A stretch of 64,000 nt of DNA from Planktothricoides raciborskii GIHE-MW2 (GTDB taxonomy: Bacteria > Cyanobacteriota > Cyanobacteriia > Cyanobacteriales > Laspinemataceae), in the NCBI RefSeq assembly GCF_040564635.1, contig NZ_CP159837.1, forward strand, positions 7,117,001 to 7,181,000, in the 5' to 3' direction. Below are positions 1 to 64,000 of this stretch, piece by piece. The translations under genes were made by a program, and so were the position numbers. The number at the start of each line of letters is the position of its first letter. Within the stretch, counting starts at the first letter, position 1. The notes beneath the pieces were generated by a model, which did not search any database, was not told the DNA's origin, and saw only the letters and a program-made list of their open reading frames with translations.

Positions 1-60
1 GACATTTTGGCAGGGGGACTAATTTTCGTAAACATACTAGAAGCCCTTGTGGCACAATAA
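1..60 (+). CDS. possible C-terminal end of an upstream gene (partial)
   Basis: Frame 1 is open from the window edge to a TAA at 58-60 and gives 19 residues rich in hydrophobic amino acids (…AGGLIFVNILEALV…). This would fit the last membrane segment of a protein that starts outside the window. Nineteen codons without a stop is not strong evidence, so the call is tentative and no family is proposed. Confidence 0.25.
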   Translation, partial: DILAGGLIFVNILEALVAQ

Positions 61-175
61 TTACTGGATAGCTGTTCGGGGCGCTCGCCCTCGCCCTTAT
101 CTACGTTTTGGCTGATTAGAGATTTTTGGCCAGCCGGATTGACAAGTTTAATTATACTCATATATCATTGTCAAA

Positions 176-1421
176 GTGAAACATTTACTCTTGTCGAGTC
201 AAATGCAGTTAGTTGAGAAGCATATAATTAACCGACAGCATAAATTTTGGCAGGAATGCGACTATTTAGCATGGCAATCCAAAAATCTTTATAACTCGGC
301 TAATTATGTCCAGCGTCAATACTTCTTTGAAACTAGAAAGTATTACAACTCGATTGATATTTACCACCAGACGAATAACAAAGATAGCTTATCGATACCT
401 ACCAACGAAGGTTAGTAAACAGATTGTCCGTCGAGTTGCTGAAACTTAGAAAGCTTGGTGCAGAGCGTTAAAAGATTGGTCTGGGCATCCTGAAAAATAT
501 TTAGGTAAGCCGAAAATCCCAGGATACAAGCATAAAGAACGTGGTAGAAATGTGGTGATTTATCCCAAGGATGCGATCTCCTCTCCACTGCTATCTCGAG
601 GCATTGTCAAGCTATCTCAGACTAATATTGAGTTGACCACTGAGGCTAATAATATAAACCAAGTACGAATTGTTCCTAAACTTGACCACTATGTAATTGA
701 GATTGTTTACACGGTTAGCGAGCCAGATAAATTTGATGGTAAATATCTAGCTGGTGTAGACCTGGGTTTAAACAATTTGGTGGCTATAACATCCAATCAT
801 CCCGGTATTAGACCGCTGTTGATTAATGGTAGACCATTGAAAATTATTAACCAATTCTTCAATAAAAGAGTAGCAAAAGCACAATCAATCAAGGCTTGTC
901 GGCTGGTAAAACAGCTAAACAGCAAGCGAGATAGAAGGATTGACAACTACCTTCATACTGTGAGTCGGCGTGTTATTGATTGGTGTCAGTTAAATGAGAT
1001 TGGTCAATTAATCATCGGGAAAAATCAACGATGGAAACAAGCTCTCAATATTGGGAAAAAGAATAATCAAGAATTTACCAATATTCCTCATGCCAAACTG
1101 ATTAAATTATTGACCTCACAATTAGCAGGGATTTCTGTAGTTTTAACTGAAGAAAGCTACACTTCTAAAGCGAGCGCTTTAAATGGCGATTATTTGCCGA
1201 ATATCCAGGTTAAAACAGAAGCAAAAGTTGTGTTTAATGGTAAGCGTGTTAAACGTGGTTTATACTTGACTTCCACTGGTAGAATCATCAACGCTGATAT
1301 CAATGGAAGCATGAATATAGCTAGAAAAGTAATTCCCGATGCTTTTGAGGGAATAGAGGGATTGCCGTTTATTCCTGTAGTTTTAGACCTTTGGACTAAA
1401 ATTACAAACGTAGCTGTCTAA
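176..1421 (+). pseudogene. tnpB: decayed TnpB (IS200/IS605-family OrfB) RNA-guided nuclease gene
   Basis: TnpB is the RuvC-type RNA-guided nuclease of IS200/IS605 elements. The N-terminal part runs in one frame from the GTG at 176 to about 415. Homologous sequence then continues in another frame (YLPTKVSKQIVRRVAET from about 396), meets a TAG at 447-449, and resumes (KAWCRALKDW…HPEKYLGKPKIPGYKHK) into the open stretch 552-1421. One frameshift and one nonsense codon therefore separate the N-terminus from the catalytic part. All three RuvC acidic positions are visible: D in AGVDLGLNN, E in LTEESYTSK and D in INADINGSMN. The CxxC zinc-finger pairs of many TnpBs are absent, as in a common cyanobacterial subgroup (from memory). 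No tnpA transposase lies nearby. Downstream is a terminator-like hairpin at 1507. It is probably inactive, unless the 552-1421 part is made on its own. Confidence 0.85.
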
Positions 1422-1506
1422 CATTGTCTACCTTTGGGTAACTTTGTCCAGATTTTTACGAGCGGTAAAGTTAAAACAACAAATAACCAATAATATTTCC
1501 GATCCA

Positions 1507-1545
1507 GGGAGGGACAATTGATGAATTGTCCCTCCCTTTATTTAT
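1507..1545 (+). terminator. strong hairpin with T-rich tail after tnpB remnant
   Basis: The arms GGGAGGGACAATT (1507-1519) and AATTGTCCCTCCC (1524-1536) form a perfect 13-bp stem with a four-base loop, followed by TTTATTTAT. This looks like a rho-independent terminator or a small palindromic repeat about 85 bp past the tnpB stop. Confidence 0.55.
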
Positions 1546-1584
1546 GGGTTTATTTATGGGTTTATTTATGGGTTTATTCATGGG
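1537..1584. repeat. four 12-bp tandem repeats (TTTATTTATGGG)
   Basis: Three exact copies of TTTATTTATGGG, plus a fourth with one change (TTTATTCATGGG), follow the hairpin directly. The rest of the gap up to 1809 contains a short palindrome around 1604-1632 (GTAGGGGCGAACGCCC…) and AT-rich low-complexity DNA. No gene was seen there. Confidence 0.8.
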
Positions 1585-1809
1585 TGAAATCTATTCACCA
1601 TTCCGTAGGGGCGAACGCCCGTTCTCCCCTACACAAAGAAACAACAATTAACAAGTAAGCAATAAGCAATAATAAATAGCAAACAGACAATCAAAAACCA
1701 CCAATCAAACCTGTGGACAGTTGATAAACTGACCGAAAAAAATAATTTTATCCTGAAACTGCGCTGAGTTTCCGAATTCTGAAATATAGTTTAAAAGGAA
1801 ATATTAACT

Positions 1810-2244
1810 ATGCGCAGCATCTACGGTTTTATTCTATTGTCTGGTTTATTATTGACTGGCGTTGGTAACGCGGCATTTCGTACTTTTGACTCTGGGTCTT
1901 TTGACCAAGTTGGCTCTGATATTCCATTGAATATTCTCTCGGAAAATGATGGAAATTTTTGCAAAAGAGGTGCAGATCAAAGGGACGGTTGCTTAGAGAT
2001 GAAATCTCAAGTATTACTGTCATTGAATCAGTCTAAACTTGTTGTGGACAAATTTGTAAATCGTATGCCTAGAGGGAGCGGACGCATTGACACGATGGAT
2101 TCCGATCAGAATAATCGTCGGATGTCAATCAAAGACGAAGCCAGGGGCAGCGGGCGTCGTGATATCACTAATTCTGAGAAAGATCCCGATAGCGTCCAAA
2201 GCACTTCTCAAGAACATCGGGGGAGTGGACGATTAGAAGCATAA
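1810..2244 (+). CDS. patX: PatX-like secreted protein with three RGSGR pentapeptides
   Basis: The 144-residue product has an N-terminal hydrophobic signal segment (about residues 4-20, ending GVGNAA), so it is probably exported or membrane-inserted. The pentapeptide RGSGR occurs three times, at residues 88-92, 112-116 and 137-141, spaced 24-25 residues apart and preceded by P, A and H. The last copy is almost at the C-terminus (HRGSGRLEA). RGSGR is the HetR-binding signal of PatS and HetN. PatX is the known family of signal-peptide proteins carrying this motif near the C-terminus in filamentous cyanobacteria, including strains without heterocysts. The start is supported by AAAAGGAAA upstream of the ATG. 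hetR itself is not in this window. Three copies are unusual, because PatX is generally described with one terminal motif (from memory). A tandem duplication of a 24-25-residue unit is the simplest origin. Confidence 0.82.
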   Translation: MRSIYGFILLSGLLLTGVGNAAFRTFDSGSFDQVGSDIPLNILSENDGNFCKRGADQRDGCLEMKSQVLLSLNQSKLVVDKFVNRMPRGSGRIDTMDSDQNNRRMSIKDEARGSGRRDITNSEKDPDSVQSTSQEHRGSGRLEA

Positions 2245-2471
2245 CATAATTTGACAATAATTTTTCGTCAATATTTAAGCTTCATAACAATTGCAATAGG
2301 CCGATAGGATTATTTCCTGGCGGCTGATTTTGCTTTTTACAAAAAATATAAATTTGGTTAAATGACTGGCTTTCCTCCCGGAAGCGATCGCCTAAATTAA
2401 GGCCGAAAATTCTCTAATAAAAGTATTTCATACAAAATCTCATATTATTTATTTGTTACAAGTTATGAAAT

Positions 2472-2627
2472 ATGAATAAGTTAATTACAAACAATTGCCG
2501 TCAGTGCAAATACTTGCTTATTGGATGTGGTGATGAAGATGAGCCGTTGATTGCGGTTCCGGGAATGCTGACATCCTTGGGCAAATTCCCTCAGAGAAAT
2601 ATTCATAAAATGTTAAAGTTAATATAG
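2472..2627 (+). CDS. possible 51-residue small protein
   Basis: An ATG-started frame of 51 codons lies in the 463-bp gap between the RGSGR protein and the diguanylate cyclase. It contains a CRQC motif near the N-terminus (residues 9-12) and no membrane segment. No convincing ribosome binding site was seen and no family is recognised. It could be chance, or a remnant. The rest of the gap (2245-2471 and 2628-2707) shows nothing but AT-rich DNA with one HIP1 site. Confidence 0.25.
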   Translation: MNKLITNNCRQCKYLLIGCGDEDEPLIAVPGMLTSLGKFPQRNIHKMLKLI

Positions 2628-2707
2628 ATGTTTGCTCAGATGACTTTCAGAGCATTTATCAGAGGATAATTTCTGGTCGAATTATTGGTTAAATTCAGAT
2701 TATAAAA

Positions 2708-3670
2708 ATGATGGATCCTCTCTGGTTTCAAGTAAAATCGTTTAATCCTAAAGAATTTCTGGTGTTAATCGTCGATGACGTGAGGAGTAATCTGAAAGTC
2801 GTCGGCGCCATCCTAGATCGCGTGGGGTATTCTACAACGTTTGCCACCAGTGGCGAACAAGCCTTTGAACGCATGAAAAAGTCTAAACCAGACTTGATAT
2901 TGATGGATATAATGATGCCAGAGATGGATGGAATCGAAGTTTGTAAAAAAATTAAAGGAATTAGTCAATACGAGGAAATACCGATTATTTTCGTCACCGC
3001 CAGTCACGAAAATAAAATGATTATGGAAGCCTTCAAGCAAGGCGCGGTTGACTATATTACTAAGCCATTTAAGTCCGGTGAATTACTGGCAAGGGTTAAG
3101 ATTCATTTAGAGTTGAAATATACCAGAGATGAATTGAGAAAAAACCTAATTGAGTTAAATAAATTAGCCACCACTGATGGTCTAACTGGGGTACTTAATC
3201 GGCGTCATCTCTTTATTTTAGCCGAGCAGGAATTTAACCGAGTTTGTCGTTATGGCAATTCTTTTTCTGTGTTTATTTTGGATGTAGATTATTTTAAGAT
3301 GATTAATGATACTTATGGTCATACGGTTGGGGATGAAACTTTAAAGGCGATCGCCCAAACCACCCAAAGTTTACTCAGAAACGTTGATTTATTTGGCCGA
3401 TTTGGGGGAGAAGAGTTTGTCGGTTTTCTCCCAGAAACTAACAGTGAAGATGCTTTCAAAGTCGCTGAAAGAATTCGCCAAACTATTGCTAATTTAAACC
3501 TAGAAATTGACAATAATATTTTGCGTATTACCGTTAGCATTGGCTTGGCAACTTATGCCTCAACCGATCCCGACATTGACGAAATGTTAAAACGAGCGGA
3601 TCTGGCTCTTTATGAAGCCAAACGACGGGGACGTAACCAAGTGCTTGTTTATCAGGATAATTTATCCTGA
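2708..3670 (+). CDS. response regulator diguanylate cyclase (REC-GGDEF)
   Basis: A 320-residue PleD-like protein. The receiver domain covers roughly residues 17-135: acidic pocket LIVDDV, phosphoacceptor D in LILMDIMMPEMDG, T in FVTASH and K in YITKPF. A short helical linker leads to a GGDEF domain (about 155-315) with the active motif GGEEF. A likely product-inhibition I-site, RNVD, lies five residues before GGEEF. The protein should make c-di-GMP when phosphorylated by a histidine kinase, which is not adjacent. No membrane segment is present, so it is cytoplasmic. Whether the start is ATG 2708 or the ATG directly after it (2711) is not decided by the sequence. Confidence 0.93.
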   Translation: MMDPLWFQVKSFNPKEFLVLIVDDVRSNLKVVGAILDRVGYSTTFATSGEQAFERMKKSKPDLILMDIMMPEMDGIEVCKKIKGISQYEEIPIIFVTASHENKMIMEAFKQGAVDYITKPFKSGELLARVKIHLELKYTRDELRKNLIELNKLATTDGLTGVLNRRHLFILAEQEFNRVCRYGNSFSVFILDVDYFKMINDTYGHTVGDETLKAIAQTTQSLLRNVDLFGRFGGEEFVGFLPETNSEDAFKVAERIRQTIANLNLEIDNNILRITVSIGLATYASTDPDIDEMLKRADLALYEAKRRGRNQVLVYQDNLS

Positions 3671-3788
3671 TAATTTATGGATCAAAAGATCAAACCTAAT
3701 TTTAGAGTAGAATGAATCACTGGTAATTTTTTTATCGGTTGAGTCCAAAAATTAAAACATCTCAGAAAACAATTTACTCAGGTATTCA

Positions 3789-3893
3789 ATGGAAAATACA
3801 GCGTTGTTAGATGCGATCGCCGGTGGACTAGCCCTGGCCATTGTCATTGGTGGGTTAGTCATGCTATTTAAAGGAATGTCAGCATTTAAATAA
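3789..3893 (+). CDS. 34-residue single-pass membrane peptide
   Basis: The ATG at 3789 opens a 34-codon frame ending with TAA at 3891. The product has a short acidic start (MENTALLDA), one strongly hydrophobic segment of about 19 residues (GGLALAIVIGGLVML) and a lysine-containing tail (FKGMSAFK). That layout is typical of small thylakoid or NDH/photosystem accessory subunits, but it does not match PetN, PsaM, PsbN or Psb30 as I know them. A HIP1-like GCGATCGC lies inside the coding frame. It is short enough to be missed by ORF callers. Confidence rests on the clean membrane-peptide composition. Confidence 0.55.
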   Translation: MENTALLDAIAGGLALAIVIGGLVMLFKGMSAFK

Positions 3894-3900
3894 TTTTAGT

Positions 3901-3974
3901 TATTTGTTATTGATTATTCGTTGTTTGACTGATTATGCAAATAACGAATAACCAATAACGAATAACGAATAACC
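3901..3974. repeat. short tandem repeats (AATAACGAATAACC type)
   Basis: The gap between the small peptide gene and surE consists of AT-rich low-complexity DNA. It ends in several near-identical copies of AATAACGAATAAC, an example of the short tandemly repeated sequences common between genes of filamentous cyanobacteria. Related tracts occur near 6650-6690, 8250-8300, 9070-9160, 11108-11170 and 20510-20585. Confidence 0.7.
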
Positions 3975-4655
3975 TTAAAGGGAAATTTTGGTAACGGCAA
4001 TGTGACCGGAAAAGCACACATCCACATCCGTATTGGGGGCGCGATCGCGGTGCCCATATTCACCCACATAATAAAACTCATCCCTTTCTACCCGATATTG
4101 GATCGGTAAGGGCTGGGTGGAAGGTTGGCAAAACACCATTTTCGGGTCGGGTTCTCCGGGTTCGATGTATGGAAGATTCACATTCCAGAAACTGCCCGGT
4201 TCTAGGGGTCGATTCAGTAAATCGGCCAAGACATAAGCAGCGCGACGAGTGGTGGCAGACCAATCAATCGGGCGTTTTCCTTTGCGATATTGAGAAATGG
4301 CAATTCCTGCACGGCCTAAAAATACCGCCTCCCTTACGGCGGCGACGGTTCCAGAAAGATAGACATCAATTCCCATATTCCCACCCTCATTAATCCCGGA
4401 AATGACCCAGGTGGCGGCGGGAAATAAATGACTTAAGCCAATGCGTACACAGTCGGCAGGGGTTCCCCCAATGGCATATTCCTGCTCGGAACGGCATTCT
4501 ACATGAATGGCGCGATGGGTCGTGACTTGGTGTCCACACCCCGAATATTGTTTTTTCGGAGCCGCGATCGCACAATCATAGTTCTCCAGTGCTTTAACCA
4601 ATCCGCGAATCCCTGGGGCATCGATGCCGTCGTCATTAGTCAGAATAAAATTCAT
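3975..4655 (-). CDS. surE: 5'/3'-nucleotidase SurE
   Basis: A survival-protein SurE-type nucleotidase of 227 residues, which dephosphorylates nucleoside monophosphates using a divalent metal. The metal-binding signature NDDGIDAPG stands directly after the start (MNFILTNDDG). GGTPADCVRIG and ISGINEGGNMG follow and complete the family pattern. The longer frame reaching 4784 was rejected as the start. Its extra 43 residues are translated from three tandem 15-bp repeats and a palindrome, and SurE proteins normally begin just before the NDDG motif. No good Shine-Dalgarno is visible before 4655. Confidence 0.92.
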   Translation of the reverse strand: MNFILTNDDGIDAPGIRGLVKALENYDCAIAAPKKQYSGCGHQVTTHRAIHVECRSEQEYAIGGTPADCVRIGLSHLFPAATWVISGINEGGNMGIDVYLSGTVAAVREAVFLGRAGIAISQYRKGKRPIDWSATTRRAAYVLADLLNRPLEPGSFWNVNLPYIEPGEPDPKMVFCQPSTQPLPIQYRVERDEFYYVGEYGHRDRAPNTDVDVCFSGHIAVTKISL

Positions 4656-4677
4656 CGGTAGATTAAGACTGTGATTT

Positions 4678-4766
4678 GTTGGAAAGTTGTTTGTTGGAAA
4701 GTTGTTTGTTGGAAAGTTAATAGCGATTCTAGCAATGGTAGGGTGGGCAAATCTTGCCCACCCTAC
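4678..4766. repeat. 15-bp tandem repeats and a GTAGGGTGGGC palindrome upstream of surE
   Basis: Three copies of a unit containing TTGTTGGAAAG lie upstream of surE. They are followed by a hairpin with arms GTAGGGTGGGCAA (4738-4750) and TTGCCCACCCTAC (4754-4766). The same palindrome family recurs at 14488-14518 and 48321-48390. Confidence 0.8.
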
Positions 4767-4792
4767 AGTCGCTACCGAGGCCACTCAAGCAA

Positions 4793-5407
4793 TTACAAGC
4801 CGGTTTTTTGCTGTAGCATCGTGTGAGTTTTCAAGCCCACAACTCCATCAGGAGTCAAGCCATTCGCTTTCTGGAAATTAATCACCGCCTGTTGTGTAGC
4901 GTCATCAAATTTCCCGTTCATTTGCCGCCAATCATATAACTTCAAAGAACTAAGCTGGCGTTGTACCCGTAAGACGGTCGGGGAATCATCTCCCAGTCTG
5001 ACCACCGGCTGAGTCGTCGGTTGTGGAGTCTCTGGATAGGTTTGCTCCAAAGCTTCCTGGGTTTTTGTCCCAATCACTCCATCCGGTGTTAATCCATTAT
5101 TTTGTTGAAAATGCTTCACCGCATCTTCCGTTAAATAACCATAGTAGCCGGTGGCTTTGGACTTAAAATAACCCAGTTCTTGCAGACGCCGTTGGACTTG
5201 AACGACTTGATCGCCGCTATCTCCCAACTTGATTAGCGCCAGGGCTGGCACCGCCGTACCAAAAACTGAGGCGCTGAAAACCACAGACATCACAGAGGAA
5301 ATAGACCGACGGCTAAACTTTGGCCATTTCCCGCGCCAATTGGGATAACTCGGAATATCCTGTTGCTCGTATGCTTCAGCAATATGAATATAAGCGAGAT
5401 TTTCCAT
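4793..5407 (-). CDS. peptidoglycan-binding protein with two PGRP-like (PG_binding_1) domains
   Basis: A 204-residue protein with two peptidoglycan-binding type 1 repeats in the C-terminal two thirds: LGDSGDQVVQVQRRLQELGY with NNGLTPDGVIGTKTQ, and LGDDSPTVLRVQRQL with ANGLTPDGVVGLKT. A hydrophobic segment around residues 38-60 (SSVMSVVFSASVFGTAVPAL) acts as a signal or anchor, putting the domains in the periplasm. The start at 5407 (MENLAYIHIAEAYEQ) was chosen over 5518 because AAAGGAA precedes it and this N-terminus is typical of cyanobacterial members of the family. There is no catalytic domain, so it is a binding module only. Confidence 0.85.
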   Translation of the reverse strand: MENLAYIHIAEAYEQQDIPSYPNWRGKWPKFSRRSISSVMSVVFSASVFGTAVPALALIKLGDSGDQVVQVQRRLQELGYFKSKATGYYGYLTEDAVKHFQQNNGLTPDGVIGTKTQEALEQTYPETPQPTTQPVVRLGDDSPTVLRVQRQLSSLKLYDWRQMNGKFDDATQQAVINFQKANGLTPDGVVGLKTHTMLQQKTGL

Positions 5408-5546
5408 CACGAGTAATTCCTTTTTATTCCTGTGTACTGATAAACACAAATTCATTGCCTTAAATAGCGATCGCGGCTCACATTCTCCGAAGTCATAAAT
5501 GAAAAAATTTATGCTCATTTCTTAACAATTAGAATGTGTTTACGGC

Positions 5547-6368
5547 TTAAAATTCGATTTTCGGATGAATCAAATTGTATCCTGCCGCTTTCAGCTTTTC
5601 ATTGGATAGCCGTGCATTGTAGGGACGTACCTGGGGTGTCGATGGATCCCAAATTACTTTAGGCAGCCCATGACATTCAAACAAACCATCAAGGAGTTCG
5701 CCCGTAGTCATAGGTGAATCATTTCCGAGATTGTAGATGCCCCCCAATTGCTGGCAAAGAATAAAATCCAATGACCCTACAATATCATCTAAATGTATCC
5801 AGTTAGCGATCTCTTGGCCGGTTCCCGGACGAGTTTTTCCGGCAATATTTTGAAAGATTCTTAACAGAGTTCGACCCGGCCCATAAATTCCCGCAATGCG
5901 AAGAATAGAAACAGTCAATTGCTCACTCGCTGCCGCCAATAAAACTTGCTCTGTTTTATACAGAATCTCACCATTTTCATTGGCAGGACAGACTGGCGAC
6001 TCTTCATCTACCAACGCACCCTGTCGATCGCCATATACAGCATAACTGCCTGTATATATAAGTTGCTGCACTGTGGGGACTTCTTTTAAGGCCGTGACTA
6101 AGGTTTCCGCAGTCTTTAAGTAAGTTTGCTCATAGCCGGTGCGATTTTTCGCCCCGACACTCAGCAGTACCACTTCTTGATCTTTTAGCACATCCCGCAT
6201 TCGTTCGAGGTCATCCCCTCGAAGAATTTCTACCCGGTGAGCCACTGCTTGTAATTCAGGAACTCTTTCTGGGGTCGTGGTGGTGACAGTGAGGGTATGA
6301 CCCCCTTCTTTCCACAACTTTGCCACCGCAGTGCCGACATAACCACAGCCAATAATTAGAATATTCAT
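5547..6368 (-). CDS. NAD-dependent epimerase/dehydratase family protein (extended SDR)
   Basis: A 273-residue extended short-chain dehydrogenase. The N-terminal Rossmann motif is IIGCGYVGTAVAKLW. A serine-rich segment YTGSYAVYG carries the tyrosine of the catalytic region, though the usual YxxxK is not clear (YGDRQ here). HLDDIVG and YNLGND are typical of nucleotide-sugar epimerase relatives such as the YeeZ/Gmd-like group. The substrate cannot be told from sequence. It lies alone between repeat-rich gaps. Confidence 0.8.
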   Translation of the reverse strand: MNILIIGCGYVGTAVAKLWKEGGHTLTVTTTTPERVPELQAVAHRVEILRGDDLERMRDVLKDQEVVLLSVGAKNRTGYEQTYLKTAETLVTALKEVPTVQQLIYTGSYAVYGDRQGALVDEESPVCPANENGEILYKTEQVLLAAASEQLTVSILRIAGIYGPGRTLLRIFQNIAGKTRPGTGQEIANWIHLDDIVGSLDFILCQQLGGIYNLGNDSPMTTGELLDGLFECHGLPKVIWDPSTPQVRPYNARLSNEKLKAAGYNLIHPKIEF

Positions 6369-6605
6369 AATTAATTGCTAATTGCTACTTGCTAATTGCT
6401 AATTGCTAGTTGTTGGGTAGGGATTCTTTGGGTAGGGATTATTTGGTTGATAGTTGTTGGTTGTTCGCTGGGGAACGGGGGTCGGAAGGTGTCGGGTGTG
6501 GGGGAGCAGAGGAGATATATCTCCTCTGCTCCTGATCTCCTCTGCTCCTGATCTCCTCTGCCGACGGCGGTCTCCTCTGCCGACGGCGGTCTCCTCATCT
6601 CCTGA
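6369..6605. repeat. compound tandem repeats upstream of the SDR gene
   Basis: This stretch holds AATTGCTAATTGCT-type short repeats, two GGGTAGGGATT copies, two copies of a 16-bp unit (TCCTCTGCTCCTGATC) and two copies of a 19-bp unit (TCCTCTGCCGACGGCGGTC). Two overlapping minus-strand reading frames through it are rich in R and E only because of the repeats, and are not accepted as genes. Confidence 0.8.
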
Positions 6606-6767
6606 AATCAAATATCTGTAGCATCACTTAACGAAATGCCAACCGTCATTTCTTAAACACAAACAACAAACAATAACAAATAACTCATAACCAATACTTA
6701 ATAAAATTTAATTCTAATCTACCATTAAATGTAAGATATTGAACAATCAGTTTTCTTACATAAGCAC

Positions 6768-7472
6768 ATGAGACTAGCAATCTTTTCTTTAAGAAAATAT
6801 ACTCAGCGACTAATGGCGGTGGTGGGGATGATCCTGTTAGCCAGTGGGTTGGTGGCATTACCTGCGAGTGCGACGGGAATGTATCAAATGCCGCCGACGC
6901 CCCCCGATCGCACCAGAGTGCTGGATGATGGGGAAATTCTTAGCCGCTTGAATGAAGGTCAAATTACCAAAAAATTTGATGCGGTGGCGGAAAAAACCGG
7001 CTATCAACCCTGGTTGGTGACGATTCACCGCTTGGATTATGGCCTGAGTATTGAAGATTTTACCAATCAGCTATTTGAGAAGTGGTTTCCTACCCCGGAA
7101 GCGCAGGCGAATCAAGTTTTAATTGCGATCGATAACGTGACTAATAACGCGGGAATTCGCACCGGAGAGGCGGTAAAATCGGTGCTGACTGATGAGATTG
7201 TTGCCAGTGTGGTTAATGACACGATTCAGGTGCCTTTGATCCAAGGAGACAAATATAATCAAGCCCTGTTGGATGCCAGCGATCGCGTTGCCACGGTATT
7301 ATTTGGGGAACCGGATCCAGGGCCGCCCGTATTTGACAATTCCATTGATGTGGAACGCACCTATAAAACGGCGGAAGAAACCGATACGTTTAATTCCACC
7401 ATTGTGGTTGTGGTGCTCTTAATCTTAGCCACGGTGATTCCAATGGTGACGTATTACTGGTACATTAATTAG
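6768..7472 (+). CDS. psb32: Psb32-type TPM-domain protein
   Basis: A 234-residue membrane-anchored TPM-domain protein, matching the cyanobacterial Psb32/plant TLP18.3 family associated with photosystem II repair. A signal segment (about residues 14-36, ending LPASA) sends the domain to the lumen. The TPM core includes RVLDDGEILSRLNEGQI near the start, WLVTIHRLDYGLS, FEKWFPTPEAQANQVLIAID and the AGIRTGEAVK region. A C-terminal transmembrane helix (about 208-230, STIVVVVLLILATVIPMVTY) anchors it. Length and layout fit the family. Confidence 0.88.
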   Translation: MRLAIFSLRKYTQRLMAVVGMILLASGLVALPASATGMYQMPPTPPDRTRVLDDGEILSRLNEGQITKKFDAVAEKTGYQPWLVTIHRLDYGLSIEDFTNQLFEKWFPTPEAQANQVLIAIDNVTNNAGIRTGEAVKSVLTDEIVASVVNDTIQVPLIQGDKYNQALLDASDRVATVLFGEPDPGPPVFDNSIDVERTYKTAEETDTFNSTIVVVVLLILATVIPMVTYYWYIN

Positions 7473-7562
7473 TCATTAGTTGTTGGTTGTTAGTTGTTAG
7501 TTATTTGTTGTTTGTTGTTTGTTGTTTGTTAGAGCCATAGCCAACAACTAACAACCAACAAC
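7473..7562. repeat. short tandem repeat tract (TTGTTGTTTG/AACAACCAACA)
   Basis: Low-complexity TTAGTTGTTGGTTG and TTTGTTGTTTG repeats follow the psb32 stop, and complementary AACCAACAAC repeats precede the MITE-like element. A matching tract continues at 7705-7775 on the other side, so the element appears to have landed inside a repeat tract. Confidence 0.75.
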
Positions 7563-7704
7563 TATAGCAGTCCTATATCAGTTGTGTAATTGTAGGGGTA
7601 ACAGGTTTGGCAAGCGTGAGCTTACCCCTAAACGCTCCGGGGCAACCACCGCCTTAAGGAATTGCCCCCTACAAAAATATTACGATTGAAATAGGACTGC
7701 TATA
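7563..7704. mobile_element. 142-bp MITE-like element with exact 14-bp terminal inverted repeats
   Basis: The ends TATAGCAGTCCTAT (7563-7576) and ATAGGACTGCTATA (7691-7704) are exact inverted complements. The interior is non-coding and contains a GTAGGGG…CCCCTAC-type segment. The size and ends fit a non-autonomous mini-transposon; no transposase for it is in the window. A TA dinucleotide at the termini would fit an IS630/Tc1-type target, but this cannot be settled here. Confidence 0.7.
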
Positions 7705-7775
7705 ATAACCAACAACTAAGAACCAACAACCAACAACCAACAACCAATAACTAACAACCAACAACGAATAACTAA

Positions 7776-8159
7776 TTAATCTTGCACATAGTCGGCCCCA
7801 GTGACTAAAGCCATTTCCGCCCGAACAAATTCGCGGCCTAAATAAGCGGCATGATCGAGCATGGTGACGGGAACTGGGCTAGTTTCTTCAAAAATTTTCA
7901 CACAAAGTTGTTTAGCCGTTTTTCCGGTAAATATGGTGGTGTGAGTCCGTTGTACTTTACCCCTTGCGGGAATCACTTCGCCGGTTTCGGGATCGACCGC
8001 TAAACCGCGATCGTCGATCGCATTTGTAAAGTGTTTAGCACAAATCAGCCCCGCTTCTCGGTCTAGGTAAATAATAAAATAGCCATTGGGATCGAGATCG
8101 ATATGACGTTGGGAGAGTTTGTCATCAATGGCTTTTAGATTGTCGAGTATTTGAGTCAT
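7776..8159 (-). CDS. DUF4346-type protein
   Basis: A 127-residue cytoplasmic protein of unknown function resembling the DUF4346 family of cyanobacteria, recognised from DLDPNGYFIIYLDREAG, the AKHF segment and the C-terminal HAAYLGREFVRAEMAL. The start at 8159 (MTQILDNLKAIDDKL) was preferred over 8198 because the extra 13 residues look like untranslated leader and lack a ribosome binding site. No partner gene is adjacent. Function is unknown. Confidence 0.72.
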   Translation of the reverse strand: MTQILDNLKAIDDKLSQRHIDLDPNGYFIIYLDREAGLICAKHFTNAIDDRGLAVDPETGEVIPARGKVQRTHTTIFTGKTAKQLCVKIFEETSPVPVTMLDHAAYLGREFVRAEMALVTGADYVQD

Positions 8160-8373
8160 GTTTAGTAACAATGGGATATTTTTTTCTAACCGCCGCAACT
8201 TTCCTTTTTTTGGATGGTCGCAAATAGTCTTTATTTATAGTGTATAAGATAAGTAGTTATTAGTTATTAGTTATTCGTTATTCTCTCCCAAAAAAACAAA
8301 CAGTAACAAATAACAAATAACCAACAATATGCCTAATCCCTACCCAACAATATGCCTAATCCCTACCCAACAA

Positions 8374-9060
8374 CTAAAACAATAAATCCATTAATTGAGC
8401 GAGTTCTTCGGTGCGTTGTTCGGTCATGCGGATTTTACAAAGATTTTCGCCTCCTGATGTTTGAGTCCCTTCAAACGCACAGTTGGTATCGCGAAATTTA
8501 ATCCAAGCTAATTCAGCGGTTTGTAATTTGTTTTTATTGAACCCATTTAGTTGGGCGATAAAATTTTGATAAACTTGATTAAGTTTTTGGTCAACTTGTT
8601 GATAATTTCGGCTGGTGGGTTGAGGAATTTGACGAGATTGATAGGCTTCTAGTTCAATTGTCCGCTGTTCAGTCATGCCGCCTAAACAGCCATTATAAAT
8701 GCTTGGTGCGATGGTTCCTCCTTCAAAAAGACTTCTGGCAAAGTCACAGTTGGTATCGCGAAAGTCAATCCAAGCTAACTGTGCCAGGGTAAGTTGCGAT
8801 CGCATTTGGGATGATAATTGTTGATAGACTTGATTTAGTTTTCTATCCGCTGCTTGATAATATCTAGCGGCACAAATATTCATTTCGGCTTGGCTTTGGG
8901 GATTGTCACAGTTGGGGTTTTGTGCCAGTAAATTATCTCTAAAATTATCCTGAAAATTATCCTGAAAATTATCCCCCTCAAAGGCGATCGCGCTGCTATG
9001 AAAAACGATGACAATCAGGCTACTGGTGAAAAGGTTGAATAAATATTTGGGTAAATTCAT
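8374..9060 (-). CDS. secreted protein with two LprI-like (DUF1311) domains
   Basis: A 228-residue exported protein: a signal segment at residues 1-28, then two repeats of the lysozyme-inhibitor LprI/DUF1311 type. The first is the fuller: CDNPQSQAEMNICAARYY, KLNQVYQQL, LAWIDFRDTNCDF, GGMTEQRTIEL. The second keeps KLNQVYQNF, LAWIKFRDTNCAF and KIRMTEQRTEEL but lacks the first Cys segment. The conserved cysteines suggest disulfides in the periplasm. A short run DNFQDNFQDNFRDN just after the signal peptide comes from an 18-bp tandem duplication. The substrate is unknown. Confidence 0.82.
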   Translation of the reverse strand: MNLPKYLFNLFTSSLIVIVFHSSAIAFEGDNFQDNFQDNFRDNLLAQNPNCDNPQSQAEMNICAARYYQAADRKLNQVYQQLSSQMRSQLTLAQLAWIDFRDTNCDFARSLFEGGTIAPSIYNGCLGGMTEQRTIELEAYQSRQIPQPTSRNYQQVDQKLNQVYQNFIAQLNGFNKNKLQTAELAWIKFRDTNCAFEGTQTSGGENLCKIRMTEQRTEELAQLMDLLF

Positions 9061-9162
9061 AGGTTTTTAATTATTTATTATTGATTATTGATTATCTATT
9101 ATTTATTACTTGTTATTTGTTATTTGTGCTAATTAATAACAAATAACAAATAACAAATAAAA

Positions 9163-11013
9163 TTAAGCCGGAACTTCAATTTTTTTCGCCCCGGAAAGTT
9201 CAAAGGCGGCGTGAACGGCTTGCAAGGCAGTTACGGCTTGATCTTCATCCACTACACAGCTAATTTTAATCTCTGAAGTGGTGATCATTTGGATGTTAAT
9301 TTGCTGTTTGGCTAAAGCATCAAACATTTTCGCGGCGACTCCGGGTTGGTTGACCATCCCTGCTCCCACGATACTAACTTTAGCGATCGCTTTATCCACA
9401 GTAATCTCACCAAATTGCCACCCCTGGACTAAGGGCGCTAAGACATCACGGGCATCATCTGCATCTCCTTGGGCAACGGTAAAGGCCATGTCACGGGTGG
9501 GGATACCGTCAATGATGCGACAACGCTGAGACTGAATAATCGTGTCTACGCTGACACCTTTTTCCGCTAAGAGGGTAAAAACTTTTGCGGCCATCCCAGG
9601 GCGATCGGGGACAAAGCGAATGGCGATCCGGGCTTGCTTGAGATCCAAGGCTACACCGCGCACAGGTGGGGCGGATTTTTTCAACTCGGATAGTTCAATG
9701 TTAATGCTTTCGTCTACGGGAGAACTATTCACGGCGAAGGTTTCGCAGAGGGTATGAATGGCGCGATCGCAATCTTTTTGGTCAATCACACAACTGACTT
9801 TCACCTCGGAGGTAGAAATCATCAGAATATTAATCTTTTCTGCGGCTAAGGCGGAGAACATTTGCGCCGCTACCCCCGGTCGCCCGATCATCCCGGCCCC
9901 AGCAATGCTAATCTTGGCGATATCCCTTTCCACCATAACTTCCGCTTCGTTGGTTACGGGGTTGTCCTTTCCAGAATTAGAACCAGAATTAGAACGCTGG
10001 CGAAGGGTAGGCGCGATCGCTGCTGCCACTGCTTCCGCTTGGTTCAGGGAATGCTTATTCACCGTAAAGGCAATATCATTGCTATTCCCTTCGTGAATTG
10101 ACTGAATAATCAAATCCACATTCAAGTCCTGGCGACCAATTTCCCCAAACATCTGTGCCGCTACCCCAGGGCGATCGGGCACCCGCAACAGCGCCACCTT
10201 TGCCTGATCCGTATCAAACTCCACCGCATCCACCGGACGCACCAGTTCCAACCCGTCTAACGGACGGGGAATAGGTGACGGAGAAATCACTCTAGTCCCT
10301 GGGTCGTCAGTCCAGCTAGACCGCACCACCAAAGTAATCCCATAATTTCGGGCAATTTCCACCGCCCTCGGATGCAGCACCTTCGCCCCTAAACTGGCTA
10401 ATTCCAGCATTTCATCACTGGTAATTTCCGACATCAGGCAAGCATCGGGTACAATACGCGGGTCAGCGGTCAAAATCCCCGGCACATCGGTATAAATTTC
10501 ACAACAATCCGCCTGCAATGCCGCTGCCAAAGCCACCGCTGAAGTATCGGATCCGCCGCGTCCCAGGGTGGTAATTTCCAAATCTTCGAGACTGGAAATC
10601 CCTTGGAACCCAGCCACGACCACCACTTTGCCGTCTTTTAAATGGGATTCTAGGCGTTCTTTGGGGATATGTAAAATTCGCGCCCGGGTATGTTCCGCTT
10701 CGGTAATAATCCCAACTTGTGCCCCAGTCAGAGAAATCGCCGGTTGACCGATTTGCTGTAACGCCATACTCATCAGGGCGATCGAAACTTGTTCCCCCGT
10801 AGACAGCAGCATATCCATTTCCCGCCGACTGGGATTAGGGGAAATTTCGTTGGCCAATTTCACCAATCCGTCCGTGGTCTTCCCCATTGCGGAAACGACC
10901 ACGACCACGGAGTTACCCGCTTGCACTGTATTCACGACTCTTTGAGCCACCGCTTGGATGCGTTCCACTGATCCAACGGATGTACCACCATATTTTTGGA
11001 CAATTAAGGCCAT
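9163..11013 (-). CDS. lysC: aspartate kinase with four ACT domains
   Basis: Aspartokinase (EC 2.7.2.4), the first step towards lysine, threonine and methionine. The 616-residue protein starts [15 protein letters not shown] with the kinase motif. Residues 1 to about 240 form the amino-acid kinase domain ([30 protein letters not shown]). Then come four ACT domains, recognised by the alternating [32 protein letters not shown] and [10 protein letters not shown] segments and their strands. Four ACTs per chain is the usual cyanobacterial form and gives feedback control by lysine and threonine. It is monocistronic, flanked by AT-rich repeats. Confidence 0.97.
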
Positions 11014-11107
11014 ATTTTGCCACTCCAGAAAAGTTGCTTATCTTAGCATGATTAATATATTCAATAATCACGTGCAGCACACAGAGATTCTGATGTTTTC
11101 TTAACGA

Positions 11108-11169
11108 AAATTATTTGTTATTTGTTATTTGTGATTTTTTTATTTAAATAACAAATAACAAATAACAAA
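11108..11169. repeat. AAATAACAAATAAC short tandem repeats
   Basis: Complementary TTATTTGTTATTTG and AATAACAAATAACAAAT tracts lie between lysC and ribBA and could fold into a weak hairpin. They belong to the short tandem repeat type seen throughout this window. Confidence 0.7.
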
Positions 11170-12900
11170 TTACGGCTTATTACCCACAGAAAAGCTATAA
11201 ATTGTTTGCAATGCCAGGTTTTGGCATAAGGAAGAGGGTAATTTACTCAGGGGGAAGGTTTGACGGTTGAGATCCACCCCCAAATTTGTCAGGGGATCGA
11301 CCCCGGAAGAAATGAGAAATTCCAGGCGATCCAGACGAGGCCAAGTGGTCAAAGCATCGAGAATTTCCGAGATGGCTTTGATATAAGGATGTTCTGGGTG
11401 TTTATACCAATCCGGTGCCGCTAGTTTGGGTTGATCGAAACCAAAGTGAACGGTAAATTCAGGGCGACCAAACACTGCTACGGTGACAGGTCGTTTCTCC
11501 TCTTGGATTAATAAATGTTCTTCTTCCGCTAAAGAACGTAATTTTTCCAGGTATTGATACCGTTGTTCTAAGGTTAGAGAATAACTAGGCCAATGCAAGG
11601 CAACGGTGACTAAATAGGTCTGCAAGAGCATATGACCCAGTTTTTCCGCTTTGGTGGCGAGATAGAGACAGTTATATGGGTTGGATTCAATTAATAAGGG
11701 GACGCGATCAACAATTTCCAAACCATAGCCTTTCAAGCCAGCAATTTTGCGGGGATTGTTGGTAATCAATTTAATTTGAGAAATGCCCAAATCATTGAGC
11801 ATTTGGGCGCCGACGCCATAGTTACGCAGATCCGCCGGAAATCCTAAGCGTTCATTGGCTTCTACGGTATCTAAACCCGTATCTTGAAGGGAGTACGCCT
11901 TGAGTTTATTGATTAAACCAATGCCGCGCCCTTCTTGGCGCAAATATAGCACCACCCCTTGACCGGCATTTTCAATCATTTTCAGGGCAGCTTGTAACTG
12001 CATCCGACAGTCACAACGCAGAGAACCCAAGGCATCCCCGGTTAAACATTCCGAATGCACTCGCACCATGACAGGTTGGTTGTGAAAATCAGCGAGGTCG
12101 CCTTTGACAATGGCGACGTGCTCGGAGTTGTCTAAGATGTTACGGTAGCCATAGATTTGGAATTGACCAAATTCGGTGGGCAAAGCGGCGACGGTTTCCC
12201 GGACGATAAACCTTTCGTGTTTGAGTCGATAGCTAATTAAATCAGCAATGCTGATAATTTTTAGCTTGTGGGTTTTGCTATATTCGATGAGTTCTGGCAA
12301 CCGAGCCATTGAGCCGTCAGGATTTTGAATTTCGCAGATGACTCCTGCTGGGTATAATCCAGCCATGCGAGCCAGATCCACGGCTGCTTCCGTATGACCT
12401 GCCCGTTTTAAGACGCCGCCTTCCCTAGCTCGCAGGGGAAAGATATGACCGGGACGACGTAAGTCAGAGGGTTTGGTGTTGGGATTAATCACCGCTTGGA
12501 TGGTGCGAGCACGGTCTTCAGCGGAGATGCCGGTGGTGACGCCTAAGCTGGGAGAGCCATCAATACTGACGGTGAAGGCAGTTTGATTGCTTTCGGTGTT
12601 GTTTGTGACCATTAAGGGTAGGTCAAGTTGATCCAGGCGATCGCCCGTTGTGGCTAAACAGATTAGACCACGACCATGTACCGCCATAAAGTTGATGGTG
12701 TCTGGGGTGGTAAACTGAGCGGCACCAATGAGATCCCCTTCATTTTCTCGGCCTTCATCATCGACCACAACCACGAGGCGTCCCGCTTTGATCTCTGCGA
12801 GGGCAGATTCTACAGAGTCAAAGACAAAGTTTTGTTTTGAAGCGTTTTCAGACGATTCCACGATGAAAGTAAAGCAAGTAAACAATAATTTTTTTGGCAC
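11170..12900 (-). CDS. ribBA: bifunctional DHBP synthase / GTP cyclohydrolase II (RibBA)
   Basis: Riboflavin biosynthesis enzyme making 3,4-dihydroxy-2-butanone 4-phosphate and the GTP cyclohydrolase II product. The RibB half carries [13 protein letters not shown] and [12 protein letters not shown]. The RibA half carries the zinc cysteines in [16 protein letters not shown] and the arginine motif RQEGRGIGL. About 170 residues follow the RibA core, as in other cyanobacterial RibBA proteins. The first residues after 12900 ([13 protein letters not shown]) look like leader; a GTG at 12861 giving [12 protein letters not shown] is a strong alternative start. No FMN riboswitch was recognised upstream. 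Confidence 0.95.
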
Positions 12901-13130
12901 TGATGTTTAAATTGTACCGAGTTTAGGGCGATTCCCTCGCTCTCAGAAACCGGAAAGAGCGGTTTTTATGGGTTGTCAAGATTTCCAGATGTTTAGATTG
13001 CTCATAAAATCGGTAATTCTACTACCGCTAAATCAGAATTTTGATACTACAATGCAGCATTGGGCTTTGCTCGGCAAGATTTGAGCAAAAATACCAGAAA
13101 TCTCGATAGGTCTTGATTAGGAGAAGTGAT

Positions 13131-14189
13131 ATGGGTGATTCTAAGCCAGTGTCGGTGGGAATTGTCGGAGCATCTGGGTATGGTGGCGTGCAGTTGGTGC
13201 GACTGCTGATGGATCACCCAGGGGTGAAGGTGGTTTATTTGGGGGGAGATAGTAGTGCCGGGAAGCCATTTTCCGATATTTATCCCCATTTGAGTCATGC
13301 GACAGATTTGGTGATTGCTCCAGTGGATCCAGAGGCGATCGCGGCTCAATGTGATGTGGTGTTTCTTTCGTTGCCCAATGGTTTGGCTTGTGAGATGACG
13401 CCCACCCTGATTCAAAGAGGCTGCAAGGTGTTGGATTTGTCGGCTGATTACCGATTTAGTAACTTAGAAACTTACAAGGCTTGGTATGGGGGCGATCGCA
13501 CCGATGGAGATGTGGCAGCAACGGCGGTCTATGGTTTACCGGAACTGTATCGCGATCGCATTAAAGACGCCAAGTTAGTCGGTTGTCCCGGTTGTTATCC
13601 TACCGCCAGCTTACTGGCTTTAGCCCCGCTACTCAAACAGGGGATGATTATCCCAGAAACGGCGGTGATCGATGCCAAGTCCGGCACTTCGGGGGGTGGT
13701 AGACAGGCGAAAACTAATATGTTACTAGCGGAAGCGGATAGTTCCATCGCCGCTTATGGGGTGACTCGGCACCGCCACACCCCAGAAATTGAGCAAATTT
13801 GCAGTGATTTGGCCGGACATGAGGTGTTAGTCCAGTTTACCCCTCACCTGATGCCAATGGTGCGGGGTATCTTGGCCACGGTTTACGCTACTTTGCGGGA
13901 TCCAGGATTGGTGCGGGAAGATTTGGCGACGATTTATAAGGCGTTTTACCGGAATTGTCCCTGGGTGACGATTCTGCCTAATGGGATTTATCCCCAAACT
14001 AAATGGGCTTGCAGTAGCAATATGTGCTATATCGGCATCGAAGTGGATCAGCGTACCGACCGTGTGATCGTTATGTCGGCGATCGATAACTTAATTAAGG
14101 GGCAAGCGGGTCAAGCGGTGCAATGTTTGAACCTGATGATGGGTTGGGATGAAACCCTCGGTTTGCCGAAATTGGGCTTTTATCCTTAA
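13131..14189 (+). CDS. argC: N-acetyl-gamma-glutamyl-phosphate reductase
   Basis: Third enzyme of arginine biosynthesis (EC 1.2.1.38), 352 residues. The NADP-binding motif [10 protein letters not shown] is near the start, the catalytic cysteine lies in [10 protein letters not shown], and the substrate region includes [10 protein letters not shown] and [11 protein letters not shown]. The start at ATG 13131 is chosen because TTAGGAGAAG stands just before it; the frame open from 13113 has no such signal. It is divergent from ribBA and not in an arg operon. Confidence 0.97.
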
Positions 14190-14514
14190 TTACAGCGGTT
14201 TTCTTTCTTACTGAACTACGGTAGGGCGTGATCTTTCCGGTAGGGGCGTGATCTTTCCGGTAGGGGCGTGATCTTTCCGGCAGTAGGGGCGAATGGCCAT
14301 TCGCCCCTACAATATTCTAAGCAATAAATTATCTGCCGGAAAGATCACGCCCGTACACTGCCGGAATGCTTCTCCCTTACAATATTTTCAGCAATAATTT
14401 GTCTGCGGTCGTGGTTCGCCCCTAGATATTTGTGGTTTACTCGCGGCAGATTTGCGCTGTAATCTTTCTAAATAATAGTAAACAATAGTAGGGTGGGCTT
14501 GCATTTTGCCCACC
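14190..14514. repeat. three 20-bp repeats, a 28-bp perfect palindrome and relatives
   Basis: After argC come three tandem copies of TAGGGGCGTGATCTTTCCGG (the first lacks one G; 14222-14280). A perfect palindrome with half GTAGGGGCGAATGG follows at 14283-14310. Then an inverted copy of the repeat (CCGGAAAGATCACGCCC, 14336-14352) and a GTAGGGTGGGC…GCCCACCCTAC hairpin (14488-14518). No coding potential is seen. The structures may end transcription from both sides. Confidence 0.85.
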
Positions 14515-14808
14515 CTACATATTTCTCAAAACGGATGCTACAGAAGGATGTACTAATTCATCAGGAACTCGATTTTTATCAATGTACTCATTAATCTCTG
14601 CTTGATTATCTAGATAAAAACTCAAAGCATCAAAAACTTGCGCCAAAGTCAGATGAGGTAAATGGTTAAGAATCTCTTCTGGCATAATACCCATCCGCCA
14701 TAGACCAACAATAGCGCGAACCGATGTCCGAGTACCTATGATAATTGGTTCTCCGCCTAGAATCTCAGAGTTGCGATTAACATACCGTGAGAGGGTTTGA
14801 GTTGGCAT
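14515..14808 (-). CDS. DUF433 family protein (orphan antitoxin-like)
   Basis: A 97-residue DUF433 protein: a winged-helix-like DNA-binding fold recognised by GGEPIIIGTRTSVRAIVGLW, a GIMPEEILNHLPHLTLAQVFDALSFY-type helix pair and a C-terminal tail. Such proteins usually pair with a DUF5615 or PIN-like toxin gene that overlaps their 3' end. Here the stop at 14515 runs into a palindrome and no toxin frame follows, so it is an orphan or has lost its partner. Confidence 0.85.
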   Translation of the reverse strand: MPTQTLSRYVNRNSEILGGEPIIIGTRTSVRAIVGLWRMGIMPEEILNHLPHLTLAQVFDALSFYLDNQAEINEYIDKNRVPDELVHPSVASVLRNM

Positions 14809-15109
14809 AGGACAAATTTATCTATTTACTGATTTTTTCTTTAGTCTAGCAGTGAGGGATATTCTGAGGAAGAATCTATATTGACATTGCCTAGTTTGCG
14901 AACAATTCCCTAGTTAATCTGGTTTCTATGCTTTCCCACCTGAATTTTATTCTCTCAGAATTAGACGATTAATGGGCGATCGCACTCGCGAAGCAGCGCC
15001 GCTAAAAAATGCCTTACTACGATCGCCCTAACAACTAGAAAAGTCTTTTCCTGAGAAATCTTCCTCCCCTCTATACCAAAAATCCAAGGAGTATGATATA
15101 CTCTATTTT
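14809..15109. other. intergenic leader region upstream of riboswitch
   Basis: About 300 bp between the divergent DUF433 gene and the riboswitch. It holds two HIP1-type GCGATCGC/CGATCGC sites and AT-rich DNA. The promoter for the transporter operon should lie here, towards 15060-15110 (AT-rich ATGATATACTCTATT), but no confident -10/-35 pair was identified. Confidence 0.4.
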
Positions 15110-15285
15110 TAGAGTGAGTCAGCCTAATTCTGGGTAAATCAAGCCAGAGTAATTACTCAATCAACTTGATGGCACAGAAACGGGGGAACCAAATTAGGGG
15201 CTTATCTTTACTGGAAAGGTAAAGAGGGACATCTCTCAGTCCTAGCCCGTCAGCTAACCTCGTAGGCATTGAGAGGAGACTAAAG
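15110..15285 (+). ncRNA. ydaO/yuaA-type c-di-AMP riboswitch
   Basis: The conserved blocks of the ydaO/yuaA aptamer appear in order and close to consensus: CTGGGTAAATC (15130-15140), ACGGGGGAACCAAATTAGGGG (near 15180-15200; core GGGGGAACCAA), ATCTCTCAGTCCTAG (15231-15245), then CCCGTCAGCTAACCTCGTAG (15246-15265), GGC and a GAGAGGAG arm. GCC at 15122-15124 can pair with GGC at 15265-15267 to close the outer stem. This class senses c-di-AMP and usually switches genes off when the ligand is bound. It leads the ABC transporter operon starting at 15616. Confidence 0.93.
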
Positions 15286-15286
15286 A

Positions 15287-15364
15287 ATGAGCATTTTTCA
15301 TGTCTCAATTTCATTTAGGTATTCCCAATTTGACAACTCTCTACATTCGATTACCTTTATTTGA
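15287..15364 (+). CDS. possible 25-codon leader ORF after the riboswitch
   Basis: An ATG two bases after the aptamer region opens a 25-codon frame ending with TGA at 15362. The last arm of the aptamer contains GAGAGGAG, which could serve as its ribosome binding site. It may be a chance frame. If real, aptamer folding would hide its start and couple ligand binding to translation. Confidence 0.2.
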   Translation: MSIFHVSISFRYSQFDNSLHSITFI

Positions 15365-15436
15365 TTTTGAGGTTTAACTTCATTGATCAATTATCGTCCC
15401 TTGGAAATTAATTTTCCGAGCGGCAACAATTTATGC

Positions 15437-15470
15437 AAACTTAAGCCAAAAAAAAGCTTGAGTTTTTTTC
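15437..15470 (+). terminator. intrinsic terminator between riboswitch and transporter genes
   Basis: AAACTTAAGC (15437-15446) and GCTTGAGTTT (15456-15465) pair over 10 bp with one G-U pair, around an A-rich loop, and run into seven Ts. Its position inside the leader, before the permease gene, makes it a candidate for the riboswitch-controlled terminator, though it lies about 150 nt beyond the aptamer. A second weak hairpin (TTTTGCC/GGCAAAA) lies at 15489-15515. Confidence 0.65.
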
Positions 15471-15615
15471 GGATGAAAAAATTCTCAATTTTGCCTGGAT
15501 AAAAATCGGGCAAAATCCTGATTTAGTTTGGATTTGATTCAGTGGGGCATTGGGTCTTCACTGTTTTGAATTGGGAATGCTTTATTTATTTAATAAATTG
15601 AATAAAACATCAACA

Positions 15616-16434
15616 ATGAGAGCGGTTATGAAGTCAAAGAAGAACATTTTTCTGGATTTTTTCAATAACTCCAATTTTTTATTACCCATTGTGGGTTTTG
15701 TGGGGGTGATTGCTTTATGGTGGCTTATTGCCTTATTCAGACAGGAAATGATGCCCACACCCCCGGAAGCATTGGCAAAAAATTTGGACTTTATTCTCAA
15801 TCCTTTTTATCGTCGAGGCCCCGGTGATTTAGGTTTAGGATGGCTACTCTTAGCGAGTTTACGGCGAGTTTGTATCGGGTTTCTGCTGGGTGCGATCGTA
15901 GCCATTCCCGTTGGGTTTTTAATTGGAATGTCTCATACTGCATGGCAAATTCTGAACCCGATTATTCAAGTCTTTAAACCCGTTTCGCCCCTGGTTTGGT
16001 TGCCGATCGCCCTAGCTATATTTAATGCCGCTGAACCTTCAGCAATTTTTGTGATTTTTATTACCTCTCTCTGGTCAACCATTATCAATACCGCTGAAGG
16101 GGTAAAAAACGTTCCGAAAGAATATTTAGAAGTCGCCGAAGTGTTAGAAATGCCTCGGTGGAAACAATTAGTCAGCGTGATGCTGCCAGCGAGTTTACCC
16201 TATATTTTCACCGGGTTACGCATTAGTTTAGGCATTGCTTGGTTAGTGATTGTGGCCGTAGAAATGCTCACCGGGGGCATTGGGATTGGTTTCTTTGTCT
16301 GGGATGAATGGAATCGTCTTAATGTGAGTTCCGTGTTTTTAGCCGTCTTTGTAATTGGGATCACGGGCTTAATTCTGGATTATGCCCTGGCTAAATTACA
16401 AATTATGATTACCCATCGTCCCGCACGGAGTTAA
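15616..16434 (+). CDS. ABC transporter permease, NitT/TauT (NrtB/CmpB-like) family
   Basis: A 272-residue inner-membrane permease with about six transmembrane segments. The cytoplasmic EAA loop that docks to the ATPase is visible at EVAEVLEMPRWKQLVSVM followed by LPASLPYIFTGLRISLG. PVSPLVWLPIALAIF is typical of the nitrate/taurine/bicarbonate-type permeases. ATG 15616 or 15628 is a better start than 15550, whose first residues are not family-like. It is the first gene behind the c-di-AMP riboswitch, 15 bp ahead of the binding protein, so the operon is probably controlled by c-di-AMP. The substrate cannot be read from sequence. Confidence 0.9.
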   Translation: MRAVMKSKKNIFLDFFNNSNFLLPIVGFVGVIALWWLIALFRQEMMPTPPEALAKNLDFILNPFYRRGPGDLGLGWLLLASLRRVCIGFLLGAIVAIPVGFLIGMSHTAWQILNPIIQVFKPVSPLVWLPIALAIFNAAEPSAIFVIFITSLWSTIINTAEGVKNVPKEYLEVAEVLEMPRWKQLVSVMLPASLPYIFTGLRISLGIAWLVIVAVEMLTGGIGIGFFVWDEWNRLNVSSVFLAVFVIGITGLILDYALAKLQIMITHRPARS

Positions 16435-16449
16435 CCGGAGGAAAAACTG

Positions 16450-17844
16450 ATGAGAAACTATTACAATCGCCGGTTATTTATCCAAGGAATAATGGGAACA
16501 GCGGGGGCGATCGCTCTTAATAGCTGTAGTCAAAAGAAAACTCAGCAAAATATTCCCGAAGAAGCCCTGGCTGTAGAACCAATTATTAAACCAGAAACCC
16601 TAGAAAAACCTAATTTAACCGTTGGTTTTGTGCCGGTTAATGATTGCGCCCCGTTTGCGATCGCATACCAAAAAGGTTTCTTTCGTAAATATGGTTTAAA
16701 CGTCACCCTCAGCCGAGAAGCGAGTTGGGGCAACTCCAGAGATGGGATTATTTTTGGGCGTTTAGATGCTTCCCCCGTTGTTTCTGGTGCCGTGACTAAT
16801 GCCAGATTGGGTGCAGAAGGAGCACGTCATTTTCCCCTCTGTGCCGCCATGACAATTCACCGTCATGGCAATGGCCTCACTATGAATCGTCAACTGTGGG
16901 ACTCAGGAATTAGACCCTGGTATAGCTATAACGGCAATTTAGATGCATTTGGTCAAGATTTACGCAACTATTGGCAAAAATCACCCCTCGATCAGCGAGT
17001 CTGGGCAGTGGTACAAAGTTCAGCCATTTATGAATATTTTGTGCGCTATCTCATCGCTGCTGTGGGATTAAATCCGATTGATGAATTACGTTTAATTATT
17101 ACTCCCCCACCGCAAATGGTGAGCAATATTCGCATGGGTGCAATGCAAGCCTATATGGTAGCTGAACCTTGGAATACCAGAGCCATTACAGGTAACGAAA
17201 ATGTCGGTTTTACCTTTGCCCAAGGGCGGGAAATTTGGCGCGGACATCCCGATCGCCTTTTAGCAGTCAGAGAATCTTTTATTCAAGATAATCCCAAAAC
17301 TTACCGCTCCTTAGTTAAAGCCATGATTGAAGCCTGTCAATATTGCAGTAAACCAGAAAACAAACAAGAAGTGGCACAAATTATTTCTCAGCGTTCCTTT
17401 ACCGGAGCAAACATTAAATATACTGAACCGGGAATTGTGGGTAGTTATAATTACGGCGGTTTTGATCGGCAAACCCGCATCAAAAATAGCCCAGAAACCA
17501 CCCTCTTTTTTGATTTACCGACCGAAGTTTCCGCCATTAAAAACGATCATTCTACCTTTCTGTGGCAATCCGATAGTTTGTGGTTAATGACTCAAGCCCA
17601 CCGCTGGGGACAAATTCCCGAATTTCCCAAAAATGCTGAAGAAATTGCCAAACAAGCTTGGCAAACGGACTTATATCGAGCGATCGCCAACGAAATGGGA
17701 ATTCAATGTCCCTCAGACAACTATAAAACTGTTTCAGGAGAAGCATTTATTGATGGCAAACCCTTTGATCCCAGTCAGCCCACCCAATATATTAACAGCT
17801 TTGAAATTCGTGCCAACCGCCCCCAAATTTACGGGTTGGCTTAA
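16450..17844 (+). CDS. NrtA/CmpA-like substrate-binding lipoprotein of ABC transporter
   Basis: A 464-residue periplasmic binding protein. The N-terminus NRRLFIQGIMGTAGAIALNSC has a twin-arginine-like pair followed by a lipobox-type LNSC, suggesting Tat or Sec export and lipid anchoring. The body begins TVGFVPVNDCAPFAIAYQKG, continues with YGLNVTLSREASWGNSRDG and a DASPVVSGAV segment, and resembles the nitrate- and bicarbonate-binding proteins NrtA and CmpA. GGAGGAAAAACTG precedes the ATG. Nitrate, nitrite, bicarbonate, cyanate or a sulfonate are all possible ligands. The gene order (permease, binding protein, ATPase) differs from the usual nrtABCD/cmpABCD order, and no NrtC-like fused ATPase is present. 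Confidence 0.9.
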   Translation: MRNYYNRRLFIQGIMGTAGAIALNSCSQKKTQQNIPEEALAVEPIIKPETLEKPNLTVGFVPVNDCAPFAIAYQKGFFRKYGLNVTLSREASWGNSRDGIIFGRLDASPVVSGAVTNARLGAEGARHFPLCAAMTIHRHGNGLTMNRQLWDSGIRPWYSYNGNLDAFGQDLRNYWQKSPLDQRVWAVVQSSAIYEYFVRYLIAAVGLNPIDELRLIITPPPQMVSNIRMGAMQAYMVAEPWNTRAITGNENVGFTFAQGREIWRGHPDRLLAVRESFIQDNPKTYRSLVKAMIEACQYCSKPENKQEVAQIISQRSFTGANIKYTEPGIVGSYNYGGFDRQTRIKNSPETTLFFDLPTEVSAIKNDHSTFLWQSDSLWLMTQAHRWGQIPEFPKNAEEIAKQAWQTDLYRAIANEMGIQCPSDNYKTVSGEAFIDGKPFDPSQPTQYINSFEIRANRPQIYGLA

Positions 17845-17902
17845 TGCGATCGACAATATTTAATCAAAAATTAAGCAATCTTTAATCAAGAGGAATTCCG
17901 AC

Positions 17903-18730
17903 ATGGTATCACCATCAGAAAATCAACTAATTAACAACTCCCCCAACGCCAACGCCCAAGATTTTCTCGTGATTTCAAATGTAGTTAAAAGCTTTAAAAA
18001 AGCAGATGGCAGTGAATTTGTGGTGTTAAATGGCATTAATTTAACCGTTGGTAACAAAGAATATGTCTCGGTCATTGGTCACTCTGGCTGTGGAAAATCA
18101 ACATTAGTCAGGATTGTGGCTGGTTTAGAAAAACCCACATCAGGACTTGTCACCCTTGAAGGGAAAATGATTCGGAAGCCCGGTGCCGAAAGAATGATGG
18201 TGTTTCAAGGTTATGCCTTACTGCCTTGGTTAACGGTCAGAGAAAATATTAGATTAGCCGTAGATGAGGTTTTCAAAACTAGCAGCAAAGCGGAAAAAAT
18301 TAGCATTGTCAATGAACATATTGAAATGGTAAATCTGACGGCGGCGGCGGATAAATATCCCCATGAACTTTCCGGGGGAATGAAACAAAGGGTAGGAGTT
18401 GCCCGGGCTTTAGCCACCCGCCCTAAATTATTATTATTAGATGAACCTTTTGGGGCTTTAGATGCCTTAACTCGGCCTAAATTACAACAACAGGTGATTG
18501 AGATTTGGGAAAATCATCGTCAAGCGGTAATGATGATTACCCATGATGTAGATGAGGCGATTTTTATGTCTGACCGGGTGGTGATGATGAGTAATGGCCC
18601 TAATGCTACTATTGGTAAAGTGCTGGATATTCCTTTACCACGCCCCAGGCACGCCCATGAAATCCGGGAAACCTCGGAATATTATGAATTACGCAATCAG
18701 GCTTTAGATTTTCTGGAAATGTATCAGTAA
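17903..18730 (+). CDS. ABC transporter ATP-binding protein, NrtD/TauB-like
   Basis: A 275-residue ATPase with Walker A GHSGCGKST, Q-loop MVFQGYALLPWLTV, signature LSGGMKQRVGVARALA, Walker B LLLLDEPFGALD and H-loop MMITHDVDEAI. This is the NitT/TauT subfamily that partners the two genes just upstream. AAGAGGAATTCCGAC precedes the ATG. The C-terminus (LPRPRHAHEIRETSEYYELR) matches the nitrate/sulfonate-type subfamily. It closes the riboswitch-led operon. Confidence 0.93.
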   Translation: MVSPSENQLINNSPNANAQDFLVISNVVKSFKKADGSEFVVLNGINLTVGNKEYVSVIGHSGCGKSTLVRIVAGLEKPTSGLVTLEGKMIRKPGAERMMVFQGYALLPWLTVRENIRLAVDEVFKTSSKAEKISIVNEHIEMVNLTAAADKYPHELSGGMKQRVGVARALATRPKLLLLDEPFGALDALTRPKLQQQVIEIWENHRQAVMMITHDVDEAIFMSDRVVMMSNGPNATIGKVLDIPLPRPRHAHEIRETSEYYELRNQALDFLEMYQ

Positions 18731-18894
18731 AATCCGCTCATAGGTGATGAGAAATATATTTTATTTTTAACGGGTATATTTCTCTCGCCAAGAGACAAAG
18801 AGATATTGGTCAAATTATCTCGCCCGCTATGCCTGAAATTTGCTCTTGATGATTCTGAATGGTTTTTGATATCTAAAATTTAACGAATTAACCA

Positions 18895-19500
18895 ATGCAC
18901 ATAAAATTTTCTCAAGATATTGAGTCGTTGCTCAATCGATTGTCAGAGCACCCTTTAACCATTGGAGAAATTATGGGAGAAACCGCTGAACATGGATTTA
19001 GTTTGAGTATTGGTTTATTGGTTTTGCCTTTCTTGTTTCCCATGCCTCCTGGATTATCTACTCCCTTGGGTTTAGCCTGTTTTTTCTTAGCAATCCAAAT
19101 GACATTAGGTTTACATTCTCCCTGGCTGCCTAAAAAAGTCACCAGATTCGTATTTCCTAGTGCTTTTAGTCTTTATTTGTTGCAAAATCTCAAACGAGTT
19201 ACGGCTTGGTTAGAAAAAATTGTGCGTCCTCGTATGTTAAAAATTGCTAAAAATCCATATATCTGGAGAGTGAATGGATTCTGTATTGCTTGGATGGCAT
19301 TTTTCTTAATGTTACCAATTCCTTTGACTAATTCTATACCGGCGATCGGGATTTTATTCTTGGCCGTAGCAACTTTGGAATCCGATGGTTTATTAATGTG
19401 TTTAGGGTATGCCTCAACGGTATTTAATACCCTATTTTTTGGGTTTCTGGGATATGCTTTTTGGTTAGCGCCGAATTTGTTACCTAATATTTTTAAATAG
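18895..19500 (+). CDS. ExoD-like exopolysaccharide synthesis membrane protein
   Basis: A 201-residue ExoD-family protein: an N-terminal TIGEIMGETAEHGFSLSIGLL helix region, the conserved FLFPMPPGLSTPLG loop, IQMTLGLHSPWLP, and a C-terminal membrane part with LPIPLTNSIPAIGILFLAVATLESDG. Four or five membrane segments are likely. ExoD was first linked to exopolysaccharide and symbiosis in rhizobia; its biochemical role is unknown. The 164-bp gap from the ATPase gene suggests separate transcription. The 298-bp region after the stop has AT-rich DNA with two HIP1 sites and no gene. Confidence 0.85.
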   Translation: MHIKFSQDIESLLNRLSEHPLTIGEIMGETAEHGFSLSIGLLVLPFLFPMPPGLSTPLGLACFFLAIQMTLGLHSPWLPKKVTRFVFPSAFSLYLLQNLKRVTAWLEKIVRPRMLKIAKNPYIWRVNGFCIAWMAFFLMLPIPLTNSIPAIGILFLAVATLESDGLLMCLGYASTVFNTLFFGFLGYAFWLAPNLLPNIFK

Positions 19501-19798
19501 CTCCCCCCTAACCCCCTAAAAAACGCCACTCTGATTTTGGTAATTTTGCCAGAGGTCTAGTGCATCATTATTTTTAAGGGGGGTATTTGGCAATTTAGCA
19601 CTTTTGTTTCATAAAAAATTCTTGTGTAATTGATTGATTAACATTGATGGCTGGTTTAGTGAAATCATGGTAGGCGATCGCTGTTTTCCCAAACAAAAAA
19701 ATAATGATGGTTTAGGGCGCTATTTTTTTATGCTACTTTTTTATTCTATTGACCAGAAATTGCGATCGCGCCTAAACCACCCTAGCAAAAATTCCAAT

Positions 19799-20500
19799 TT
19801 AATCGGAATCTAAATCTCCAGATAAACGCTTTAATTCAGGGAGATTTAATAAAGTAATGACCGCGCCGTCGATTTCTATCAGTCTTTCTTGACTCAACTT
19901 AGCAAATACTCGCGAAAGTGTCTCTGGAATCGTCGCCAGTAACGCCGCTAACTGGCCTTTGGTAATATCTAATTTTACTTGATTTTGCAGAATATTTAAT
20001 GCGGGATTATCTCGTTGTAAATTATTCAAATAGAGCAAATATGAGGCAAGTCGCCCCGGAACTTCTTTAAAAGAAAGGTTTTCAATTATCTTGGTAAAAT
20101 GCCGTAATTTGCGAGCCAAAATTCCTAACATTTGCATCCCTAAACTGGGATATTTTTCCAGCAGCGAGATAAGAGCAGCACGGGGAAAAAATAAAAGTTC
20201 GGTGGGTTCGATCGCTGCGGCAGAAGCGGGAAAACATTGGCCATCAAATGCCGGAACTTCGGCAAATTGTTCCCCCACCCCAAATATATGTAAAATCTGT
20301 TCTTTCCCCTCTGGAGACAGTTTAAAAACTTTGACTCGTCCGACAACAACGAGAAAAAAACCTCGCCCTTCATCTCCTTGCCAAAATATTACTTCATTTT
20401 TTTGATAAGTTTGCGCGATCGCAATTTGGGCTAAAGCCTGGATATTTTCTGGGGATAGTCCCTGAAAAAACTGGGTTTGGGCTAAAAAATCTTGAATCAT
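19799..20500 (-). CDS. Crp/Fnr-family transcriptional regulator
   Basis: A 233-residue regulator: cyclic-nucleotide-type sensor domain at about 1-125 (FWQGDEGRGFFLVVVGRVKVFKLSPEGKEQ split across two strands), a dimer helix, and a helix-turn-helix at about 170-215 (TKGQLAALLATIPETLSRVFAKL). There is only one cysteine, so it is not an iron-sulfur FNR. The cAMP-contact RxE/R-S signature of true CRP is not seen, so a haem-type Dnr/NO sensor or an apo-regulator is more likely (inference). It is divergent from the methyltransferase-cupin pair, with an FNR-type palindrome between them. Confidence 0.9.
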   Translation of the reverse strand: MIQDFLAQTQFFQGLSPENIQALAQIAIAQTYQKNEVIFWQGDEGRGFFLVVVGRVKVFKLSPEGKEQILHIFGVGEQFAEVPAFDGQCFPASAAAIEPTELLFFPRAALISLLEKYPSLGMQMLGILARKLRHFTKIIENLSFKEVPGRLASYLLYLNNLQRDNPALNILQNQVKLDITKGQLAALLATIPETLSRVFAKLSQERLIEIDGAVITLLNLPELKRLSGDLDSD

Positions 20501-20617
20501 AACTTTGATTATTTGTTATTTGTTGTTGGTTCTTAGTTATTTTATCCTTAAAATTGGTTATTTTATCCTCAAATAACCAATAACGCATCCTGTCAACGGT
20601 CAACAATGATCAATTTT

Positions 20618-20631
20618 TTGACTTAAGTCAA
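20618..20631. promoter_or_regulatory. FNR/Dnr-type operator palindrome TTGA-N6-TCAA
   Basis: TTGACTTAAGTCAA is a perfect 14-bp palindrome matching the TTGA-N6-TCAA pattern bound by Fnr/Dnr/NNR-type Crp-family regulators. It lies 118 bp upstream of the divergent Crp/Fnr gene and about 195 bp before the methyltransferase start, so the neighbouring regulator is the obvious candidate to bind it. Confidence 0.65.
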
Positions 20632-20660
20632 GGATCTTAGCTGTGGTGAGTCATAAGCTA

Positions 20661-20779
20661 GATATAGGCAACGGATAGATATAGGCAACGGATAGATATC
20701 GGCAGCGGATAGATATCGGCAACGGATAGATATCGGCAACGGATAGATATCGGCAACGGATAGATATCAGCAACGGATA
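20661..20779. repeat. seven 17-bp tandem repeats (GATATCGGCAACGGATA)
   Basis: Seven contiguous 17-bp units with minor changes (GATATAGG in the first two, one CAGCGG, one CAGCAACGG) fill the space between the operator palindrome and the methyltransferase gene. Related GGCAACGGATAG words form another tandem repeat at 42641-42782. Confidence 0.92.
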
Positions 20780-20825
20780 GTTGATGTTTGCTTTTTATTG
20801 TTTTTTATTGGAGAAAATTTTGACG

Positions 20826-21617
20826 ATGAGTGCTTCAAAATTATCGAGTGACCAGTTAGACAAGATGCCCGGTCATTGGGTTTTGGCTAAGATGGGCAAA
20901 CGGGTTTTGCGTCCAGGGGGACGCAAATTGACTGAAAAAATGTTGGATAGTTTAAATATCCAATCGGACGATCGCGTGGTGGAGTTTGCCCCCGGTTTAG
21001 GGTTTACAGCCCAGTTAACTTTGCAACATCAACCGGCATTTTATACGGCGATTGAACGGGATGAAACCGCCGCCCAAAAAGTTCGAGGCTATTTGACAGG
21101 CGATCGCCAAAAATGTGTGGTTGCTAGTGCAGAAAATACCGGGTTAGCAACGGGTTCAGCAACGGTAGTTTATGGGGAAGCAATGTTATCAATGCAATCC
21201 CCCCAACAAAAACAGAAAATTGTTTCCGAAGCCGCCCGGTTACTCGAAACTGGAGGGCGATATGGGATTCACGAATTGTGTATTGAAATCGATCATTTGG
21301 AGGTGGGTAAAAGAGAAGAAATTAGACGGGCGATCGCTCAAGATATTCATCACGGAACCTGGCCTTTAACCGCGACGGAATGGCAAGCTTTGTTAGCCTC
21401 TCAAGGGTTTACGACTCAGACTCATGCTACGGTTCCCATGCAATTACTGGAACCCCAAAGAGTTATTGAAGATGAAGGCATTGCGGGAGCAATTCGTTTT
21501 GGGTGGAATTTAATCAATCATCCCACAGCCATTCAGCGAGTTTTGTCAATGCGGCAAATTTTCCACAAATATCAAGACTACCTCAAAGGAATCATGTTAG
21601 TGGGTGTAAAATCCTAG
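20826..21617 (+). CDS. SAM-dependent methyltransferase
   Basis: A 263-residue class I methyltransferase with SAM-binding motif VVEFAPGLGFTAQL and a following acidic strand end (AIERDE). A later AARLLETGGRYGIHELC segment fits motif V/VI. The N-terminus MPGHWVLAKMGKRVLRPGG is like small methyltransferases of the UbiE/phospholipid type, but no substrate can be assigned. ATG 20826 follows TTGGAGAAAATT; the frame open from 20781 is discounted because it starts inside the leader beside the repeats. It precedes the cupin gene by 11 bp, so the two form an operon, probably under the divergent Crp/Fnr regulator. Confidence 0.82.
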   Translation: MSASKLSSDQLDKMPGHWVLAKMGKRVLRPGGRKLTEKMLDSLNIQSDDRVVEFAPGLGFTAQLTLQHQPAFYTAIERDETAAQKVRGYLTGDRQKCVVASAENTGLATGSATVVYGEAMLSMQSPQQKQKIVSEAARLLETGGRYGIHELCIEIDHLEVGKREEIRRAIAQDIHHGTWPLTATEWQALLASQGFTTQTHATVPMQLLEPQRVIEDEGIAGAIRFGWNLINHPTAIQRVLSMRQIFHKYQDYLKGIMLVGVKS

Positions 21618-21628
21618 GAGATGTAACA

Positions 21629-21940
21629 ATGAACTATCAATATATTGCTGATTTAGCCAAAGAAATGGAAATTCCCAAAGCGGGAATTCTCACGCGAGTT
21701 CTGTATCAAGACGAGCGGGTAAAAGCGGTAATTTTTGGTTTTGATACGGGTCAAGAACTTTCCGAACATACCGCCTCAGTACCCGCAATTCTGTCAATGG
21801 TTAAAGGGTCAGCAAAAATTACTCTGGGAGAGGATATTTTAGAAGCGGAAGCAGGGGCTTGGATTCATCTGAATGCACAGTTGCCTCACAGTATTTTGGC
21901 CAAAACCCCGGTGGTGATGTTGCTGCTTTTGCTGAGATAA
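21629..21940 (+). CDS. small cupin-domain protein
   Basis: A 103-residue single cupin. Metal-binding-like positions appear in QELSEHTASVPAIL and the later AGAWIHLNAQLPHSILA. The start at 21629 has TAGGAGATG just before it. Cupins next to Crp/Fnr regulators are often metal-binding sensors or small oxidases (inference). Co-transcribed with the methyltransferase; followed within 5 bp by a terminator-like hairpin. Confidence 0.85.
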   Translation: MNYQYIADLAKEMEIPKAGILTRVLYQDERVKAVIFGFDTGQELSEHTASVPAILSMVKGSAKITLGEDILEAEAGAWIHLNAQLPHSILAKTPVVMLLLLLR

Positions 21941-21944
21941 ATCT

Positions 21945-21968
21945 TAGGGTGGGACAAAACCCACCCTA
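21945..21968 (+). terminator. hairpin after the cupin gene
   Basis: Arms TAGGGTGGG (21945-21953) and CCCACCCTA (21960-21968) form a stable stem directly after the stop codon. There is no T tail, so it may be a member of the GTAGGGTGGGC repeat family that also acts as a transcript end. Confidence 0.45.
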
Positions 21969-22008
21969 CGCTTCCAAATAATACCGTTTGAAATCAAAAA
22001 TGCTTTAT

Positions 22009-22027
22009 GGGCGCAATGGTTGCGCCC
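22009..22027. repeat. GGGCGCAA-N3-TTGCGCCC palindrome
   Basis: A perfect 8-bp-stem hairpin. The flanking words ATACCGTTT and AATCAAAAAT also precede copies of this palindrome near 59993 and 60314, marking a dispersed repeat family. Confidence 0.75.
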
Positions 22028-22154
22028 AAATTGCGTGTTTGTAGCAATAATTTTTGAGGCTTAGTATCAAATTTGGCGGATTTAGGAGCAAAGTCAGATA
22101 AAATTGATATAATCTGAGATATGCTCCGGTTAATCCTGAATTTTATATTGGCTT

Positions 22155-25064
22155 ATGCGTACTGTTCAAACTCCAGGGATTCAATATTTTTGGCATCATT
22201 TTTTATCTTTTTTATATCTGAGAGAAATTATTGGACTGATTCCAGTGTTTTCCCTGACGCTGTTACTGTTTCCCTCATTAATTCCTGAAGCGCGATCGCA
22301 AATTATCCCGGATGCAACCCTGTCGAATAATTCCGTGGTTATCCCCCAGGGAAATACTTTGAACATTGAAGGGGGAACGACGGTGGGCGATCGCCTCTTT
22401 CACAGTTTCCAAGAATTTTCTATCCCCACAAATACCGAGGCATTTTTTAACAACGCTGTCAATATTTCTGACATCATCACTCGCATCACTGGTGGTCAAA
22501 TTTCTAATATTGATGGCATCTTAAGATCGAATGGCACAGCCAACTTATTAATTATCAACCCCAATGGCATCATTTTTGGTCTTAATGCCCGCTTAAATAT
22601 TGGAGGTTCTTTTTTTGCTACCACCGCCGATAGCCTTTTATTTAATGATGGTAATATTTTCAGCGCCAAGAGACCAAACCAAGCCCCAAGCTTGACGATT
22701 AATACACCAATTGGGTTACAAATGGGATCGAATCCGGGAGAAATTATCAACCAATCCCGATTTACCGATGATACAGGAAAACTGGTGGGATTGCAAGTAC
22801 AACCAGGCAAAAAATTAGGCTTAATTGGCGGAAATATTTCCCTGGATGGCGGTTATTTAACTGCACCGGAAGGAAACATTTTTTTATTATCTCTAGAAAA
22901 TAGTGTTATCACCGCAAACCAGGAAAATTATCTGATTAATGCATCATTTTTAAATCACGATTTATTATCAGTTAAAAATCATATTACCTTGTCAAAATTA
23001 GCTGCGGTAGATGCCAGTGGTAATGGCGGCGGTAGCATTCAAATCATTGGCAGAAATGTCAGCTTAGAAAATAATACTCGCATAACCGCAGATACCCTGG
23101 GAAATAATCCCGGTCAGGGCATTACCATTGAAGCAAATTTGCTAGAGTTACAAGTGGGTGCTTTAATTTCTTCCTCGACTTTTGCCGATGGAAATGCCGG
23201 AAATTTAACCGTAAATGCCACTGAATCAATTCAACTCCGTGGTGCCGCCCCAGTGGAATTTTTAGAACGAGTCGATGTCAAAGATCGAGTTTCTCAGCCT
23301 TCGGATATCAGTAGTGGTTTATTTGCCCTGACTTTTGGTAATGGAAATGCGGGAAATTTAACCATTTCTACTCAACGTTTACGGATGGAAAATGGGGCGA
23401 CTGTCACTACGATGACCGAAGGTATGGGTAACGGCGGCAATATTGTAGTAAATGCTGCCCAATTCTTGCAACTAAATGATTCAGCAATTGCATCCTACAC
23501 CAGGGGGCGTGATTTTGGCGAAGGCAACGCTGGAAATATTACCGTAAATACAGTTACGCTTTCCTCGAATGGCGCTATGATTTCAAGCAATACTCGCGGC
23601 ATTGGTGACGCTGGAAATATTAGTTTAAATGCTTCTGAATTAATTGAAGTTGCGGGGAGAGCAACCACTTCTTTTTTTGTATTTCCAGGAGTATTTGCTA
23701 ACAGTAGCCCTTCTTTTGCTGGAACCGAAGCATCGTTAAAAGATGTGGATGCGGGAAGCAGTGGTAATGTCACCGTTAATACCGGACGATTAATTGTGAG
23801 AAATGGAGCACAAATTGGGGCTGGCACATTTAGTCCTGCCCCAGGGGGAACTTTGACGGTGAATGCATCTGAATCGGTGGAAATAATTGGCACGACTCCC
23901 GATGAATTTCGCTTTCCCTCTGTGTTATTTGTGGATACGGCAGGGGCAGGAGATGCGGGTAATTTGATTGTGAATACTCAGCGATTGGTTCTGCGCGATG
24001 GAGGGCAAATTACAGCGGGTACGGTTGACCGAGGAAATGGCGGTCGTTTAATCGTGAATGCCACTGAATCTATCACACTAAGTGGTGGTGTTCCAGTTAG
24101 TGCCGATGGTGTTGACTATTTTTTTAATCGCAATGGTCAGTTTCCCAGTGCTTTGATCAGCAGTAGTGTGAGTGCTGCTTCTGGGGATGCCGGGGATTTA
24201 ACGATCGCCACGGGACGATTGCGGGTTGAGAATGGCGCTGCGGTGACGGTGGATAATCAAGGAACAGGAAATGCGGGAAATTTAGCGATCGCTGCTAATT
24301 CGATTTTTTTGGATCTTCAAGGGGTGATTATTGCTAACACTGCCTCTGGGGAAGGGGGCAATATTCAGTTACAAACTCAGGAAATTTTTCAACGGCGTGA
24401 AAGTTTAATTAGTACCACCGCTGGCAACCTAGGAAATGGCGGCAATATGACAATCGATACCCAGACTTTAGTGGCTTTAGAAAATAGCGATATTACCGCC
24501 AATGCCCAACGGGGGGCAGGGGGAAATATTATCCTCGATACTCAGGGAATGTTTGGCATTCAGTTGCGAGAACAACTGACACCAGAAAGTGATATTACCG
24601 CTAGTTCTGAATTTGGACTTTCGGGAACGGTGACAATTAATAATCCTGATGTAGATCCGACTTACGGGCTGATTAAATTACCCGAAAATGTCACCGATCC
24701 TACCAAAAGAATTGTCACCGGATGCGCGGCTAACCAAGGCAATTCTTTTATTGTCACCGGACGGGGGGGTTTACCACCAGATCCCACTTCAGTCATCCGC
24801 AGCACCACTGTCTGGCAGGATTGGCGAGATATTTCTTTAGTCGGAGATAATGAACCGGCAAGTTTTTCCCCTTCTTCCGCAAAATTCACGGCCTTTCCCA
24901 GGAGCGATTCCGCACAGGGGACGCGCAACGAGAATCGCCCTGATGAAATCACCGAAGCAACCGGGTGGGTCATTACTGCTAATGGCACGGTAGAATTAAT
25001 TGGCGATCCCCCAAATCCCATCAGAAATAATCTAGTTGAATGTGGCCAAAATTTTCATCCCTAG
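22155..25064 (+). CDS. filamentous haemagglutinin-type (TpsA-like) secreted beta-helix protein
   Basis: A 969-residue exoprotein. After a signal segment (about residues 25-48, ending PEARS) comes the two-partner-secretion domain: PDATLSNNSVV, GDRLFHSFQEFSI, TRITGGQISNIDG and the hallmark NLLIINPNGIIFG. The rest is a long run of short beta-helix repeats (GNAGNLTVNA, GNGGNIVVNA and variants). The C-terminus WVITANGTVELIGD with C-x…-C is typical of the cyanobacterial members. A TpsB outer-membrane transporter would be needed for export; none is adjacent. The role is probably surface adhesion. Confidence 0.9.
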   Translation: MRTVQTPGIQYFWHHFLSFLYLREIIGLIPVFSLTLLLFPSLIPEARSQIIPDATLSNNSVVIPQGNTLNIEGGTTVGDRLFHSFQEFSIPTNTEAFFNNAVNISDIITRITGGQISNIDGILRSNGTANLLIINPNGIIFGLNARLNIGGSFFATTADSLLFNDGNIFSAKRPNQAPSLTINTPIGLQMGSNPGEIINQSRFTDDTGKLVGLQVQPGKKLGLIGGNISLDGGYLTAPEGNIFLLSLENSVITANQENYLINASFLNHDLLSVKNHITLSKLAAVDASGNGGGSIQIIGRNVSLENNTRITADTLGNNPGQGITIEANLLELQVGALISSSTFADGNAGNLTVNATESIQLRGAAPVEFLERVDVKDRVSQPSDISSGLFALTFGNGNAGNLTISTQRLRMENGATVTTMTEGMGNGGNIVVNAAQFLQLNDSAIASYTRGRDFGEGNAGNITVNTVTLSSNGAMISSNTRGIGDAGNISLNASELIEVAGRATTSFFVFPGVFANSSPSFAGTEASLKDVDAGSSGNVTVNTGRLIVRNGAQIGAGTFSPAPGGTLTVNASESVEIIGTTPDEFRFPSVLFVDTAGAGDAGNLIVNTQRLVLRDGGQITAGTVDRGNGGRLIVNATESITLSGGVPVSADGVDYFFNRNGQFPSALISSSVSAASGDAGDLTIATGRLRVENGAAVTVDNQGTGNAGNLAIAANSIFLDLQGVIIANTASGEGGNIQLQTQEIFQRRESLISTTAGNLGNGGNMTIDTQTLVALENSDITANAQRGAGGNIILDTQGMFGIQLREQLTPESDITASSEFGLSGTVTINNPDVDPTYGLIKLPENVTDPTKRIVTGCAANQGNSFIVTGRGGLPPDPTSVIRSTTVWQDWRDISLVGDNEPASFSPSSAKFTAFPRSDSAQGTRNENRPDEITEATGWVITANGTVELIGDPPNPIRNNLVECGQNFHP

Positions 25065-25735
25065 GTCAATAAATAACTTTGAGCCCAGGGGCAATAAAGC
25101 ATCCTATCAGGATACCGTGACATCCCATCGATCAGCGTAAGTTCGGTGATCGCTCTGCCGTAAAGTTTAGATTTACTAACAAAAGAATCTTTTTGCCCGT
25201 TGCCCCTGATTTATCCTGTTCGATATGGAGATCTAGCGATGCCAAGATCATAATCGCAGGGTGCGTTTAAACAGCAGTGGTAAAATATTAAAGCCCATAT
25301 TGCTGGGAGAGAGAGGCGATCGCTCAGGATCACTGTGCCCAAATCAAAATACAAAGCCAAAAACAGGAACACTGGCAGGAATCGCGATCTGATGGTAGAC
25401 TGGGGCTAGGGTCATTACGCATATGCATCACCGATAATAGACGTGCAATTCGTTGCGTCAACAATAGGGGGTTTCTAATATAGACTATTTAAACTAGAAA
25501 CCGGTTTTATGCCCAGATATCTAGTTGACCAAGGGATGATTTTTGCCTGAAACTATATTAATCAATCAGTTACTTGTTCCTGGGCTATAAATTGTGATAT
25601 CAATCGTCGCAGCGACAATTTTAATTTTCAATGACTTTTCAAATTCTTGAAAATTATATAAGGGGGGTTATAAAATTTTATATCTTATTAATTTTTGTTA
25701 AATAAACAATCAAATATCCAAAGGTCAATGACATC
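25065..25735. other. 671-bp intergenic region
   Basis: No open frame of note, no RNA motif I recognise and no clear repeat. It contains two HIP1-type GCGATCGC sites and becomes very AT-rich in the last 200 bases before the polysaccharide cluster, where the promoter for 25736 is expected. Confidence 0.5.
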
Positions 25736-26965
25736 ATGTTTAAGCAGACAATAGCATACCTTGCTTCGGAAATTCCATCACTTTCTGCTACATTTATATA
25801 TAACGAAATTTTGGCTCTCCAGGAAAGAGGCTTACAAGTGATTACCATGTCGGTTCACTATCCGATTGTCCCGGCCAAAGAAGCAGAATTAAAAAAAATA
25901 TTAGAAAATACTCATTTTTTATATCAGCAAAAATTTACTTCGGTGATTGTAAGTAATTTGAAAGTTTTTTTCAGACATCCAAGTCGCTACCTGATTACTT
26001 TATTTTTATTGTTGAGTGATATGTGGCAAATTGGATTAATCAATCCAGAGGCGCTAAAATTGCTTTACCATTTTTTTCAAGCTAGTCAGGTAGCAAAAAT
26101 TCTAGAAGAACATCAATGTCAACATTTACATATTCATTTCGCTCATGTGCCGACACAAATTGGGATGTATGCGTCTTCACTTAGCAAGATTCCTTTTACG
26201 TTTACATCCCATGCCAACGATTTATTTGAACGAGGTCTTTTACTCAAAGAAAAAGTCAACCGATCAAAAGCGGCAATAACCATTTCAGAATACAATCGTA
26301 AATTCATGGTAAGTCAAGGATTAGACCCTCGAAAAATTAAATTGGTCAGATGCGGCATCGATACTAAGAAATACGAGTTTATTGACCATCAAAAACATAC
26401 CAATAAACAACCTGTGATTATTTCTTTGGGAAGGCTCGTCGAGAAAAAAGGAATGGACACGCTGATTTTGTCTTTAAAGAATTTGGCAGAAGGTCGGAAG
26501 GATTTTTCAGGGGAAATTGCGGGGGATGGTTTATTGATAAACGAATTAAAAAGTTTGGTTTCACAGCATAATTTGACTTCAAAAATAAATTTTAAGGGGG
26601 CGATCGCCCACGACGATGTTTTTTCTTGGATGAGACAAGCAGATATTTTTGTGTTAGCCTGCAAAGAGGATAGGAATGGAGATCAAGATGGGATTCCAGT
26701 AGTTCTGATGGAAGCGATGGCAGTGGGAATTCCAGTGGTTTCAACTGAGATTTCGGGGATTCCAGAGTTAATCCAAGATGGTGTTTCTGGTTTTTTAGCA
26801 AAACCAAACGATCCCGAATCATTAACTGAAGCGATCGAGCGCGTTTTAAATGGTTCCAAACCGATTGCCCAAATCACCAAGGCAGCTAGACAAAGGATTG
26901 TTGATGAGTTTGACCAGGATAAGAATATCGATCGGTTGTTAGACATTTTTAATCAAATTAGCTAA
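25736..26965 (+). CDS. GT4-family glycosyltransferase (colanic acid WcaL-like)
   Basis: A 409-residue retaining glycosyltransferase of the GT-B fold. The N-terminus IAYLASEIPSLSATFIYNEI is typical of WcaL/amylovoran-type enzymes. The donor-binding half starts around ISLGRLVEKKGMDTLI and carries the E-x7-E motif region GIPVVLMEAMAVGIPVVST. It acts at the cytoplasmic face on a lipid-linked sugar or capsule repeat unit. First gene of a short plus-strand pair with 27003. Confidence 0.92.
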   Translation: MFKQTIAYLASEIPSLSATFIYNEILALQERGLQVITMSVHYPIVPAKEAELKKILENTHFLYQQKFTSVIVSNLKVFFRHPSRYLITLFLLLSDMWQIGLINPEALKLLYHFFQASQVAKILEEHQCQHLHIHFAHVPTQIGMYASSLSKIPFTFTSHANDLFERGLLLKEKVNRSKAAITISEYNRKFMVSQGLDPRKIKLVRCGIDTKKYEFIDHQKHTNKQPVIISLGRLVEKKGMDTLILSLKNLAEGRKDFSGEIAGDGLLINELKSLVSQHNLTSKINFKGAIAHDDVFSWMRQADIFVLACKEDRNGDQDGIPVVLMEAMAVGIPVVSTEISGIPELIQDGVSGFLAKPNDPESLTEAIERVLNGSKPIAQITKAARQRIVDEFDQDKNIDRLLDIFNQIS

Positions 26966-27002
26966 ACTAAAATAGATTTACACATTTAAAGCAACAAAGA
27001 CA

Positions 27003-27905
27003 ATGAATAATTCAGGTAATCGGATTGTTATCATTTCTCCCGTAAGAGATGAAGAGGAATTTATTGGAGGAATCATCAAGTCAATGATTTCTCAAACAGT
27101 TATCCCGGTTGAATGGGTGATTGTTGATGATGGTTCCACCGATCGCACTCCCGAAATCATCAAAAAAGCGGCTCAAGAGCATGACTGGATTCATTTAGAG
27201 CAAAAACCAAATAGAGGGGATCGAGCGGTTGGCCCTGGAGTGGTTGAAGCATTTTACTACGGATATGAACGCATCAAAACCGATGAGTATGATTTTATCT
27301 GTAAAATGGATGCAGATATTGAATTTGGCGAAAAATACTTTGAAACTCTACTAAGTTTTTTTGCCAAGGATCCTTATCTAGGTGCCGCGAGTGGCAAACC
27401 TTTCTTAGAAGAAGAAGGGAAACTAATTGAAGAACGCACCAATGATGAAATGGTCGCCGGACAAATTAACTTTTATCGTCGTCAATGCTTCGAGGATATG
27501 GGAGGTTTTGTCCGAGAAGTACATTGGGATGGGATCGCTTTTCATCGCTGTCGTATGGAAGGATGGAGAACCATGAGTATCAGACATCCTGACCTAAATT
27601 TTATTCACAAGCGACTTATGGGATCGTCACATAAAAATATTTTATATGGCAGAATGCGGTGGGGAAAAGGTCAGTATTTTATGGGAACTCATCCTTTATA
27701 TATTTTTGCGATCGGTGTCTATCGATTGTTTGAGCGACCATTTGTTCTCGGTGGGCTGTTTATTGTAATTGGATACTTCAAAGCGATGCTTGAATCAATG
27801 CCAAGATACGAAAATATGCCGTTCAGAAAATCTTTACATGCGTGGCAATTTGAGCGGTTGAAGCTCGGCAAGCGCTTAGAGACGATTCCTGAAAGTGAAC
27901 CATAA
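27003..27905 (+). CDS. GT2-family glycosyltransferase
   Basis: A 300-residue inverting glycosyltransferase with the GT-A start IVIISPVRDEEEFIGG, WVIVDDGSTDRTPE and the metal-binding ICKMDADIEF. The C-terminal part has one or two hydrophobic segments (VLGGLFIVIGYFKAM) that could anchor it to the membrane. It lies 37 bp after the WcaL-like gene and ends the plus-strand part of the cluster; transposase remnants follow. Confidence 0.9.
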   Translation: MNNSGNRIVIISPVRDEEEFIGGIIKSMISQTVIPVEWVIVDDGSTDRTPEIIKKAAQEHDWIHLEQKPNRGDRAVGPGVVEAFYYGYERIKTDEYDFICKMDADIEFGEKYFETLLSFFAKDPYLGAASGKPFLEEEGKLIEERTNDEMVAGQINFYRRQCFEDMGGFVREVHWDGIAFHRCRMEGWRTMSIRHPDLNFIHKRLMGSSHKNILYGRMRWGKGQYFMGTHPLYIFAIGVYRLFERPFVLGGLFIVIGYFKAMLESMPRYENMPFRKSLHAWQFERLKLGKRLETIPESEP

Positions 27906-28094
27906 ATCTATAAAAGCTGATTGATCATCCGCTATCTAGCTGGAAAACCAAGCCAAGTCCTGGTGGCTTCGTTAGACTGCAAAAACGATTATATATGAAT
28001 ACCAAGTTGGTAAACTTAGTCTTATTACATGGCGTTTCAAAGTTTGAAGCCACTTAAATCCTTCTGCCCCTTTCACTATCGCCTAGTTATCCAT

Positions 28095-28300
28095 TAACCA
28101 AACACTTCTTCTTCGAGATTGTTAAATGCTTTATTGGCTAATTGTTTTCTTAATAAAGGCCAAATACATTCCATTGGATTGAGGTCGGGAGTATATGCAG
28201 GGAGAGGATAGATGATCGGATTTTCCGGTAAAGCCTACTTCTGGCTTCTGTGCCATCCAGTGAGGGTCTAATCACAAAATAATCAATTTTTCATGGGGAG
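28095..28300 (-). pseudogene. IS630-family transposase remnant A
   Basis: On the minus strand, broken frames read ENPIIYPLPAYTPDLNP then MECIWPLLRKQLANKAFNN, matching the third catalytic region of IS630-type DDE transposases (LPxYxPxLNPxExxW). The preceding FDPHWM segment lies in another frame. Only a C-terminal fragment remains and no intact end was seen. Confidence 0.75.
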
Positions 28301-28339
28301 GATTAATATCAAGTCCGGACAATTAGTGATGATTAAGTG

Positions 28340-28840
28340 CCGAAGGGGTTTTCGGCCACCAATGAAAACAGGTTAACCCCTGAACCAGGTTTTGTTGCTT
28401 CATAATTTTTTGACAACGATAAAGCAGTAAATTTTCCAATTCATCTAAGTATTAGTAGTGAATAGTTCGCTAAAGCTTCGTTGGTCAAAGGCCACAAATA
28501 TTCCGCCGGTTGTAGTTCAGGACTTGGGACTGGGGAGAAAAAACAAGTCAATGACTTCAGGTAAAATCAGCTTTTCGGTGGTATGCGATCGTGCTTGATC
28601 TAGCACCAGTAGGATCCGCTTATTTTTGTTCAGGTCAAATTCTCGAGCCAAGTCGGCTAAAACCAGACTGAATAACTCAGTGCTAACCTTTGGCAGAATC
28701 GACTTATTAGGCTTCTTCTGACTCTGGGTGGACGAAACCATAAAGCCACAGCCAAAGGCAATTTAATTTTAACCGCAGCAATTGGTTGCTCTCCTGATTT
28801 TATCCACAATCGGCGAGTGAGTGGTCGGGGTCATAAGTAG
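28340..28840 (-). pseudogene. IS630-family transposase remnant B
   Basis: Minus-strand sequence spread over at least three frames: RPLTRRLWIKSGEQPIAAVK, then YGFVHPESEEA, then RILLVLDQARSH and ILPEVIDLFFLPSPKS, then SPELQPAEYLWPLTNEAL and LVQGLTCFHWWPK. These are consecutive blocks of one IS630-type transposase (DQA-H and SPELQPAE catalytic motifs), so the gene is decayed by several frameshifts. It abuts the 3' end of the glycosyltransferase at 28845. It is a different subgroup from remnant A. Confidence 0.85.
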
Positions 28841-28844
28841 AAAA

Positions 28845-30044
28845 TCAACGGTCAAACTTTTCCTCAAAATTCTCTGATTTGCCAATCCCTCTGCTGTGGG
28901 CAACTTCTTCAAATAGGCTTTCCCATTCTCGTGCAATATACTTTTGCTCAAAAGCTTCACTACGTTCAAGACCCAGTTGGGAAAACTTTGCGCGTTTTGT
29001 CGGATTGCATAACAATTCTTCCAGACCATCTGCAAGTGCCTTGGGATCTTCTGGTATGACTAAAATCCCATATTTTCCTCCTTCTAAAGCCTCATTGGGA
29101 CCGGAAGGACAATCGGTTGAGACAATCGGCGTTCCGCAAAACAAAGTTTCTGCAATCACAAGCGGGAAGCCCTCAAATCGAGACGACAAAGCAAAGACCG
29201 TTGCATTTTTTATAAACATGTGGGGATTATTTTGAAAACCCAGGAAATGAACGGAATTGGAAACCCCAAGATGATTTACTTGTTGTTTGAGTGAGTTTAG
29301 CAGTCCCCCTTGACCTAGAATCACTAAATTATGTTTAATTCCTTTATTAATGAGGAAAGCATGGGCTTCAATGAGATACTCTTGAGCTTTCGGATAATCC
29401 AATCGACCCGCTGTGATGATCGTTGGCTGTTCAAAAATACTGGTAAATTGATCGGGGAGAGGTTCTTGCGTCCGTTGGCGAATCAGATCCCCTGAAATTC
29501 CATTATAAATTGTTTGAATCCGAGACGAATCTAAGTCAACTATTTTTGAGAAGCTGTCAGCAACCCCTTGAGAGCAGGCGACAACCCGATCAAAATAGCC
29601 ATATAATTTCAGGGATAGTATTTGTCTCCAGCTAGTCAATTTTCTAAACTGACTCCAATCATTATGTAACCAACCCACAATCGGTTTGCGGAGTAATTTG
29701 GCTGCGATTAAACCAAAGAAAGTTGCACGTCCCTCATTCGCACCCAGAATAATATCTGTAGACTTAGCATGATGAATTGTGGCGAACAGCAAGCCGGGGA
29801 GGTCTGTTCGTTTGTATTTTCTTTCATGCACAAACTTAATATTAATACTATCATCTAAGTCATGCAACAAGCTGCCCCATTTTTCATGGGCTAATATCGA
29901 CAGTTCAAACTTATTCGTGTCTAGAGAACGATACAAGGTTAAAACCGCTTTTTCAGCCCCACCACCATGCAGATTGGGCATCAGCATCAATAGTCTGATT
30001 TTTCGATGGTTTAGCATCATAAATTCCTCAAAGTAAATTGACAA
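28845..30044 (-). CDS. GT4-family glycosyltransferase
   Basis: A 399-residue GT-B enzyme. The N-terminal domain starts RLLMLMPNLHGGGAEKAVLTL, the hallmark of the capsular/lipooligosaccharide GT4 group. The C-terminal half has ITAGRLDYPKAQEYLIEA and SSRFEGFPLVIAETLFCGTP with the conserved glutamates. Last gene of the leftward operon, 20 bp after the previous one. Its C-terminal tail (KSENFEEKFDR) ends beside IS630 remnant B, so the original end may have been altered. Confidence 0.9.
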   Translation of the reverse strand: MSIYFEEFMMLNHRKIRLLMLMPNLHGGGAEKAVLTLYRSLDTNKFELSILAHEKWGSLLHDLDDSINIKFVHERKYKRTDLPGLLFATIHHAKSTDIILGANEGRATFFGLIAAKLLRKPIVGWLHNDWSQFRKLTSWRQILSLKLYGYFDRVVACSQGVADSFSKIVDLDSSRIQTIYNGISGDLIRQRTQEPLPDQFTSIFEQPTIITAGRLDYPKAQEYLIEAHAFLINKGIKHNLVILGQGGLLNSLKQQVNHLGVSNSVHFLGFQNNPHMFIKNATVFALSSRFEGFPLVIAETLFCGTPIVSTDCPSGPNEALEGGKYGILVIPEDPKALADGLEELLCNPTKRAKFSQLGLERSEAFEQKYIAREWESLFEEVAHSRGIGKSENFEEKFDR

Positions 30045-30064
30045 AACCTCAAATTAACCAGAGA

Positions 30065-31297
30065 TTAAGATAGCTGTTCTAAAAGTTTAGCTAAAGTCTC
30101 AGCACTCTGTCGGTGGTAATATTTAGCCGCGATTTTTTTCCGAGACTCTCGACTCAGATTCAAGGCAAGTTCTGGATTTTGTAAGACGTTGGCGATCGCA
30201 TCAGTCATGGCGGCTGGTTGTTTGGCCGGAACCAGGATCCCATCAACTCCATCATCAACCATGTCTGGGGTGCCACCCACAGCCGTCACAATTACCGGCA
30301 TTTCCATCGCCAGTGCTTCCATGATGGCAATCGAAGTGCCTTCATTTAAACTAGCCAAAGCAAAAATATGCGCTTCTTCAAGACCTTGACGAATTCTTGG
30401 TTCAGGAACTGCGCCTAAAAGCTCAATCGATTCAGACAAAGACTTTTCTCGGATTATTTTCTCCAGTTCCTGATGATATCCACTGCCACCCTGTTCGTCT
30501 TCCCCAGCAATTTGCAACCGAATATCAAACCCTTGTTTTCTGAGTTGTTCCACTGTTTCTATCAAATAGTTATGTCCCTTGACACGATTAAGCCGTCCAC
30601 AAGAGAATATTTTGCACGGACCAGTTCCATCCCAAGGCTTATAAGGACTATGACGTTTGATTTCGTCAAGATTTACACCCATTGGCGAAATCGCAATTTG
30701 ATCGGGAAGACAATCACCCAACTTCTCGGTAGCGCGTTTGAGCAGCATTTCCGATTCGATGATGGCAAATGATGCGTGCTGCCATTTTTGTTTTTGATTC
30801 GGTCCATAGGTTTCTAAGGTCGGGCCGAGGTGCGTCAGACTATAAGTCAGAGGGGAAAGAATTGAGGCAAACATCGCAATATTGGCAGCATCAGCACAAG
30901 AATGAACGTGGATATGATCCCAGCCGTTTTTTCGACCCACCCACACAAGTTTTCCGGCAATAAAAGCCAAAGCTAACAGACGAAGTTTCTGACTCCAAGA
31001 TGTGTCCTGAGATTGCATGATGCTTTTCAGGCAATTGAACCAAGCAACGGGTCGAGCTTTGAGGATTTCTATGCTGGCAACAACAATATCTTGAAAAGAA
31101 AGTGGTGCTAGATAAGAAGTATTTTTTTGAGCTTCCTCTGCCCAAACATGAGCCGCAATTCCCTTGGGGGGACGCCGAGTAGATACCAAATCAGTTTTAA
31201 TCCCCATTTCAGCCAGCGCTTCCCGTTCCCGCCAGTAAAAAATATGTGTTTGTCCAGGAAATTCTGGTATCAAATATCCAATCCAGTTTTTCATCAT
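30065..31297 (-). CDS. GT4-family glycosyltransferase (WcaL-like)
   Basis: A 410-residue GT-B enzyme beginning IGYLIPEFPGQTHIFYWRE, which places it in the same WcaL-like group as the product of 25736. The donor half has SCGRLNRVKGHNYLIET, and the E-x7-E region is SLNEGTSIAIMEALAMEMPV. A leaderless-looking start with AAGGAGAATGATG nearby supports 31297 or the second Met. In the leftward operon between 31403 and 28845. Confidence 0.92.
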   Translation of the reverse strand: MMKNWIGYLIPEFPGQTHIFYWREREALAEMGIKTDLVSTRRPPKGIAAHVWAEEAQKNTSYLAPLSFQDIVVASIEILKARPVAWFNCLKSIMQSQDTSWSQKLRLLALAFIAGKLVWVGRKNGWDHIHVHSCADAANIAMFASILSPLTYSLTHLGPTLETYGPNQKQKWQHASFAIIESEMLLKRATEKLGDCLPDQIAISPMGVNLDEIKRHSPYKPWDGTGPCKIFSCGRLNRVKGHNYLIETVEQLRKQGFDIRLQIAGEDEQGGSGYHQELEKIIREKSLSESIELLGAVPEPRIRQGLEEAHIFALASLNEGTSIAIMEALAMEMPVIVTAVGGTPDMVDDGVDGILVPAKQPAAMTDAIANVLQNPELALNLSRESRKKIAAKYYHRQSAETLAKLLEQLS

Positions 31298-31402
31298 TCT
31301 CCTTGAATTATTTTTTGAGTGTTTAAATCCAATTAATCAGGAATTATTATTTAATCGGTTTTAATTTTAACTTGAATAATTATTCAGTTAATCAGTCAGG
31401 TT

Positions 31403-32674
31403 TTATTTTTTCAAAATCTCCTCATAAATCTGTGCGATCGCCTGCGCTTTATTTTGCCAGGTAAATTCTCTCACTCGTTCTCTGGATTTCCAAGACATCT
31501 CGTTTCTCAGACTATCATCTTCGACTAAAACTTTAATGCAATTAACCAATTCTAAAATTAAATGATCTTTTGATTTTGGCTCAATTTTAAACCCAGTTTC
31601 TTCCGTCACATATTCTCCAATTCCCCCATTATTCACCACAATACAAGGCAAGCCACAAGCCATTGCTTCGAGTACCACAGCCCCGCCAAATTCTCGGATA
31701 GAGGGAAAGCAAAAAATATCAGAATTTTGATAGTATTCGAGGGTCTGTTGTTGTGTCACCCATCCGGCAAAATTTACCAAATGAGTCAAACCAAGTTCTT
31801 GGGATTTTTGTTCTAAGAACCTTTTTTCTGAGCCATCCCCCACAATGGTAAATATAATTTTATTTTGCAGAGATGGTTCTAAACGTCCCAAGGCTTCCAT
31901 GACCATATCTGCTCCCTTGTAAGGCACCAGTCTGCCGACAAATAGCAGGTGGACTTTTTCTTTGGGAGTCAAGGATTTTTCGGTTTCTAAAAAATTGCTT
32001 GTAATGCCATTTTCATAAAATAGACTAATCCGGTCATCGGACAGAGAAAACATTTCTTTTAAATTGTTTAAGGTATAGGTTGAACCAGCCAAAACGCGAT
32101 CGGCTTTTTTGTAAGTTTCTACATAACCGGGGATTAAATAGCGACCCAAAGTCCTTAAAAAATTAAACTGAGCAAATTCCTGTTTAGCAATTTCTTCAAA
32201 CCCAGCAGGAAAAGGGACTCCCCCATTAACCGGGCCAATGATAAACGGGGTTTTTTGACAAAGTTTAACCGCTTTGACGGGGTATCTCGGCATCATCGGG
32301 GTCAAAGCGTGAACGATATCATATTCCCCTTGCAGAATTTGCTGTTTAAACTGTTGATAGACTTTTTGATTAAATTCGGCATAAATTGGATAACGCAAAG
32401 CATTATACAAAGGCCAATTTCTTTTACCTCTAATCGTTGTTACATGGGAAACTAAGCGATGATATTTTTTATTCAAGTCACTTTCAAGCATATAAACAAT
32501 ATTTTTATATCCCAGTTTTTCCAGAGCTTTTTGATTTCTTTCGTGAGTGACCAAAGTGGCATCGAATAACTGATTAATTTCATGAAAGTAATTGTACCCC
32601 TCTAAAGGGACTGATGATTTTTCGGGATTACATTGTTCAATAATCAATAAAAGTTTTAGTTTTTTCCGGCTCAT
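31403..32674 (-). CDS. GT4-family glycosyltransferase
   Basis: A 423-residue GT-B enzyme. The central FIIGPVNGGVPFPAGFE is characteristic of one cyanobacterial and proteobacterial GT4 group. LLFVGRLVPYKGADMVMEAL begins the donor domain and REFGGAVVLEAMACGLP carries the catalytic glutamates. Leftward operon, 64 bp after the GT2 gene upstream. Confidence 0.92.
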   Translation of the reverse strand: MSRKKLKLLLIIEQCNPEKSSVPLEGYNYFHEINQLFDATLVTHERNQKALEKLGYKNIVYMLESDLNKKYHRLVSHVTTIRGKRNWPLYNALRYPIYAEFNQKVYQQFKQQILQGEYDIVHALTPMMPRYPVKAVKLCQKTPFIIGPVNGGVPFPAGFEEIAKQEFAQFNFLRTLGRYLIPGYVETYKKADRVLAGSTYTLNNLKEMFSLSDDRISLFYENGITSNFLETEKSLTPKEKVHLLFVGRLVPYKGADMVMEALGRLEPSLQNKIIFTIVGDGSEKRFLEQKSQELGLTHLVNFAGWVTQQQTLEYYQNSDIFCFPSIREFGGAVVLEAMACGLPCIVVNNGGIGEYVTEETGFKIEPKSKDHLILELVNCIKVLVEDDSLRNEMSWKSRERVREFTWQNKAQAIAQIYEEILKK

Positions 32675-32738
32675 ATTAGGCTCTTAGTATCTCTCTGAAC
32701 AAATGATAAAAACTGAACGCTTCGCTTATATCAGCAGT

Positions 32739-33764
32739 CTAGGGTGTTACTTGAGGATCTCGCTCGATCTGGGAAACATCTTTGTATTCAACCAGTTTGG
32801 TCTGACGGCCAATCAAGCGATTCAGATGAAAATTTAGCTGGCCTTGTACCAACGGGAATTTCGCCACTACACAAGTCCAAGCAAACAAAAAAGCATCTGC
32901 TGAGGTAAGTCCTCTTTGTTGTATAGTTCGACAGTAAATCCGATAGGTTAAAATCGGATATCCTAACAATAATAATAAACTTAAGCCTTTAGTTGGCCAT
33001 GCCAATACTAAAGCAATTAAAGGCACAACTAAGCCCCAAAACCAAATACTGCGGCTTTCTTTGACCCAATGACGTTGGGGGCTGCGACCTTGCAGCCAAG
33101 AACCTTCGGCATAAGCGTGACCCACTCGAATATTCCGTTTCCACCACTGACTGAAACGGGTGATATCTGCATCATGCCAGGTCATTTCGCAATCAACTCG
33201 CAGAATTTTCCAGCCTTCGCGACGGAACCTGACACATAGTTCCGGTTCACCCCCACCAATTAAACCGGGATTAAAACCGCCAACTTGCTGATAGGCTGCC
33301 ACCCGCATCATGGCGTCACCGTGGCAATATTTGACTTCCCCAATGGGCGTGTCCCACTCAATATCGGCAAGTCGATTATAAATCGAGCTTTCCGGAAAGC
33401 GTTCTCGCCGTCTTCCGGATACCACGGCAATATCCGATCGCGCATCCAGTTCACTAACCCCACGTTCCAGCCACCCAGAAATCAGTTCACAATCACCATC
33501 AATGAATTGAACGTATTTTATTTCGGGATCCACTTTGATTAAATGCTGGAAACCTTCATGGCGCGATCGCGGTGAGGCAAAAGGTTTTGAGGGGTCAAGT
33601 TCTACCACATCGATTCCCATCTCTTTAGCCAACTCGACACTGCCATCAGTCGATGCAGAATCGACATAAACAATATGATGTCCTTTGCCCAGCGCTGCGT
33701 TGAGTGAACGACGCAGACGTTCTCCCTCATTGCGACCAATTATAACGATGCCAAGTTTACTCAT
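32739..33764 (-). CDS. GT2-family glycosyltransferase with membrane segments
   Basis: A 341-residue GT-A enzyme. IVIIGRNEGERLRRSL, IVYVDSASTDGSVELA and the metal-binding VQFIDGDCEL are the family blocks, followed by GGGEPELCVRFRREGW and a HDADI motif. Two hydrophobic segments (about residues 240-275) tie it to the inner membrane. It resembles enzymes adding the first sugars of exopolysaccharides. AGGAAGC before the ATG supports the start. Confidence 0.92.
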   Translation of the reverse strand: MSKLGIVIIGRNEGERLRRSLNAALGKGHHIVYVDSASTDGSVELAKEMGIDVVELDPSKPFASPRSRHEGFQHLIKVDPEIKYVQFIDGDCELISGWLERGVSELDARSDIAVVSGRRRERFPESSIYNRLADIEWDTPIGEVKYCHGDAMMRVAAYQQVGGFNPGLIGGGEPELCVRFRREGWKILRVDCEMTWHDADITRFSQWWKRNIRVGHAYAEGSWLQGRSPQRHWVKESRSIWFWGLVVPLIALVLAWPTKGLSLLLLLGYPILTYRIYCRTIQQRGLTSADAFLFAWTCVVAKFPLVQGQLNFHLNRLIGRQTKLVEYKDVSQIERDPQVTP

Positions 33765-33809
33765 GCTTCCTCTCCCAGGTTTAAGGTCTGATCTTAGGTC
33801 ATTACTTTG

Positions 33810-34803
33810 CTACTGTTTCGGTTGTATCACATCAGAACGGTCAATCCATTGATAGGAACGAGCCTTTACAGTATTTTTAAACGTCTCATAAGACAATTCA
33901 ATGCCCAACCAAGATCCCAGAAGCCCCGGGTCTTGATTAAACATCCCCTATAAGTATGCCACCTGTTCTGATTTCAGTTCTGGTCGCTGTTGCAAAGTCC
34001 ACAAACTGCGTACCCCAGTGCGAAAATTCTTGGGGATTAAGTTCTGGCGAATTTGTTTTAAGCAGTCATGCCAAATAAATTGCACACCCTGATTCGCTGA
34101 AACCCTTGCACCGACTATTCCGTTGGGATGCAATTATTTTTGTCCCCTTGCTTAAGAAAGGAAGCTCAACCAAAACGTCCCGCCATGCACTCTTCCGCAT
34201 TCGCTGATTAGAAATATTTTGAGCGTTCACTTGTGCATCCCAAATCGGTTGACCCTTGTAACCAATAAATTGACAAATCCGTTCCAACTCGGTCTGTGGC
34301 TGATAAAATAACCGTTCAAAAAACACCGGCAACACGCGATCTTGACCAAAAGCTTCAAAATAAGACTTGATCTGAAAACTATAACGACTGTAGTCAATCA
34401 ACTCGGGATGGTTATAAATCGCTTGATTGATTTCCACAGAAATCCGGCATTCACTCCATTCTTGGATATATTGGGATACCCGTCGGTCAATCAGATGGCG
34501 CATAACATAAATTAGCTTCACGTCAGGCAAATGTTTTTGAAGTCGTGTGATGATCTGTGGGTAGGTGGGTAACTTGGTGTAATGGGTACTCGACTCACCA
34601 AAGAGGTCATGGGTATCAGCGGCAGCCAAGTGGGATTGATCCCATTCAATTCCCTGAGCGTACTGCTCATCATTACTGAAAAAGTTGGGTTCTTTCAGTT
34701 CAGACATAAAAATACCGGGTGGCAAAGCAAGTTGCTTATGCAAGCTACTGGTGGCGCATTTCATGGCGCCAATGATGATAAAGTGTGGGCGATCGCTCAT
34801 CAA
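33810..34803 (-). pseudogene. sulfotransferase gene broken by a 94-bp insertion and a stop codon
   Basis: The reading frame from 34803 encodes a PAPS-dependent sulfotransferase: FIIIGAMKCATSSL (5'-phosphosulfate loop), GESSTHYTKLPTYP, YVMRHLIDRRVSQY (3'-phosphate site) and DYSRYSFQI. At ELPFL it runs into foreign sequence and stops at 34066. Removing 94 bp between two TTAA words (34058-34061 and 34152-34155) joins ELPFL directly to KQIRQNLIPKNFRTGVRSLW and on to RPELKSEQVAYL, as expected for the family. A TAG then follows where the family usually has E, and the homologous tail (LLGSWLGIELSYETF) continues to a stop at 33810. Two lesions make it non-functional, unless the 245-residue N-terminal part retains activity. 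Confidence 0.87.
34062..34151 (-). mobile_element. 90-bp mini-element flanked by TTAA, copy 1 (inside sulfotransferase)
   Basis: Read on the minus strand, the segment begins GCAAGGGGACAAAAATAATT and ends GGCATGACTGC, with TTAA on both sides. Precise removal of the element plus one TTAA restores the host reading frame, which is the signature of insertion with a 4-bp target duplication. A near-identical copy (4 differences over 97 bp, including flanks) lies at 37197-37286 on the other strand. Only the terminal GCA is mirrored, so classical inverted repeats are weak. No coding capacity. Confidence 0.78.
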
Positions 34804-34819
34804 TTTTTTCTCCCGCTGA

Positions 34820-35005
34820 TTAATTATCTTGCCCAGGTAATTTGGGGGGCTTCATCGCTTCCCACAAGTTGATCCAAATATCAAGAGCTTGGTATTCACA
34901 AGTATGGGGCTGTTTCTTACCAATTATTTCACGACTCAGAGAACTACTCCGACCAGAAAGCCAAAGGACATTCACCATCTGGTTGTGAATATATTTCAGC
35001 ATCAC
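34820..35005 (-). pseudogene. 3' fragment of a duplicated GT2 gene
   Basis: Translation gives WLSGRSSSLSREIIGKKQPH, then TCEYQALDIWINLWEAMKPP and a PKLPGQ ending, nearly the same as the last 50 residues of the intact GT2 at 35897 (ISLSREIIGKKQPHTCEYQA…KSPKLPGQ). The DNA is similar over about 170 bp. It is a leftover of a tandem duplication, not a gene. Confidence 0.85.
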
Positions 35006-35070
35006 AGTATCGAAAGCTTGTGAGAATTTCTGATCTACTAACCAATTTATAGGCAGTCCATATTTCTTAT

Positions 35071-35655
35071 CTAAGCATTGTCTGGGGAATTTTTGCTGTT
35101 AATAATTTTTGCCGGAATGCCAACAACAGTTTTTCCAGAAGGAATATCTGATAGCACCACAGCATTGGCCCCAATGTTGACATCATCACCAATGGTTACA
35201 TTACCCAATATTTTTGCCCCTGCACCGACATTAACCCGCTGACCAAGCTTTGGGGCATCCTTTGGACGCTCCCGGTAACGATTCCCAATTGTCACACCTT
35301 GACGAATAACACAATCGTTGCCAATTACAGCCCACCCATGAATAATAATCCCATGTTGATGCTCAATAATTACACGGCGACCAAGCTTCGCCGTGTAGGG
35401 CAATTCAATCCCATAGGTGTTTCGGATCTTCCGATAAAAAGCCTGGTAAAGAAGACTAAAGGGCGCCCGAAGTAGCTTTGGCTGAATCTTCATTCTCCAG
35501 ACCCCAAATCGCTGAACTGCTATTGCCCGAAATCCCGGCTTTGTCCAATCGCACTTATGAGCTATCCAATCTTCTTTGATTTGCTCCCAGAGTCCTAGAT
35601 CATTATTGGCTTCTGGTTCTGGTTCACTTGTTATCGGATCTTGCTTTGTGACCAT
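35071..35655 (-). CDS. hexapeptide-repeat acyltransferase (serine acetyltransferase-like)
   Basis: A 194-residue left-handed beta-helix transferase. After an N-terminal helical part (WIAHKCDWTKPGFRAIAVQR) come the hexapeptide repeats: VIIEHQHGIIIHGWAVIGND, VIRQGVTIGNR, VGAGAKILGNVTIGDDVNIG and ANAVVLSDIPSGKTVVGIPA. The active-site histidine lies in IEHQHG. It resembles CysE, but in a polysaccharide cluster an O-acetyl or colanic-acid-type acetyltransferase is more likely. The start at 35655 (MVTKQDP) was chosen over 35697, which adds an unlikely leader. Confidence 0.85.
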   Translation of the reverse strand: MVTKQDPITSEPEPEANNDLGLWEQIKEDWIAHKCDWTKPGFRAIAVQRFGVWRMKIQPKLLRAPFSLLYQAFYRKIRNTYGIELPYTAKLGRRVIIEHQHGIIIHGWAVIGNDCVIRQGVTIGNRYRERPKDAPKLGQRVNVGAGAKILGNVTIGDDVNIGANAVVLSDIPSGKTVVGIPAKIINSKNSPDNA

Positions 35656-35693
35656 AATCAGTTTTTTTCCTTTATAATATTCTATCGTTGCAA

Positions 35694-35862
35694 CCAATCA
35701 ATTGACAAAAACATTCCAACTCTTCTTTTGATTGATCAAATAATCGTACAACAAAGACCGGCAACACGCTATATTGATCAAATAACGGCTGATTCAGGCA
35801 AATAAGGCTTCAGTTGAAAACGATAACGACTGTAGTCAATAAACTGGGGATAATCATAAATT
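35694..35862 (-). pseudogene. fragment of a second sulfotransferase copy
   Basis: The minus strand reads FIDYSRYRFQLKPYLPES, then in broken frame VLPVF, RLFDQSKEELE and CQLIG. This matches residues DYSRYSFQIKSYFEA…VLPVFFERLFYQPQTELERICQFIG of the sulfotransferase at 33810-34803. About 170 bp survive, between the GT2 and the acyltransferase genes. Confidence 0.8.
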
Positions 35863-35896
35863 TTTTCTCTCCCTAATCAATTCTCTTTGCTGCTGA

Positions 35897-36862
35897 TTAA
35901 TTAGTTTGCCCAGGTAATTTGGGGGATTTCATCGGTTGCCAGCAGTTGAGCCAAATATCACGAGCTTGGTATTCACAAGTATGGGGCTGTTTCTTCCCAA
36001 TTATTTCACGACTCAGAGAAATAGTCCGACCAGCAAGCCAAAGTAAATTGGCCATCAAAAGTCCAGCTTGACCATAGTGCTTGGCAAAATACCGAGACCG
36101 AGAAGCATATAAATAGGCTGGAGGACGTTTTCTCTTCGCCAAATCGGACTGAACGGATCCACTACCACCGACCAAATGAACCACTCTGGCTGTTGGCCAA
36201 TATAATATTTTCCACCCAGCATTCCGGGCACGGCGACAATAGTCATTATCCTCACGATACATAAAATATCCTTGATCCATCAAACCCACCTGTTTAATCA
36301 CTTCAGCGCGAATTAACACACAAGCAAAGGCAGTCCAATCGGGTTCGATGGGTTCGTCCGATACCGGAATTGGGATATCATATCGTTTTAATAGCTGAGT
36401 AATCACTCCTGTCGCGGCGGCTCGGATAAACTCAGTAATCGGTGAAGAGTCGCGAAAACAGCTAATCTGGGGAGTGCCGTCTGGTTCCTCCAAACGTGGA
36501 CTAATCAGACCCACACCGGGATGGCTTTGCATGGCGGCCAGCAGGGAGGCGATCGCCCCTGGTCGCACAATCGTATCACTATTTAACAAGATATAAGCCT
36601 CAGCATTAACCGCTTGAATCCCCAGATTATTCCCAGCAGAAAATCCCCCATTGACGGGAGAAGGGATGAGCTTAACCCACTGTGACCATTGGTGGTCAGT
36701 AATGGCCTGCTCAATTTGATCGACTGAGTTATCTCCAGAACAATTATCGACCACAACCACACAATCGCGATTGACGGTGATTTCATTTTCCAGCGAGCCT
36801 AAACAATCGATTACCAGTTTAGGTGTCCGATAGTTAATGATAACAATAGCAAGACGCATCAT
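35897..36862 (-). CDS. GT2-family glycosyltransferase (WbbL/rhamnosyltransferase-like)
   Basis: A 321-residue inverting enzyme with IVIINYRTPKLVIDCL, VVVVDNCSGDNSV and the DxD-type AYILLNSDTIV. GFSAGNNLGIQAV and YFMYREDNDYCRRARNAGW are typical of rhamnosyl/galactosyl GT2 proteins. No membrane anchor is obvious beyond a weak C-terminal hydrophobic patch. Its 3' end is duplicated at 34820-35005. Member of the leftward cluster. Confidence 0.92.
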   Translation of the reverse strand: MMRLAIVIINYRTPKLVIDCLGSLENEITVNRDCVVVVDNCSGDNSVDQIEQAITDHQWSQWVKLIPSPVNGGFSAGNNLGIQAVNAEAYILLNSDTIVRPGAIASLLAAMQSHPGVGLISPRLEEPDGTPQISCFRDSSPITEFIRAAATGVITQLLKRYDIPIPVSDEPIEPDWTAFACVLIRAEVIKQVGLMDQGYFMYREDNDYCRRARNAGWKILYWPTARVVHLVGGSGSVQSDLAKRKRPPAYLYASRSRYFAKHYGQAGLLMANLLWLAGRTISLSREIIGKKQPHTCEYQARDIWLNCWQPMKSPKLPGQTN

Positions 36863-37319
36863 GTTTTATTCTTCACAAAAAAATTCTTGTCAAAATAATT
36901 TTTATGTTTGTTCATTAATTTATCATATTTTACTCTGTTATATTATTTTTTTGCTGAATATTTTTTATTAATTTAGCTTTGAATACCAAATTAAAAATTA
37001 TTGATACAATTACGAGATTAATTTGGGCGTACCCTAGTGTTGCATGATTTTTTGTATATGGTATAAATTTGATTTTAGCCTATTTTACTTGCTCCTTATC
37101 CTAGATGAAGGAATCAAAAAAAAATATTATATACTTTACATATTTTTCAATTGTTTTAAATCAAAAAAAATCTTAAAATCACTGCTCCGTTTTTAAGCAA
37201 GAGGACAAAAATAATTTCATCCCAACGGAATGGTCGTTGCAAGGGTTTCAGCGAATCAGGGTGTGCAATTTATTTGGCATGACTGCTTATCTGAACTATG
37301 ATCCGTGATTTCTTGTGAA
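36863..37319. other. AT-rich gap holding mini-element copy 2
   Basis: A 457-bp gap between the polymerase-like gene and the GT2. It is about three quarters A+T with no open frame, except for the GC-richer segment 37197-37286 described separately. A promoter for the downstream minus-strand genes is likely here. Confidence 0.55.
37197..37286 (+). mobile_element. 90-bp mini-element, copy 2
   Basis: Begins GCAAGAGGACAAAAATAATT after a TTAA and ends GGCATGACTGC before TTAT. Over the 97 bp from TTAAGCAAG to TGCTTA it differs from copy 1 at four positions. It is in the opposite orientation to copy 1, sits in non-coding AT-rich DNA and contains no gene. Confidence 0.75.
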
Positions 37320-38771
37320 TCATATCATATTTTTGGGTGATCTTCGGACTTTATTTCTTCGGTGTCCCTGTCGGTTCCGTCCTTTTCTCACTTGACTTTG
37401 TTGCGGAGTAGATTTGGCGTACCTGGGTTTTGATGATTTTTTTGATGGTTTATCTTTTAAGCTTTCTGGAGGACTTGATGCCACTCCTGTTAAACCGCCA
37501 CACATGAAAGCATAGATAGGGTTAATCATTGAGTTTTGTAGGCAATCTAGGACGTACAATGGCAAGACAGTTGCGATCGCTGCCGCAGGTGCTACCTTGG
37601 GGTGAAACCAATTTTTGGCAGGATAACGTAAGCAAAAACAACAGACAGGTAAAAGAATAGCAAGTCCCCAAGTCAACACACCAAACATACCATTGACACC
37701 AAAAATTTGAATATATAAGCTATCGGGAATCGTTTCAAAGTCAGGAGGAAAGTTTCTCCCCCATCCTCCCCAGCCAAAAAGAATTCTATGACGAGCCCAT
37801 CCTCCCATAATTTCTTCATTAGCAAATCTAAATTCAAGAGAAGATACTCGCTCGTATGGTATTCCTAGCTGGTACAAAAAAGCAATGATATCACCTCCAT
37901 GAAATAAACCAGTACAAGCAATATATAAGTAATAAAAAATCAGTAATACTAAACCGACTAAAGGGAGTGATAACTTTAAAAACTGAGCAACTAGCATAAT
38001 CGTTAACCCGAAACCCAGTAATCCCCAAGCTCCAGTTGATTTCACCAACACAAATGTAATCAGCATCAAAGGAATCAGTAAGATCATGGGCTGATTCCAT
38101 AATTTTTTCAACACCCCACTTCTCCACAGCCAAATTCCAATTAAGCTCGTGGCCATGAACCAAACACCCAACTCCAGCCCATGTTCCATAAACACAAACG
38201 GTCTAAATCCTCCATATCGTTTTGCTTGCATGATCGAAGCGATTCCACGGGGATAGCCGCCATAGATCATCTTATGCAATACGGGACTCATGCGAATTTC
38301 GTAAAGAGCCAAAGGAACGTAAATAACTCCAGCAGCAAATATACCAATGGCCAACTCGCGAATCCCCGCCAGATTATTGAAATAAATCCGACCCAAAAAA
38401 TAAGGCACTCCCCAAGTCATGGTTTTAGCCAGGGATGAAGCTAATCCATCGTAAGGTCCTAGCCCATTGCTGATTGAACTGATGAATGAACTGATACACC
38501 AGAGGAGCATTGGGTATTCTAGCGAACCTAATTTGAACTTATTGAAGCGTTGAGAATCAAAGATGGCCACCCCAACTAATGCCGAATAGCCAGTTGCACC
38601 CATTTTATCGTACGCAGGAAGTAGCGGGATTTTGAATCCTGATTTCCAAGGAAGAAACAGCCAACCTCCAATAATCCCAACCATCACCCCGACTGAGGGT
38701 GAATAGCGTTTAAAAATATACAAGACAAATGGCAGCCAAAGCAGCATGACCAGTTGTGCTTGAGGACTCAT
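37320..38771 (-). CDS. O-antigen polymerase (Wzy/ligase)-like membrane protein
   Basis: A 483-residue protein with about ten hydrophobic segments. It has a large periplasmic-type loop in the last third (LEFRFANEEIMGGWARHRILFGWGG, where the WARH…GWGGWGRNF pattern recalls O-antigen polymerase loops) and a basic C-terminal tail rich in K, R, S and P. It probably joins repeat units in the periplasm, but sequence conservation in this family is low. Leftward operon, 58 bp after the GT2 at 38830. Confidence 0.75.
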   Translation of the reverse strand: MSPQAQLVMLLWLPFVLYIFKRYSPSVGVMVGIIGGWLFLPWKSGFKIPLLPAYDKMGATGYSALVGVAIFDSQRFNKFKLGSLEYPMLLWCISSFISSISNGLGPYDGLASSLAKTMTWGVPYFLGRIYFNNLAGIRELAIGIFAAGVIYVPLALYEIRMSPVLHKMIYGGYPRGIASIMQAKRYGGFRPFVFMEHGLELGVWFMATSLIGIWLWRSGVLKKLWNQPMILLIPLMLITFVLVKSTGAWGLLGFGLTIMLVAQFLKLSLPLVGLVLLIFYYLYIACTGLFHGGDIIAFLYQLGIPYERVSSLEFRFANEEIMGGWARHRILFGWGGWGRNFPPDFETIPDSLYIQIFGVNGMFGVLTWGLAILLPVCCFCLRYPAKNWFHPKVAPAAAIATVLPLYVLDCLQNSMINPIYAFMCGGLTGVASSPPESLKDKPSKKSSKPRYAKSTPQQSQVRKGRNRQGHRRNKVRRSPKNMI

Positions 38772-38829
38772 AAGCAGAAACCATAGATAAAATGAAAGTG
38801 AACGGCATGGTCTGAGGAACTGTCTTGGT

Positions 38830-39690
38830 CTATTTCGGAGCTAAAAAAGGCTTTAACAGCTTGCGTTTAATTTTGCCAATCAGGGTATTATCTCGCTCAA
38901 GTTTTTTCCATGCCAACAATTGATAAAATGGATATTTTTGACGACGACGCGCATCCGCTGTAATCCATGCTGTGTAGTCTTCGACTGATTGAAATCCTCG
39001 GTTACGTGCCGATAAAGCTGATTCTGACTGAAGTGTTCCCGATTTCGTCTTTACATTCATGGGCGATCGCGGATCATCCATATTATGCGCATAAAGTAGT
39101 GGCACAGGATAACCGCTTACCAACCCATCAAGCGACATCGACAGTGTATGGACTGGCAAGCCACACTTGAGCTTTTCTTGTGGTAAGTTCAGCGTTTGTT
39201 TATAACGAATCAGGTATTCTTTTCTGGCCAAAAATGATTGCCCTTGAACTGTAAGTGTGCGGAAAACTCGTTCATTAGATAGCTCAATAATATTTTTATG
39301 GGCAAGATTTTCATCCCAATCTTCCGGCATAAAAATCCAGCAACCCAACATGCCAAACTTTGGTTCTTTCCGAAGCATTGGTGCAATTCGTTCTGTCCAG
39401 CCTTGAGGCAGCAAAATATCATCATCTACTTTTCCGACGATATCACTACTCGCTTCTTGTAAAAACCACATACAAGGATCATATTGGCCAACATTTTCCT
39501 GATTAAAATGTCGCTGAACCACTCGGCAATCCTGAAGAGATTTTAGTAAATCTGCGGTTCCATCACGAGAGCCATTATCCCAACAATATAAACGAAAATC
39601 ACTGGGATCACTTAGGAGGTTTGGGATCGTTTTTTCAAGATACTCCCGGCGATTCCATGTAATTAAGAGTAAATCCACTGGTTGAGACAT
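38830..39690 (-). CDS. GT2-family glycosyltransferase
   Basis: A 286-residue GT-A enzyme: VDLLLITWNRREYLEKTI, RLYCWDNGSRDGTADL and the DxD region IVGKVDDDILLPQGW. The C-terminal part is basic (KLLKPFLAPK) and not membrane-spanning. It follows the flippase gene by 74 bp in the leftward operon. Confidence 0.9.
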   Translation of the reverse strand: MSQPVDLLLITWNRREYLEKTIPNLLSDPSDFRLYCWDNGSRDGTADLLKSLQDCRVVQRHFNQENVGQYDPCMWFLQEASSDIVGKVDDDILLPQGWTERIAPMLRKEPKFGMLGCWIFMPEDWDENLAHKNIIELSNERVFRTLTVQGQSFLARKEYLIRYKQTLNLPQEKLKCGLPVHTLSMSLDGLVSGYPVPLLYAHNMDDPRSPMNVKTKSGTLQSESALSARNRGFQSVEDYTAWITADARRRQKYPFYQLLAWKKLERDNTLIGKIKRKLLKPFLAPK

Positions 39691-39764
39691 TTATTCTTTC
39701 CCTAGTCAATATTATTTTTTACATCAATTTGTGTAAAGGCTTTTATCGTCTCATTTTCAGAAAA

Positions 39765-41159
39765 TTAGGATAAAATGCCTGCAATTGGATTTCCTAGACC
39801 CAAACTATATCGAATGCTTAAAACTACAGCAAATAAGCTGATTAACATCAGGGTGGCTAAAATATCTTGACCGATTCCCGTCAAACCTTCTCGGCATAAA
39901 CCAAAATTAATCGCTACATAAGAAGGCAAATCATTAAAGGCTAAGACAATAATAGATCCGACTAATCCCATCAAAGAATAGCCAAGCGGTAAAACAACAA
40001 TCATATATAAAAATTTTAAAGCATTGCCAAATGCAACATAGACAGGTTTGCCAATTGCATATAGACTGGGATTAACTGTTATATGCAGCAACAAAGGCCA
40101 AAGACCTAATGATAAAATGGGTAACATCCAAGCAGCATCTTTGTACCGGTGGTCATATAAGAGCAAGACAATTATATCGCCAAAACATCCTAAAAAAGTA
40201 ACGATCAATGCCATGCCAGTCAGTAATAGCCAGCGCTTTTTGAGAATTTTTCTTCTCAGTTCTTCCCTGGGCAGATCCGCTTTCTGGGATAGAATCGGAA
40301 ACATCACTTGATCACTTAATTTCTTAACAAATTGTCGCGGGATATCCGCAAAAGTAAATGCGATGGTATATACTCCTAACATTTCCAAGGACAACAATTT
40401 ACCGAGCATCAGTCTATCGGCTTGGGCAGCCAAAAAGGTCATCATGGTGGATAAAAATATCCACTTGCCAAAGGACAGGAGTTCTTTGACTGCGGTTTTA
40501 TCCCAAGCAAAGCGGTTTGAGGTTTCAGGAGCTAATTGATGACTCCAAAACATGGACATAAATCTAGAGACGATCATTCCGCCTACAAGTGCCCAGATGG
40601 TTTGCTTGAAATAAGCCCAGATAATCGTCACAGCTAAACTCAATGTCTGGGTTTTAAAATCCAGTTTGGTTAACTTACCCAGTTCCACTTTGCGGTTGAG
40701 TGTCGCTAAGGAAGTAGAGTTAAAGCCGCCAATGACCGTTGTGAAACCAACCACTGGAATTAACCATAGAAACCTAGGTTCTTCATAGAATTTTGCCACT
40801 GGAATCGTAATTAGGCAGCAAGCAAACCATAACCAAAAACCGCGCATTACTTGTAAAGTCCAAGCTGTATTGAGAAACAGCGGGTCATTCCAGCGGCTAC
40901 TACGAATAATACTGGGTTTAATGCCAATATCAGAGAATAATGTGAGACCTGTGATGAAGGTATTGACTAAAGCCATCAAACCAAAAAGTTCTGGCACTAG
41001 CAAACGAGTCAAAATTATGTTACTGCCCAAACGTAGTGCTTGACCTCCTCCATAACCAATGATTGTCCAGGCTGTGCCACGGATGGCCTGCTTTTTTAAA
41101 GAGGATTCTTTCTGAGCTTTGGTTTTTGATGGCTCGTTTTTGTTTTTAATCACAGGCAT
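39765..41159 (-). CDS. Wzx-like polysaccharide flippase
   Basis: A 464-residue protein of the oligosaccharide flippase/MATE-like superfamily with about twelve transmembrane helices. The N-terminal GTAWTIIGYGGGQALRLGSN is the typical first block of Wzx/RfbX-type exporters, followed by ILTRLLVPELFGLMALVNTF. A lysine-rich cytoplasmic N-terminus precedes it. It flips lipid-linked repeat units to the periplasm and is the first gene of the leftward cluster. Confidence 0.92.
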   Translation of the reverse strand: MPVIKNKNEPSKTKAQKESSLKKQAIRGTAWTIIGYGGGQALRLGSNIILTRLLVPELFGLMALVNTFITGLTLFSDIGIKPSIIRSSRWNDPLFLNTAWTLQVMRGFWLWFACCLITIPVAKFYEEPRFLWLIPVVGFTTVIGGFNSTSLATLNRKVELGKLTKLDFKTQTLSLAVTIIWAYFKQTIWALVGGMIVSRFMSMFWSHQLAPETSNRFAWDKTAVKELLSFGKWIFLSTMMTFLAAQADRLMLGKLLSLEMLGVYTIAFTFADIPRQFVKKLSDQVMFPILSQKADLPREELRRKILKKRWLLLTGMALIVTFLGCFGDIIVLLLYDHRYKDAAWMLPILSLGLWPLLLHITVNPSLYAIGKPVYVAFGNALKFLYMIVVLPLGYSLMGLVGSIIVLAFNDLPSYVAINFGLCREGLTGIGQDILATLMLISLFAVVLSIRYSLGLGNPIAGILS

Positions 41160-41499
41160 TAGTGGCTCCTCGTATGATCAGCTAGGCTCAAACAAGTCCG
41201 CTCAACTGACGAATTATAAGGATTTTTGCGCAATGTTTGCGTGAACCCACCCTGATTTTTGACTTTGGGAATTTCAGTAAGTCAGTTTGATCGCACCGGG
41301 CTTAATTATTGGCTGAAAAATTGTTAAATTTTTCCGTTAATCGAATAATTTTAGACACTTTTTACCGAGATATATGGGGAATATGTGGTAAAATTTGCAC
41401 ATATTTTTATTATTACTTTATTATGAGCATTATCGCAAAAATAAACCACAATGTCAAGTTAATTGTCAAGAAATCACAAAAATTTACAAAATCTTTAAC
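41160..41499. other. 340-bp AT-rich intergenic region
   Basis: Contains the likely promoter of the flippase-led operon and one reading frame (41309-41503, plus strand) of low-complexity composition that I do not accept as a gene. The DNA becomes very AT-rich from 41340 onwards. Confidence 0.5.
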
Positions 41500-41510
41500 T
41501 TAATTTTCCT

Positions 41511-41538
41511 GTTCGCGAAGCGTCCCGGAGGGAATCGC
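41511..41538 (+). repeat. 28-bp repeat, copy 1
   Basis: A 28-bp sequence containing GTTCGCGAAGCGTCCC followed by GGAGGGAATCGC. It supplies the last codons of the ABC1-kinase remnant. An identical copy in opposite orientation lies at 42583-42610. Confidence 0.88.
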
Positions 41539-42582
41539 CATACTGATGATTAACCATAAACCTAATAAGCTGGCGGCGGCAAATAACGCCTCACTGACCC
41601 AATAAACTTGGGCGATCGGTTCTTGGGAGGAAATCATCGCGGCGCCCATGATTAAAGAACCGACCAAAATACTAAAAGACAGACGGTTCGCGGAGTCATC
41701 AATACTACGACGCAGGTCATCTAATTCTTGGATCCGGAAATTCCAGCGCAGTCTTTCCGAGGTAATCCGATCTAATAAAACTTCAACCTGTCGAGGTGAT
41801 TGTAGGGATAAACTTTTTAGGTCTAAGGCGGTTCTGAGTAGGGCAGGAATTGGGGCTTATCCAATCATTTGCAGACTAAATAAATCGGTGATTAAAGGTT
41901 TAATTTGTTCGGAAATATTATATTCAGGATCTAGGGTACGGGCAACCCCTTCTAAATTGGCTAAAGTTTTGGCACATAAGCCCAAGTTTGCCGGAAGAAG
42001 GACTTGGTTACTGCGGGCCGCTTCTAACACTTCATAAAATAACTCACCAAAGCTAATTTCTGATAGATTTAGATTGTAATATTTTCGCAATAATCGGTCA
42101 TATTCGGTTTCTAAGCGGGCTAAATTAATACTAATCGGGGATGGAGAAAGTTCTAAGGTTAATTGGGTACAGCGTTGGGCATCTAAGTTTACCATTGCTA
42201 GGAGTAATTCAATTAAAACTTTCTGGGTTACGGGATCAAGGCGGCCAATCATACCACAGTCTAATAAAGCCACTCGACCATCGGTGAGATAAAATAAGTT
42301 GCCTGGGTGGGGATCGGCATGAAAAAAGCCATCGAGACAAATTTGTTCAAAGAATACGCGGGTTAATAAGGTGGCGAGATTGCATCCGCAACGCTTCGCG
42401 ATCGCCTTTTTTTTGGCTTGGTCTTCATTGCCATTGGGCAACTGAAAATCCCAGGTTAAAATTGGCTTACCATACAACCATTCCATCACCAAAACTTTTT
42501 GGGTAGTGAGGTCCCAAACAATTTCTGGAATCACCAATTCTTTGGTCTCAAACCAACGACTTTTGGCTAAATTTCGCCGTAA

Positions 42583-42610
42583 GCGATTCCCTCCGGGACG
42601 CTTCGCGAAC
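42583..42610 (-). repeat. 28-bp repeat, copy 2 (inverted), inside the kinase remnant
   Basis: Exact inverted copy of 41511-41538. It interrupts homology between QEASYT and RRNLAKSRWFETKELVIPE of the kinase, so it looks like a small palindromic repeat inserted into coding DNA. The left third, TTCGCGAA, is self-complementary. Confidence 0.88.
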
Positions 42611-42640
42611 GGTGTAACTGGCTTCTTGAGATCGGATAAG

Positions 42641-42782
42641 GGTTGGCAACGGATAGCGGTTGGCAGCGGATAGGCTGACTATTTTATTTTCAAATAGTGG
42701 TTGGCAACGGATAGCGGTTGGCAGGGAATGGGTTGACTATTTTATTTTCAAATAGTGGTTGGCAACGGATAGCGGTTGGCAG
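42641..42782. repeat. 58-bp tandem repeats, about 2.4 copies
   Basis: Two near-identical 58-bp units (42641-42698 and 42699-42756), each starting GGTTGGCAACGGATAGCGG and ending TATTTTCAAATAGT, are followed by a partial third unit. After them come inverted GAAACCGGG/CCCGGTTTC elements (42785-42847) that overlap the 3' end of the WD40 gene. Confidence 0.9.
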
Positions 42783-42848
42783 AAGAAACCGGGTTTCTTG
42801 GTGGCGATAAACAGATAACTTTTATATGCCGCAAAAAACCCGGTTTCT

Positions 42849-45374
42849 TTACCACCAAATTTTGATTTGATGATCCCAACTCCCACTAACTAGCAGCGGA
42901 TAACTTTGGGCAAACTGCTCATTTTTACCACTTACCGCTAGGGATAAAATATCCGTACTATGGTCAGTAAAGGTGGCTGTAACTGACGCTAATTCGCGGT
43001 TATTTTTATGTTTTTGATCCGCCGATAAATGCAATTTCCAAATTTTAATTGTATTGTCATCACTGGCACTAATTAGGTTTTGACCATCGGGGGTAAATGC
43101 CACTGAATTGATATGCTCAGTATGGCCAGCGATCGCCCCTATTAAAAACGGGGAGTAATCCGCATCAGAATCCGCAGATTCACTGATTTCTGTTTGCGGT
43201 TGCAGCGTCCAAAGTTTAATGGTATTATCCCAACTGCCACTGGCAATAATTTTCCCATCAGGACTAATAGCGACAGTGCGAACTAAATCTGTATGTCCGA
43301 TTAAGGTATGTTGTAAACGTCGAGTTCTTAAATCCCAAACTTTTACGGTGCCATCGGTGCTGCCACTGACTAAGGTATGACCATCTGCACTGACCGCTAA
43401 TGATCTAATCGATCCTTGATGACCTTCTAGGGTTTTGATAACTTGATTTGTATTCAAATCCCAAATTTTAATTGTCCAATCAGAACTGCCACTAATTAAT
43501 ATGTTTTGATTGGGCAAAAAAGCCAGGGCATAGATAGCCCCAATATGATCGGTTAGGGTTGATTTTAAATAAGTCGATCGCTCATTTTTGGGGCTTAAAT
43601 TCCAAATTTTAATAGTTTGATCGTTGCCCCCACTGGCTAAAGTTAGACCATCAGAACTAATGGCTAAAGTTCTCACTCTATCCGTATGTCCTGAGAGGGT
43701 ATCGATTAATAATTGATTAGAGTATGGCGGGTTTTCTGAGTTATTTTGCCAAAGGGGGGCTAAGTTCCATAGTTTAATTGTCTGGTCATTACTGCCCGTA
43801 GCCAGAATTTCTTGATTAGGCGCGATCGCCACTGCTTGAACTGGCCCTTGATGATCCGTGAGGGTAATCGGTTTTTTTGTAGGAATAGGAAACGGATCTG
43901 TTAACTTATTTTCGGTTACATCATTCCCTTTATTGGGGTTGCCGGTTACATCATTTCCTTGGTTGGGACTAGGATTAATCGTTTCCGAGGCAGGGGATAA
44001 ATTGACTGGCTGTTTTGCGTTTCTTAAAGCCGATCGCCCACCTAATCGCAAGGCATAAATTCCCCCAGCAAATAACATTGTCAGGGCAATTCCGGCCATA
44101 ATTAACCCTGGTAAGCGGCGCTGATTTGATGATTTAGCAACCGCTGGCGGTTCAATATTTTGAATATCCGCATCAGTTAATCCTAAAATGCCTTGTTGCG
44201 ACTTCAACCAGAGACGATTTTCGGGAGAAATTATCCCGCGTTTTTTCGTGACTCTGTGGCGTAATTTTTTATAGAGTTCTAACTTAGCTTTATGGTAAAG
44301 GTAAGGGACTAAAACGGTTTTTTCCAGACTAGCAGCGATCGCCTGGGACACCCCCAAACTTTCGCGACGCACATCAAGACTTCGCTGCACCACCAAGGGA
44401 AAATTTCCCTGATAAGACTTAGCGACTTCCATCAGAGTATGATAGTATTCTTGATTGGCGTTTAGACTCAAGATTTCCGCGATCGCTATTTTTTCCGCTG
44501 GTGCGATCGCATACATTGCTGCCTCCATCCCAGCAGTCACCAAACTCAACTGATAGGCCGCATAATCATGCCATTCTCCCAGAGAAATCACCCCATCTCG
44601 ATCCAGATCCGCTGCCCCGGTAGCCAGTCCAGCTACTAAATAATCGGTATAACTGGGAAAATCATCTTCTGCCATTAATTGCCTTAAAATTGCCTCCGAA
44701 TGACTCTCTTTCTCCCCGGAAATTGACTCCTCGGAAATTGGTTTTGGCCAAATGCGGAAATGACAAAGCAAAGCCCCTTTGGTAAAGCGACGACAGGATA
44801 TCTGTTCAAAAACTTCTTTTCCCTGGTAAATTACATCCAAACAATCCAAAATCACTACCCCTTGGGGGCTATTACTTTGTTCCATCTGTTGCAACACCCA
44901 ATCCAGGGAAATCATCGACGGGTTTGGCGGCAAAACTGACCCTAGGGGGTATGGCGGCGCATCTTTCGCCGTCTTTTCACATAAATAAACTTGACCCGTT
45001 GCCGTCACAATTGCCGATCCACAAAAGTAGAGTAAACGTAGAGCATCCACTGTCGGCCGATCAAATAACTGTTGAATGTGATCGCGCATCTGTTCGGGAC
45101 TAGGATTAATCAATTCCGTAATCTGGGGTTGGGCAAACTTCCCCGAATCTATCTGTTGAGACCGGGATTCCGCTAATGCGTGGGCGATCGCCTGTATATT
45201 ACCCATCACCTTACCCATCACCCGTTGTGGCGATCGCCGCGAAACCGTCCCCGGTTGTGTTTCCACCGCTTCCCGGTCAACCCCATTTTTTGTCGCCTCG
45301 TCTTCCCCGCAGACACCGATTAGCACTGCCACCATGATCATGTGTTTTTTTCCAACAACCCCATCAATAGTCAT
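42849..45374 (-). CDS. caspase-like, EF-hand, transmembrane and WD40-repeat protein
   Basis: An 841-residue multidomain protein. Residues 1 to about 240 resemble a caspase/metacaspase p20 fold, but the catalytic His motif (normally SGHG) reads LLYFCGSAIV and the Cys region (normally DCCxSG) reads VVILDCLDVI, so peptidase activity is doubtful. An EF-hand-like DLDRDGVISLGEW lies near residue 260. Helical regions follow, with LGLTDADIQNIEPP near 400, then one membrane helix (LPGLIMAGIALTMLFAGGIY, about 424-443). A linker with repeated GNDVT precedes about seven WD40 repeats (HQGPVQAVAIAPNQ…TIKLWNL). Such proteins are signalling scaffolds in cyanobacteria. A perfect hairpin lies just before the start. 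Met at residue 12 is an alternative start. Confidence 0.82.
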   Translation of the reverse strand: MTIDGVVGKKHMIMVAVLIGVCGEDEATKNGVDREAVETQPGTVSRRSPQRVMGKVMGNIQAIAHALAESRSQQIDSGKFAQPQITELINPSPEQMRDHIQQLFDRPTVDALRLLYFCGSAIVTATGQVYLCEKTAKDAPPYPLGSVLPPNPSMISLDWVLQQMEQSNSPQGVVILDCLDVIYQGKEVFEQISCRRFTKGALLCHFRIWPKPISEESISGEKESHSEAILRQLMAEDDFPSYTDYLVAGLATGAADLDRDGVISLGEWHDYAAYQLSLVTAGMEAAMYAIAPAEKIAIAEILSLNANQEYYHTLMEVAKSYQGNFPLVVQRSLDVRRESLGVSQAIAASLEKTVLVPYLYHKAKLELYKKLRHRVTKKRGIISPENRLWLKSQQGILGLTDADIQNIEPPAVAKSSNQRRLPGLIMAGIALTMLFAGGIYALRLGGRSALRNAKQPVNLSPASETINPSPNQGNDVTGNPNKGNDVTENKLTDPFPIPTKKPITLTDHQGPVQAVAIAPNQEILATGSNDQTIKLWNLAPLWQNNSENPPYSNQLLIDTLSGHTDRVRTLAISSDGLTLASGGNDQTIKIWNLSPKNERSTYLKSTLTDHIGAIYALAFLPNQNILISGSSDWTIKIWDLNTNQVIKTLEGHQGSIRSLAVSADGHTLVSGSTDGTVKVWDLRTRRLQHTLIGHTDLVRTVAISPDGKIIASGSWDNTIKLWTLQPQTEISESADSDADYSPFLIGAIAGHTEHINSVAFTPDGQNLISASDDNTIKIWKLHLSADQKHKNNRELASVTATFTDHSTDILSLAVSGKNEQFAQSYPLLVSGSWDHQIKIWW

Positions 45375-45382
45375 TTTCCCCG

Positions 45383-45427
45383 ATCAACGCACAAATCTCC
45401 CCAATTTGAGGAGATTTGTGCGTTGAT
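45383..45427 (-). promoter_or_regulatory. perfect 18-bp-stem hairpin upstream of the WD40 gene
   Basis: ATCAACGCACAAATCTCC (45383-45400) and its exact reverse complement (45410-45427) enclose a nine-base loop. The structure ends eight bases from the start codon of the minus-strand gene at 45374, so in mRNA it would hide the ribosome binding site, or as DNA act as a dyad operator. No T tail, so it is not a standard terminator. The rest of the gap up to 45685 shows nothing further. Confidence 0.6.
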
Positions 45428-45685
45428 ACAAGAATACTCAGTATATTTCGTGTTCGTGTTGGAATCAATTCACCTACCCTAACCGTCTTCTGCTCATTTA
45501 AACATTTAATAAATTTACTCAAACGCCAGCTAAATCGCTAATCAGAAATGCAGTTGACCTTGGGATGATGTTTGAATTTTAACTTTTACACCCCTTTCTC
45601 CAGGAAGGAATTTCTTCAGTTGTACCTGGGACACTGATGTTATCTTCAAGTGACTGAGAATATTCTATCAATAGTGAATCCGTAC

Positions 45686-45985
45686 TTAAGCCGCTTTTCC
45701 TTCGACTTGTTTTTCTAGATACTGGGTGGCTTGACGCAGGTTCTTGAAATAGTTATCCCAAAACAGCTTTTGAATGTCCAAAGTCGATTGATTGGCTTGG
45801 GATTGAAGCTCCAGGGAAGCTGCAATAATATCTTCGCCAAATTTAATCGATTCTTCCACACTGCCCTTGACATTCAGGGCTTTCATTCCCGCTGCCATTG
45901 GGGTCACTTCAATCCACTTGTCAAACATGGTGCGCTGTAGTTTCAATAACTCTTTAGACCAGTCTTCAACAGTTGCATTTGTCAT
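45686..45985 (-). CDS. small helical phasin-like protein
   Basis: A 99-residue, soluble, wholly helical protein (VEDWSKELLKLQRTMFDKWI, EESIKFGEDIIAASLELQSQ, LFWDNYFKNLRQATQYLEKQ) with a short KAA tail. The amphipathic helices and size resemble cyanobacterial PhaP-type phasins that coat polyhydroxybutyrate granules, but no pha gene is near. A thylakoid-associated helper is another option. The start has AGGAGACGCC before it. Confidence 0.7.
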   Translation of the reverse strand: MTNATVEDWSKELLKLQRTMFDKWIEVTPMAAGMKALNVKGSVEESIKFGEDIIAASLELQSQANQSTLDIQKLFWDNYFKNLRQATQYLEKQVEGKAA

Positions 45986-46481
45986 AATTGTGGCGTCTCC
46001 TATAATTAATTTTTTTGATTATAGCACCAATTATTCGTTCTGAATATTAGTTTTTGTTTCGGTGATTTGCAAAGTTTTTTATCATTTTTTCATTTTAGCA
46101 AAGTCCGATCAATGCGCCAATTTCTGCCCAGAAAGGATCAAATTACTCAAACTCATTGACTTCATGGCGACTTGATGGCGGAATTTCGCAAAAACTCCAG
46201 GATTGAAAATGAGGTGATCGCTTAAAAATGAGATAATAAAATGAGACAATATTTACGATTGTTAAATCAAAATTTAATAATTGTGTAAACCATCAAAAGT
46301 CTCTAGGGACTTTCCTGCCGTATAGCCTTACGGCTAACGCTCCGCAATGGATCCCGTTTAAATAATTGCAAGTCACAAATTACAAATTGTAAATTACATA
46401 TATTTATAAACCCTGTTTCTTGATGCGGTATCTTTAAATAGCTTAATATTTCTTGCAATTTCCATCCGGTGAGAATTTGTC
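45986..46481. other. 496-bp intergenic region
   Basis: No gene. It contains a GCCTTACGGCTAACGCTCCGC palindrome-like repeat near 46325, CAAATTACAAATTGTAAATTAC short repeats near 46375, and AT-rich DNA likely to hold promoters for both flanking genes. Confidence 0.5.
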
Positions 46482-48236
46482 ATGTTGTCTTGGCCAAAAA
46501 ATCCGTGGTTTCGATTGGCGATCGCCGCCGCAATGACCTTTTTCCTAATCGCTTTGACCTTAACAGTGCATCGGTACTACACCTTCTATGCCTCCTTTGA
46601 CCAAGGCATCTTTAACCAGGTTTATTGGAATAGTCTTCACGGTCGTTTTTTTCAGAGTTCCTTATCCTCTTCACTCTCCACAAATGTGGTTCACAGTGGC
46701 GAATTTCCCGACGTATCCTATCACCGACTAGGGCAACATTTCACCCCAGCCTTATTAATTTGGCTACCGATTTACGCCCTATTTCCTAATGCCATAACTT
46801 TAACCGTCTTACAAGTAACCTTAGTCACCGCAGCGGGTTTAGTCTTATATATCCTCGCCCGACAATATCTGCAACCCCCCCTCGCGGCCATGATTGTGGT
46901 CAGCTTTTATAGTGCAAATGCAATTATTGGCCCGACCCTTTCTAATTTTGCCGATAACTGTCAAATGCCATTATTTATGTTTACCCTGCTGCTGGCAATG
47001 GAAAAACGCTGGTGGCCATTATTTTGTCTGATGGCAGTTTGTGTATTAGCAGTCCGGGAAGATGGCGGAGTTTCCTTATTTGGGGTGGGAATTTATCTGA
47101 CCCTAAGTAAACGTTATCCCAAATTAGGATTAGGGGTTTCTATGCTCAGTTTTCTCTACATATTAGGGTTGACTAATATCATTATGCCCTTATTTTCTGA
47201 GGATGTTGCTCGCCGATTTACCCTGGAAAGGTTTGGGCATTTGCTGGGTTCGGAAGAACCCAAAGAACAAGCCACCACGTTAGATTTATTGTGGGCATTA
47301 ATTAGCCAACCGGGGAAAGTATTGCGGAAACTCCTGATTCCCATAGACCGCAAAATTCTTTATTTATTGGGGCAATGGTTGCCTTTTGGGTTAATTCCTG
47401 TAGCCGCCCCCGCAGCATGGGCGATCGCTGGTTTTCCTTTAATTGCAATTTTCTTACAACAAGGGCAAACCGCTTTATCAATTAACATTCGGTATGCCAT
47501 GACCGTAGTACCGGGAATTTGTTACGGCATGATTCTTTGGTGGTCAAATCGTCAAGAATTGCGAACCGCCCCAATGCGAGACTTGCTGCTGAGAGGCTTG
47601 ACCCAAATTAGTCTGTGGGTTGCCCCGGTTACGGTGGTAAAAGAAGTATTTGAAGGGTGGATCAATTCCTTAAAAAATCGTCCCCAGTTATTCACCGTCT
47701 CCATGCAACGATTTTGGACAATTTGTCTCGGTTTATCGATTATTTTATCCCTAACTTCTAACCCGAATCGCACCTTATCTTTTATTATTCCTGACTCAAT
47801 TAATCCTTGGGTTTATGTGTCCTTGCCCCAACGGTGGCAACATAGCGCCGTAATTCATTCTGTTTTGCCAGAAATTCCCCCAGATGCCAGTGTTTCTGCC
47901 ACTACTTATATTGTGCCCCATTTGTCCAGCCGTCGAGAAATTCTCCGATTTCCCGCCCTAGAATTACGCAACGATCGCGCCAGAGTGGTGCAAACAGAAT
48001 ATGCGATCGCGGACTTGTGGCAACTGGAACAATATCAGCCTGCATTCAAACATGACCGGGCATTATTAAAAAACATGATTTCAGTCATTGACAATATCCA
48101 CAATAGTGGACTTTATGGCATCATTCGCTTTACCGATGGAGTAATTTTATTACACCGAGGACAAACTTCCGACCCCGAAGCAGTCACCGCTTGGCAAACT
48201 TATCGAGACAAGATTACTGCTTTATTAGTTAAATAA
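46482..48236 (+). CDS. DUF2079 polytopic membrane protein
   Basis: A 584-residue membrane protein with about ten helices. The N-terminal block YTFYASFDQGIFNQVYWNSL and HRLGQHFTPALLIWLPIYAL is the hallmark of DUF2079, relatives of GT-C/ArnT-type glycosyltransferases. VREDGGVSLFGVGIYL is also conserved. The C-terminal third is a soluble, probably periplasmic domain (PPDASVSATTYIVPHLSSR). The function is unknown; lipid-linked sugar transfer is a plausible guess. Confidence 0.88.
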   Translation: MLSWPKNPWFRLAIAAAMTFFLIALTLTVHRYYTFYASFDQGIFNQVYWNSLHGRFFQSSLSSSLSTNVVHSGEFPDVSYHRLGQHFTPALLIWLPIYALFPNAITLTVLQVTLVTAAGLVLYILARQYLQPPLAAMIVVSFYSANAIIGPTLSNFADNCQMPLFMFTLLLAMEKRWWPLFCLMAVCVLAVREDGGVSLFGVGIYLTLSKRYPKLGLGVSMLSFLYILGLTNIIMPLFSEDVARRFTLERFGHLLGSEEPKEQATTLDLLWALISQPGKVLRKLLIPIDRKILYLLGQWLPFGLIPVAAPAAWAIAGFPLIAIFLQQGQTALSINIRYAMTVVPGICYGMILWWSNRQELRTAPMRDLLLRGLTQISLWVAPVTVVKEVFEGWINSLKNRPQLFTVSMQRFWTICLGLSIILSLTSNPNRTLSFIIPDSINPWVYVSLPQRWQHSAVIHSVLPEIPPDASVSATTYIVPHLSSRREILRFPALELRNDRARVVQTEYAIADLWQLEQYQPAFKHDRALLKNMISVIDNIHNSGLYGIIRFTDGVILLHRGQTSDPEAVTAWQTYRDKITALLVK

Positions 48237-48537
48237 ATAAAGACTTAAATCGCAGGGTGGGCAAAATTTCTACATCAGACTACAAGTTAAGTAATTCTAT
48301 CCATTTGCCCACCCTAAAATATCGTAGGGTGGGCAAAATTTCTACATCAGACTTAAATCGTAGGGTGGGCAAAATTTTGCCCACCCTACCACTTGATAAT
48401 CAATCAAGAAATTAAATCAATTTGCCCAGCCGACAAATAACAAATAACTAATAAACAACAACGAATAAGTTATGCAAACTCTGACCAAGTAAGTTAAAGT
48501 AAGTATAGAAGCTCAGTAAGCACAGACTTCAGGAAAA
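48237..48537. repeat. three nested GTAGGGTGGGCAAAATTT repeats
   Basis: Copies of AGGGTGGGCAAAATTTCTAC (followed by ATCAGACT) occur near 48254 and 48325, and a full palindrome GTAGGGTGGGCAAAATTT…GCCCACCCTAC at 48360-48389. They are followed by AACAAATAACTAATAAAC short repeats. This is the largest local cluster of the GTAGGGTGGGC family in the window. Confidence 0.85.
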
Positions 48538-49182
48538 ATGCCACCCTCCTATATTGCTGTTCGGGAACTCCCGCTGTTTCCTTTACCGGAAGTAGTTCTA
48601 TTTCCAGGTCGGCCTCTGCCTCTACATATTTTTGAATTCCGCTACCGAATCATGATGAACACGATTCTGGAGAGCGATCGCCGGTTTGGGGTCGTCTTAT
48701 GGGATCCCGTAAGACGCCAACCGGCGACGGTTGGTTGCTGTGCGGAGATTCTTCAGTATCAACGCCTGCCTGATGACCGGATGAAAATGCTGACCTTGGG
48801 ACAGCAACGATTCCGTGTTTTGGAATACGTTCGCGAAAAACCCTATCTGGTCGGTTTAGTAGAATGGATTTCTGATCAACCAACCACTGAAGATTTACGT
48901 CCCTTAGCGGCGAACGTTGAGGAATTATTAAAGGATGTGGTGCGGTTGTCGGCCAAGTTGATGGATCAAAAAATCGAAATTCCCGACGATATTCCCAGTT
49001 TGCCCACAGAACTGTCTTATTGGGTGGCCAGCAACCTTTATGGTGTCCCCCAAGAACAGCAAGACCTGCTGGAAATGATCAGTACAAGCGATCGCCTTAC
49101 CAGAGAATCAGAAATTCTCACTTCGACTCGCAATCATCTGGCAGCGCGAACAGTTCTGAAAGATACGTTTAATGAAAATTAG
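48538..49182 (+). CDS. LON peptidase substrate-binding-domain protein
   Basis: A 214-residue protein consisting of the LON N-terminal (PUA-like) domain only: LPLFPLPEVVLFPGRPLPLH, IFEFRYRIMM, and the later LTLGQQRFRVLEYVREKPYL. The helical half follows (LSAKLMDQKIEIPDDIPSLP, LSYWVASNLYG). It lacks the ATPase and Ser-Lys peptidase domains, as do many cyanobacterial homologues, so it probably acts as an adaptor or regulator. Monocistronic, with a terminator after it. Confidence 0.92.
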   Translation: MPPSYIAVRELPLFPLPEVVLFPGRPLPLHIFEFRYRIMMNTILESDRRFGVVLWDPVRRQPATVGCCAEILQYQRLPDDRMKMLTLGQQRFRVLEYVREKPYLVGLVEWISDQPTTEDLRPLAANVEELLKDVVRLSAKLMDQKIEIPDDIPSLPTELSYWVASNLYGVPQEQQDLLEMISTSDRLTRESEILTSTRNHLAARTVLKDTFNEN

Positions 49183-49211
49183 AATTAATTGAAACGTTTC
49201 CCAAAACCCAG

Positions 49212-49245
49212 AAACCCGGTTTTTTTTGTCAAAAACCGGGTTTTT
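49212..49245 (+). terminator. rho-independent terminator-like hairpin
   Basis: AAACCCGGTTTTT (49212-49224) and AAAAACCGGGTTT (49231-49243) pair over 13 bp and are followed by Ts, 30 bp after the LON-domain gene. The AAACCCGG word recurs around 42785 and 42838, so it may also be a dispersed repeat. The remaining DNA to 49568 has no gene or further structure that I can support. Confidence 0.65.
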
Positions 49246-49568
49246 CAGTTTCTATGCCTCAAAAATACAGAATTATTGAGGACACTGGTAATTAGGAAAT
49301 TGGTAAAAAGAAAAAATACTATTTTTATTATATACTAAACTAAGTCTAAATTCAGTTAATTCATCCCCGGTAACGGGCTTAATGAATTACTCATCTCTGT
49401 TGCGGCTATCGATTGATTTTACTGGGTTGGTTTGGGTAGAAATTGCGGGCATTTGATGCCTAGATGTGAGATGATTCCTGACGAATTGCTACCGTTTAAC
49501 TCCCTGGAATGAACCCTAGAATGAACAATGAATTTTTACATCTCTAAAAAAAATAAACAGGCTATACC

Positions 49569-50204
49569 ATGAACATTGCATTTATTGGCATCGGCCAAGT
49601 GGGATCCGCTTTAGCCGGACAGTTAGTAGGATTAGGTCATACGGTGAAAATTGCCGCCCGCGATCGCAATTCCGACAAGGTAAAAGCTGCCTTAGCCAAG
49701 TATCCTAATTTGCAAGTGGCGGCGATTTCCGAGGCGATCGCCACTGCGGAAATAGTATTTTTAGCTACCCCCTTTTCTGCCAATCAAACCGCCCTGGCAG
49801 AAGCCGGAGATTTATCCGGTAAAATATTAGTAGATTGTACCAATCCCGTTGGCGCTGGTTTCACTCACGGACTAAATAATGAACAATCTGGCGGTGAATT
49901 TGTCCAAAACCTTGTCCCCAATGCCAAAGTAGTAAAAGCCTTCACCATTTACGGATTTGAAAAATTTGAAAATAATACTTATCCCGGTTATGGGGACTTG
50001 AAACCAGCGATGCTAATTGCAGGCAACGATCCTGATGCTAAACAGGTAGTGGCAAACCTCTGTATAGAAATGGGGTGGGAACCTGTGGACACGGGAAATC
50101 TGGCCATGAGTTTGCATCTAGAACACATGACCCTGTTGTGGATTAAAATGGCCCGCTTGCAAGGATTAGGGTCTGGTTTTGTTTGGGCAAAACTACAACG
50201 ATAG
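49569..50204 (+). CDS. NADP-binding F420-reductase-like oxidoreductase
   Basis: A 211-residue Rossmann protein of the F420-dependent NADP oxidoreductase / pyrroline-carboxylate-reductase-like group: NIAFIGIGQVGSALAGQLVG at the N-terminus, EIVFLATPFSANQTAL, LVDCTNPVGAGFTHG and VVKAFTIYGFEKF. Cyanobacteria use such proteins with NADP; the substrate is unknown. It is convergent with the defence-like island. Confidence 0.85.
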   Translation: MNIAFIGIGQVGSALAGQLVGLGHTVKIAARDRNSDKVKAALAKYPNLQVAAISEAIATAEIVFLATPFSANQTALAEAGDLSGKILVDCTNPVGAGFTHGLNNEQSGGEFVQNLVPNAKVVKAFTIYGFEKFENNTYPGYGDLKPAMLIAGNDPDAKQVVANLCIEMGWEPVDTGNLAMSLHLEHMTLLWIKMARLQGLGSGFVWAKLQR

Positions 50205-50261
50205 GGACAACTATAGGCGATCGCTTTCCCAGTTTTAAATCTAAAAAAATTAACCAATTTC

Positions 50262-50306
50262 ACACAGAGAGAACAAAAATATTTTATATCTTTGTGTTCT
50301 CTGTGT
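50262..50306. repeat. imperfect inverted repeat between convergent genes
   Basis: ACACAGAGAGAACAAA and TTTGTGTTCTCTGTGT are near-perfect inverted arms around an AT-rich loop. The structure lies between two convergent genes and may end transcription from both sides. Confidence 0.6.
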
Positions 50307-50378
50307 CTTTGTGGTTTTCCATCCGAGCATAAAATAGACACAAAAAGCAATTAAATTGCGCTTTTCTACTTTTTCTGC

Positions 50379-51899
50379 TTACTTTGGCCGTTTCACCCCT
50401 CCTTTACGTTTCACTTGAAAGCCATATAAATAAATTTCCGGCATATTAATCCGTCCATCAAAACGACTTTCAACAATTCCCATTTGCAGTAAATATTTCA
50501 ATATTTCTTCAGAGTTATTAGCCGGTGGTTTTTTTTCAGGTCTTTCACTCCATCGAGTAGATTGTACGGCTTCTAAAAATGTCTCCCTGGGCATCGGAGC
50601 ATTTAAACCCACTAAGCTAGTCTTCAGAGATTCTAACCAGGGGTATTCCTCTTGTAATTCCCGAATGCGATCTTCGGAAGTATCCATTAAAGCCCCCTGT
50701 AACTCAGAGGGTTGCAAAAGTTTGGTTTCCGGTAGGTTCTGTTCAGATTGTCCGGAAATTCTTCTGCTGGCTGCTAAGGCAAATAATTTTAGAAAAGAAC
50801 GTGGGGCAATTCGACCACCAGCATCTTGAAGGTGATTAGGAATCCAACGATAGGTAATTCCTTTTTTAGGAGCATTTCCCATATACTTACCAATCATCAT
50901 CTCGATCAGTTGTTCAAACAATTTTTCGTTTGATGTGGCAGTCCATCCCAAGCTATTTTTTTCTTCAATAATTAAACCTGGAATGTTTTGTAAATATGCT
51001 CGCATTTCATTACTAGAATTGGCGAGACGCTTGACTAAAAGTTGATAAAGCCAGGAATTTTGCCATTCCAAGCGAATTTGATGACCCGATAGTTTAGAAG
51101 CATCGGGAAAATTCAAAAATTCTTCTCGAAATAGATCGGTTCGCAAAAATATTTTCGGGCAGATTCTCTCCCAACGGCGCGATCGATCCAGCCATAAGGC
51201 TAAAAGTTCACGAATTGGGCTGGCTAAGGCAGTGTAAGAACTGACTAACCTATCTAATTCGTCATAACTAACAAATAACCAATTATCGGTTTCGATTAAT
51301 TTTTCATCTAATTTATCTAATACATCATTAAATTTTTCCAGATGTTCGTTCACCAAGGGCAGCCAATCAGATAAAAGGGACAATTTTTCTTTTAGTTTAT
51401 GGGCAATGAAAGCGATCGCTGGATCAATTTCGGCAAAAATAAAATCTTTTAGCTTACAGTCTTCTTGCTGTAGGATGACACCTAACATTAACCCAATCCA
51501 GAAACTGCGCCATTCAATGTTTGTAGCATTTTGCATAAGAGACTCAACAATGTCTGGTGTCGGAAAGCGCTTTTCTGCCTTGCGAGTCCGCCCAAAGCCA
51601 GCGATCCATGTTGTTTGGCTTAAAGGAGGTAATGCTCTAATTTTCAAGCTTTCCACCAAAGCTTCCCGTCCTGAAGGAATAGCTAGTAAACGGAATAATT
51701 CTGTTTTGCCGACGCCCCGCCCTCCTTGGATTAATAATATATTAGGTTCTAGTGCCCTGCGATAATCGGCAATCGGCAAAAAGTTTTTTAAGAATTCCTC
51801 CTCATTATAGCTTTCACCTTCAGCGGATCCCCCTGAAGGGGCAATTTTACTAATTAATTCCAGTAAATTTTGTCGATTAAATTCACTCATGGTTTTCAT
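50379..51899 (-). CDS. P-loop ATPase of the defence-like island
   Basis: A 506-residue ATPase with Walker A LIQGGRGVGKTELFRLLA at about residues 54-71 and a likely Walker B / DExD region LFVSYDELDRLVSSY near 200. A conserved arginine-rich stretch follows (WLDRSRRWERICPKIFLRTD), and the C-terminal half ends in a winged-helix-like part (LLQMGIVESRFDGRINMPEI). It resembles the P-loop ATPases of the cyanobacterial Sll1717 type (from memory). Its start overlaps the stop of the KGGVGR ATPase by four bases (ATGA), so the two are translationally coupled. Met at residue 4 is an alternative start. The role is probably signalling or effector control in anti-invader defence (inference). Confidence 0.8.
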   Translation of the reverse strand: MKTMSEFNRQNLLELISKIAPSGGSAEGESYNEEEFLKNFLPIADYRRALEPNILLIQGGRGVGKTELFRLLAIPSGREALVESLKIRALPPLSQTTWIAGFGRTRKAEKRFPTPDIVESLMQNATNIEWRSFWIGLMLGVILQQEDCKLKDFIFAEIDPAIAFIAHKLKEKLSLLSDWLPLVNEHLEKFNDVLDKLDEKLIETDNWLFVSYDELDRLVSSYTALASPIRELLALWLDRSRRWERICPKIFLRTDLFREEFLNFPDASKLSGHQIRLEWQNSWLYQLLVKRLANSSNEMRAYLQNIPGLIIEEKNSLGWTATSNEKLFEQLIEMMIGKYMGNAPKKGITYRWIPNHLQDAGGRIAPRSFLKLFALAASRRISGQSEQNLPETKLLQPSELQGALMDTSEDRIRELQEEYPWLESLKTSLVGLNAPMPRETFLEAVQSTRWSERPEKKPPANNSEEILKYLLQMGIVESRFDGRINMPEIYLYGFQVKRKGGVKRPK

Positions 51900-53272
51900 T
51901 GATTAACTTGGTTTAATTCACGCCCAAAAATTAAACATAATTTTTCGGCAATATTCTGATAAGGATAATCAGTCATGATTCTGACAATATCTGACAATCG
52001 ATTTAACTCTTCTGGGCTTGAGTTTCGGCTAAATAGAGCAATGTCTCCTCGGAGGATATCCTGATATGGTACAACAAAAGGATTAAATGGCGCATCGGGA
52101 TCGTTGGCGTTAGGGACAGTTTCATTTTCAGAATAATAGTTATTTTGAAAAATGGTGTAGGCTTGTTCTCGAAATTCGGTTAACTCTTGTTCTCTGCCCG
52201 TTATTCCTAATCCTGGTGCCATTGAATGTACGAGAATCAACGGCAAACGGTCATCAACTCCAGGGCTGGCTAAATGGCGAATCACATGGGTTAAACCCGC
52301 CCAACTTTGACGGGATTTCGTGCTAAAAATAACTGCTGCATGGGAAAGATTCGCGATCGCCAAGCCACCAATATCGTGAAAACCAGCCCGTGCATCCATC
52401 AGAATAAAATCTAAAGGTTTGGCGGCACTTTCTAATTCTTTTAACATATCTCCCATTGTCCTGCCGATCTCACCATCGACAAGGTTCTGAAAGTCCAACC
52501 GGGCTAATTTTTCTAAGTAATCGCGATCGACGGTTCCTGCGGGAAGTAATTGGATGGTTTCGCCCTCATCTCCGAGCAAAGTGCGATCGCTAATATTGAT
52601 CAATTGAGGGCGAAGTTTCCAATTCTTTCCTTGCACCTTCTTTTCCAATAAATAATCAATCACCCCAAAATTATGAGAGTCATCAGGTAAAAAAATTGTG
52701 GCCAAACCCGGTGCTTCTAAATCCAGATCGACAATCGCCACTCGATGACCATTATTAGCTAAAGTCAATGCGGTTGCAACCAGGGTACTTGTTCGCCCCA
52801 CACCGCCTTTAAAAGAGAAAAAAGATATGATGGCAGGCTTATATTTTTGATAGATTAATTCTGGTTTCCAAGGTGGTTGACCGACGTTTTTATTTGTCCA
52901 TGATTGTTTGGCAATATGACGCTCAAGAATATACCAGCGAAGTGTCTCTGACTCATCATCCCAAGATGCCGGTTCCCTTTCGGCTTTAATCGTATCAATT
53001 AAAGCTTTATAAGCATCTTGTTCTCCGGTAGGCAACCAAATATCATTCCCATAATAAAGCTCAAGGTTTTGAGAAAGAAACCGATCCAGGTGAGTTGTAT
53101 TAACGGCTTCTGGTGTTTGTCCTTCTGATAAATCAAGAAACAGGCGAATTTTGCCATTCACATCACGAATAATGGTGACAGACTCAAGCTTAGGTACAAG
53201 TTCAGAGAAAATGCTTGGTTCCTGAAAGCATTCCCTTACTTTCTCTAATGTTTGACCAAAAGCGATTGTCAT
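51896..53272 (-). CDS. KGGVGR-motif ParA/MinD-like ATPase
   Basis: A 458-residue protein. An N-terminal domain of about 140 residues (VRDVNGKIRLFLDLSEGQT-like, unknown) precedes a ParA/MinD-type domain. The deviant Walker A reads SFKGGVGRTSTLVATALTLA: the P-loop lysine of GKT is replaced by arginine, while the signature lysine before GG is kept. DLDLEAPGLATIF is the switch region and FILMDARAGFHDIGG the Walker B region. The variant suggests a nucleotide-binding switch rather than a plasmid partition protein, and no ParB or parS is present. It lies between the HEPN-like gene (3-bp gap) and the second ATPase (4-bp overlap). Confidence 0.85.
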   Translation of the reverse strand: MTIAFGQTLEKVRECFQEPSIFSELVPKLESVTIIRDVNGKIRLFLDLSEGQTPEAVNTTHLDRFLSQNLELYYGNDIWLPTGEQDAYKALIDTIKAEREPASWDDESETLRWYILERHIAKQSWTNKNVGQPPWKPELIYQKYKPAIISFFSFKGGVGRTSTLVATALTLANNGHRVAIVDLDLEAPGLATIFLPDDSHNFGVIDYLLEKKVQGKNWKLRPQLINISDRTLLGDEGETIQLLPAGTVDRDYLEKLARLDFQNLVDGEIGRTMGDMLKELESAAKPLDFILMDARAGFHDIGGLAIANLSHAAVIFSTKSRQSWAGLTHVIRHLASPGVDDRLPLILVHSMAPGLGITGREQELTEFREQAYTIFQNNYYSENETVPNANDPDAPFNPFVVPYQDILRGDIALFSRNSSPEELNRLSDIVRIMTDYPYQNIAEKLCLIFGRELNQVNQ

Positions 53273-53275
53273 GGA

Positions 53276-53722
53276 TTAAATATCCTTACTATAAATTGAG
53301 CCATTTAGCACTAAGTTTGGGATGATTTTCCGGTAAATTGCTTCGGCAGCTTCAACCGCTAACTTTGCTTGTTTCTCAGTCCAAAGGGGAGACTTGGCAT
53401 ATCTTCTTTCAGGGTGATCCTGAGCTAAAACAGTATCAATGATTGTTGCAGATGGAAGTTGTCGATCTAAAATGGGATAGAGAACCCGCAACCTTTCCAT
53501 TGCCCTTCCCTCAAGTTCATTGAGGTCATGTCCATACTTCTTGACGGCGTTTTTATCATGCTTAAAATATTGCTCTACCAGCAGTTTAAAGGAACATTCT
53601 ACCACATAGCCCGCGAGGTAAACGGCGTTGTCCCAGCGTTGGTTTTCTAAGAGAATTTTGGCATCAATCAGATGCCTCCCGGCTGAGTTGGAATAGGACT
53701 CTTGCATTGTCTTAGTAATCAC
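53276..53722 (-). CDS. HEPN-like helical protein
   Basis: A 148-residue, mostly helical protein with the HEPN-type blocks SAGRHLIDAKILLENQRWDN, AVYLAGYVVECSFKLLVEQY and KYGHDLNELEGRAMERL. The Rx4-6H ribonuclease motif of active HEPN toxins is not evident, so it may be an adaptor or a non-catalytic partner. It is the first gene of the leftward three-gene operon, three bases before the KGGVGR ATPase. The start could also be Met-6. Confidence 0.8.
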   Translation of the reverse strand: MITKTMQESYSNSAGRHLIDAKILLENQRWDNAVYLAGYVVECSFKLLVEQYFKHDKNAVKKYGHDLNELEGRAMERLRVLYPILDRQLPSATIIDTVLAQDHPERRYAKSPLWTEKQAKLAVEAAEAIYRKIIPNLVLNGSIYSKDI

Positions 53723-54025
53723 GACTATATTTATTTATATCATTAAGGACAAAATGATGGACTTAATTTTAAATTTTTATGCCAGAGTTAGGGCGATCGC
53801 GATTCTAGAGACAATATGGCTCAACATGGCCTTTTCATAGGATTGATGAGTTGAAAAAAGCCGCTTAATTTATTTCATCCGCTGAATTAACAAGGGGCGA
53901 TCGCGCAGAAAGAAACGCTTTCGACTCCCTGGCTGTTGCCACACTGACAATTCGTGATATCCTATTTAAAGGTTAGCCTTCTGCCCAGAAAACGTTACAC
54001 GATAACACTTAGGAAATTTGCAATT
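53723..54025. promoter_or_regulatory. divergent promoter region of the defence-like island
   Basis: A 303-bp gap separates the leftward HEPN-ATPase operon from the rightward DUF262 operon. It has two HIP1-type CGATCGC sites and AT-rich stretches at both ends (TATTTATATCAT near 53728; ATCCTATTTAAAGG near 53958), where promoters for the two sides are likely. No operator dyad was recognised. Confidence 0.45.
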
Positions 54026-55132
54026 ATGTCACTACAAGAAGAAATTGACAAAATCAGACAAGAAATTAAGACAGATAGTTACTCAATGTCTATTGGCGAG
54101 TTGATCAGCCTTTATAAAGACGGTGAAATCGATATTCACCCAGATTTTCAAAGGTTTTTCCGTTGGTCAAATCATCAAAAATCAACTTTTATCGAATCAA
54201 TCCTTTTAGGCATCCCAATTCCCCCAATTTTTGTCAGTCAAAGAGATGATGGTATTTGGGATGTAGTTGACGGGTTACAAAGACTCTCAACAATTTATGA
54301 ATTTGTCGGTATTTTGAACCAAAATGTTACAGATGAATATCAACCTTTTGTTGCTTTAGAAGCAACCACATACTTACCTTCATTGAAAGGTAAAAAGTGG
54401 AATGACCCCAATGATGAACACAACTCTTTAACTCAATTTCAACGCCTATTAATCAAGCGAGCTAAAATCGCCTTGAATATCGTGGTAAAAGAAAGCGATA
54501 AAATGATTAAATATGAGCTATTTCAGCGACTCAATACAGGCGGTTCGATCGCTACACCCCAAGAAGTGAGAAATTGCATTGTTTTAATGTTGAATAAGGA
54601 TTTATATAAATTGATGCGTTCATTGGCAGATAGAGAGTCTTTTAAAAACTGTATTGCTTTGAGCGATCGCCTGTATGAAGAACAGTATGATATGGAATTA
54701 GTATCGCGTTTTATTCTTCTATACGAGCGAGATGATGCAAGTATTCAAGAGTTAAAGGGTGATGTTAGCGAGTTTTTAACAGTTGGCATACGCCAAATGG
54801 CTCTTCAAGAAGATTTAGACTACCGTCGTATAGAAAAAGCGTTTGATGTAACATTTAATATTCTTAATGAAGCAATGGGAGATAATAGCTTCAAGCGATA
54901 TAGAGCGGAGGATGATAGATTTCTTGGAGGGTTTCTATTATCTGTTTATGAAGTAGTAGCACTAGGAATTGGATTCCACTACCAAAATCCAATTTCAGCG
55001 GATAAAATACCCAATCAAATTAAAACTATTTGGTCACATCCAACCTATAAAAAATGGTCGGGGGCTGGAGTAAATGCGGCAAGACGCTTACCCTATCTGA
55101 TTCAGCTTGGTAGAGAGGTATTTGCTCCATGA
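54026..55132 (+). CDS. DUF262 (GmrSD N-terminal-like) protein
   Basis: A 368-residue protein with the DUF262/ParB-like nuclease-associated fold: SIGELISLYKDGEIDIHPDF, QRFFRWSNHQKSTFIESILL, GIPIPPIFV and WDVVDGLQRLSTIYEF (the DGxQR motif). It then has MIKYELFQRLNTGGSIATPQ as in the NTPase-nuclease GmrS half. There is no C-terminal HNH (DUF1524) domain, so it is a stand-alone N-terminal type. The start at 54026 (MSLQEE) is preferred over 53954 because AGGAAATTT precedes it. It overlaps the next gene by four bases. DUF262 proteins act against modified phage DNA or pair with other effectors. Confidence 0.88.
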   Translation: MSLQEEIDKIRQEIKTDSYSMSIGELISLYKDGEIDIHPDFQRFFRWSNHQKSTFIESILLGIPIPPIFVSQRDDGIWDVVDGLQRLSTIYEFVGILNQNVTDEYQPFVALEATTYLPSLKGKKWNDPNDEHNSLTQFQRLLIKRAKIALNIVVKESDKMIKYELFQRLNTGGSIATPQEVRNCIVLMLNKDLYKLMRSLADRESFKNCIALSDRLYEEQYDMELVSRFILLYERDDASIQELKGDVSEFLTVGIRQMALQEDLDYRRIEKAFDVTFNILNEAMGDNSFKRYRAEDDRFLGGFLLSVYEVVALGIGFHYQNPISADKIPNQIKTIWSHPTYKKWSGAGVNAARRLPYLIQLGREVFAP

Positions 55133-55776
55133 GCATCCGAACTCTTGAAAACTTAAGCGATAAACTAGCTCAAGACTTGGCTTGGCGAAAAAGAGAACTG
55201 GCCGAAATTAAATCTTTAGTAGAAGCGAAAAAAGATGTTTCCGACCAAAGACATAAGGTATTAGTGAGAAGTGCGGTATGTATCCTTTATTCCCATTGGG
55301 AAGGTTTCGTAAAATTAGCGGCTAACGCTTATGTAGAATATGTTCGGCTAAAAAAGCTTACCTACCAGGATATTTCTACTAATTTTTTAGCTTTGGCCAT
55401 GAAAGAAAAACTGAAGGAGGCAAAAGAAACCAATAAAGCATCTTTGTATATACCCGTTTGTGATTTTTTTATTTCAGAATTAAATCAACGATGTAATTTA
55501 CCTAAAGATCCAATATCTACTGCATCGAATCTAAACTCAGACATTTTGAAAGACATCACTGATATTCTGGGGATAGACTTTTCCGAGTACAAGACGAAAT
55601 CTAATTTAATCGATGAAAAGCTGTTAAAAACCAGAAACGAAATTGCTCACGGGGAGTATTCGGGGGTTGATAGGAATGAGTATATAGAGTTACACCAAGA
55701 AATTATCAATCTGCTGGATTTGTTTAAGAACCAAATAGAAAATGCGGCGATTTCAGAAAGATTTAAGCGCAAGTAA
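55129..55776 (+). CDS. MAE_28990/MAE_18760-like HEPN protein
   Basis: A 215-residue HEPN protein. SAVCILYSHWEGFVKLAANA is the conserved first block and LLKTRNEIAHGEY carries an R-x4-H-type motif (RNEIAH), the active site of HEPN ribonucleases. Its start overlaps the DUF262 stop (ATGA), a strong sign of joint function; DUF262 plus this HEPN is a recurrent pair in defence regions (from memory). It probably acts as an RNA-cutting effector controlled by its partner. Confidence 0.88.
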   Translation: MSIRTLENLSDKLAQDLAWRKRELAEIKSLVEAKKDVSDQRHKVLVRSAVCILYSHWEGFVKLAANAYVEYVRLKKLTYQDISTNFLALAMKEKLKEAKETNKASLYIPVCDFFISELNQRCNLPKDPISTASNLNSDILKDITDILGIDFSEYKTKSNLIDEKLLKTRNEIAHGEYSGVDRNEYIELHQEIINLLDLFKNQIENAAISERFKRK

Positions 55777-55863
55777 TCTTAAGTTTCTCAATCTGTAAAT
55801 ATCAGCAGCCTAAGAAAAATAAAAATTAAATCGGTATTATAAAGCAAAGAGGAAAGCAAAATC

Positions 55864-58512
55864 GTGTCCATTGTGTCTCAATTTGATATCGCCAACAAAA
55901 TTAGCCGTGAGCCCTACTACAGCACTCAGCTAGGTTCAGCCTACTTGGGCAATAGTTTAGAACTGATGGCAGAATTGCCCGATGAAAGTGTCGATTTAAT
56001 TTGCACTTCCCCACCTTTCGCCCTGGTAAGAAAGAAAGAATATGGCAATGTAGATGCTCATCAATATGTTGAATGGTTCAAGACATTTGCCCGTGAATTC
56101 TATCGGATTCTTAAGCCTCAAGGGTCGCTATTTATCGATATTGGTGGCACTTGGCTGAAAGGTTTTCCGGTGCGATCGCTCTATCATTTTGAGTTAGTCA
56201 TCGAGCTTTGTCAACCTAAATCAAAAGGCGGTTTAGGGTTTTTCCTGGCTCAAGAAATTTTCTGGTATAATCCCGCCAAACTTCCGACCCCGGCAGAATG
56301 GGTGACAGTGCGACGAGAGCGGGTGAAAGATGCTGTAAATACGGTTTGGTGGTTATCAAAAGATCCCCACCCTAAAGCCAATAATAAGCGAGTTTTACGC
56401 CCTTACAGTGAGGCGATGAAAAACCTGTTAAAAAATGGTTATGAAGCTAAACTACGCCCCTCTGGACATGATATTTCTACTAAGTTTCAGACCGATCGCG
56501 GTGGGGCGATTCCTCCCAACATTATCGCCGATACTGCGTCTAGTGCAGGCACATTTATTGGTCAACCAGTATTGGGCGAATTTAATTGGATTTTAGACCA
56601 TGATTTAGCCCAGCCCGTGAATGTGATTGCCGCTTCTAACACCGCATCTAATGACTACTATCAGCGACGCTGCAAGGAAGCCGGAATTAAACCTCATCCG
56701 GCGAGATTTCCCCAAGCATTACCGGAATTTGCGATCGCACTTTGTACGGAACCCGGTGATTTAGTCCTCGATCCGTTTGCCGGTTCAAATATGACCGGAA
56801 GAGTCGCCGAAACCCTCGTTCGCCGTTGGTTAGCCTTTGAATTAGATGAGAATTATATTAAAGCATCACAATTTAGATTTGAAGCCGATGCGCCCCTAGT
56901 AGTTACTCCATTAAAAGACCGAAAATATCTCAAAACTAAAGCGCTGGATTTAGCTCCTGATTATCGGGAAAAATCATCTACAATAGATGATAAAAATAGT
57001 CATATTCAATTAGACTTATTTCAATCACCAAGTAACGATATGCCAGAACAAAAACTTAAATTCACCTATGGTCATCAGTTTGAACCCAAAACGATGCATT
57101 TACCTGAACTGATGCAACTATGTAAAGCAAATCAACCCGATCGCCGGGTTCTACAGGATGAAATTGCCAAGGGTTATTATTCCAGCCACTCCAACCAAAA
57201 TGATTTACAAAAAGGAGAAAATCGTAGCAAACTGGCAATGAATACATTTCTCTCTCTTCGTGCTTACAAGTTAGTTGAATCGATTAATGATGATGATTGG
57301 CAGTACCAACTCACAGATATTGCTAATCAAATCCTAGAACATCAAAGTGATGCTGATGAAGTCGCGACAATTTTTGCCCGTCACATCCTGACTAACTTAA
57401 CCGGAATGTCTTTACTCAAAGCGGTGGAAGCGATTAATAGTAGAGGCGATCGACCGAAATTAGATTTAATTGGTTATGAACTGCAAGAAATGGGCTATTC
57501 TCTCTCCCCCAACGCTATTTATGTTAGCACCATGCGACAATGGCTAGAAAAGGCAGGAGTATTTGAGAAAACTTACGAGATTAACTGGGATCGAGTCTAT
57601 GATATTTTAGAACTTGATAAAGATTATATTGACGATATTTATACTCTGACCTCAGAGCAAAAGTATTTTCTTTTAGCCATGCTCCAGATGAGCATTACAG
57701 AACTCACTAAATGGAATGACATTGCTAACTATGCGGTGAGTGTTTATAAAGTCAGATTTCCCTCTAAGTCCTTTGTTAAGGATATTATTCAACCCTTAGT
57801 AGAATTTGGGTTGATTTCAACGGAAAAAACTACCGGAGGACGTGGGGCTAAACCTAATCTGGTTAAACTGACGGAAAAAGCGCAACGTGAATTATTGTCT
57901 CAACTCTTAGAGGCGATCGCCGCACTGACAGAAATCTCCCAAACTGAGCTAAATCGAAGTTTTGAAGATGTGGTGAATGATTTAGATCATCCCGACAAAC
58001 ATATTAAAGGCAAAGCCCTGGAATTGTTAGCAATTTGGATGATTCGTTTGACCAGTCTTCGCTTCACAAAATGGCGGAAACGGGACTATGAAACTGGACA
58101 AGGAGAAGTCGATGTTTTAGCGGCATCCGATCGCTTTGTCTACCACCGCTGGCAAATTCAGTGCAAAAACACGAAACGAGTTGATGTTGAAGTGTTAGCG
58201 AAAGAAGTCGGGATGACTTTTGTCACTGGGGCTGATGTGGTAATGATTGTCACCACGGGTGAGTTTACCAGAGATGCTTTCCAGTATGCTTATCGGATGA
58301 TGGAAATATCCCGTTATTATATGGTGTTAATTCAAAAAGAGGATATTGAGGCGATTAAAGCCGATCGCACTAATATTATTAAGATTCTCGATCGCCGCGC
58401 AAGGCGTGTATTTGCTAAGAAAGAACTGGGGTTAACTGATGATGCGGTGGATGAGATAGAAAGTGAAGAAGATTCATTGACAGAATTTGAGGGAACCTTG
58501 GCAGAGGAATAG
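55864..58512 (+). CDS. fused DNA methyltransferase and Mrr-like restriction nuclease
   Basis: An 882-residue fusion. Residues about 20-345 are an N4-cytosine-type methyltransferase with motif IV TSPPFALVRKKEYGN and, later, motif I VLDPFAGSNMTGR (beta-class order). The motif IV block is very like M.PvuII (recognition CAGCTG), but the target is not proven. Residues about 390-690 form helical and winged-helix segments (TTGGRGAKPNLVKLTEKAQR). The C-terminal domain (about 698-860) is Mrr-like: FEDVVNDL, GQGEVDVLAAS and WQIQCKN give the D-xn-QxK nuclease core. The GTG start follows AAAGAGGAAAGC. One polypeptide with both activities is a type IIG-like design. It follows the HEPN gene by 87 bp. Confidence 0.9.
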   Translation: MSIVSQFDIANKISREPYYSTQLGSAYLGNSLELMAELPDESVDLICTSPPFALVRKKEYGNVDAHQYVEWFKTFAREFYRILKPQGSLFIDIGGTWLKGFPVRSLYHFELVIELCQPKSKGGLGFFLAQEIFWYNPAKLPTPAEWVTVRRERVKDAVNTVWWLSKDPHPKANNKRVLRPYSEAMKNLLKNGYEAKLRPSGHDISTKFQTDRGGAIPPNIIADTASSAGTFIGQPVLGEFNWILDHDLAQPVNVIAASNTASNDYYQRRCKEAGIKPHPARFPQALPEFAIALCTEPGDLVLDPFAGSNMTGRVAETLVRRWLAFELDENYIKASQFRFEADAPLVVTPLKDRKYLKTKALDLAPDYREKSSTIDDKNSHIQLDLFQSPSNDMPEQKLKFTYGHQFEPKTMHLPELMQLCKANQPDRRVLQDEIAKGYYSSHSNQNDLQKGENRSKLAMNTFLSLRAYKLVESINDDDWQYQLTDIANQILEHQSDADEVATIFARHILTNLTGMSLLKAVEAINSRGDRPKLDLIGYELQEMGYSLSPNAIYVSTMRQWLEKAGVFEKTYEINWDRVYDILELDKDYIDDIYTLTSEQKYFLLAMLQMSITELTKWNDIANYAVSVYKVRFPSKSFVKDIIQPLVEFGLISTEKTTGGRGAKPNLVKLTEKAQRELLSQLLEAIAALTEISQTELNRSFEDVVNDLDHPDKHIKGKALELLAIWMIRLTSLRFTKWRKRDYETGQGEVDVLAASDRFVYHRWQIQCKNTKRVDVEVLAKEVGMTFVTGADVVMIVTTGEFTRDAFQYAYRMMEISRYYMVLIQKEDIEAIKADRTNIIKILDRRARRVFAKKELGLTDDAVDEIESEEDSLTEFEGTLAEE

Positions 58513-58665
58513 AGTAATTTTGGGCAGAAGGTGACGGAATTATCTCTGCCTGAATTATGCCTGGATATTTACAAAATTCTGGGAGTATAATTGGGTATTA
58601 GCTGGTGAGCCAATCCAAAGATAGACTACAATAGGATTCAGCAGTGGTTTTTTGGGGATAGCAAA

Positions 58666-59952
58666 GTGACAATGGATCAAGATTTTTTTAACCAAGGATT
58701 AGCCAAAGCTGGCAATAAAGACTATTTAGGGGCGATCGCCTGTTTTGACCAAGCATTAGCCATTAATCCAGATTTTGCTCAAGGTTACTATCATCGCGGT
58801 TTAGCTAAATTTGACTCAGGAAATCCGCAAGGGGCGATCGCCGATTATACCCAAGCCTTAAACCTCAATTCTGAATATATCGAGGCTTATTTTGCCCGGT
58901 GTTTAGGACACATTGCTTTAGGAAATTTGCCGCAAGCACTGGCAGATATAGACCGGGCAATTGGGATTAAGTCTAATTATTCTAAAGCCTATAAATTGCG
59001 GGGAACAGTCTACCGAAAAATGGGCAATACGGAGGCAGCGATCGCCAATTTTAAACAAGCGGCAGAAATGTATATTCAGCAGAAAGACGCGACAAATGCT
59101 CGCCAATGTCTCGATCAAATTAAAAACCTACAATCTCCACCACCTGCGCCGGTTTTTCCCCAGAAAAAGCCGGTAATGTTGCCACAAATGTTATCGGAAA
59201 AACAGTTTTATGCTCAATTATTAGAAAAAGCTGAAAATGGCGATGTTCAAGGGGCATTAGCGGGGTTAAATTGGGCAGTTGAAGTCGATCCAAAAGATGC
59301 CGCAGCTTATCTCTGTCGAGGAATTGTCCGCTGTAAAGGGCAAAATTATCGAGAGGCGATCGCAGATTTCAATCAAGCCTTAAAATTCGCCCCAGAAAAT
59401 ATCACTATTTACCGCAATCGAGGCAAAGCTAGAGCCGCATTTGGTGACGATCAAGGCGCGATCGCGGACTATAATAAAGTCCTGGAAAAAGAACCCCAAG
59501 ACACCTTAGCCTATATTGCTAGAGGCAATGCTTATCGGGAAACGGGCAAGTATGCTCAAGCCATGCAAGACTATAACCAAGCGATCAAAATTAACTCCCA
59601 AGAAGGGGACGCTTATTATAATCGGGCGATCGTCCACAGTCGCTTAGAAGAAATCTCAGCAGCCATCCAAGATTATCAAACTGCCGCCCAAATTTTTTGC
59701 GAAAAAGAAGACTGGGACAACTACCAAAAAGCCCTAGATAGCCAGAAAAAAATTCAAGGAGCAACTCCCCCGGAAAAAGACCCGAATCTTTTCAAAAATC
59801 AACAAAAGCAACGGCTACTTTTATTAGTCGGTGGCTATTGGGAAATTGCCGAACGGTTAATTGAGCAAGCCAAAGACAAATATCCGGGGAATTCAGAGCA
59901 ATGGTACTGGGAAAAAGTGATTGCTGACTTAGAGCGCGATCGCGGGTTATAA
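58666..59952 (+). CDS. tetratricopeptide-repeat protein
   Basis: A 428-residue protein with at least seven TPRs in two blocks (residues about 5-150 and 185-345), for example ACFDQALAINPDFAQGYYHR, GLAKFDSGNPQGAIADYTQA and IADYNKVLEKEPQDTLAYIA. A proline-rich linker (LQSPPPAPVFPQKKP) separates the blocks. No signal peptide or catalytic domain; a protein-interaction scaffold. The start has no strong Shine-Dalgarno; Met-3 is equally possible. Confidence 0.92.
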   Translation: MTMDQDFFNQGLAKAGNKDYLGAIACFDQALAINPDFAQGYYHRGLAKFDSGNPQGAIADYTQALNLNSEYIEAYFARCLGHIALGNLPQALADIDRAIGIKSNYSKAYKLRGTVYRKMGNTEAAIANFKQAAEMYIQQKDATNARQCLDQIKNLQSPPPAPVFPQKKPVMLPQMLSEKQFYAQLLEKAENGDVQGALAGLNWAVEVDPKDAAAYLCRGIVRCKGQNYREAIADFNQALKFAPENITIYRNRGKARAAFGDDQGAIADYNKVLEKEPQDTLAYIARGNAYRETGKYAQAMQDYNQAIKINSQEGDAYYNRAIVHSRLEEISAAIQDYQTAAQIFCEKEDWDNYQKALDSQKKIQGATPPEKDPNLFKNQQKQRLLLLVGGYWEIAERLIEQAKDKYPGNSEQWYWEKVIADLERDRGL

Positions 59953-60478
59953 TCGATTATAATACCGTTGTTAATAAAAAATGCAGTAGTAGGGGCGCAA
60001 TGCTTGCGCCCAAATTAAGTTCTTAATTGTAGCATTATAGTTCTTTCAATTGTGCTTCATAGCATTAAGGGCGCAAGCATTGCGCCCCTACAATTTTTTG
60101 TCAAATTGGTATAAATTGGTTTACAGCAATTTTCTATTGAATCTACCACAAATTTTTGTAGGGGCGAAGCATGACCGCAGACAAATTATTGCTGAAAATA
60201 TTAATCTGAATCCGGTCATGCTTCGCCCGATCGCGGGTTATCATCGATTATAAATTGGTTTAAATCAGATTTTTTGGGAATTATACCGTTTACAATCAAA
60301 AATAGAATAGTAGGGGCGCAATGCTTGCGCCCCGAATCTTGGATATTTGATTGAAAGCGGTGTTAATTGCAAGTCTATGGTGCGTCTAGGCTGGAATCGA
60401 GGTTAATTGTTTTTTCTCAAGTTACTTGCCAGCCTAACACACCCTAGATTTTTGACAGCGGCAATAATCGGGCAAAGC
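59953..60478. repeat. cluster of GGGCGCAATGCTTGCGCCC and GTAGGGGCG palindromes
   Basis: Perfect GGGCGCAA/TTGCGCCC hairpins lie at 59993-60011, 60069-60087 and 60314-60332. A longer arrangement with GTAGGGGCGAAGCATGACC and GGTCATGCTTCGCCC occurs between 60158 and 60230. The words ATACCGTTT and AATCAAAAAT accompany the first and last hairpins. No gene is seen; a 67-codon frame at 60050 reads through the palindromes. Confidence 0.85.
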
Positions 60479-61978
60479 CTAAGCTTTAATCCGCTGCAAT
60501 AACTCATAGAATGGTTGCCAATTATCCTCAACAGCGATCGCCTCCCAAATCGCTTCAATTTCTGGTCGTAATAGAACCGTTTGGGGATTAAATCGCCTTA
60601 ACCGTTCACCGATTTTTGCCAGTTCATCCCCGGATAAAAACTGCAACATATGATGATATAACTGCCGCCAAGGTTGCAAAACTTCGGAAGCTTCTACCTC
60701 TGGAAAAATCAGACTTATATCTTCACGCCATTGGGGGGAAAACTGTTGAGTCAATTGCCAGAAAAACTCGTGATAACCCACTTCATATTCGCTTAAAACT
60801 TGTAGGGTTAACTTGACTAATTCGCGACCTTCTTCTGTGGGTACGTTTTCAAAACCCAATTTTTTCAGCATTAGTTCTCGGTACGCGGCCTCATAATACT
60901 CATAAAACCGATCTAAAGCCGCTTCCATCTCATTGGGAGCGATCGCGGCTTTTAAGGGAACTTGCAACTTTTGTAAATTCCAGTAACAAATTGTCGGTTG
61001 ATTGCCGTAACTGTAGCGACCATAATAGTCAAAATAAGCCGCTGTAAACTTGGGATTATAGGTAGGAATAAAAGCATAAGGGCCATAGTCAAAACTTTCC
61101 CCGGTAATCGACATATTATCCGTATTTAAAACCGCATGACAAAACCCGGCGGCCATCCATTGCGCCACTAATTCCGCCACTCTTTGCACTAATTCCCCAT
61201 AAAAACGGACATAATGCTCTTGACTATATTCCTCCAGGCCATTCTGAATCAAATCAGGGGCGATCGGTGGCAAAACTTTCCCGATTTTCCGCCCACTCAC
61301 AGCGGGATAATATTGTGAAATCACATGATTTAATAGCTTGACAATTAAATCTGGACGGCTAATATAATGCAATCGTTCAAAAGTGCCAAACCGGATATGA
61401 GACTTGCTGAAACGAATCATCACCGAAGACCGGGTGGGAGAAGGTTCGTCCCCACGCCAGAGTTGTTCTCCAGTTTCAATCAGACTCAAACACCGAGAAG
61501 TCCGCACCCCCATGCGTTGTAAGGCTTCAGCGGCCAGGACTTCCCGCACTCCCCCTTTCAGGGTTAAGCGACCATCAGCGGTACGAGAATAAGGGGTTTT
61601 ACCGCTGCCTTTGGTGCCCAGGTCGTAGAGTTCGCCATCCACTCCGCGTACCTGTCCATAAAGAAAACCCCGACCATCTCCTAAGTTGGGGTTATATTCA
61701 CCAAACTGATAGCCGTGGTAGCGCAGGGCTAAAAAAGGTCGGACGCCCAGAAAATAACCGAACGCTTCGATAAAATCTTGATCGGTGACTTCTTTTGGGT
61801 CGAGTCCCAAAGTAGGCAGTAAGTCGTCATTGCGAAAACGCAGTATATGTACGGGAAATTCGGCGGCAGGAACGGGATCGTAGTAGTCATCCCCCAGCTT
61901 TTCCAGGGCTGGTTCATAGTTCAGGGTTAAGAAAGGATTAGCCGTTTCTATAGTTTTGAATGCTTGAGTTTGGGTCAC
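60479..61978 (-). CDS. selO: SelO/YdiU protein adenylyltransferase
   Basis: A 499-residue SelO (UPF0061) pseudokinase that AMPylates proteins. Conserved blocks: [56 protein letters not shown] and the metal-binding [19 protein letters not shown]. No selenocysteine or Cys is visible at the C-terminus (…YELLQRIKA), unlike some longer SelO forms that end in CSS or similar. Full length for the bacterial group. Confidence 0.95.
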
Positions 61979-62196
61979 GGATACAAAGATTCATTGCTTT
62001 TTTTCTATTTTCTATTTTGCCAGTTTTTTTGTCCGCAAACCCATCCGTTGCCCCATCCGTTGCCCATCCGTTGGTGGTGCGTTACGTTCCACTTCGTTCC
62101 ACTAACGCACCCTACCATTCTGCCAATCCATTGCCCCATCCCTTATCCCATCCGTTGCCCGATCCGTTGCCCCATCCGCTGCCACAAAGATCAAAC
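61979..62196. repeat. CCCATCCGTTGC short tandem repeats
   Basis: About ten imperfect copies of a 12-bp word CCCATCCGTTGC (with CGCTGC, CATTGC and CTTATC variants) lie between selO and the kinase gene, with GTGCGTTACGTTCC/GGAACGAAG-like words in the middle. The plus-strand frames through it are proline- and histidine-rich only because of the repeat. Confidence 0.85.
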
Positions 62197-63822
62197 TTAG
62201 CCAAAAAAGCTGCGTTTGCCATTGGGTTTAATGGTCATCCAATTGGTGCGAGCATAAGATAACTGTTGATCGGTAATCATCGCCCCAGTCAAATTCGCCC
62301 CACAGAGGTTGACTCCTCGCAAGTTCGCATAGTTGAAAGAGGCATAACTTAAGTCGGCACCGCGTAAATCAGCGCCGCTTAAGTTGGCATAAAGAAAAGA
62401 AGCTTTGCTTAAGTTGGCATTCCGCAAATTGGCTTGAGTTAAGCTGGATCGGTCAAAACTCGCATTAAATAAGTCTGAACCTTCAAGATTGACTCGATCT
62501 AATTTGGAGTGATAAAAATTAGCTTTTTGTAAGATACTGTTTTGCAGATTTAATCCCACTAAATCGCATTCAATAAAATCTCGTTTACCTTTGGTATAAG
62601 CTAATCTGACCCCATGGGCATCGAGGGCTTCAGAATCTGGGGTTATTTTCGCGTGAGTCCCACCGTGAGAACCTCCAGATCCACCAGATTGGGCAACGGT
62701 TCTGGGATCTATGCCGGTATTCATGGTTAAACCTTGTTTTAAGATGGTTTTTTCTTTTTTGGCTTTGCGATCGCGAATTGCCCGGGCTTGACGAATATGT
62801 TCTGGCAACCATTTAGAGTCTTCTGTATCGATTTGGGTTGTTTCTTCCGGTACTTGAGTCTGCGCGATCGGTCGCGTCATCATACTTTGGGCTAAATCCT
62901 GGCTATGAGACTCCAGATCCAAGGCTTGGAGCACTTCATCGGCGCTATGATAGCGATCGCGCACTCCTGCCGCCAGCATTTTTGCCAGAATCTCCGCAAA
63001 CCCATCACTAATCTGCACGGATGGTCGCCAAATAATTTCGCAAGTCAGGGGATCGTAGCCAAAATTTTTCGGCGATTGACCCGTCAATAAATAAAGACAA
63101 GTTGCCCCGATCGCATAGATATCGCTGGCATAAACCGGGCGCAAAGCCATCTGTTCTTGGGGTGCAAAACCGGGGGTGCCAATAGCAAAGGAAGTAAAAG
63201 CGGTTTCCCCCGTATTGTTGCTCATAATGGTTTGATTCACCTCATCTTTCACCGCCCCAAAATCAATCAAAACCAACTGTTGATCGATATCACGACGGAT
63301 AATATTCGCCGGTTTAATATCGCGGTGAATCACCTCATTCTCGTGCAGATATTTAATCAACGGCAAAATTTGCCGGAGAAAATCTTTAGCCCTCTCCTCA
63401 GTGAACAGCCCCGAAGCTTTTACTTCTTGCTTCAGGTTTTTGCCGGCAATATATTCCTGAACCAAATAGAAAAATTCCTGACCAATCACGGGATCTTTGA
63501 CGGCAAAATAGTCCAGGAGTCGGGGAACTTGGGGATGATCTCCAACCCGACCAAGGGTTTTGGCTTCTCGGGCAAAAAGCTGCCGCGCCATTTCTAGAAC
63601 ACGGGGAGACTCAGAAGCCGGACGCAGTTGCTTAATCACACAGACAGGGGCACCGGGTAAGGCGCGATCGCGGGCGATAAACGTAGCCCCAAAGCCACCT
63701 TGACCCAACGCTTTGATCGTTTGGTAGCGATCGCGCAGTAGAAGGTTTGCCCCGCAACTTTGGCAGCGGCGAGTTGTGTCAGGATTGTTCGGATTAGGAC
63801 AAGCTGGATTAACGCAGTACAT
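62197..63822 (-). CDS. spkB: SpkB-like Ser/Thr protein kinase with zinc ribbon and pentapeptide repeats
   Basis: A 541-residue eukaryotic-type kinase. The N-terminal cysteines C3, C8, C20 and C23 form a zinc-ribbon-like motif. The kinase domain (about 33-300) has the glycine loop ALGQGGFGATFIA, lysine in VCVIKQLRP, catalytic loop VIHRDIKPANII and LVLIDFGAVKD. A linker (about 300-400) leads to pentapeptide repeats (NLQNSILQKANFYHSKLDRV, NLEGSDLFNASF, ANLSGADLRGADLSYASF). This order matches the SpkB kinases of cyanobacteria, involved in oxidative stress. All catalytic residues are present. Confidence 0.93.
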   Translation of the reverse strand: MYCVNPACPNPNNPDTTRRCQSCGANLLLRDRYQTIKALGQGGFGATFIARDRALPGAPVCVIKQLRPASESPRVLEMARQLFAREAKTLGRVGDHPQVPRLLDYFAVKDPVIGQEFFYLVQEYIAGKNLKQEVKASGLFTEERAKDFLRQILPLIKYLHENEVIHRDIKPANIIRRDIDQQLVLIDFGAVKDEVNQTIMSNNTGETAFTSFAIGTPGFAPQEQMALRPVYASDIYAIGATCLYLLTGQSPKNFGYDPLTCEIIWRPSVQISDGFAEILAKMLAAGVRDRYHSADEVLQALDLESHSQDLAQSMMTRPIAQTQVPEETTQIDTEDSKWLPEHIRQARAIRDRKAKKEKTILKQGLTMNTGIDPRTVAQSGGSGGSHGGTHAKITPDSEALDAHGVRLAYTKGKRDFIECDLVGLNLQNSILQKANFYHSKLDRVNLEGSDLFNASFDRSSLTQANLRNANLSKASFLYANLSGADLRGADLSYASFNYANLRGVNLCGANLTGAMITDQQLSYARTNWMTIKPNGKRSFFG

Positions 63823-64000
63823 GAAACTTCACCTTATAACTCCAAGGTTGTACAACAACCATCTACGACAATCGATGCTCCCAATGGCTTGTATTTGATC
63901 CTATCGATACTTATACATTACCTGAGTCAATAGCCCGATTATCCGTTGTCAATCTGCCTAAGCTTCTGGCTCACTTATTATAGTAATTGATTCACGAGCG

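Follow-up and report, generated by a model that had tools for sequence, protein, structure and literature searches.

Why would a cyanobacterial protein carry the HetR-acting pentapeptide RGSGR three times, and could one such chain yield several signal peptides? The question is raised by a 64,000-nucleotide stretch of the Planktothricoides raciborskii GIHE-MW2 genome (the window; G000:C1:7117001-7181000), a genome assembled as one contig of 7,215,835 bases. On the plus strand of the window, positions 1810..2244 hold an ATG-initiated patX-type open reading frame (P0001) for a protein of 144 residues. Its translation reads RGSGR at residues 88-92 (2071..2085), 112-116 (2143..2157) and 137-141 (2218..2232), the last copy being followed by LEA and the stop codon. 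A sequence-only reading of this DNA had described three evenly spaced motifs behind a signal peptide, and we confirm this arrangement, with start-to-start spacings of 24 and 25 residues and a signal judged by eye. The N-terminus (MRSIYGFILLSGLLLTGVGNAAF) has the appearance of a Sec-type signal peptide, probably spanning residues 1-22 (1810..1875) up to a putative cleavage point, and shares the pattern MRxYxSILLSxLLL with single-copy PatX-like proteins (alignment A2). An AlphaFold model built on a three-row alignment predicts a single helix, residues 4-23, and no confident structure beyond it; its mean pLDDT of 47 makes the model too uncertain for a fold search.

A chance origin of the triple motif is rejected: of 200,000 shuffled versions of the protein, 349 contain a single RGSGR and none contains more, each of the three copies has its own nucleotide spelling, and the sister species keeps all of them. 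An open reading frame artefact or an assembly error is likewise rejected, since the window gene agrees with another assembly from this species (G099, Planktothricoides sp. SR001, with an identical PatX) and with the sister species (G001, the MAG Oscillatoriales cyanobacterium S07.Bin090), whose PatX is 74% identical and retains all three motifs. HetN is a large enzyme-like, short-chain dehydrogenase-like protein with an internal RGSGR; we rejected this identity because the window protein matches no Pfam or NCBIfam family. PatS, a very short peptide with RGSGR at its end, was rejected in view of the length of 144 residues, the signal-like N-terminus and the LEA that follows the last RGSGR. The PatX identity suggested earlier is instead supported by an RG(S/T)GR motif, a hydrophobic N-terminus (export itself is predicted), HetR in the genome and a DIF1-like upstream element. 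Apart from that element, which is a variant, the assignment as a PatX-type precursor is well supported. The founding PatX paper is that of Elhai and Khudyakov, 2018.

The earlier reading had proposed looking for hetR elsewhere in the genome. A single hetR is present, about 3 Mb from patX, and its product is identical to Anabaena HetR at 236 of 299 residues. PatS6 is described as contacting E253, E254, D256, D270 and D278, and R223 lies near the peptide C-terminus (PMC4649674); all six residues are kept here. No RGSGR open reading frame was found in the 19.4 kb that surround this hetR (L084), so that the patX-hetR linkage is absent. No second PatX was found in the genome with the A2 profile to E 5 or with the second G001 paralogue as query, although such an empty result is weak evidence. 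At the cut used, nifH was not found either, which fits the earlier suggestion of a filament without heterocysts.

We note that the surroundings of patX are not the same in the two species. In the region at window 552-1421 and upstream (L275, L139), a tnpB-like transposon gene separates an M20-type amidohydrolase gene from patX in the window genome (names by eye). In G001 patX has the M20-type gene as its immediate upstream neighbour, and the region preceding patX is nonetheless conserved between the two. G001 additionally carries a second PatX-like gene (L261, contig C32) with a changed motif, RGLGR, and one RGTGR, for which no counterpart was found in the window's genome.

Comparison of orthologous genes reveals that the motifs and the rest of the protein evolve differently. 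Within the 15 motif codons, G000 and G001 are separated by 5 synonymous and 0 non-synonymous changes; the corresponding counts are 20 and 36 over the 104 codons that belong neither to a motif nor to the signal (Fisher p 0.009). The first 25 codons contain 1 non-synonymous change. In 11 disjoint ortholog pairs, which we chose from 22, the synonymous and non-synonymous counts are 63 and 2 in the motif against 141 and 218 elsewhere (p 2e-20), and the full 22 pairs, which overlap, give 138 and 3 against 275 and 512. Diverged arrays (G000/G001, G399/G675, G523/G658) retain every motif despite change in the spacers. By this comparative evidence, the RGSGR copies are maintained by selection. Imperfect, probably decayed units do occur: RSSDR in G002 (the MAG Oscillatoriaceae cyanobacterium M33_DOE_052), FGNGR in G043 and G083 and FGNGQ in G116 (all three in group f32), TRTGR and LGSGR in G157, PGSGR in G176 and HRGSDR in G025. 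Gain as well as loss of motif copies therefore seems to occur. A genome lacking hetR and decay of the extra copies in relatives had been named as the outcomes that would speak against the sequence-only reading; hetR is present, and decay is not seen in G001 and is suggested in G002, f32 and G025. That interpretation is supported in part, through the PatX identity, the presence of hetR and the intact copies of G001, and weakened by the imperfect units elsewhere.

The tandem form extends well beyond the window. Profile searches covered 388 genomes of the order (55 matched, E 1) and 388 of the class (70 matched, E 0.1), two draws that overlap; together with hetR neighbourhoods, they gave 142 PatX-like open reading frames from 129 genomes, a set biased in that profiles A1 and A2 include multi-copy members. 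The set comprises frames of up to 420 codons with a hydrophobic N-terminus by rule, some of them with doubtful rule-set start codons (e.g. G116, G013); G000 and G099 belong to one species, and single-copy paralogues found later in G001, G002, G003, G004 and genus g5 stand outside it. Within this biased set, 83 frames carry a single motif and 59, from eight family groups, carry 2 to 17, where the earlier reading knew of one case. The family of the window species (f1) includes a 201-residue protein with 11 RGSGR in G002 and a 338-residue protein with 17 in G004. Tandem PatX occurs in 5 of 6 genomes of f1, 5 of 6 of f5, 2 of 13 of f14, 1 of 7 of f20, 3 of 4 of f28, 5 of 7 of f32, all 37 of f45 and 1 of 7 of f48; none was found in f2 (21 genomes), f9 (4), f11 (2), f33 (7), f56 (4) or four one-genome groups.

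The spacers between motifs look unrelated across groups (SEDARGSGRVENTPDA, KSDFQSFDDGRGSGRI, KNPDDDDSRGSGRFTTNQNLN, QTKERGSGRLDG, AQADRGSGRITN). On a HetR tree built by a quick method from 102 genomes, at least 10 changes are needed between single and tandem states, a count that is blind to gain versus loss; support is below 80 for 38 of its 97 inner branches, 35 PatX-bearing genomes have no usable HetR row, and each genome is scored by its highest copy number, so that paralogues are mixed. Repeated origin of tandem PatX is the simplest reading. The comparison of genomes indicates that PatX recurs in a tandem variant under selection, widespread outside the window case. Copy number shows no clear link to nitrogen fixation, since nifH was found in 20 of the 59 genomes with tandem copies and in 10 of the 21 further genomes searched.

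DIF1, TCCGGA close upstream of the gene, is used as a criterion for PatX. The exact hexamer is absent from the 120 nt upstream of the window patX; TCCTGA, which differs by one letter, lies 59 nt before the start codon (1751..1756), and G001 has the same element at the same position. A second conserved block, TCCGAA at -39 (1771..1776), is also kept in G001 and has a presumptive role, and AAGGA (1795..1799) is a possible ribosome-binding site by eye; all three are on the plus strand. TCC[GT]GA at -56 to -70 precedes 98 of the 142 PatX-like frames, namely 50 of 59 tandem ones (mean 0.4 in dinucleotide shuffles) and 48 of 83 single-copy ones (mean 0.6), while exact TCCGGA stands at the expected place in 20 of 142 by manual count. 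Many of the misses in f2 appear, by eye, to reflect doubtful start codons or an ACCGGA variant. Among tandem genes, two of the five in f1 (G002, G004) and the one in f20 lack TCC[GT]GA at that position.

Inverted repeats also lie about 10 to 40 bases before patX-like start codons (TCCGTATCAGG...CCTGACACGGA; TTGTATTAGAG...CTCTAATACGG; GTCTGAATCAGG...CTTGATTCAGAT), for example at L110 (G025), L057 (G133), L158 (G512), L171 (G420) and L100 (G129). In several groups both arms carry matching changes, and the repeats may represent an operator or an mRNA hairpin. A leader stem matched by at most 1 in 30 shuffles is found in 52 of 142 patX-like leaders, with varying sequences, and in none of the 7 f1 genes, the window gene included.

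The residue that follows each motif is the next distinguishing feature. No tandem protein ends in the motif (0 of 59, versus 27 of 83 single-copy proteins), and the +1 residue after tandem RGSGR is I, L, V or F in 207 of 233 copies (M was counted and none seen); the background for I, L, V, F or M is 486 of 2935 other residues of the tandem proteins, counted from the first RG onward. Because the copies of an array are not independent of one another, we give no p-value. The preference is seen in f1 (34/37), f14 (9/9), f28 (7/9), f32 (17/17), f45 (132/143) and f48 (3/3); it fails in f5 (5/10) and in f20 (0/5, all K). This hydrophobic position resembles a processing signature. PatS6 is described as bound by HetR at its free N-terminus, with Arg223 by the C-terminal carboxylate (PMC4649674), which would imply cuts on both sides of internal copies.

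Tandem genes often accompany hetR. In 39 of 59 cases hetR lies directly downstream of tandem PatX on the same strand, at a distance of about 117 to 634 bases (f45 34/37, f14 2/2, f28 2/3, f48 1/1). Overall, 77 of 142 PatX-like frames are beside hetR, a location that is frequent and not defining. In f32 and f20, hetR is adjoined by a single-copy PatX (G043, G065, G083, G116, G157, G112) and the tandem PatX lies elsewhere; the examined flanks of the f1 and f5 tandem frames yielded no hetR, and other f1 genomes carry further single-copy PatX paralogues. HetR was detected in 48 of 52 PatX-bearing genomes tested, with no match in G002, G149, G604 and G701. G002 has both an 11-copy (L003) and a single-copy (L265) PatX-like gene in an assembly that is 99% complete in about 320 contigs, and its missing HetR either reflects a hole in the assembly or means that PatX is genuinely used without HetR. 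At L209 (G182) and L210 (G013), hetR is preceded by two consecutive patX-like genes of one motif each, an arrangement of gene duplication instead of motif duplication. Many f45 genomes have an extra second, sometimes third HetR homologue elsewhere, at 40-51% identity (e.g. G570:C83, G444:C247, G610:C1).

Known systems provide a frame for these observations. PMC12756182 reports export of PatX and its processing by PatP, binding of HRGTGR to HetR with a Kd of 88 nM, and joint occurrence of patP, patX and hetR across filamentous orders; PatX is reported to restrain differentiation in PCC 7120 (PMC7761841). The 56-residue PatX of Anabaena/Nostoc PCC 7120 (HRGTGR) resembles the window protein, as far as these sources describe it, in its exported-type N-terminus, RG(S/T)GR and co-occurrence with HetR (PMC12756182, PMC7761841). 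Its promoter is described as DIF1-type (PMC7377430), in contrast to the variant element of the window gene, and the window protein differs further in having three RGSGR, preceded in turn by P, A and H, none of them C-terminal. PatS and HetN share the HetR-acting RGSGR with window PatX; PatS of PCC 7120 has 17 residues, and PMC12756182 places the synthesis and cleavage of both, as presumed, in the cytoplasm, unlike the signal-bearing type of protein predicted here. In the non-heterocystous Leptolyngbya BL0902, the available text places patX upstream of hetR and mentions a predicted DIF1 promoter (PMC11298460); most f45 tandem genes (34 of 37) are likewise directly before hetR, whereas the window patX is unlinked to it. 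The Arthrospira 'alternative PatS' of 90 residues is cited as a heterocyst inhibitor in PCC 7120, and the 'putative motif paralogy' invoked for such sequences, by way of explaining a one-motif setting, may hint at repeats (PMC5812504, in part). A weak search of the literature, on partial texts, found no report of several, tandem or repeated RGSGR or PatX copies, and prior mention is possible.

With a probability of roughly 0.6, the sequence evidence suggests that the window gene encodes a PatX-type precursor working as a small polyprotein that gives rise to several HetR-binding peptides. The precursor would be exported to the periplasm, where a peptidase (PatP or another) would cut around each RGSGR; several hexapeptides (xRGSGR) per precursor would then be taken up by cells and detach HetR from DNA, so that copy number would set the amount of inhibitor per translation event. 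In the window filament, in which no nifH was found, the signal would act on filament growth, breakage or some other trait under HetR control and not on heterocyst spacing. The release of several peptides with a raised dose, as the sequence-only reading had proposed, is plausible and now better supported through genome comparison. The distance between patX and hetR, the missing exact DIF1, the three tandem genes of f1 and f20 that lack TCC[GT]GA, the 11-copy G002 gene without a HetR match, the largely HetR-independent transcript effects described for Leptolyngbya BL0902, the decayed-looking units and the failure of the +1 preference in f5 and f20 count against this polyprotein reading.

The extra copies may alternatively be by-products of repeat slippage, with one copy (e.g. 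the last) doing the work and the rest adding nothing. Nearly identical, recent-looking arrays (17 copies in 3 nucleotide spellings in G004), copy numbers that vary between close genomes (5 and 4 in G176 and G215) and the imperfect units speak for such an origin; we consider it unlikely given the scarcity of non-synonymous changes in motif codons across the 22 overlapping pairs and the three pairs of arrays that keep all motifs while their spacers differ. A similarly low probability attaches to a true PatX that signals independently of HetR in non-heterocystous filaments. Leptolyngbya BL0902 transcriptomes, in which patX effects are described as 'basically independent of HetR' (PMC11298460, in excerpt), would agree with it, as would the two PatX-like genes of G002 and the unlinked hetR of the window's genome. 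However, HetR accompanies PatX in nearly all genomes tested, most tandem genes lie beside hetR, and the PatS6 contacts are intact in the window genome's HetR.

The protein might also remain uncut and act as a multivalent sponge or scaffold for HetR, given its several motifs per chain, the lack of a predicted fold and a HetR hood-domain dimer that is reported to take two peptides (PMC4649674, as available). We regard this as very improbable: window PatX has a signal-like N-terminus, HetR holds a free peptide amino group with Arg223 close to the C-terminal carboxylate, as cited above, and PatX without its signal showed no HetR binding in a two-hybrid test according to the accessible text of PMC12756182.

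For filamentous cyanobacteria as a whole, we see about an even chance that PatX repeatedly became polyproteins of 2-17 units with a shared processing signature, in which an aliphatic or aromatic residue comes after RGSGR, copy number acting as an evolvable dial for HetR inhibitor, in a bacterial counterpart of yeast and animal precursors. Yeast alpha-factor, animal neuropeptide and cyanobactin precursors hold several copies of their product peptides per processed chain. They are unrelated to tandem PatX in sequence, and the likeness is drawn from anatomy alone. Tandem copies would require cleavage just after RGSGR, towards the C-terminus; single-copy PatX with the motif at its very end does without this step, which the arrays make testable. 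Tandem PatX bears on the question of what PatX and HetR do in filaments free of heterocysts. The natural range of 1 to 17 copies, with conserved motif and free spacers, offers a genetic series for separating released peptide, HetR dose and other selected output. Since the RGSGR copies, three in the window protein and up to 17 in relatives, are kept by selection, these bacteria may draw a developmental signal from multi-copy precursors.
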